Shown piece after piece: positions 1 through 23,491 of a stretch of DNA of 23,491 nucleotides. Source of the DNA: a virus; the IMG/VR virus record IMGVR_UViG_3300025413_000132, positions 1 to 23,491 of that record; one strand, 5' to 3'. The notes under the pieces are model-generated. The model was not told the DNA's origin and did not search any database. It saw only the letters and a program-made list of their open reading frames with translations. Numbering within the stretch: the stretch's first letter is position 1; each line of letters starts with the position of its first letter. The translations under genes and the position numbers were made by a program.

Positions 1-581
1 TTAGTAGCTGGCGCCAATACTTTATTTAATACGCTATATGCTTGTTGGCCATATTTAGCAACTTCCGCTGGGGTTACGCCAGTGTCTAATATGCTAGTAG
101 CGCCTTGGCCACCACCAGTGGCATCAATAATTTCACCAGTATTGGTGTTTAGAAAAGAACCATCAACAGCAGATTGAGTTAAGGGGTCTCCAGCAGCGCT
201 AATAAATGAACCGTCGGCAGCTTGGAAAACACCAGAACTAACTTGTGGTAACGCAGTGCCTGTAGAATCTACTAATGCACCAGTTACGGGATTTAGGAAA
301 GAACCACCACCTAAATCTGTCAGTGCTGCTCCAGTGGAGTCTACCAAAGCATTTGTAGCGGTATCTAAAAATGTTCCGCCGCCAAGATCAGTAAGGGCCC
401 CAGCTGAGGCTAAATCGGAAACAGAAGCTCCAGCCGCTAACGCGTCAGAAACAGAAATAGCGCCTGCAGCAGCTTGTGCAGCAACGTCTGATGAGGCTAA
501 CGTAAACGCCGCGTCTCCAGCAAAACTACTACCCAAAAAATCTGCAACTGGTGCTGCAATTATTTCTGCTGTTCCACCCAT
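1..581 (-). CDS. Repeat-containing virion protein, C-terminus beyond window (partial)
   Basis: An open frame runs from an ATG at 581 through the left edge (193 codons seen, no stop). It starts 2 nt after the GNAT stop codon, with GGA about 6 nt before the ATG. The product is Ala/Gly/Ser/Thr-rich with no visible signal peptide or membrane segment. Residues 66-112 hold two copies of a 24-residue unit of the type LGGG(T/S)FL..(T)..ALVDSTG.AL. Two more degenerate units (DGSFIS and DGSFLNTNTGEIIDATG) lie at residues 123-156. I do not recognise the family. Its place after the adaptor, large tail gene and GNAT protein matches the internal virion protein slot of T7-like phages, so an ejected or internal virion protein is possible. 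A fibre or spike is the alternative. The frame is certain but the function is not. Confidence 0.7.
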   Translation of the reverse strand, partial: MGGTAEIIAAPVADFLGSSFAGDAAFTLASSDVAAQAAAGAISVSDALAAGASVSDLASAGALTDLGGGTFLDTATNALVDSTGAALTDLGGGSFLNPVTGALVDSTGTALPQVSSGVFQAADGSFISAAGDPLTQSAVDGSFLNTNTGEIIDATGGGQGATSILDTGVTPAEVAKYGQQAYSVLNKVLAPAT

Positions 582-583
582 TA

Positions 584-1036
584 TTATTCCATTACTATTG
601 AATATGTTTTTTCAAAAAAATTACCACCAAGGCGTTCTATCAATTTACCATAATCTAAAAATGGTTTTATACGAAATTGAATACGTTGGGGCTTACGCTT
701 TTTAATTTCCTCAGTAGTCCATTTTATAAATTTGTAACCCAACATACCTTTTCGATAATTTGGACTAATATATAAAACGTCTGAAGTTACTGTTAAACTT
801 TTTTTATAGTGGATATGGTTTAAAATAAACCATAAACTATAACCAATTAATTTGCCATTATCTCTGGCAGTGTGGATCTCTAGCATACCCTTTTCATACA
901 ACATATTGTATTGTTCAAGGTTTGGATCTAATTCTATTACATCAGTACGTTCAGCAATCTCATCATAGTGATCTTTGAACAATTGCATTGCTTCATCGGC
1001 AAAAGGCATGGGCGCCTCTTTTTGGAACGTAATCAT
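584..1036 (-). CDS. GNAT-fold acetyltransferase-like protein, T7 gp13-like position
   Basis: This 150-residue protein has a GNAT-like layout. A beta strand VLYISPNYRKGMLGYKFIKW (about residues 87-106) carries the R-x-G-x-x-G acetyl-CoA pyrophosphate loop pattern (RKGMLG) followed by a helix, and the C-terminal strand and helix form the usual end of a minimal GNAT domain. T7 gp13 and related small phage proteins are annotated as a phage gp13/putative acetyltransferase family and sit directly after the nozzle gene. The same order is seen here, with a large tail protein and an 87-residue protein upstream. Whether it acetylates anything or serves as a virion or assembly factor cannot be told. The ATG at 1036 follows a strong AGGGGA ribosome site and is the first gene after the promoter module at 1043-1067. 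Confidence 0.7.
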   Translation of the reverse strand: MITFQKEAPMPFADEAMQLFKDHYDEIAERTDVIELDPNLEQYNMLYEKGMLEIHTARDNGKLIGYSLWFILNHIHYKKSLTVTSDVLYISPNYRKGMLGYKFIKWTTEEIKKRKPQRIQFRIKPFLDYGKLIERLGGNFFEKTYSIVME

Positions 1037-1042
1037 ATTTTT

Positions 1043-1067
1043 CCCCTATTTCTACATACACTAATGC
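1043..1067 (-). promoter_or_regulatory. Putative phage promoter, copy 4 (GCATTAGTGTATG...AATAGGGG)
   Basis: Read on the minus strand, GCATTAGTGTATG is followed by TAGAAATAGGGG. The GCATTAGT core is identical to the other three intergenic copies. The downstream half is more divergent, with its purine-rich GGGG displaced and merging with the ribosome site of the GNAT gene. It lies in the only gap (1037-1088) between the tail block and the GNAT gene. Recognition by a phage polymerase is inferred. Confidence 0.5.
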
Positions 1068-1099
1068 AAAAATAAGAGTGTTTACGCCCTATCTTTTTA
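1068..1099 (-). terminator. Weak terminator or attenuator hairpin before promoter copy 4
   Basis: The minus strand reads AAAAAGATAGGGCG, TAAACACTCTTA, then TTTTTGC. The AAGA/TCTT arms could form a weak, imperfect stem overlapping the TAG stop of the 87-residue gene, followed by a T-rich run that leads into GCATTAGT. The GGGCGTAAAC core is shared with the much better hairpin at 8024-8039. As a stem it is poor. It is listed because the order hairpin, T-run, GCATTAGT repeats. Confidence 0.35.
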
Positions 1100-1352
1100 A
1101 AGGACCGTTAACTAAATTTCCAAACTCATGCGCCCAATCTTGCCAGCTATCGTAAGTCTGCGGGTCTGGCGTACCATACGGTTGGAACGCTGCAGACTGC
1201 GCTATTTCTCTAGCAACCTTTTGCCACTCATCTTCTGGAGCAAACGGTATATGGGTCTGGCTATAAAACAACACCAGATTTCCATTAAATTCATCCCAGC
1301 TAGAATAGTCTGGCAAAAACGGAAAAAACTGTTGGCCCTTAAGGACGCTCAT
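1089..1352 (-). CDS. Small tail-associated protein (87 aa)
   Basis: This 87-residue protein is rich in Trp and other aromatics (SSWDEFNGNLVLFY, then EDEWQKVAREIAQ, then TYDSWQDWAHEFGNLVNG). The ATG at 1352 lies inside the last codons of the 723-residue tail gene, giving a 14-nt overlap in another frame, so the two are probably translationally coupled. I recall similar small proteins with an FNGNL segment and paired WxxWA-type motifs directly downstream of large tail genes in environmental phages, but no function is known to me. It has no signal peptide, membrane span or cysteine. The TAG stop at 1089 is followed at once by the weak hairpin and promoter copy 4, so this is the last gene of its transcription block. 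Confidence 0.75.
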   Translation of the reverse strand: MSVLKGQQFFPFLPDYSSWDEFNGNLVLFYSQTHIPFAPEDEWQKVAREIAQSAAFQPYGTPDPQTYDSWQDWAHEFGNLVNGPLKR

Positions 1353-3510
1353 CGCCTAACTCTTGGGTAATTAATAAACGACCTTGTTCATAGTTACCGC
1401 CAATCTCGTTAGATACTACCTGAAATTGAACTTCACGATGCTCAACACGCAAATCAATTTTTTCAGTAGATGGGCTAAATACGTATGGTCCTGAATCTTC
1501 TACTTGTGATGCAGCAAATTTACGACCAATAATGGTTAAACTTAAATTGCCAGCTTGCACAAAATCAGGCTCAATGCGTCGAATGTGCATACGGCGATTA
1601 TTACCAATAGCTTGTGTGTTGGCTGGTGTCGTTGTACCGCCAACCCAGCTAATATCGCCAGTAGTATAGCTTGAATAGATAGCAGTTTGTTCTTTAAACG
1701 ATACCTGATCTAAACCAGTTTCATGTTGCCAGATTGGGTAGCCACCTTGAATTTGATAAGCTAAAGTGTTTGCCAATGGGGCCACTCCAAACGATGTAGC
1801 GCTAGTTACTAACGTTACACCATTTGCGCCAATGGCTGCATTAGAATAAAATTTAGCATTAGCAATTTGAAATACTGCATTTCCCGGCGCTTGACTAAAT
1901 GTTAGATAAGATCCGGGATAAAATGTTGGCGTTAAATCGCCAGCAAAATATAACTGACTAGAATTTGCTGCAGGCAATGAAGCTGGATGATTAATAGTAA
2001 CGTAATCTTGACTAAACGTTACGTCGTAATTCCAATCAGCCCATAATGGTGTTGGGAATACTTCTGTGGTGTATCCGCAAGAACGTTGTGAACCAACAGC
2101 TTGGCCAGCGTCATACCAAAGTTTATCTTTGACATTATAAATAATAGCATCAGTACATTCTGTCGCTGTGCCACGGGGATAAAAGAACCAAATCTCATTG
2201 TAACGTGGAACTTTGGTCGCCCATACTTTTTGGCGCTGTTGATAATTAAGGTTGTTAAATAGCCAGTTTACGTTTTTATCATTTGGCACAACCGTAACAC
2301 GACCGTCGTATAAATAGAAACGGTCAACACCCATCCAATAATACAATCCATCCATCTCAACAACAGATTGAGATGACATAATAGAGATCTGGCTAGAAAC
2401 AATATCGTATGTCCAATAGTTTGGCGCGCTACCAGTAAATAGCACACGGATCAAACTATCGGTTGCCCAGAATAGTCCTGCTGGTGAATAAGCACCACCG
2501 CGGATTGGCATACCAAAAACTACTTTACCAGTAGCAACGTTAACTTGGTTTGCCAGTGGACCATTCCAATCTGTCAACGATTGGTTAGCGTATATTGAAC
2601 TTACGTTGTTATTAGCAATAAAGCCGTTAGAACCATACACAAAAATAAATGGGTGCAAAGCACATACACCACCATCCACTGCAATAGCTTGATATGTTGG
2701 TGATGTACCACTGGTATCAGCTAAACCGTTAAACGTCCACTGTTCGGACGAATTAGGTAATACCGAACCAATGTATACTTGAGACTTAATTGCATTATCA
2801 ATATTGTTTAAATTTAAACCGGGGTGCGCAAGTAAATTTAACGCGCCACCCTGTGGATTATATTGATAATCAAACTGCCAAAGTAAATTAGGATTTGCTG
2901 AAAAGTTATAGTTGTATAACCACACATTACTAATAGAACCAGAATGTGCTGGTGTAAAAGTGACTACTGTGTTGGGTGATGTGAATGTAGAATTTGTTAC
3001 TGTGTAAGGTGTTACAGTGCCGCTTTGTGAAAAAATGATTTGTGTACCATTTGAAAACGGCTGTGTATAACTAACTGGAGTTGCATTAGAACTATTAATT
3101 GTAAACGACGTTGTATTGCTAGCACTAATGGTTGTGTTAGCAACTGGAAACTGAGAATAGCCAGAAATAAATATAGCGCGATATGGCCCGCTACCAATAC
3201 CTAACGATTGTCCAGTTGCAAATACATCTAAACCAACTCGAGTTCCAGCAAACACATAATTTACGCCATTGTAACCATTCATGGTCATACCACGCATGAT
3301 GCCGTCAAACGTAGCAAATATTTCTTGATAGCCACCCATTTTCTTAGGCACTTGACGTTGAAAACGGCACCACACGCCATCGGTATATTCTGGTGTTTCG
3401 AATATAGTACCGTCGCGTTTTATCCCGCCCGGTAAAGCCATTTTGTAAACTTGACTATACTGGGGCTGAATTTGCTGCTGTTGCGCTGGTTGTGCTGGCG
3501 CGACAGCCAT
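1339..3510 (-). CDS. Large tail protein, nozzle/tail-tube-like candidate (723 aa)
   Basis: This is the longest product in the window. After a Pro/Gln-rich N-terminus it has KMALPGGIKRDGTIFETPEY at residues 23-42, then CRFQRQVPKKMGGYQEI. An N-terminal 'gene-wide plus-Gly-Gly' opening followed by repeated beta-strand segments (VNYVFAGTRVGLDVF, GGVCALHPFIFVYGSNG, DGLYYWMGVDRFYLYDG) suggests a beta-propeller-rich body, as in T7 gp12 nozzles or P22 gp10-type tail proteins. Length (T7 gp12 is about 790 residues) and position after two adaptor-like proteins agree. The assignment rests on architecture and context, not clear identity. Its start forms a TAATG overlap with the stop of the preceding fibre-like gene, and its end overlaps the next gene by 14 nt. 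Confidence 0.6.
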   Translation of the reverse strand: MAVAPAQPAQQQQIQPQYSQVYKMALPGGIKRDGTIFETPEYTDGVWCRFQRQVPKKMGGYQEIFATFDGIMRGMTMNGYNGVNYVFAGTRVGLDVFATGQSLGIGSGPYRAIFISGYSQFPVANTTISASNTTSFTINSSNATPVSYTQPFSNGTQIIFSQSGTVTPYTVTNSTFTSPNTVVTFTPAHSGSISNVWLYNYNFSANPNLLWQFDYQYNPQGGALNLLAHPGLNLNNIDNAIKSQVYIGSVLPNSSEQWTFNGLADTSGTSPTYQAIAVDGGVCALHPFIFVYGSNGFIANNNVSSIYANQSLTDWNGPLANQVNVATGKVVFGMPIRGGAYSPAGLFWATDSLIRVLFTGSAPNYWTYDIVSSQISIMSSQSVVEMDGLYYWMGVDRFYLYDGRVTVVPNDKNVNWLFNNLNYQQRQKVWATKVPRYNEIWFFYPRGTATECTDAIIYNVKDKLWYDAGQAVGSQRSCGYTTEVFPTPLWADWNYDVTFSQDYVTINHPASLPAANSSQLYFAGDLTPTFYPGSYLTFSQAPGNAVFQIANAKFYSNAAIGANGVTLVTSATSFGVAPLANTLAYQIQGGYPIWQHETGLDQVSFKEQTAIYSSYTTGDISWVGGTTTPANTQAIGNNRRMHIRRIEPDFVQAGNLSLTIIGRKFAASQVEDSGPYVFSPSTEKIDLRVEHREVQFQVVSNEIGGNYEQGRLLITQELGDERP

Positions 3511-4814
3511 TAGAACGTCCCACCACTAATAAGTCCCGCTGTAAGCGTGCCAGTAACTGTTTCCGACCCACCAACTAAAAGCGATGCTGGGGTGCTAATT
3601 ACTGGAGCTAATGCGTTTGTACCGTTTAAATCTAATATTTCAGTACCGTTTGCAGTTAAACCTAAAATACTGGTTCCACGTAAATACATACCTGTTGCGT
3701 TGTCGCTTATAAACGAAAATGATGGCGTTGAAGCGGATCCATTTTGAGCAAAAAATACTCCAGCGTTAGTTGTTGAAAGCGTAAATAGACCAGACGCTTC
3801 GCTAAGCACTAACGCAACTTGACCAGCAGATAAAACCACTGGAGCAGAACTGCTACCAGTTGTATTAAATGAAAGGTTGTAAGAACCTGATGTTGTATTA
3901 TTAACTAGCACATACAACTGAGTGATTGCTGGAAGCGTAATACTTAAACCTGTTGTACGTGTGCCAGATAGGGCAACATAGGTTTGAATGGTTGGTGCGT
4001 ACGTTGTTAAATTAAACGTGCTGCCAGTGATACTATCAACGTCATACGTTCCAGAGGTAAAGGTGACGTTGTTTTGATTTGTTAAACCAACCGTAAAGAA
4101 GTTACCTGTGCTAGATTCGTAGTAAATAAATCCAGAATCACCGGGGTTAGCAGTAATGCTAGACAAACCATTAATTTTTGATGGAGTCTGCGTTGCAATT
4201 GTTAACGTGCCAGTTCCACCATTTCTAAAACCAATCCACCAACCGGGGGACAAAGTGGTAAGGTTTGGCAGTGTGAATGTGCCAACGCCGCCAACCCATA
4301 CGTATGTATTAGCTCGGCTACTATTTGTAATTGAAGGTGATACTGATGTTTCAACAACGTTACTAGTAACAGCTAACTGACCCAATACTGTAGTCAATCC
4401 TGCGCCAGCCAACGAAGACGCATCAGCAGATGAAGTACCAGTGCCTAAGGTAATAACGCCCCAGCTACCGTTAACGTTAGCGGTATTATTGGTTAGGTAA
4501 AAATAAACTGTTACACCAGAATTAACTGTAACGCCATTTAAACCATTAATATCTGTAACGGTAAATGCCACAGAACCTTTATTACGGAAAAATATATCGC
4601 TGCCAAGTGATCCTTGAGTTGCGTCTGGTAAAGCAATTGACAATCCAGTGGTAGATGGCGTGCAATCCATAATGCGTGATGCAGGGACCTGCGTGCCACT
4701 AACTACTTGAGGCCAGTAAAGTTGGGTGTTAGAACTAAACGCTAAGGCGTAATACGATACGTCCGTTGGTTCAATAACGGTACCAGTAAATGGCGATACA
4801 AATGATTGTGACAT
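3510..4814 (-). CDS. Tail-fibre-like structural protein (434 aa)
   Basis: A Ser/Thr/Gly/Asn-rich, beta-strand-dominated protein without cysteine-rich or membrane segments. The N-terminus (SQSFVSPFTGTVIEPTDVSY) precedes repeated modules of the form 'GTFTLPN..SPGWWIGFRNGGTGTLTI', each ending in a predicted strand pair. Near the C-terminus (about residues 358-395) is the motif TPSFSFISDNATGMYLRG followed by LTANGTEILDLNG. The pattern PSFSF.sD..TGMY is common in phage tail-fibre and tail-collar proteins. It lies between the SU10-type adaptor (3-nt gap) and the 723-residue tail gene (TAATG overlap), inside the tail-machine block instead of the fibre block, so it may be a fibre attached to the tail hub. 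A needle or collar protein is the alternative. Confidence 0.65.
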   Translation of the reverse strand: MSQSFVSPFTGTVIEPTDVSYYALAFSSNTQLYWPQVVSGTQVPASRIMDCTPSTTGLSIALPDATQGSLGSDIFFRNKGSVAFTVTDINGLNGVTVNSGVTVYFYLTNNTANVNGSWGVITLGTGTSSADASSLAGAGLTTVLGQLAVTSNVVETSVSPSITNSSRANTYVWVGGVGTFTLPNLTTLSPGWWIGFRNGGTGTLTIATQTPSKINGLSSITANPGDSGFIYYESSTGNFFTVGLTNQNNVTFTSGTYDVDSITGSTFNLTTYAPTIQTYVALSGTRTTGLSITLPAITQLYVLVNNTTSGSYNLSFNTTGSSSAPVVLSAGQVALVLSEASGLFTLSTTNAGVFFAQNGSASTPSFSFISDNATGMYLRGTSILGLTANGTEILDLNGTNALAPVISTPASLLVGGSETVTGTLTAGLISGGTF

Positions 4815-4817
4815 AGA

Positions 4818-5438
4818 TTAGGGTTCCTGAACCGTTACGTTTCTGTCGATGCGGCGTTGGTTGTCTTCTTGTTTGAGCGCGGCCAATGAATCGTCGTAGT
4901 ATTGTTTCCAAATTGGTAGCTTGTCCATGGCTTTTAAATAGCCTTGAGCTTGCAATAAAGAGCCAAACAACATCGCCTGTGGGCACTCGCGCGTGAACAG
5001 ATTTTGTTGATTTTGTGAGTCTAGTGGCTGGATTTCGCTGTAATACAAAATTTCAATGGGGTACGTAGTATCTGGTTTTGGTGCAATAGCCCAGTTGTTA
5101 TAGTCATAATCAGCGTAATAAAGCGGTGTGCCATTCGATGATTCAGCTTGATACTGAGCCACATAATCTTGGCTGCGCAGCAAAATAGGCTGGCCATTAC
5201 ATTTCATTGAAACTGTTTTACGCCAGCGTGCTGGTTTGTTTAGCACCACTTGATTAGTGGCCAGTGTTGTTTCAACTACGGTTAACTGCAAATACGTTTT
5301 TAACTGCGCCGCAATAGCAGACTCAGCCAAACCAATTAAGTTTGGAATTTGAGCTACAAATTGAGCATCATCACGCTCCATGTAGTTAATAATGTCAGCT
5401 ACGAGGTTGTCGTAGGTCATTTGATATGCGCTGGTCAT
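4818..5438 (-). CDS. Head-tail adaptor protein, SU10-like (206 aa)
   Basis: The protein starts with a helical segment (YDNLVADIINYMERDDAQFV, then IPNLIGLAESAIAAQLKTY). A beta core follows (PARWRKTVSMKCNGQPILL, then RSQDYVAQYQ, then PLYYADYDYNNWAIAPKPD and TYPIEILYYSEIQPL), and it ends in a helical hairpin (CPQAMLFGSLLQAQGYLKAM). This order and the 'w.iaP.Pd..Y.iei.Yy..i.pL' signature match the phage adaptor family named after phage SU10, whose members form the ring joining portal and tail. Length is typical. The start codon overlaps the upstream stop as ATGA, so it is coupled to the 357-residue adaptor-like protein. Confidence 0.75.
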   Translation of the reverse strand: MTSAYQMTYDNLVADIINYMERDDAQFVAQIPNLIGLAESAIAAQLKTYLQLTVVETTLATNQVVLNKPARWRKTVSMKCNGQPILLRSQDYVAQYQAESSNGTPLYYADYDYNNWAIAPKPDTTYPIEILYYSEIQPLDSQNQQNLFTRECPQAMLFGSLLQAQGYLKAMDKLPIWKQYYDDSLAALKQEDNQRRIDRNVTVQEP

Positions 5439-6508
5439 CGTGTATAGTAGCTGTAGTTAGGTTGGAAGTAGATTGGTGACTTATCACGATCTTCTTCTTC
5501 GGCTTGCGTACGTAGATTAAGTGCTAATTTTTCCAAGTAAGCAACGCGTCCCATATCAACACCGGGCAACTGCATCGCCAACTCATGGGTGAGCGCAGCT
5601 TGAATGTAAGGAATCCAACGGTTGGGTAGGTATAACTGATTAGTCAACGAGCCAACGTCCATCATCTGCTTTTCAATAATGAGCTGGAATACTTGGAAGT
5701 CGTTGGATGGTACAGGCCAGATATACATCTCTGGATCAATCTGACGGTTAAACCAGTATTGCAAAGAACGTACAGATGGAAACTGTTTGTTTGGTAAGTT
5801 CCAGTAGTCATCACGGTTTAAGCGTGCTAATGGAATAACTTGTTGTGATTGTGCAAAAACAATTTGACGGCATGAAAATGGCGTCGATGTGGTAGAACGA
5901 ATACGATGGTAGTAATACGGGATGGTCAGATTAATTGGGATGTAAGCCCATGTACGGTCTTGCAAGGTTAGTGGCGTATCAAACGCAGCTTGCTGTTCCC
6001 ATGTAATACCATCGTTACTTGTTTCGTATACCAAACCAGTGTATGTTACGCTACCGTAGTTTGGTGCGTAGGCATTGATACCAACGTAGTACACGCTAGT
6101 TTGATTTTGATACTGAGCACCAAACCAGTTTTCACTAACCGTAGTTGTACCAAAACCATTTAAGTTTTGATCAAACACGTTTGGTGAAGTTGAATTGTCA
6201 ACAGGCAGTGCTGTCTCAATTTGTGGTGTCTGGATGTAAATCCAGTTTGCCTCGCGCACGTCAATCGTGCCCATTGGCATAGTAAGGATCTGCTGATTAC
6301 TTTGCGCACCAAGGATGATATTCTCTAACAACCATAGGTTAACGCCGCGGTTAGACGAGTTCTGCAAAATGTAGAACAGCGCCTGCTTAGCGGCTTGTAC
6401 GTACTCAGGTGTGATTTCTTCAGCTTGCTTTCCTGCGCCACGGAAGGCGTAGGAAATCATCTGATCAACGTCGACCGTAGTCTGGTTGTATGTATTGGAA
6501 TATGCCAC
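5435..6508 (-). CDS. Adaptor-like virion protein with inserted beta-sandwich-like domain (357 aa)
   Basis: Residues 10-75 are a helical head-tail-connector-like start (VDQMISYAFRGAGKQAEEIT, then AAKQALFYILQNSSNRGVNL followed by W). Residues 235-345 look like the second half of such a protein (FPSVRSLQYWFNRQIDPEMY, then IWPVPSN, then a C-terminal helix with YIQAALTHELAMQLPG). Between them, about residues 110-225, is a Gly/Tyr/Thr-rich beta region (YTGLVYETSNDGITWEQQA, then PYYYHRIRSTTSTPFSCRQ) reminiscent of discoidin-type or other carbohydrate-binding sandwiches. The fold assignments are by eye. The start is GTG at 6508, 3 nt after the previous stop, with only a weak GGGA upstream. The end overlaps the next adaptor as ATGA. 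It probably belongs to the neck or tail ring. Confidence 0.65.
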   Translation of the reverse strand: MAYSNTYNQTTVDVDQMISYAFRGAGKQAEEITPEYVQAAKQALFYILQNSSNRGVNLWLLENIILGAQSNQQILTMPMGTIDVREANWIYIQTPQIETALPVDNSTSPNVFDQNLNGFGTTTVSENWFGAQYQNQTSVYYVGINAYAPNYGSVTYTGLVYETSNDGITWEQQAAFDTPLTLQDRTWAYIPINLTIPYYYHRIRSTTSTPFSCRQIVFAQSQQVIPLARLNRDDYWNLPNKQFPSVRSLQYWFNRQIDPEMYIWPVPSNDFQVFQLIIEKQMMDVGSLTNQLYLPNRWIPYIQAALTHELAMQLPGVDMGRVAYLEKLALNLRTQAEEEDRDKSPIYFQPNYSYYTR

Positions 6509-6511
6509 GGC

Positions 6512-6982
6512 TTATTTTTTCCCGCGTTTAGTTTTACCGCCCTTTTTCATGCCGCTTGCAGCGCCGCGCTTCCAATCAGATAGGCTTGGTCCTTGACCGG
6601 GAGCATATCTATAAACTAAATCATCAGGACGATTTGCAGTTTTTGGTAAATCACTAAGTCTAGGTGTTGGCATCTGAACCGGTCTTACTTCAACGTCTTT
6701 ACCGTCAATATTCATCGTAGGTGTTCTTCCAACACCCGATGGCATTTTAACTGGTTTGGCATTTTTAAAATCTATGTCATCAACCAATCTACCTTCAGCC
6801 ATTTTTTTAACTTTGCCGCCAGTTTTTAACTTAGACAAATCGGTGTGCTTTTTCTCATGCAACTGATCATCGTGCATTTTAAATGCTTTTTTGATCATTT
6901 GCTTGTCTTGCTTAACGTCGCCACCTTCTTTGTAGTGACCGCCAGCGCACATCATTTTGACGTTTTGTTTAAAATCTTTCAT
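6512..6982 (-). CDS. Basic KGG-motif protein (156 aa)
   Basis: A strongly basic protein with repeated K-x-G-G motifs: HYKEGGDVKQ near residue 17, KLKTGGKVKKMAEGR near residue 51, and a terminal GMKKGGKTKRGKK. The middle is Pro-rich and low in predicted structure (KPVKMPSGVGRTP, VRPVQMPTPRLSDLP). No enzymatic motif, membrane span or zinc site is visible. The motifs are shared with the 268-residue protein two genes upstream, so the two probably arose from one family and may do related work. A DNA-binding or ejected internal role fits the charge and placement, but that is inference. The start codon overlaps the upstream stop as TAATG. Confidence 0.65.
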   Translation of the reverse strand: MKDFKQNVKMMCAGGHYKEGGDVKQDKQMIKKAFKMHDDQLHEKKHTDLSKLKTGGKVKKMAEGRLVDDIDFKNAKPVKMPSGVGRTPTMNIDGKDVEVRPVQMPTPRLSDLPKTANRPDDLVYRYAPGQGPSLSDWKRGAASGMKKGGKTKRGKK

Positions 6983-7149
6983 TAGCGTCCTCTTCCAGCT
7001 GCTTTCTTCATTACCTTCTGTGGCAGGTTGGCTTTAGCTTTACCAGCTTTAATAAACTCTTTGCCTACCTTCTTAGGAATGCCAATGTTGCTTTTGCCTG
7101 CGGCAGCAGCATACATGGCTTTTTGCTGTTGTTTAGATTCGATTGGCAT
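6982..7149 (-). CDS. Small basic protein, DUF3008-like (55 aa)
   Basis: I place the start at the ATG at 7149, not at an upstream in-frame ATG at 7191 lying inside the previous gene. This ATG is 1 nt after the previous stop and has an AGGA ribosome site 6 nt before it. The product, starting [19 protein letters not shown], is 55 residues and very basic ([20 protein letters not shown], then MKKAAGRGR). The 'SK.QQ..M..A..GK...' opening recalls the small DUF3008-type proteins often found in phages and bacteria, and similar tiny proteins sit beside KGG proteins in environmental phages. The function is unknown. Charge and position suggest a DNA-associated or internal virion component. Confidence 0.6.
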
Positions 7150-7150
7150 G

Positions 7151-7957
7151 TTAGTCCTGATTTGGGTTAACACCAGATGGCATAGCGCCATAATTAGTTT
7201 GTCCCATAGGATTGCTCATTTGGTTGGCAATTCCCGACAAACCTGTGCCATTACCGCCAGCTAGTTGCTGTTGACGCAAAAGTTGTACCTGCATTGCAGG
7301 TGGCAACTTACGCATTTCTTGCAACAATGCAAGACGATGCGCGTCTTCATAAGAATTTGGGCCAGTCAACAAAGGTTGTGTTGGCATGCCGGCAGCCATG
7401 GGTGCTGTTTGACTACCGGCAGCCATCTTTTTTACTTCACCACCTTTTTTGTACTTGTTTGGGCCGCCTTTAGCGCCAGATTTAGCATCCGCCATTTTAG
7501 CGTTGTCGCTTACTTTTTTAGCTTTTGATGAGCCAGCGGGTTTGCTTTTCTCTTTAGCAACGTCGCTGCCCTTCATGGCTGGCTTAACAGCTGCCTTAGA
7601 TGGAGCTGCAGCTTTAGCTGGCTTGATATCTTTGGCTTTTTCGATGCTGTCATAGTCGCCAGATTTTTTCTTAGCGCCGTATACACCTACTGCGCCGCCG
7701 TCTTTATATTTGCGAACAGTTCCCATGGCTTTTTTAGCACGGCCACCTTTTTTCATGGTGGTAGTAGTTTCGTCTTCAACATCAGGCGTTGTGCCTTTCA
7801 TGCCAGCGGTCATTTGGCGCTTAGGACCTTCGTCTTTTTCTTTAATAGCAGGCACGCCTTTTTTAGCGACGCCGCCTTTTTTCATAATGTTCTTAACTGC
7901 TACAGCGCCGCCTTCTTTGAAGCACTGCATCTTGGGTAATGTCTTAAAGCCGTCCAT
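7151..7957 (-). CDS. Basic KGG-repeat protein, first gene of the tail block (268 aa)
   Basis: Lys/Gly/Ala-rich with repeated K-x-G-G units: [18 protein letters not shown] near the N-terminus, [13 protein letters not shown] near residue 67, [13 protein letters not shown] near 82, and [14 protein letters not shown] near 170. Residues 105-165 are an Ala/Lys/Pro stretch resembling histone-H1-like tails, and the C-terminal 70 residues are Gln/Gly/Met/Pro-rich. No catalytic motif is visible. The ATG at 7957 has a GAGGA site, and the gene is first after the terminator-promoter module at 7996-8039, so it is probably made abundantly. Nucleic-acid binding is a reasonable guess from composition. I cannot assign a function. 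Confidence 0.7.
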
Positions 7958-7995
7958 GGGGTTTTCCTCGAGGTTATTGGATTGTAGGGTGATCA

Positions 7996-8015
7996 GCCCT
8001 TATATCTACTAATGC
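7996..8015 (-). promoter_or_regulatory. Putative phage promoter, copy 3 (GCATTAGTAGATATAAGGG)
   Basis: The minus strand reads GCATTAGTAGATATAAGGGC. The GCATTAGTA half is shared with copies 1 and 2 and the ATATAAGGG half closely matches copy 1 (GTATAGGAAG), similar to the TATAG start region of T7/SP6-type promoters. It sits just after the lysozyme terminator hairpin and 38 nt before the ATG of the 268-residue gene. Confidence 0.6.
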
Positions 8016-8044
8016 ACAAAAACAGGGGTTTACGCCCCTAAAAA
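8016..8044 (-). terminator. Terminator hairpin at the end of the lysis block
   Basis: The minus strand gives AGGGG, loop CGTAAA, CCCCT, then GTTTTTGTGC. The 5-bp GC stem (8024-8039) overlaps the lysozyme TAA and is followed by a T-run that leads straight into the GCATTAGT of promoter copy 3. This is the clearest example in the window of a rho-independent terminator fused to a promoter. Confidence 0.65.
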
Positions 8045-8548
8045 CAATGCCCGTTCGCGTTTGCGGCGGTTGATAAGTACTTCTGGTTTATTCCAGTTTA
8101 GGATCGCATCTGCTGCGCCCTGCATGTCATTTTGGTTGATTTTCTTAACTACGGTAGAGTTAGAAAAATTAGTGCTTCCAATATTAAAACAGAGGCTGTA
8201 TAGGGCGTCGAATTGGTGTTGTTGGAGGGGTACCTTTACCGAGGTCTCTACGGCCTCGCTACACCACTTTAAATCCTTCCTAAGCAGGTCTTCTACCTGC
8301 TCGTCTGTCAGGGTAGCTGTCAGCAGGTACTCTTCATCGGTTTTGATGAGGTGGCCAACGCCAATCGTCCAAAGACCCTTGGAGTCTTGGTACGCTTTGT
8401 TGCGTGAGCCTTCTTCTTTGGTAATAAAGTCTAGGGTGGATTTTGCGATTGCCATGAGGTTTTCTTCAATCTGGGTATATCGGTTTGTGAAGTGAAAGGC
8501 TGCAATTATGCCTAAACACCACATTAGTACTACTAAAGTTTTTTTCAT
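8030..8548 (-). CDS. GH24 endolysin with N-terminal signal anchor (172 aa)
   Basis: A lysozyme of the T4/P21/P22 family that cleaves the glycan backbone of peptidoglycan. The catalytic triad pattern E-x8-D-x5-T is intact: Glu46 and Asp55 in EGSRNKAYQDSKG, Thr61 in WTIGVGH. The C-terminus has the family's FNIGS and NRRKRERALF motifs. Residues 1-20 (MKKTLVVLMWCLGIIAAFHF) form a hydrophobic segment with a basic start, rich in small residues and without a lipobox, as in SAR endolysins that the Sec system anchors in the inner membrane. The start at 8548 has an excellent AAAGGAG site. An internal Met32 (MAIAKSTLDF) resembles the first residue of soluble homologues and might give a second, cytosolic form. 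A hairpin adjoins the ribosome site. Confidence 0.92.
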   Translation of the reverse strand: MKKTLVVLMWCLGIIAAFHFTNRYTQIEENLMAIAKSTLDFITKEEGSRNKAYQDSKGLWTIGVGHLIKTDEEYLLTATLTDEQVEDLLRKDLKWCSEAVETSVKVPLQQHQFDALYSLCFNIGSTNFSNSTVVKKINQNDMQGAADAILNWNKPEVLINRRKRERALFLGA

Positions 8549-8561
8549 TTTGGCTCCTTTC

Positions 8562-8582
8562 TTTACGCTAGTATAGCGTAAA
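8562..8582 (-). promoter_or_regulatory. Perfect hairpin abutting the endolysin ribosome site
   Basis: On the minus strand TTTACGCTA, loop TAC, TAGCGTAAA forms a 9-bp perfect stem. It ends 1-2 nt before the AAAGGAG ribosome site of the lysozyme gene and 12 nt after the Rz stop codon. There is no T-run, so it is unlikely to be a terminator. An RNA-processing site, a 5' stabiliser or a translational control element is possible. Confidence 0.6.
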
Positions 8583-8594
8583 TTGGGGGGTCAC

Positions 8595-9005
8595 TTATTT
8601 ACTTAGTGAGTCGTATTGGGCGTAGCAGGCTTGGAGGCTGGAGCGGAGGAGGTCTGCTCTGGCAGCTTCCCTAACAAGAAATTCTGCATCCTCGGCAGAA
8701 AGGGCTCGCCCAGTTCCGTCTTGTCCATTTGTGGCGTCTTGGGCGCGACTGGGACGTTGACGCAGCTGACTAACAGCATCGAGCAGCTGAGTATTAATAG
8801 TTTGAATTTGTGCATCTTTTTCAGTCCTTATTTGGTCTGCTTCTGCTTGGTGTCGTTGTTCGGTTTCTTGGACAAGTCGGGTTTGTTCCAACCGATATGC
8901 TTCAAAGCGGCTAGACTCAAAATGATACCCGCTATACCAAGCGGCAGAAAGAATAACAGCAGCAGCAATAATTTTGGCATAAGTTAAGATAGATAAAGGA
9001 AACAT
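8595..9005 (-). CDS. Rz-like inner-membrane spanin (136 aa)
   Basis: Residues 1-25 (MFPLSILTYAKIIAAAVILS then AAWYSGYHF) are an N-terminal membrane anchor. Residues 27-90 are a Gln/Glu/Arg-rich coiled coil (EQTRLVQETEQRHQAEADQI, then KDAQIQTINTQLLDAVSQLR), and a Cys occurs near residue 127 (LQACYAQYDSLSK). This is the typical topology and length of lambda Rz-type i-spanins, which pair with an outer-membrane lipoprotein and fuse the two membranes at the last step of lysis. The decisive support is a second frame inside it that encodes an Rz1-type lipoprotein. The start overlaps the holin candidate's stop as TAATG. Neighbours upstream and downstream complete a lysis cassette. Confidence 0.85.
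   Translation of the reverse strand: MFPLSILTYAKIIAAAVILSAAWYSGYHFESSRFEAYRLEQTRLVQETEQRHQAEADQIRTEKDAQIQTINTQLLDAVSQLRQRPSRAQDATNGQDGTGRALSAEDAEFLVREAARADLLRSSLQACYAQYDSLSK
8603..8815 (-). CDS. Rz1-like outer-membrane spanin lipoprotein, nested in Rz (70 aa)
   Basis: Embedded in a different frame within the Rz gene, starting at an ATG at 8815 with AAGGA about 9 nt upstream. It opens with a lipoprotein signal peptide (MHKFKLLILSCSMLLVSC) whose lipobox LVSC ends at Cys18, the expected lipidated residue. The mature part is short and Pro-rich (NVPVAPKTPQ, EPFLPRMQN, PASKPATPNTTH), as in lambda Rz1. In such pairs the lipoprotein sits in the inner leaflet of the outer membrane and binds the Rz C-terminus in the periplasm. 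The stop lies 8 nt before the Rz stop. Nesting, lipobox and Pro content together make this a strong call and imply a Gram-negative host. Confidence 0.85.
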   Translation of the reverse strand: MHKFKLLILSCSMLLVSCVNVPVAPKTPQMDKTELGEPFLPRMQNFLLGKLPEQTSSAPASKPATPNTTH

Positions 9006-9229
9006 TATTCACTCTTTTGAGTTGCAGCCTTTGCACCAATCATCACGCCAGATCCACCTAATGTGGTAGCTAGGCCCATACCTAATTTTTCCAAGTCAAT
9101 CTCGGTGCCATGGAATGCAGCAAACAAAGCAATACCTAAAAAACCTAACACGCACACCACAGCACAGAACCGTGCAGCGCAGTATGTTTGGTTGTCGTCT
9201 TCGGTAAGGATGTCTTTAAACAATTTCAT
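9005..9229 (-). CDS. Holin or pinholin candidate, two membrane segments (74 aa)
   Basis: A small protein with a soluble N-terminus (MKLFKDILTEDDNQTYCAAR), a strong hydrophobic segment at residues 19-42 (CAVVCVLGFLGIALFAAFHG), and a Gly/Ala/Thr-rich second segment at residues 49-68 (LGMGLATTLGGSGVMIGAKA). The charged tail is KAATQKSE. Two membrane spans with a small-residue-rich second span fit class II holins and pinholins. The lysozyme bears a SAR-type anchor, with which a pinholin is the usual partner. The gene starts directly after the preceding stop (TAAATG) and its stop overlaps the Rz start, inside a dense lysis cassette. The holin label rests on topology and neighbours. Confidence 0.65.
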   Translation of the reverse strand: MKLFKDILTEDDNQTYCAARFCAVVCVLGFLGIALFAAFHGTEIDLEKLGMGLATTLGGSGVMIGAKAATQKSE

Positions 9230-9451
9230 TTAGTTGGGTTTTGCCATGAAATAGTGACTAATAAAACCAACAAACGAGCTAAATGCGGAGACGACCATCA
9301 TGCCTGCCCACATACCGCCTTTAGATTTATTTGCCAACTCACAAAGTTGCTCAACTGATTTTTCGAGTTTGTCGATCTTTTTGTCTAGTGCGTCAACTGT
9401 CGCAACAAGTTGCCCGTACTTAAACATGTCGACTTGATTGTCGTGTTCCAT
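9230..9451 (-). CDS. XhlA-like membrane protein with coiled coil (72 aa)
   Basis: I prefer the ATG at 9451, 1 nt after the previous stop, over a TTG three codons upstream. The N-terminal two thirds form a heptad-patterned coiled coil (YGQLVATVDALDKKIDKLEK, SVEQLCELANK), and a single C-terminal hydrophobic span follows (WAGMMVVSAFSSFVGFISHY). This is the topology of the XhlA/hemolysin family and of several phage lysis-associated membrane proteins, which help holins or anchor lysis partners. It lies directly upstream of the holin candidate with no gap, so a lysis role as antiholin or accessory holin is plausible but unproven. No catalytic motif is seen. Confidence 0.6.
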   Translation of the reverse strand: MEHDNQVDMFKYGQLVATVDALDKKIDKLEKSVEQLCELANKSKGGMWAGMMVVSAFSSFVGFISHYFMAKPN

Positions 9452-9452
9452 G

Positions 9453-9701
9453 TTATCCAATCAATGCTGTTACTTCAGCTTGTGTTAGTCCTAATGCTGT
9501 TAGTTTAGCTAATGCAGAAGCCTTTGCATCTTTAGCATTTTGTTTGTCTTTTTCTTCGGCAGCTTGGAGTTCTATTAACTTGGCTTGTGCTGCGGCTAAG
9601 TCATATTGAATTATTTGCTCATTTTTGTCATAAGCTACATCGCCACGAATAGTAATAATAGATGGATTAATTGCGTAAATTGCATTATGTAAAGTTGCCA
9701 T
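9453..9701 (-). CDS. Small fibre-associated protein (82 aa)
   Basis: The start is placed at the ATG at 9701, 1 nt after the preceding stop with an AGGAAG ribosome site, instead of an in-frame ATG at 9722 inside the previous gene. The N-terminus (MATLHNAIYAINPSIITIRG, then DVAYDKNEQIIQYD) is followed by an Ala/Lys/Glu-rich helix and ends ALTKL-type 'TALGLTQAEVTALIG'. Proteins with this opening and a C-terminal L.aLGLT..E..aLiG tail recur beside phage tail-fibre genes as possible assembly or capping factors. That is from memory of genome neighbourhoods, not a known function. It closes the fibre block before the membrane lysis proteins begin. Confidence 0.6.
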   Translation of the reverse strand: MATLHNAIYAINPSIITIRGDVAYDKNEQIIQYDLAAAQAKLIELQAAEEKDKQNAKDAKASALAKLTALGLTQAEVTALIG

Positions 9702-9702
9702 A

Positions 9703-10128
9703 TTAGCTTCCTGAAATTTCAATTAAAGTAATTGTTCCAGCATTAGTAGTGCTTACTGTTCCAGTTGCTGTACTATTTCTTGCATAAATTGTATATGTGG
9801 TTGCTGACGTAGTAGAAGGAGAATCTAAATATGTAAGTGCTTGTCCTGTTGTTAAAGAACTCCCAGTGCCAGTGTATTGACCACCAATATCTCCACTTAC
9901 ACTTGAGCCACCCCGATATACGGCTAAAGTTAGACCTGTACCGTTAGCAGAACCATTCCAAATACAAGTGTACAAAACTAATATTTTACTAGTAGTACTT
10001 TGTGGTGTAATCGTTGCGGTTGCAGTTGTTGCCGTTGGGGTATTTGCAGTTGTGGAAAAACCAGTTGGAATATTAGCATTAACCACCTGCAATACTGTCT
10101 GTCCACTACCATATAAAGATACTGACAT
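9703..10128 (-). CDS. Tail-fibre domain protein, YGSGQTV type (141 aa)
   Basis: The opening YGSGQTVLQVVNANIPTGF, a central ATITPQSTTSKILVLYT segment, and the closing YLDSPSTTSATTYTIYARN followed by GTITLIEISGS make up one complete fibre domain. Many environmental tail-fibre proteins carry this module at the C-terminus. Here it is encoded as a separate gene with its own ribosome site. The whole protein is Ser/Thr/Gly-rich with no cysteine pair or catalytic motif, apart from one Cys in YTCIW. The junction with the previous gene is TAA, 9 nt (GGAATAATT), ATG, as at six other junctions. It probably forms part of a trimeric receptor-binding tip or attaches to a common shaft. Confidence 0.7.
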   Translation of the reverse strand: MSVSLYGSGQTVLQVVNANIPTGFSTTANTPTATTATATITPQSTTSKILVLYTCIWNGSANGTGLTLAVYRGGSSVSGDIGGQYTGTGSSLTTGQALTYLDSPSTTSATTYTIYARNSTATGTVSTTNAGTITLIEISGS

Positions 10129-10137
10129 AATTATTCC

Positions 10138-10542
10138 TTAAACAGGATTAGCGATTGCTACTAATTCAGCAGTCGTTGTAGCAGATGCAATGCTTTCACG
10201 GCTAGTAGCTAATTCAGAAGCAAAGTCAGCGTCAGATTTAGCGTTAGCAATACCAGCTAATGTGTTTAATTGACGCTTTTGGGCTACTTGAACCGCAGCT
10301 GCATTAAAGTCACGCAGTTTGTGGGCTTGGGCTGTTGGGAAATCTACAGTAATAGTAGAGCCATCTAGCTTCCATGCGTCAAAAAAAACGGAATCAGCAC
10401 CTTGAGGTAGAGTGCTGTCATCCACAATAATTGCACCAGCAGGGCAGTCTTTTGCTAAGACTTCGTTAATTGGTAATTCGCCTGTTGGGACACAGACAGA
10501 TACACCGCCATTTGAGTTTGTATAAATGATTACTTGTGTCAT
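10138..10542 (-). CDS. Fibre-associated protein of unknown function (134 aa)
   Basis: Unlike its neighbours, this protein mixes acidic, helical and beta segments. The N-terminal part reads TQVIIYTNSNGGVSVCVPTG, then ELPINEVLAKDCPAGAIIVD with a Cys near residue 32. An 'FFDAWKLDGSTITVDF' strand pair follows, then a helical tail with repeats of Ala/Thr/Glu (AELVAIANPV at the end). I recall the 'IIYTN.nGGVSVC.PTGElpI.eVLakDcPaGaiIvD' block in phages next to fibre genes, where it may be a chaperone or a baseplate-attached tip, but no function is established to my knowledge. It has a good AAAGGA ribosome site at 10542. Confidence 0.6.
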   Translation of the reverse strand: MTQVIIYTNSNGGVSVCVPTGELPINEVLAKDCPAGAIIVDDSTLPQGADSVFFDAWKLDGSTITVDFPTAQAHKLRDFNAAAVQVAQKRQLNTLAGIANAKSDADFASELATSRESIASATTTAELVAIANPV

Positions 10543-10557
10543 TTTGATTCCTTTATA

Positions 10558-10938
10558 TTATCTTGTTACAGTTACAGCTACAAATGTTGGATTTACTAAA
10601 GAATTAGAGCTTCTATCAAGCGTGGATATATATAAAATACTTGCAGTAGATGTAAAGTTAGCAGAGTAATTTACAAACATTTGATTTGAAGTTCCTGCGT
10701 AATTAGCCATTCCTACGGCTGAATAATTTGCATCAGTCATTGCAGTTGTAAAATTTATACCAAATTGTCCAGTAGAATTATAAGTAATAGAACTAACATT
10801 AAAAGAAGCGTTTATTATTGGTGATGCCCCACCACCAAAGTTTACCCATGCCTTTGCACTACCTTTAATAGCATTAGTTGTTGCGGTGCTGTTTCCTGCA
10901 CCATCTTGTAAAACATCCGATACGATTGTTCCTGCCAT
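10558..10938 (-). CDS. Tail-fibre domain protein, AWVNF type, paralogue B (126 aa)
   Basis: A short N-terminal handle (MAGTIVSDVLQDGAGNST) precedes AKAWVNFGGGASPIINASFN, then VSSITYNSTGQFGINFTTAM and TDANYS, which is a recurrent phage tail-fibre module. The rest is a run of beta strands ending NPTFVAVTVTR. The next gene upstream (10942-11322) is a clear paralogue of equal length with the same handle, the AKAW core, SFNVSS and the NFTTAM..ANY block, while the C-terminal third differs. The stop-to-start gap is 3 nt. The C-terminus probably carries the variable binding surface. Tandem duplication with divergence of the tip fits host-range change. Confidence 0.7.
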   Translation of the reverse strand: MAGTIVSDVLQDGAGNSTATTNAIKGSAKAWVNFGGGASPIINASFNVSSITYNSTGQFGINFTTAMTDANYSAVGMANYAGTSNQMFVNYSANFTSTASILYISTLDRSSNSLVNPTFVAVTVTR

Positions 10939-10941
10939 GAT

Positions 10942-11322
10942 TTATGCTCCAAAAATTACTACTGATACAAATGGACTATCTTGATACCCTGATGCCGCAC
11001 TATTTTGCATGGCAATTTGATAAGCAGAGGTTGTTCTAGTTCCTGACCAAAATTCGCCCACATTGCTTGGTGCAGAGCCACTTGCATAATAAGCAGTAGC
11101 AATAGTTCCAGCATAGTTAGCATTAGCCATTGCAGTAGTAAAATTTACTGTGTAATTACCTGCACTATTTCTAGTTACAGAACTTACATTAAAAGAACCA
11201 TTAACTACAGCAGTAGAGCCTGTAAACATTACCCATGCTTTAGCTATACCTAAATAAGCATTGTTGGTGCTAAATAGACCTGTATCGGTGTTAATTGTGT
11301 TTGCGACTAGAGTGCCAGCCAT
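10942..11322 (-). CDS. Tail-fibre domain protein, AWVMF type, paralogue A (126 aa)
   Basis: The same architecture as the following gene: MAGTLVANTINTDTG handle, AKAWVMFTGSTAVVNGSFNV, then SSVTRNSAGNYTVNFTTAM and ANANYA. The C-terminal third (FWSGTRTTSAYQIAMQNSA, DSPFVSVVIFGA) is unlike paralogue B. Equal length (126 residues), shared handle and adjacent position argue for tandem duplication. The junction with the previous gene is TAA, 9 nt (GGAAAAATT), ATG. There is no membrane, signal or catalytic motif. I take it to be a receptor-binding tip domain encoded separately from the fibre shaft. Confidence 0.7.
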   Translation of the reverse strand: MAGTLVANTINTDTGLFSTNNAYLGIAKAWVMFTGSTAVVNGSFNVSSVTRNSAGNYTVNFTTAMANANYAGTIATAYYASGSAPSNVGEFWSGTRTTSAYQIAMQNSAASGYQDSPFVSVVIFGA

Positions 11323-11331
11323 AATTTTTCC

Positions 11332-11655
11332 TTAAACGATTACCCAACGTGAGCCAGTAGAAACTGTGACAACAACGCCAGTATTAATAGTTACTGTTCC
11401 TGCGGTAGAAGCATTTTTACCACTTGGTACAGTATAGTTAGCGGTTATGGTTTGGTCATTTAAATTAAATACTTGGTTAGAACCACCGCCTGTTGCGCCA
11501 CCGCCAACAGAACCCCATGAAGAGCCGTTATAACCTTCAAATTGATTAGTAGTAGTATTAAATCCCATTTCACCAGCAACTGGTGATGCAGGACGGGTAG
11601 CAGTTGTCCAAGATGGAAAGAAGGCTCCATTTGAGCCATCAATAATCATTGTCAT
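11332..11655 (-). CDS. Tail-fibre domain protein, EGYNGSSW type, short form (107 aa)
   Basis: This protein starts with TMIIDGSNGAFFPSWTTATR, then PVAGEMGFNTTTNQFEGYNG and SSWGSVGGGATGGG, followed by QTITANYTVPSGKNASTAG, and ends VTVSTGSRWVIV. The FNT..fEGYNG..W..GGGATGGG block is one of the most widespread phage fibre modules. The 174-residue gene at 13517-14041 has the same module at its C-terminus, so the two are paralogues within one block. The start overlaps the stop of a 53-residue gene (ATGA). The protein consists almost only of the module, so it is effectively a fibre domain cut out as its own gene. Confidence 0.7.
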   Translation of the reverse strand: MTMIIDGSNGAFFPSWTTATRPASPVAGEMGFNTTTNQFEGYNGSSWGSVGGGATGGGSNQVFNLNDQTITANYTVPSGKNASTAGTVTINTGVVVTVSTGSRWVIV

Positions 11656-11813
11656 ACTGTCACCTCATCGGCTGGTAATGGTTCGTTACCCTCGGACTTC
11701 CACAACAAAAAGGCTTGATAGTCTGTGTTGGCTGGGTCGAATGGGATGCAAGAGGTTTTATTACCATCAATCAGAAGGACTTGATTTGAAAACTTTGTAA
11801 GTTGATAAATCAT
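11652..11813 (-). CDS. Small fibre-linked protein (53 aa)
   Basis: A short gene overlapping its upstream neighbour's stop (ATGA at 11813) and its downstream neighbour's start (ATGA at 11655). The product begins MIYQLTKFSNQVLLIDGNK, then TSCIPFDPANTDYQAFLLWK, and ends GNEPLPADEVTV. The phrase IPFDPANTDYQ.FL.W with G(N).P.PAD is one I know from small proteins beside tail-fibre genes in many phages, where it is sometimes fused to the fibre end. Perfect coupling on both sides and a continuous, non-repetitive, Trp/Tyr-containing sequence make it real. It may be a fibre-capping or assembly factor. No biochemical role is known to me. Confidence 0.75.
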   Translation of the reverse strand: MIYQLTKFSNQVLLIDGNKTSCIPFDPANTDYQAFLLWKSEGNEPLPADEVTV

Positions 11814-12892
11814 AACTCTGCTCCTGATGTATCTATGTAAGTTGTTGCGCCATTAGGACTTGCAATGACATTGTTTCCCCCCGTCCCCACTACATACAAA
11901 GTGAATCCATTGTTATCGGGGTTATATGCGACTGGTTGTCCACATCCACTGAGAGTCCATGTGCCATTTTTATTTACAGTTGGCGATGTTCTCATTGGAA
12001 CTGGGAAAGGAACTGCAATACCAAATACTGCCGTTGCTCCAAAAGTGTTTCCATATATAGACGGATAAGAATTATTTGCCCCATTTGAACGCCAGTAATA
12101 CCTCTGACACAAAGCCAACTCAGTTCCATACTGACGATACTCAAATCCAGTAGCACTACTTCCTACTTCTAGTTGAACACCAGTAATATAGAAGGTTGCT
12201 CCGCTTGTTCCTACTACGGATGTTGCACCTGTAGCTGAAAGTCCTGTAGAAGATGTCCAAGAACCAGCCGTTTGGCTATATGTTGAACCTGTACCTAAGC
12301 TCCACATTACTTCAACACCTGTACCATTAGTAGCGCCAACCCAAGTACCAGTTGTATCACCAGCAATAGTTACGCTAATTGGTGTCCAAGTATTTGCGGA
12401 AGAAACTGTATAAGAATACGGATAAAAACGATTATTAGCAGAATTTCTTAAACAACCGCCAAAAGTTCCTGTTAATGATGAATAAACTTGAAAACTTAAA
12501 GTTACAGTTTTTGCGTTGGCAGTACCCCAATTAAAATCAGCAAAATTAAAACCTTCTATTTTTTGGCTAACTAAAAAATAATCCGTTGAAGTAATGCTAT
12601 AAGCGGAAGATGATGTCATTCCTAAATAATTACTAAATCCTGCTGGAGGGGTAACTGAACCAGCATTTTGTTGGATTGTAAATTTAGAATTTTGTGAAGC
12701 ATTAAGGGTATATCTATCGCATGAAACATAACTTGAACCTGTTTGTACGCTTGTGCTTCCTGTGCCGTATTGAGCTATATTCATCGCACCATTAATAATG
12801 CGGTTCTTCATAATAGAAGCGTTTCCTGCACCTAGATTGCTTCCTGCTACGCTTGTACCGATTACATCAGCATTGACTGTTCCGTAAGCCAT
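11810..12892 (-). CDS. Tail-fibre receptor-binding protein with CBM-like domain (360 aa)
   Basis: After an N-terminal handle (GTVNADVIGTSVAGSNLGAG) comes the widespread fibre domain starting KNRIINGAMNIAQYGTGSTS, with CDRYTL near residue 60. It continues through the KIEGFNFADFNWGTANAKTV block (residues 113-132), the ISVTIAGDTTGTW block (residues 171-183) and YITGVQLEVGSSATGFEYRQ (residues 235-254), and then LCQRYYWR. These conserved blocks resemble a CBM4/9-like beta sandwich used for glycan recognition. Only the last 90 residues, after CQRYY, are unfamiliar and may form the tip. It is the largest single member of this fibre array. The junction upstream is TAA, 9 nt (GGATAAATC), ATG; downstream it overlaps the 53-residue gene as ATGA. 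Confidence 0.8.
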   Translation of the reverse strand: MAYGTVNADVIGTSVAGSNLGAGNASIMKNRIINGAMNIAQYGTGSTSVQTGSSYVSCDRYTLNASQNSKFTIQQNAGSVTPPAGFSNYLGMTSSSAYSITSTDYFLVSQKIEGFNFADFNWGTANAKTVTLSFQVYSSLTGTFGGCLRNSANNRFYPYSYTVSSANTWTPISVTIAGDTTGTWVGATNGTGVEVMWSLGTGSTYSQTAGSWTSSTGLSATGATSVVGTSGATFYITGVQLEVGSSATGFEYRQYGTELALCQRYYWRSNGANNSYPSIYGNTFGATAVFGIAVPFPVPMRTSPTVNKNGTWTLSGCGQPVAYNPDNNGFTLYVVGTGGNNVIASPNGATTYIDTSGAEL

Positions 12893-12901
12893 GATTTATC
12901 C

Positions 12902-13507
12902 TTATTCGTACAAGATGTTGATTGAGCCATTGGTAAATACGTCTGTTCCGTTTGTAGTTGCAAGAGCGACTCTATCTAATGTTCCACTTAAAGTTACAGT
13001 AGAAGTTGCGTAGTTAAGTTCTGTGCCAGATGAATTTGAAGTAATCGCTGTGCTTGATGTGCCAATCCAAATATTAGAACCAATATTTGTCCATATCGCA
13101 GTTCCGGTCCAAAGATAAGAAGCAGAACTTAGGTTTACAACACCCAAACCTGTTTGAATTGTTGAGCTTGCAACAGTATTTCCTGATATGTACGCTTGCG
13201 CACCACCGTATCCTGAAGTTTTTAAACTACCACTACCAATTTGGGATTCTATTCCGCTTGAACCATTTGTGCCAACTGCAAAAATCGTAAGAGTAATTCG
13301 TTTAACCCAACTAGGAATTCCTGTAATAGAAACGCTTGTACCCGATGTAGAAGCTACGGCAGTTCCGCTAACAATATTAGTAGAAACGCCTTGAACTGCG
13401 GCTGTTCCTGTACCAGCGGGTAATGTAATAGTATTTGTACCAGCTACGCTTGGGGCAGCTAGGGTAATTGCCCCGCTTGTATCGCCTGAGATTACGATTG
13501 AACTCAT
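12902..13507 (-). CDS. Tail-fibre domain protein, VKRITLTI...INILYE type (201 aa)
   Basis: The N-terminus, SGDTSGAITLAAPSVAGTNT followed by ITLPAGTGT, is a handle seen at the shaft end of many phage fibres. The rest is the domain with VSGTAVASTSGTSVSITGIP, SWVKRITLTIFAVGTNGSSG, a central Gly/Ser-rich beta region, and the ending LDRVALATTNGTDVF, TNGSINILYE. The closing 'NGtD.F..GsiNIlYE' is characteristic of environmental tail-fibre C-termini. No enzymatic or metal motif is visible. Its junctions on both sides are TAA, 9 nt, ATG. It probably assembles as a trimeric receptor-binding tip. Whether it joins a common shaft or forms a separate short fibre is open. Confidence 0.75.
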   Translation of the reverse strand: MSSIVISGDTSGAITLAAPSVAGTNTITLPAGTGTAAVQGVSTNIVSGTAVASTSGTSVSITGIPSWVKRITLTIFAVGTNGSSGIESQIGSGSLKTSGYGGAQAYISGNTVASSTIQTGLGVVNLSSASYLWTGTAIWTNIGSNIWIGTSSTAITSNSSGTELNYATSTVTLSGTLDRVALATTNGTDVFTNGSINILYE

Positions 13508-13516
13508 TGTTTATCC

Positions 13517-14041
13517 TTAAAAAACTATCCAGCGTTGACCCGCTGGAATGGTAACTGTTGCGCCCGCATTGATTGTAATTGGACCAACTGATTCGGCATT
13601 ATAACCTGTAGTTAGTGTATAACTAGTAGTTACAATGGCTTGGTTTTGTACAAAAACTTGGTCTGGGCCACCACCTGTTGCACCTCCGCCAATTTGACTC
13701 CAAGCAGTTCCGTTATAGCCTTGAAACTCAGAGACAGATGTGTTGAATCGAATCATACCAACAGCAGCATTGGCGGGCTGTTGTACGGTATTACCAACAG
13801 GGATTTCTAATGCGCCGTTGCTTAGTACAATAAGTGTGCTATTAGCACTATCCCACTGCAGGTGTGAGTTTACGTTACTATTTGCTAGTACAGACACAAC
13901 ACTGTTTGCGTTTTTGTAATACAAAATACCATCGGCAGTATTTACCGCCAACTCACCACTGGCCAAGTTTGCCGCGGCGGGCACATGTCCAGCCGTTGGG
14001 CTGTAATACATCTGAATTGTAGTATTGCCAGAAGATGCCAT
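13517..14041 (-). CDS. Tail-fibre protein with handle and EGYNG-type domain (174 aa)
   Basis: The N-terminal half (TIQMYYSPTAGHVPAAANLA, SGELAVNTADGILYYKN) is a common fibre start with a 'GELAVNTADG.LYYKN' motif. The C-terminal half (about residues 80-174) reads GMIRFNTSVSEFQGYNGTAW, SQIGGGATGGG and then a YTLTTGYNAESVGPITINAG strand run ending PAGQRWIVF. This half is paralogous to the whole 107-residue protein at 11332-11655. It begins the fibre array directly after the glycosyltransferases, 2 nt after their last stop, with an AAAGGT site. It carries both a shaft-like start and a tip-like end, so it may be a complete short fibre. Confidence 0.75.
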   Translation of the reverse strand: MASSGNTTIQMYYSPTAGHVPAAANLASGELAVNTADGILYYKNANSVVSVLANSNVNSHLQWDSANSTLIVLSNGALEIPVGNTVQQPANAAVGMIRFNTSVSEFQGYNGTAWSQIGGGATGGGPDQVFVQNQAIVTTSYTLTTGYNAESVGPITINAGATVTIPAGQRWIVF

Positions 14042-14043
14042 GT

Positions 14044-14478
14044 TTATACCTTTAAGTATTCTAAAACTTCTGATGGTTTTAGAAAGCGTTCATTTTTATG
14101 CTCTGTTGCTTCCCACCAAAGAAACTGATTCTTTGCTAGGTGTTCTCTGCCTTTCAGCAAATTAATATTTTCAGGGTGTCCGTATATCAGTGGATCAGAA
14201 GGTCCCCACAATACTACACCTTTTATTCCTTCGTCCCAGCCAAGGTGTTGGAAAAAACTATCTACTCCAATCCATGTGCGGCATTGCCAAAGTAATTCCC
14301 TTAATGCACTAATCGGCAAGTCAGTTCTAAAATCAGAAACTAACTGTTTTTCGCCCGTTACGCCAACTTGTACAATTGGCTCGTCAATTAATTCAATCAA
14401 TTCTTCCCAATACGGATAATTCTTGGGATTTTGTTTGCCGTTACGTAGTTTTTGGGCGTATGGTGCTATGATAATCAT
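14044..14478 (-). CDS. GT9-like glycosyltransferase C-terminal half (144 aa)
   Basis: This reads like the donor-binding half of a heptosyltransferase (GT9). It has MIIIAPYAQKLRNGKQNPKN, then PYWEELIELI, a Val-Gly-Val-x-Gly-Glu turn (VQVGVTGE), ELLWQCRTWIGVDSFFQHLG near residue 85, and VVLWGPSDPLIYGHPENINL near residue 108. The GVDSF-H and WG..DP.I.GH motifs correspond to the GVDTG..H and GPT.P regions of GT9. No N-terminal Rossmann half is present in this gene, but the gene upstream ends in a segment resembling one and the two overlap as ATGA. The natural reading is a split enzyme, possibly a two-chain GT9. It could also work alone as a nucleotide-sugar binding partner. Confidence 0.7.
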   Translation of the reverse strand: MIIIAPYAQKLRNGKQNPKNYPYWEELIELIDEPIVQVGVTGEKQLVSDFRTDLPISALRELLWQCRTWIGVDSFFQHLGWDEGIKGVVLWGPSDPLIYGHPENINLLKGREHLAKNQFLWWEATEHKNERFLKPSEVLEYLKV

Positions 14479-15443
14479 AGGTATAACTTCCGATACGCGT
14501 CTTCTAAACTACCTTGCCACTTCCACTGGTCCATCTTTTTATAGATGTTCCAAATATCAATACCGCCAAACAACTGTTGCGCTTCTGCTATTGGTCTACC
14601 TTGAATTACTTCAGGATAGCATGTAAAAACAAGGGGATTGCGAACAGCAGGCAAAACGTGACTAAAGACAATATGATCGCCGAGACCGCAATTAAGAACG
14701 ACAATAGTATGGTCTTTGTACTTAAGGACATTTCTAAATATTTGCTCATCGTGCTCGTACATCTCCCGCTTTGTCTCACTGCGAATGCCACCTTGTGGGT
14801 TCTTCATGTGCCATGTTACTGCGTCAGGCACAACTAAAATCTGATACTTCTTTCGATGCAAACCGTATGTAAACAAGGTTTCTTCTCGATGGGCAACACG
14901 CGATAACCCAAGATTATAATCATAGACACCAGCGCGATACAAAAAAGTGCAGTGTAAATGTTCAACTTGTTTGACTCGTTCAATTTTGCCCCACTGGATG
15001 TTAGGTTCAGAATCAATGTTATCAATTGTACCAGATACTGCGCTGGTGTCTGGCAAGTAGGGCGGGGTTAACACCGAGCCACCTACCGCACCAACGCCAA
15101 CATCAAAGTGTTTAATTAAGTTCTCTAGTACGTTAGGCTCTGGTATGGCATCATCATCAACGCGCCAAACTAAATCATAACCCATACTATTTGCTCTTTG
15201 GTGGATGTGGTGTTGACCTTTTTTCTCAGCGTACGCCCACTCCCAAGCAATGTTTTTACTATTTAGTATCTGAAAGAAATACTGGTAAATCATTTCGTTG
15301 CGCATGTCCTGCGGCTCGTCATTGTCATCAAATATCACTAGCTTATCGGGTAAGCGAGTTTGATTAATGATGGCGTTTAATACGAGCGGTAGTGTGCTGT
15401 GATACCTACCCCGAGTTGCTACAGAGCAAAGTATTTTACTCAC
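14475..15443 (-). CDS. GT2 glycosyltransferase fused to GT9-like N-terminal segment (322 aa)
   Basis: Residues 1-235 are a GT-A fold transferase: CSVATRGRYHSTLPLVLNAI, FDDNDEP, the metal-binding VDDD at 95-98 (RVDDDAIPEPNVL), and the HREET acid region at 185-189, which resembles the catalytic end of GT2 enzymes. From about residue 245 a second unit begins (HTIVVLNCGLGDHIVFSHVL, PAVRNPLVFTCYPEVI) with the GLGDHI loop of the N-terminal Rossmann domain of GT9 enzymes. It runs about 75 residues to the stop, and the next gene supplies a GT9 C-terminal half. The start overlaps the preceding gene by 8 nt. The likely targets are virion proteins such as the adjacent fibres or host surface glycans; the sequence does not say which. 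Confidence 0.8.
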   Translation of the reverse strand: MSKILCSVATRGRYHSTLPLVLNAIINQTRLPDKLVIFDDNDEPQDMRNEMIYQYFFQILNSKNIAWEWAYAEKKGQHHIHQRANSMGYDLVWRVDDDAIPEPNVLENLIKHFDVGVGAVGGSVLTPPYLPDTSAVSGTIDNIDSEPNIQWGKIERVKQVEHLHCTFLYRAGVYDYNLGLSRVAHREETLFTYGLHRKKYQILVVPDAVTWHMKNPQGGIRSETKREMYEHDEQIFRNVLKYKDHTIVVLNCGLGDHIVFSHVLPAVRNPLVFTCYPEVIQGRPIAEAQQLFGGIDIWNIYKKMDQWKWQGSLEDAYRKLYL

Positions 15444-16713
15444 TAGCAGTCCACCTACAGATCATCAAATTGCAAGGGTTTGTTTCAGTAATATCTTGCG
15501 GCGTATCTGTAATTTCACCTTGCTCGTTAATATAATTAAACTCAAAGCTAGGGAAGTGACGCTCATTTAATCCATGCAACTTGTGATGTGGCCCCCAAAA
15601 ACCCGGCGGCTCATTCATTGGTACAGTAATTAGTAAACGCTTGCAGTGCTTTTTAAACTTTTCAACAATCTCTAAACCTTTGTCAAGGTGTTCAATTACT
15701 TCAAAGGCAACGATGGTATCGTACTGCCCCATTTCAAACTGATTGATATCAGCGCTAATAAAAGTATTATTCGCACCATTCCAATTTTGTTCCTTAGCTA
15801 CTTCTACAATAATCGGATCGTAATCAACTCCAGTGTATTCAATGTCATCTGGAAAAAACTGCCTGCCGTATCCGTTTGTGCAACCTAGCTCAAATATTTT
15901 GTTTCCAAGCAAATTCTTTGCTGCCCATTCGTATCTTGTTACTTCACGCGGGAATACTGTATCGCCCTTAAGAAATACTGCTCGCTCCCAGAAGTTTGAT
16001 AGGCGCCAGCGGTACCATTCAATGTTGTACTTCTTGGCTAACTTTAATGAGTTTAACAAGAAGATGTTATCCCAGCCCTGTACCAGATTGGCGTCGTGCA
16101 TGGTACCTTCGCCCTTGTGGTAGATTGGAAAACCGCCGGTATATTGCTCACCGTTCCACAGCTTCTCAAATACCTCTAGGACCTTAAATCCGGCTTTCTC
16201 AGCTTCAATACAGAACTCGGTGTCCTCACCCCCGCCTACGCCGTACTCTTCGTTTAGAAGCCCGATTTTGTCAAATACTTTTTTGTGTATCATTACACAG
16301 AAAAATATTGCAAAATACTTGCCAGCAGGCTCGGATAGACCTTTAATGATACAACTGATGCCACAATTTGGATCACTAAATGGTTTATCTAAAATTTCCA
16401 GCCATTGGTTCTTAGGCTGTTCTAACAACACAGTGTCGTTGTTTAGCAGGATAATTTTACCTGCGGTTGCTAACTTAATTCCAGCGTTTGTAGCTTTTGC
16501 ATAACCTAGTGGGCTGTCATCCCAAGCAATGACTAGGTTAGGGACTGTTGTTTTTACATAGTCTAAATATGCTTTGGTGTTATCTGTACACCCGTTGGCT
16601 GACACTACCAGCTCCACGCCAGCAAGGTCAGTATACTTAATAATTGACTCTATGCAGGGTTTTAAGTATTTCTCGCAGTTGTTGTAAGTGGGTATTACTA
16701 CGCTGTATTTCAT
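15436..16713 (-). CDS. GT2 glycosyltransferase-SAM methyltransferase fusion (425 aa)
   Basis: Residues 1-235 are a GT2 domain: VVIPTYNNCEKYLKPCIESI at 5-24, SANGCTDNT at 38-46, LGYAKATNAG then GKIILLNNDTVL with NND at 91-93 standing for DXD, and GGEDTEFCIEAEKAGF at 161-176. From about residue 270 a class I methyltransferase follows: motif I FELGCTNGYGR at 274-284, GVDYDP at 295-300, ISADINQF, and the motif AFEVIEHL at 336-343, then LLITVPMNEPPGFWGPHHKL at 360-379. Such fusions can add and methylate a sugar in one chain. It is the first gene after promoter copy 2, with an AAAGGA ribosome site, and overlaps the next gene by 8 nt. The acceptor is unknown; fibre or host glycans are candidates. 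Confidence 0.85.
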   Translation of the reverse strand: MKYSVVIPTYNNCEKYLKPCIESIIKYTDLAGVELVVSANGCTDNTKAYLDYVKTTVPNLVIAWDDSPLGYAKATNAGIKLATAGKIILLNNDTVLLEQPKNQWLEILDKPFSDPNCGISCIIKGLSEPAGKYFAIFFCVMIHKKVFDKIGLLNEEYGVGGGEDTEFCIEAEKAGFKVLEVFEKLWNGEQYTGGFPIYHKGEGTMHDANLVQGWDNIFLLNSLKLAKKYNIEWYRWRLSNFWERAVFLKGDTVFPREVTRYEWAAKNLLGNKIFELGCTNGYGRQFFPDDIEYTGVDYDPIIVEVAKEQNWNGANNTFISADINQFEMGQYDTIVAFEVIEHLDKGLEIVEKFKKHCKRLLITVPMNEPPGFWGPHHKLHGLNERHFPSFEFNYINEQGEITDTPQDITETNPCNLMICRWTASE

Positions 16714-16724
16714 GTTTTCCTTTA

Positions 16725-16740
16725 AGGTTTGTACAAACCT
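16725..16740 (-). promoter_or_regulatory. 16-nt perfect palindrome in the glycosyltransferase leader
   Basis: AGGTTTGTACAAACCT is a perfect inverted repeat between promoter copy 2 and the GT2 ribosome site (AAAGGA). In RNA it can form a 6-bp stem with a 4-nt loop; in DNA it could be an operator for a dimeric protein. It also follows AATATAGG, so a transcript starting there would begin almost with this hairpin. Confidence 0.5.
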
Positions 16741-16749
16741 ATATTACAT

Positions 16750-16767
16750 CATTACTTATACTAATGC
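16750..16767 (-). promoter_or_regulatory. Putative phage promoter, copy 2 (GCATTAGTATAAGTAATG)
   Basis: The minus strand reads GCATTAGTATAAGTAATG, directly after a strong terminator hairpin. GCATTAGTA is exact, and the following half (TAAGTAATG) departs from copies 1 and 3 (GTATAGG, ATATAAGG). A TATAGG does occur 13 nt farther on. It is the only promoter-like sequence between the adhesin gene and the glycosyltransferases. Confidence 0.5.
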
Positions 16768-16790
16768 AAAAAAGGCGTTGAAAACTGCCT
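16768..16790 (-). terminator. Terminator hairpin after the adhesin gene
   Basis: The minus strand gives AGGC, a bulged A, GTT, loop TTC, AAC, GCCT, then TTTTTT. Stem 16773-16790 has 7 bp with one bulge and is followed by at least five T's that lead into GCATTAGT of promoter copy 2. This is a canonical intrinsic terminator for the structural block upstream. Confidence 0.7.
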
Positions 16791-16821
16791 ATGCTACTAT
16801 TACTAATACGCAAATTCTTAA

Positions 16822-18750
16822 TTAACTGCCATTAAAGAACGCAAAAAAGTTGTAATTTGCTTTTGTTGAGCCACCTGGCGTATATACAATAAATATTACA
16901 CCTTGTGAGCCAGCACCACCATTATTGGTTACACCAGCAGTTGTAACGTTAGCACCAGTACCACCACCACCATAATTACCACTATTAAGACTAATACCAC
17001 CAGCCGCTAAACCACCTTTACCACCAGAACCACCAATGGTATTTGCAATATCTATTCCACTACCACCATTACCCGGTGGAGCATTAACACCACCAGCACC
17101 ACCACCACCAAATGTTCCACTTGCACCGCTAGTTGCTCCACCGCCTGTACCACTAAAATTATTACCACCATTGCCTTGTAATGCGGATGAAGCATTACCA
17201 CCAGCAGACCCACCACCATTACCACCACCACCACCACCAGCAATATTTCCAGCAGTTGTAGAGCCAAAGCCTGTTCCACCAGCACCACCTATTCCATTAG
17301 GGCCACCAGCACCACCACCACCACCAGCACCATATCCTTGTGAAGCTGTAGTTCCAAAAGAACCAGCGCCGCCAGCGCCGCCAGCATAAGTTCCTGTACC
17401 ACCAGCACCACCAGAAGATGATGGAGTTGTTGTGGCTGTTCCCCTAGAACCGCCACCAGCAGTATTAGTGGTATTAAATGTAGTTGAGCCGCCATTAGCA
17501 TTTGTTGATGAAGTTCCGATAGTGTACGGAATAGAAGCAGATGGAGTTAATGTTTGATTAGTTAAAACTGTATATCCACCACCGCCGCCACCGCCGCCAG
17601 CGGCTCGGTTATTTCCTGAAGCGGCAGAAGTTGCTCCGCTTCCACCAGCACCAATCATGTGAATTGTGTTATTAGAACTATTCCAATCAGAAGGGACAGT
17701 CCAAGAAGTGCCTGTGGTTAATATATAGGCTTTGCTTGTTCCAGCTATAAAAGCTATGCCAGCATTATTACCGCCATTGGTAGAGTTTGCGCCAGCATAG
17801 ACAAGGTAGGGGTTTGAAGCACCTAAAGTATAGGAAAAGTTAATATTTGTAATGGACATATAGTCCATAGATATTGTTGCACTACCCGTATAAACAAAAG
17901 TTCTTTGAGCGGCTCCAGTTAAAGTAACTATATTTCCAGCGCTTCCAGAAATACCCCAAGAGGCTAAAGTTATTCCAGAATTAAATGTAATTGTATAAGC
18001 GGCAGTTCTAGTGGAGCTTAATGATGCAATAGTGCTATTGTTAAAGTTTAAAATAACACCTGAAGTGCTACTTCCACCACCAATAACTATATTATTAAAA
18101 GTTAAAGTATTTGTCTGCCATGTTGGTGCGGCATTAGTCAATAAAATCGTTGATGTATTAGCGTTAAATGTTAATCCAGTTGTTGTTAAAGATGTCCAAG
18201 CACCAGCACCAGTTAATGTCCATGTGCTTGAACCCAAAGTTAATGTAGCTGTTCCAGTTCCAGAATAACTAAAAGAAGCTGATGTTAAAGCATAGTTTCC
18301 AGAATTAAAAGTTCCATTCGTTAATGTAACACCAGAATTTGTAAAAGCACTTCCTAATGTCCAACCACCACCCACTCCATTAAATGTAGTATTAGCTAAT
18401 GTTTTATTATTTGTTGTTATTGTGTTGCCAGTAGAGGTAGAAGTAAAAACAATATTAAATGCAGTAAATACAGTAGAACCACCTGAAGGCAAACTTAAAC
18501 TTGCATTTAATGTGCTTAATGTTCCGCTAAAAGTTAATGCTTGAGTAGCAGTAACAGTCATGTTGTTACAGGTAGCAGAGGATGCTGTAGTTGTTACAGT
18601 ACCTGTACCTGATGATGTATCAAAAATAACATCATCTGTTGAAGTTGGTGGGCCAACTAGTCCACCAGTACCACCAGAAGTTAATGCCCAGTTGGTTTTA
18701 GATGCGCTATTCCAAGTGCCTGCACCACCAACCCAATAGTACGTTGCCAT
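16822..18750 (-). CDS. Glycine-rich adhesin or tail fibre with beta-rich N-terminus (642 aa)
   Basis: Residues 1-45 (MATYYWVGGAGTWNSASKTN, then PPTSTDDVIFD) match a start seen in large beta-helical phage and bacterial surface proteins. Residues 50-345 are repeated Ser/Thr/Asn-rich strands, probably a right-handed beta-helix or similar. From about residue 346, TGTSWTVPSDW followed by HMIGAGGSG begins a glycine-rich domain that runs to about 620, with blocks such as AAGGGGGGGGYTV and GAGGGGGAGGPNG and no cysteine. This resembles the glycine-rich domains of tail-tip adhesins whose polyglycine II helices pack together, as in phage S16 gp38. It is likely a receptor-binding protein. The start overlaps the stop of the 53-residue partner gene as TAATG, and a terminator follows. 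Confidence 0.75.
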   Translation of the reverse strand: MATYYWVGGAGTWNSASKTNWALTSGGTGGLVGPPTSTDDVIFDTSSGTGTVTTTASSATCNNMTVTATQALTFSGTLSTLNASLSLPSGGSTVFTAFNIVFTSTSTGNTITTNNKTLANTTFNGVGGGWTLGSAFTNSGVTLTNGTFNSGNYALTSASFSYSGTGTATLTLGSSTWTLTGAGAWTSLTTTGLTFNANTSTILLTNAAPTWQTNTLTFNNIVIGGGSSTSGVILNFNNSTIASLSSTRTAAYTITFNSGITLASWGISGSAGNIVTLTGAAQRTFVYTGSATISMDYMSITNINFSYTLGASNPYLVYAGANSTNGGNNAGIAFIAGTSKAYILTTGTSWTVPSDWNSSNNTIHMIGAGGSGATSAASGNNRAAGGGGGGGGYTVLTNQTLTPSASIPYTIGTSSTNANGGSTTFNTTNTAGGGSRGTATTTPSSSGGAGGTGTYAGGAGGAGSFGTTASQGYGAGGGGGAGGPNGIGGAGGTGFGSTTAGNIAGGGGGGNGGGSAGGNASSALQGNGGNNFSGTGGGATSGASGTFGGGGAGGVNAPPGNGGSGIDIANTIGGSGGKGGLAAGGISLNSGNYGGGGTGANVTTAGVTNNGGAGSQGVIFIVYTPGGSTKANYNFFAFFNGS

Positions 18751-18911
18751 TAGTTAGCCTGTGGCTTAAAGGTTTTACCATCCCAAATATAACCAATGTC
18801 ACAAAATGGAATTTCTACCAATGTACATCCTTCAGGGGGAATGTCGGTAGGTTCGGCAACAATAATATTTACTACTACATTGTTAGAATCAATAACTGCA
18901 CAATTAGCCAT
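18750..18911 (-). CDS. Small fibre-linked protein (53 aa)
   Basis: A short gene between the collagen-like fibre and the adhesin. The start at 18911 has an AAGGA site in the TAA, 9 nt (GGAAATTAA), ATG junction, and the stop overlaps the adhesin start as TAATG. The product begins MANCAVIDSNNVVVNIIVAE, then PTDIPPEGCTLVEIPFC, and ends YIWDGKTFKPQAN. The 'VID..n.VvNiIv' opening with a C-terminal 'wDG..F' is seen in small proteins at the end of phage fibre operons, some of which act as fibre-assembly or capping factors. Its size equals that of the small gene at 11652-11813 but the sequences are unrelated by eye. Confidence 0.75.
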   Translation of the reverse strand: MANCAVIDSNNVVVNIIVAEPTDIPPEGCTLVEIPFCDIGYIWDGKTFKPQAN

Positions 18912-18920
18912 TTAATTTCC

Positions 18921-20588
18921 TTATGCTTGTTGAGCCAAAGCAATAACATCCCAAAAAGTTGCCGCAGTATTGTATATGCAACCAACATACAATATTTTGG
19001 AAATAGTTGTTGAAGAAGGCAAAGTTGTTCCTACAATTCTATATCCACCGCTTGAAGTTGTCCAAGTCAAAGTTTGTGATGTTCCGTTATCCAATATACG
19101 AATAATTAACTTTTGACCATCAACGGGGCTTCCGGTTGGTGCATTGATTGTCAAACCTGTAGCAAGGGCAGTTACTTCATATTGGTCTGTAGTTCCTGCG
19201 TTTGGTGTTATTGAAGCCGCACTAGTTGTTGATGTTATTCTTGGTGCTACATAGGTATTTGTGCCAGAGTAACCAGATATGCCACTGTAGCCAGAGATAC
19301 CAGAGAATCCGCTGTAGCCAGAGATACCAGAGAATCCGCTGTAGCCAGAGATACCAGAGAATCCGCTGTAGCCAGAGATACCAGAGAATCCGCTGTAGCC
19401 AGAGATACCAGAGAATCCGCTGTAGCCAGAGATGCCAGAGAATCCAGAAATGCCAGAGTAGCCACTAATACCAGAAAAGCCACTAATACCAGAAAAGCCA
19501 CTGTAACCAGAGATACCAGAAAAGCCACTATATCCAGAGATACCAGAAAAACCACTGTAACCAGAGATACCAGATGCGCCGCTATATCCAGAGATACCAG
19601 AAAAACCACTGTAACCAGAGAAGCCACTGTAGCCAGAGATACCGCTGTAGCCAGATAGACCAGAACCACTATAGCCACTAATACCAGAGTAGCCACTATA
19701 GCCACTAATACCAGAGTAGCCACTATAGCCACTAATACCAGAGTAGCCACTATAGCCACTAATACCAGAGTATCCACTATATCCAGAGATACCGCTGTAG
19801 CCACTATACCCAGAGATGCCAGAAACGCCACTATAGCCACTAATACCAGAGTAGCCACTATAGCCACTAATACCAGAGTATCCACTATATCCAGAGATAC
19901 CGCTGTAGCCACTATACCCAGAGACACCAGAGAAGCCACTGTAGCCAGAGATACCGCTGTAGCCAGATAGACCAGAACCACTATACCCCGATACGCCACT
20001 ATATCCTGATGTGCCACTGTAGCCTGATAATCCTAAACCACTGTAGCCACTGTACCCAGACACGCCAGAACCACTATAGCCAGAAATGCCGCTATAACCA
20101 GAAATGCCACTGTAGCCTGATATACCGCTGTAACCTGATATACCGCTGTAACCTGATATACCGCTGTAACCTGATATACCGCTGTAACCTGATAATCCTA
20201 GTCCACTGTAACCTGATATACCACTGTAGCCCGAGATGCCAGAACCACTGTACCCAGAAACGCCACTGTATCCGGAGACGCCACTGTAACCAGACTTGCC
20301 ACTGTAACCAGAAATACCGGAGTAGCCACTAAAACCAGATAGTCCAGAATAGCCAGACCAGCCAGAAATAGGGCCAATAACTTGTTGCGTACCGTCGCTG
20401 TAATAAATTACTAAATCGCCGTTCGACGGAACGTAAACAATTGTAGTGATCAGTTTGCCGGGCGACGCAGCATTGGCAATCTGTGACACAGACGCCTGCT
20501 TTGTTACTCCGTTTTGTACCAGCGGTACCTGTTCGTTACCAGTTAAGGTGATCGCAACAGGCAGCTGCGTTATCGACTGATCTGCCAT
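18921..20588 (-). CDS. Collagen-like tail fibre with Gly-X-Ser repeats (555 aa)
   Basis: Residues 1-75 form an N-terminal domain (MADQSITQLPVAITLTGNEQ, VPLVQNGVTKQASVSQIANA) that is a frequent start of phage fibres. Residues 76-443 are about 120 triplets of Gly-X-Ser with X mostly Tyr, Ile, Phe, Val or Leu, occasionally broken by Gly-Ser-Gly. The last 112 residues are a C-terminal head (NTYVAPRITSTTSAASITPN, GQKLIIRILDNGTSQTLTW, YVGCIYNTAATFWDVIALA) widespread in phage fibres. A trimeric collagen-like shaft with globular ends is the natural reading. Proline is absent from the triplets, so stability would not rest on hydroxyproline. The start at 20588 has no clear Shine-Dalgarno site. The DNA contains perfect 27-nt repeats. 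Confidence 0.9.
   Translation of the reverse strand: MADQSITQLPVAITLTGNEQVPLVQNGVTKQASVSQIANAASPGKLITTIVYVPSNGDLVIYYSDGTQQVIGPISGWSGYSGLSGFSGYSGISGYSGKSGYSGVSGYSGVSGYSGSGISGYSGISGYSGLGLSGYSGISGYSGISGYSGISGYSGISGYSGISGYSGISGYSGSGVSGYSGYSGLGLSGYSGTSGYSGVSGYSGSGLSGYSGISGYSGFSGVSGYSGYSGISGYSGYSGISGYSGYSGISGYSGVSGISGYSGYSGISGYSGYSGISGYSGYSGISGYSGYSGISGYSGYSGISGYSGSGLSGYSGISGYSGFSGYSGFSGISGYSGASGISGYSGFSGISGYSGFSGISGYSGFSGISGFSGISGYSGISGFSGISGYSGFSGISGYSGFSGISGYSGFSGISGYSGFSGISGYSGFSGISGYSGISGYSGTNTYVAPRITSTTSAASITPNAGTTDQYEVTALATGLTINAPTGSPVDGQKLIIRILDNGTSQTLTWTTSSGGYRIVGTTLPSSTTISKILYVGCIYNTAATFWDVIALAQQA
19300..19434. repeat. Five 27-nt tandem repeats in the collagen-like gene
   Basis: Five consecutive 27-nt units start at 19300, 19327, 19354, 19381 and 19408 with only the last base of the last copy differing. 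Each encodes nine residues (three Gly-X-Ser triplets), so a gain or loss of units keeps the frame. Their near-identity at the DNA level, beyond what protein repetition requires, points to recent duplication or slippage. Confidence 0.85.
19674..19924. repeat. Second 27-nt repeat array with a ~98-nt duplicated block
   Basis: Four 27-nt units (19674, 19701, 19728 and a one-base variant at 19755) are followed by two more at 19836 and 19863. A block from about 19719 to 19816 recurs exactly at 19827-19924, offset 108 nt (four units). This indicates nested duplication that keeps the reading frame. Confidence 0.8.
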
Positions 20589-20597
20589 TTGTTTTTA

Positions 20598-21218
20598 TTA
20601 AGTATAAGTAAATGCGCCGTGCGCTGTTGCAGTTCCAAACGGAGAAATCACAGTTAAGTCTACTAAGCCCGCAACAGCATGCGCTGGAGTCGTGGCTGTA
20701 ATTTGCGTAGAGTTGACAACATTAAATGTGCAAATTACACCGCCTAGTTTTACAGTATTTACGCTAGTAAAGTTTTCACCATTAATGGTTACTGGTGTTC
20801 CACCTGCTTTTGGTCCAGTGTTTGGCGTTACTGTGCCAACATACGGGAACAAGGTCATTGGTGAATATGGAAAACTTAATGTATTCAAATCGCCTTGTGT
20901 GTTCCCACTGTATGGTGATACTCCATCAATAAACATGGAGTTTTCATCTTGGAAACCACCTTGGGTTAATATCTGATTACCACCAATTGGGCCCGTAGCT
21001 ACTGAAACGTCTGGTCTTGGATGACGTAATGCAATATTCTCTGTTTGTAATGCTGGTAAACGCCATGGATCAAAATCATCCCGATCTTCTGCACACACGC
21101 GCATGCCCGGGAAATTTGGATCAGGCATTAAGTCTACGTAGGGAAACTTTCTGCTGCAGCGATCGCATATTCCAATCGCTACAACAGAGTTTCGGCTAGT
21201 ATCTAAGTAGACAGGCAT
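20598..21218 (-). CDS. Virion protein with zinc-ribbon-like N-terminus and IPT/TIG domain (206 aa)
   Basis: Residues 14-50 hold CDRCSRKFPYVDLMPDPNFP, then GMRVCAEDRDDFDPWRL. Cys18 and Cys21 are paired and a third Cys follows near residue 42, a zinc-knuckle-like layout seen at the start of many environmental phage structural proteins, often followed by an 'LRHPRPDV' segment (residues 64-71 here). From about residue 126 an IPT/TIG immunoglobulin-like domain follows (PYVGTVTPNTGPKAGGTPVT, INGENFTSVNTVKLGG, TTPAHAVAGLVDLTVISPFG). A fourth zinc ligand would have to be an Asp or His. IPT domains often decorate phage capsids or bind carbohydrate. The gene lies third after the capsid promoter, between another virion protein and the collagen fibre. 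Confidence 0.75.
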   Translation of the reverse strand: MPVYLDTSRNSVVAIGICDRCSRKFPYVDLMPDPNFPGMRVCAEDRDDFDPWRLPALQTENIALRHPRPDVSVATGPIGGNQILTQGGFQDENSMFIDGVSPYSGNTQGDLNTLSFPYSPMTLFPYVGTVTPNTGPKAGGTPVTINGENFTSVNTVKLGGVICTFNVVNSTQITATTPAHAVAGLVDLTVISPFGTATAHGAFTYT

Positions 21219-21227
21219 TTAATTGCC

Positions 21228-22019
21228 TTAAGCGGTTTGACCGTCGTTTTTGATCAGTTTGCCAGTTACAATAATACCCACAGCATACGTGCCCGTACTT
21301 GTTTTTAACTGCCACTGAATATCAGTTTTTTGACTGTATGCAAACGGATCTTGTGAACGTGTTGCAGTATAAATTGAAGTAAAAGGTTGTTGCAAAACAG
21401 ACGACTGAACACCTGTTACGTTATTATTTGTAACAACGTTGTAAACAAGATAGTTGCCGCTGGTGTAACTATTAGACGTGTTAGCTTCTACATAATCTAA
21501 ATAGAATGTGTATCCATTTGGAACAGTGTAGACAGTGCTCTGAGATTTACCGATGCCGGTGTTAATCTGAGCTAAAGTATTTGCGCCTTGTTTAACACTA
21601 ATTGCACCTTGGTTGGTGTTGTAACCACTTCCCGGTTTTGTTAAAAACAAGCTGTTAACACGCAAATAGCTGTTAGTTGTTACTGTGTTGCCACTTGCAA
21701 TTGTAACAGTTTCAGATAACGGATTAAAGTTTGCATCTAAGCCATTAATTAAAACAGTAGCACCAATATCGCTAGCAGATCCGCTTGCTACGTTTGCTGT
21801 TGCAGCAGACGCTGGGAACGTGTAAGTTGTAGCGTTTTCCCAAATAGGAATAGGTGATGTTGTTACGTTCGCTTGATAACCAAAAATACTTACTGTTGTA
21901 TGACCCGCAATTTGACCGCGAGCAACTTGCAAGTCAAACGGCTCGTAAGCCCCGACCTTAGTTACTGATTCAAAAGATGAAGGATTTTGTTGTAAGTTTG
22001 TTACTAAATTCGATGCCAT
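21228..22019 (-). CDS. Virion structural protein, FDLQVARGQI family (263 aa)
   Basis: The conserved-looking core is AYEPFDLQVARGQIAGHTTV, followed by SIFGYQANVTT and WENATTYTFP (residues 25-70), then GLDANFNPLSETVTIASGNT and an NTGIGKSQSTVYTVPNGYTF segment. I know this 'F.LQVArGqI.GH..V.iFGyn' family from tailed phages of aquatic bacteria, where it lies near the capsid gene. It is a structural protein, possibly a head-surface or fibre-anchor protein, but I know of no proven role. It is beta-rich with no membrane or catalytic motif. The ATG at 22019 has an AAAGGAAA site, and a GC hairpin (22044-22062) separates it from the gene upstream. Confidence 0.75.
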   Translation of the reverse strand: MASNLVTNLQQNPSSFESVTKVGAYEPFDLQVARGQIAGHTTVSIFGYQANVTTSPIPIWENATTYTFPASAATANVASGSASDIGATVLINGLDANFNPLSETVTIASGNTVTTNSYLRVNSLFLTKPGSGYNTNQGAISVKQGANTLAQINTGIGKSQSTVYTVPNGYTFYLDYVEANTSNSYTSGNYLVYNVVTNNNVTGVQSSVLQQPFTSIYTATRSQDPFAYSQKTDIQWQLKTSTGTYAVGIIVTGKLIKNDGQTA

Positions 22020-22043
22020 AATAATTTCCTTTTAAAGTTAATG

Positions 22044-22062
22044 CGGGGGCATACCGCCCCCG
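22044..22062 (-). promoter_or_regulatory. GC-rich intercistronic hairpin
   Basis: On the minus strand CGGGGGC, loop GGTAT, GCCCCCG makes a perfect 7-bp stem between the 190- and 263-residue genes. It is not followed by a T-run, so it is a poor intrinsic terminator. It may protect the upstream transcript's 3' end or reduce read-through to set protein ratio. Confidence 0.6.
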
Positions 22063-22071
22063 AGGCAATTA

Positions 22072-22644
22072 TTATGAGTTGGTGTAACCTTGACCAACGT
22101 TGATGATCGAACCATCGTAGTTACGTGGTGTGTAAGATACATCAAATGTACCACCAACAGAACCGCTAGTCAAAGCAGTTACGTTAGCTGCAGCAAAAGT
22201 CAAAGTAGCATCTAATGTACCGATGTTATTGAGGATTGCGGCAGTAGCGGCAGTAGCTGTAAAGCTAATTGGAATAACGCCACCAGCTGCAGTTGGGGTA
22301 ATAGTGCCAAGTGCAGTTGTTGTGTTAGCGCTAGTTGTTGGGTTGGTTTGGGTGATTGAAACAGTGATTACACCGCCAGCTAAGTTAGCAGCAGCAGTAG
22401 TTTGGTACAAACGAACGTTTGAGATTTGTGCGCCGGCTGGCAATACAAATGGAGTTGCAGTTGTTTGGCCGACGTCAGCTGTCTGGAATGTTACAGTGCC
22501 AGAGTTAGCAGCAGAAATTGGGTTAAGGATGTAGCTTTGCTGAGTAGCAGCAGCTGCGCCAGTGTTATCTGGAGCGATTACGCCATTGTTTGACGAATTG
22601 TTATACTTGTAAATACGTACTGGTTGATTAAATGAGACTGACAT
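22072..22644 (-). CDS. Virion protein, first gene after the capsid-proximal promoter (190 aa)
   Basis: An Ala/Thr/Val-rich protein of predicted beta strands (SGTVTFQTADVGQTTATPF, GAQISNVRLYQTT, GVIPISFTATAATAAILNN, FDVSYTPRNYDGSIINVGQG). There are no cysteines, membrane spans, coiled coil or catalytic motifs. The biased composition and regular strand pattern fit a jelly-roll or Ig-like capsid decoration or head protein. It is the first gene behind promoter copy 1, after a structured leader of about 85 nt, with an AGGAAA ribosome site, and follows the capsid gene with only an HNH insertion between, so abundant expression is likely. I do not recognise its family. Confidence 0.65.
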   Translation of the reverse strand: MSVSFNQPVRIYKYNNSSNNGVIAPDNTGAAAATQQSYILNPISAANSGTVTFQTADVGQTTATPFVLPAGAQISNVRLYQTTAAANLAGGVITVSITQTNPTTSANTTTALGTITPTAAGGVIPISFTATAATAAILNNIGTLDATLTFAAANVTALTSGSVGGTFDVSYTPRNYDGSIINVGQGYTNS

Positions 22645-22672
22645 TTTGATTGTTTCCTATCAAGAGTTTATA

Positions 22673-22727
22673 GCCCCACTCAGTCGCTTGATCGTCTACT
22701 GGGAAGGAGCAGTAGTCTGTTGGGGGC
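22673..22727 (-). promoter_or_regulatory. Structured 5' leader of the virion-protein transcript
   Basis: Read on the minus strand from 22727, GCCCC(C)A pairs with TGGGGC at 22678-22673. Between them CTACTG and CAGTAG form an inner hairpin with an 8-nt loop (22715-22696). The structure starts about 4-9 nt after the predicted promoter start and ends 29 nt before the ATG. Pairings are by eye; I do not recognise a known RNA family. Confidence 0.45.
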
Positions 22728-22730
22728 AAA

Positions 22731-22751
22731 TCTTCCTATACTTACTAATGC
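22731..22751 (-). promoter_or_regulatory. Putative phage promoter, copy 1 (GCATTAGTAAGTATAGGAAG)
   Basis: Minus-strand GCATTAGTAAGTATAGGAAG carries the shared GCATTAGTA and a TATAGGAAG end that resembles T7/SP6-type initiation regions. It is the best-formed copy with that at 7996-8015. It lies between the HNH gene and the 190-residue virion gene, after a hairpin that overlaps the HNH stop codon. Confidence 0.6.
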
Positions 22752-22757
22752 AAACTA

Positions 22758-22776
22758 TTAGGCAAAAACGCCCTAA
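22758..22776 (-). terminator. Hairpin at HNH stop codon, before promoter copy 1
   Basis: Minus strand TTAGGGC, loop GTTTTT, GCCTAA makes a 6-bp stem with a bulged G that includes the HNH TAG stop. The stretch after it (TAGTTTGC) is only moderately T-rich. As a terminator it is weaker than the copies at 8 and 16.8 kb, but it occupies the same place in the hairpin-then-GCATTAGT arrangement. Confidence 0.45.
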
Positions 22777-23225
22777 ACGGTGTATTTGTTTGACTTTTTG
22801 ACGTTTTCAACGCCGGGGATAACTCTAAGGTTGGAAAACACATGTAAACCAGAGACATTCTTGCCCTGCAAGGGAATAATGTGGTCTACATGGTAAGGGG
22901 TACCAGATGCTTGGGAAAGCATGGCAGCTACTTGATATTTTGCCACAATAAGGTGGGCGTCAGGATCCCAAGATGGGGTTCGTTGTAGTTGTACAGCACG
23001 GCGTTTGCATTCCAAAGCAGCTTTAACTGGTTTGTTATTTTTGTTCCATTTACGATTGTATGCGTTGTGCTGTTCCCTATTTTCTTCACGCCATTTTGTT
23101 TTTCTAGCAGCAGCTTGTTCGGGGTTTGCTAAATCTCTGGCTCGAGCGCGTTCTTTGGTAAGCTCTTTATTTCGCTCATACCATTCTTTTTTAAGCCGTT
23201 TTGCGTTTTCTAAATCTCTAGCCAT
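22773..23225 (-). CDS. Free-standing HNH endonuclease (150 aa)
   Basis: The C-terminal third carries an HNH nuclease: PYHVDHIIPLQGKNVSGLHV, then FSNLRVIPGVENVKKSNK, with His112, Asp114, His115 and the usual downstream asparagines. The N-terminal 80 residues are a long, charged, probably helical DNA-binding segment (NAKRLKKEWYERNKELTKER, EENREQHNAYNRKWNKNNK). I choose ATG 23225, not a TTG at 23252, because the TTG lies inside the capsid-gene terminator hairpin. No Shine-Dalgarno site precedes the ATG, so it is poorly or leaderlessly translated. It sits alone between the capsid and the next virion gene, as homing endonucleases typically do. It may nick phages lacking it; a packaging-nuclease role is less likely at this position. 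Confidence 0.85.
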   Translation of the reverse strand: MARDLENAKRLKKEWYERNKELTKERARARDLANPEQAAARKTKWREENREQHNAYNRKWNKNNKPVKAALECKRRAVQLQRTPSWDPDAHLIVAKYQVAAMLSQASGTPYHVDHIIPLQGKNVSGLHVFSNLRVIPGVENVKKSNKYTV

Positions 23226-23241
23226 ATAAATATTATAATTG

Positions 23242-23272
23242 AAAAAGCCCAACCTTGTGGGCTGGGCTTTTT
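23242..23272 (-). terminator. Rho-independent terminator after the capsid gene
   Basis: AAAAAGCCCA and TGGGCTTTTT pair perfectly over 10 bp around an 11-nt loop. The symmetric A and T tracts make it active on either strand, but here it follows the capsid stop codon at 23294 by 21 nt. It lies directly before the HNH gene, so the nuclease would be expressed only by read-through or from a promoter of its own. Confidence 0.85.
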
Positions 23273-23293
23273 GCTTTTATTACAAAATGCTTA

Positions 23294-23491
23294 TTACAAT
23301 CCGGCTGTACCGAAAATATTACGAGCATCGTGCCAACCTAAAGCATAACGCTCGGTTGCTTTGTAACGCATGGAGTCAGTCTCAAAATCCCCCTCCATCG
23401 ATTTCTCCATTGGGCGACGCATAACGAGCATGAGACCATTTTCAGCATCGGTCTGGATCCACCAAGCCTTGGAAGAGCTCAAACGGGTTAC
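23294..23491 (-). CDS. Major capsid protein, C-terminal fragment (partial)
   Basis: The frame is open to the right edge of the window (65 codons seen, start absent). It ends FETDSMRYKATERYALGWHD, then ARNIFGTAGL, preceded by AWWIQTDAENGLMLVMRRPM. The pattern 'D.....RYKATERYalGW.D.R.ifGtaG' at a C-terminus is one I associate with major capsid proteins of aquatic tailed phages. A TTG codon at 23482 could be read as a start but the frame continues upstream without a stop, so this is a fragment. A strong terminator 21 nt downstream is normal for an abundant late gene. It might be another large structural protein; the family cannot be named from 65 residues. Confidence 0.6.
   Translation of the reverse strand, partial: VTRLSSSKAWWIQTDAENGLMLVMRRPMEKSMEGDFETDSMRYKATERYALGWHDARNIFGTAGL

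What the first reader, a model, noticed from the sequence alone, without database searches (positions are those of the whole stretch)
15436..16713. Phage GT2-methyltransferase fusion driven by its own promoter module
A GT-A domain with NND and ED motifs is joined to a class I SAM methyltransferase with FELGCTNGYG and AFEVIEHL. It heads a separate three-gene glycan block placed between two fibre regions, so the phage may glycosylate and cap its own fibres, or remodel host surface glycan against superinfection.
Basis: inference. Interest (0 to 1): 0.5.

Follow-up and report, generated by a model that had tools for sequence, protein, structure and literature searches.

The report
Phage kit for sugaring collagen-like fibres
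A phage from environmental sequence data carries a three-gene sugar-transfer kit, one enzyme of which also looks able to add methyl groups; kits like it travel with fibre genes made of a collagen-like Gly-Tyr-Ser repeat, which suggests that these phages sugar-coat and cap their own fibres.

Summary
The gene is real, on the minus strand: 425 aa, GT2 domain plus class I methyltransferase. It heads a three-gene block: GT2-MT, a second GT-A enzyme with an extra C-terminal domain, and a lone GT9-type C-domain. Gene 2 follows in 80 of 80 relatives fetched, gene 3 in 72 (8 contigs end first). A pattern scan of 84,980 prokaryote species gave 4 relatives, 3 of them the block, on phage-like contigs.

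New here: the block travels with (Gly-Tyr/Ile/Phe-Ser)n collagen-like genes. Of 43 loci with 3.5 kb or more upstream, 39 hold such a tract. Matched contigs: both 12, block only 0, tract only 1, neither 18. Random contigs: 0 of 39 have the block. The reverse is looser: gene 2 in 20 of 45 tract-bearing contigs.

Best reading: cytosolic O-glycosylation and methyl-capping of the phage's own fibres. Target and chemistry are inferred, not shown. Host-surface remodelling has no support here but is not excluded. A block-specific upstream repeat supports an own promoter module in the nearest clade.

The parts
15436..16713 (-). Gene 1: GT2 glycosyltransferase (residues about 1-225) fused to a class I SAM methyltransferase (about 226-425), 425 aa
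   Evidence: ORF, Pfam over cut-off, conserved motifs in 27 relatives
14475..15443 (-). Gene 2: second GT-A glycosyltransferase (322 aa, GTG start) with an extra C-terminal alpha/beta domain (about residues 244-322) holding an invariant GxGDH
   Evidence: PF00535 E 4.9e-6; invariant DDD, REET, WH, GxGDH; model pLDDT 90.3 with GT-A matches
14044..14478 (-). Gene 3: lone GT9-type (GT-B) C-terminal domain, 144 aa
   Evidence: Model pLDDT 79.7; Foldseek first TibC, E 5e-3; VIA Z 10.2-10.9 to the C-terminal halves of heptosyltransferase II, TibC, WaaC and a GT9 protein; sequence link weak
16725..16740 (-). Inverted repeat (6-nt arms, 4-nt centre; the whole 16 nt is self-complementary) between a -10-like hexamer (about 16741-16748) and the ribosome-binding site (about 16719-16723)
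16768..16789 (-). Terminator-like hairpin with one bulged base and six T
   Evidence: Sequence, fold; not listed by the scan, which allows no bulge
18921..20588 (-). Collagen-like (Gly-[Tyr/Ile/Phe]-Ser)n fibre protein, 555 aa: proposed substrate
   Evidence: sequence; PHROGs tail fiber protein (2e-50), collagen like minor tail (2e-28)
16822..18750 (-). Gly-rich protein, 642 aa, next to the block; no PHROG or Pfam match; possible other substrate

Best explanation
The three genes form a phage-borne protein-glycosylation kit that acts in the cytoplasm, probably late in infection, on the phage's own collagen-like fibres. Shown: two GT-A domains, a methyltransferase domain and a GT9-type C-domain in a fixed order in the 80 relatives fetched; strong co-occurrence with (G-[YFI]-S)n genes; no obvious membrane segment; almost no relatives outside phage-like contigs. 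Inferred: gene 2 and gene 3 are the core that attaches the first sugar or sugars to the repeated side chains of the tract (Ser most likely, Tyr possible), the C-domain of gene 2 together with gene 3 standing in for one split GT-B (GT9-like) enzyme; the GT2 half of gene 1 then adds a sugar and its methyltransferase half O-methylates it, which caps the chain. The capped glycan would stiffen or shield the fibre, or tune how it binds the host.
For: Domains. Fixed order in 80 of 80 (gene 2) and 72 of 80 (gene 3; the 8 others end first). Tract in 39 of 43 loci with 3.5 kb or more upstream (22 of 25 clusters), on the strand of the block throughout (3669 motifs against 0). 25 of 28 block-bearing records of 15 kb or more have it. 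Matched set 12/0/1/18, Fisher 9e-8; by cluster 9/0/0/12, 3e-6. Random viral contigs: block 0 of 39; tract 0 of 39 with two or more motif matches. Outside phage collections only 4 relatives, 3 of them on phage-like contigs. No hydropathy peak above 1.41 over 19 residues. Gene 2 and gene 3 fused in one ORF in L399, and blocks touching tract genes in other records.
Against: 25 of 45 tract-bearing contigs of 15 kb or more lack gene 2 and are not rich in GT2 genes (5 of 25 over cut-off, against 5 of 39 random and 6 of 19 matched negatives), so the tract does not need this block. Triplet make-up with and without the block is alike, so no modified residue stands out. The tree of the gene shared by the matched set needs only 4 changes of state and is weakly resolved, so the Fisher values overstate the evidence. 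L060 and three jumbo-type loci (L061, L068, L073) have no tract within the 3.8-8 kb held upstream; the whole record of L073 has one, that of L068 does not. The random controls are not matched by habitat. Models rest on 26-row alignments. No sugar, methyl group or activity was seen.
Confidence: 0.52

Rival explanations
1. Host-surface remodelling: the enzymes alter LPS or capsule of the infected cell to block superinfection or re-adsorption to debris.
For: GT2 enzymes of this kind mostly build surface glycans; gene 1 has weak matches to a GtrB-like O-antigen conversion family (E 7.5e-5) and to glycosyltransferase families. Authors explain glycosyltransferases of marine phages this way (PMC7029224, passages).
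Against: No obvious membrane segment in the three proteins and no flippase-like gene in the block; place among fibre genes; tie to one fibre repeat.
Confidence: 0.18
2. The block glycosylates another virion protein (for example the Gly-rich protein next to it, or a capsid or tail protein), and the tract is only a neighbour that moves with it.
For: In the window a Gly-rich gene, not the tract gene, is the direct neighbour; tract genes also occur without the block; the matched set holds few independent changes.
Against: Tract and block go together in unlike phages, P19250A and a 335-kb record among them, and in several records the tract gene touches the block.
Confidence: 0.2
3. The block glycosylates phage DNA to protect it from host nucleases.
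For: Often proposed for phage glycosyltransferases (passages in PMC12619734 and PMC10202952).
Against: The block lies among fibre genes, and no DNA-modification gene came up in the proteins scanned, which are only part of the window's genes.
Confidence: 0.05

Closest known systems
Chlorovirus PBCV-1 A064R with A061L (PMC9614988, passages)
   Same: Virus-encoded enzyme with glycosyltransferase domains and a methyltransferase domain; the methyltransferase caps the end of a glycan on the major capsid protein
   Different: Algal virus, N-glycan of a capsid protein, two GT domains plus MT in one protein; no tie to collagen-like fibres; no sequence link tested here
Mimivirus L230 collagen glucosyltransferase (PMC9614988, passages)
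   Same: Virus-encoded glycosylation of collagen-like virus proteins
   Different: Acts on hydroxylysine with its own lysyl hydroxylase domain; the tract here has Ser in 86% of third positions
TibC and the autotransporter heptosyltransferases (PMC4358343, passages)
   Same: GT9-like GT-B fold; modifies serines of repetitive surface proteins in the cytoplasm; best Foldseek match of gene 3
   Different: TibC is one full-length enzyme that forms a dodecamer; gene 3 is only the C-terminal half, and other GT9 enzymes fit as well
Mycobacteriophage virion glycosylation (Freeman et al. 2023; not held; known here from its citation in PMC12619734)
   Same: Phage-linked glycans on virion proteins (capsid and tail tube)
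   Different: Other target proteins; whether those enzymes are related was not tested
Serotype-converting gtr clusters of temperate phages (recalled)
   Same: GT2 enzyme in a phage; weak GtrB-like PHROG match
   Different: No membrane segments and no flippase-like gene; among fibre genes

Membership tests
Glycosyltransferase family 2 (gene 1 N-half, gene 2) | PF00535 over its cut-off, with DxD-like and ED-like motifs | tested here: met
   54.5 and 27.0 bits against 23.3. Motifs NND/ED nearly invariant in gene 1, DDD/REET invariant in gene 2
Class I SAM methyltransferase (gene 1 C-half) | Methyltransferase Pfam domain over cut-off with a Gly-rich motif I | tested here: met
   five Methyltransf families over their cut-offs; E275, G277, C278, G281, Y282, G283 invariant in 27 rows
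Glycosyltransferase family 9 (gene 2 C-domain + gene 3) | PF01075 over its cut-off | tested here: not met
   Gene 3 alone has no Pfam match at 0.01; fused relative in L399 gives PF01075 14.7 bits against 22
Glycosyltransferase family 9 (gene 2 C-domain + gene 3) | GT-B fold: two Rossmann-like halves | tested here: inconclusive
   Gene 3 fits the C-half of GT9 enzymes (Z 10.2-10.9) but ties with UDP-GlcNAc 2-epimerases; the N-half in gene 2 was judged by eye only
Autotransporter heptosyltransferases (TibC family) | Full-length catalytic protein in a dodecamer | tested here: not met
   Gene 3 is 144 aa, against chains of about 370-390 residues for TibC; oligomer state not testable
Serotype-converting gtr cluster | Membrane-bound GtrB/GtrC and flippase GtrA | tested here: not met
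   Highest 19-residue hydropathy 1.33, 1.41 and 0.60; no further gene in the block
Lysine-type collagen glycosylation (L230, COLGALT) | Lys acceptors in the triplets and a lysyl hydroxylase | tested here: not met
   Third positions of the triplets are Ser in 86%, and Lys is not among the commonest first or second choices printed; a hydroxylase was not searched for
Phage-encoded virion glycosylation | Sugar on purified virion proteins, lost without the phage enzyme | not testable with these tools
   Needs virions and mass spectrometry

The most novel reading that the evidence does not exclude
A phage-borne, modular and exchangeable protein-glycosylation kit, built around a split GT-B enzyme (gene 2 C-domain plus gene 3), that O-glycosylates and O-methyl-caps collagen-like (Gly-aromatic-Ser)n fibres in unlike phages, from 39 kb to over 300 kb: a bacterial-virus counterpart of collagen and mucin glycosylation.
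Probability: 0.35. Interest if true: 0.78.

Novelty: new variant of a known kind. Interest (0 to 1): 0.58.

Why it matters
Glycosyltransferases of aquatic phages are usually explained as LPS remodelling or DNA protection (passages in PMC7029224, PMC10202952 and PMC12619734). A block so tightly tied to one fibre repeat gives a concrete other substrate, and one member, P19250A, has a named bacterial host, so the claim can be tested on virions. If true, it would be a glycosylation route for collagen-like proteins made of bacterial-type parts and encoded by phages, with short repeat acceptors (GYS triplets) that are easy to synthesise.

Tried and rejected
A sigma-70 consensus match for the 'own promoter' claim: none on the minus strand in 16714-16821, and promoter-like sites not above chance; replaced by the comparative result. 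Whether the inverted repeat is an RNA hairpin or a DNA operator was left open: the arms change symmetrically and one class has a G-T pair, but it sits so close to the -10-like hexamer that a usual start site would fall inside it (recalled spacing).

A different triplet make-up of the tract with and without the block (22 and 21 loci), which would have pointed at the modified residue: not found. A rise of GT2 genes in tract-bearing contigs without the block: not found. A sequence link of the fused gene 2 + gene 3 part of L399 to GT9 structures: not found; Pfam gave PF01075 below its cut-off. A near relative of P19250A without the block (phage Venkman, named in PMC8163748): not among the 12 records listed by the tail-protein search, of 857 with a match, and not looked for further. 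Independence of the matched set: tree of the shared gene, 4 changes, weakly resolved. L086 (Syntrophobacteraceae MAG) was dropped: 22% identity over the GT2 half only, in a stretch of other glycan-type genes judged by eye. G035 counts in the 20 of 45 but its match is partial and no gene 3 lies in the 9 kb fetched (L406), so 19 are near full-length. Chains or families that the fold tables do not list are not thereby excluded.

Literature: searches gave no listing that ties a phage glycosyltransferase-methyltransferase block to collagen-like fibres; passages were seen for PMC12619734, PMC10202952, PMC4358343, PMC9614988, PMC3368898, PMC8163748, PMC9611531 and PMC7029224, listings only for the rest; further searches. 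The library lacks most subscription journals.

Rows dropped before counting: matched set, 71 loci, 34 on contigs of 15 kb or more, less 3 records already in the list, leaving 31; random set, 120 stretches, 80 of them listed, 39 contigs of 15 kb or more used; tract set, 120 stretches, 80 listed, 45 contigs of 15 kb or more used; block-bearing records, 27 contigs of 15 kb or more plus P19250A. Many loci are near-copies (80 gene 1 proteins form 40 clusters at 95% identity).

Full report
WHAT IS THERE. The window is a whole IMG/VR virus record of 23,491 bases. The ORF at 15436-16713 is on the minus strand, 425 aa. Two more genes follow, with overlaps of 8 and 4 nt. Gene 2 (14475-15443) is a second GT-A enzyme: PF00535 at 4.9e-6, invariant DDD, REET and WH, model pLDDT 90.3, GT-A matches (best VIA Z 18.4, to polypeptide GalNAc-transferases, tied with a chondroitin polymerase and others). 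It has an extra alpha/beta domain at about 244-322 with an invariant GxGDH. Gene 3 (14044-14478) has no Pfam match at 0.01, but its model (pLDDT 79.7, residues 93-97 under 50) fits the C-terminal half of GT9-type enzymes: Foldseek ranks TibC first (E 5e-3, probability 1.0; no match under 0.001), and VIA gives Z 10.2-10.9 to heptosyltransferase II, TibC, WaaC and a GT9 protein, tied with UDP-GlcNAc 2-epimerases. The alignments behind the models have 26 rows. By sequence the GT9 link is weak: profile against WaaC E 0.04, PF01075 below cut-off in a fused relative, nothing by phmmer.

HOW CONSERVED. In viral contigs 231 stretches encode relatives of gene 1; the best 80 were fetched, 40 clusters at 95% identity. 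Gene 2 follows in 80 of 80 (7 of them cut by the contig's end) and gene 3 in 72 of 80; the other 8 contigs end inside or soon after gene 2. Overlaps are mostly 8 and 4 nt; 7 of 80 have a longer gene 1 of 661-668 aa, whose added C-terminal domain is FkbM-like in the one scanned (L068, PF05050, 5.2e-11). P19250A, recorded with the host Methylophilaceae bacterium IMCC19250 and called a siphovirus of freshwater LD28 methylotrophs in PMC8163748 (passages), has a stand-alone methyltransferase (209 aa) with gene 2 and gene 3 behind it. It is the only one of 50,697 annotated phage records with gene 2 or gene 3 at E 1e-5. More distant records show the parts as a kit: gene 2 and gene 3 in one ORF (L399), MT + gene 2 (L401), GT2 + MT + gene 2 (L398), GT2 + gene 2 (L397), GT2-GT2-MT-gene 2 (L396). 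In 10 of the 11 stretches fetched gene 2 and gene 3 stay while the other modules vary (the 11th, L406, has a partial gene 2 match alone). In 84,980 bacterial and archaeal species a scan with two conserved peptide patterns gave 4 relatives; three carry the block, on contigs that look like phage by eye, and the fourth is a GT2 alone. The scan sees only relatives that keep those peptides.

THE LINK TO COLLAGEN-LIKE FIBRES. Many upstream genes hold long tracts of Gly-[Tyr/Ile/Phe]-Ser triplets. Of the 80 loci 59 have at least five tract motifs on the strand of the block, 51 of them with the nearest motif within 3 kb upstream; none of the 3669 motifs is on the other strand. Of the 43 loci with 3.5 kb or more upstream 39 have a tract; by cluster 22 of 25. 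The misses are L060 and three jumbo-type loci. Over whole records of 15 kb or more, 25 of 28 block-bearing records have at least 9 matches of a longer tract pattern (9-135); two misses (L031, L037) are contigs cut off within 0.6 kb upstream of the block, the third is a 200-kb record (L068) whose 335-kb relative (L073) has 135. Controls: of 39 random viral contigs of 15 kb or more none has gene 2 and none has two or more tract matches (one has a single match). Matched contigs that share the window's TIG-domain gene: 31 records, both 12, block only 0, tract only 1 (L226, whose contig ends 1.3 kb after the last match), neither 18 (one single match); Fisher 9e-8, and 9/0/0/12 by cluster, 3e-6. The tree of that gene needs only 4 changes of the block's state and is weakly resolved, so these values overstate the evidence; the spread over unlike phages, P19250A (25 matches) and the jumbo record among them, is the better argument. 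The reverse is looser: of 45 tract-bearing contigs of 15 kb or more 20 have gene 2 (19 near full-length), and the 25 others show no excess of GT2 genes (5, against 5 of 39 random and 6 of 19 matched negatives over the cut-off). Some of the 45 may be fragments.

MECHANISM. The three proteins have no obvious membrane segment and lie among fibre genes, so the simplest substrate is a soluble protein of the phage. The tract offers one acceptor again and again: Ser fills 86% of third positions in block-bearing loci, 83% in tract loci without the block. I propose that gene 2 and gene 3 start the chain on the tract and gene 1 extends and methylates it. Precedents for the parts: PBCV-1 A064R, whose methyltransferase domain caps a virion glycan, and mimivirus L230, which glycosylates collagen-like proteins (PMC9614988, passages); TibC, a GT9-like enzyme that modifies serines of repetitive surface proteins (PMC4358343, passages); [quoted passage not shown] None of these shows that the phage block does so. 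Which residue, which sugar, and whether gene 2's C-domain and gene 3 form one enzyme are unknown.

UPSTREAM MODULE. The 108 nt before gene 1 hold a terminator-like hairpin, a -10-like hexamer and a perfect inverted repeat. In the nearest relatives the repeat is kept at -26 to -28 with symmetric changes in its arms (25 of 81 loci with enough upstream sequence; 15 distinct upstream sequences), and 51 of 51 copies in 406 loci (3.87 Mb, many of them near-copies) lie within 70 nt upstream of gene 1; 155 loci have that start with upstream sequence. So the block has a regulatory element of its own in this clade; P19250A and distant relatives lack it.

VERDICT. I call it a new variant of a known kind (virus-encoded virion glycosylation) with an unusual, testable substrate.

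Noticed in passing
16725-16740; upstream of gene 1 in related loci: Inverted repeat A[AG]GTTYGTAYRAAC[CT]T with covarying arms, found in the fetched loci only upstream of gene 1 (51 of 51 copies); could be an operator or an RNA hairpin.
   Followed up: partly
L061, L068, L071, L073, L076, L077, L081: Jumbo-type relatives have a gene 1 of 661-668 aa with an added C-terminal domain, FkbM-like methyltransferase in L068; several also have a second stand-alone GT2 copy just upstream.
   Followed up: partly
L083, L084, L085: Phage-like contigs with the block are binned into MAGs labelled Mucilaginibacter, Nitrosotalea and Opitutae; probably mis-binned, so they do not tell the host.
   Followed up: no
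G001-G045 records without gene 2 (for example L095, L113, L134, L141, L144): Very long (G-Y-S)n proteins (up to 3373 aa, open at the contig edge) also occur in contigs without the block, some with many tract genes in a row; what these tracts do is unknown.
   Followed up: no
G091, G092, G104, G108, G112, G113: Six of 19 matched contigs without the block carry another GT2 gene (open frames of 253-380 aa) over the Pfam cut-off.
   Followed up: no
22773-23252 (-): Endonuclease VII-like protein by PHROGs (5.7e-11) near the window's end, TTG start.
   Followed up: no
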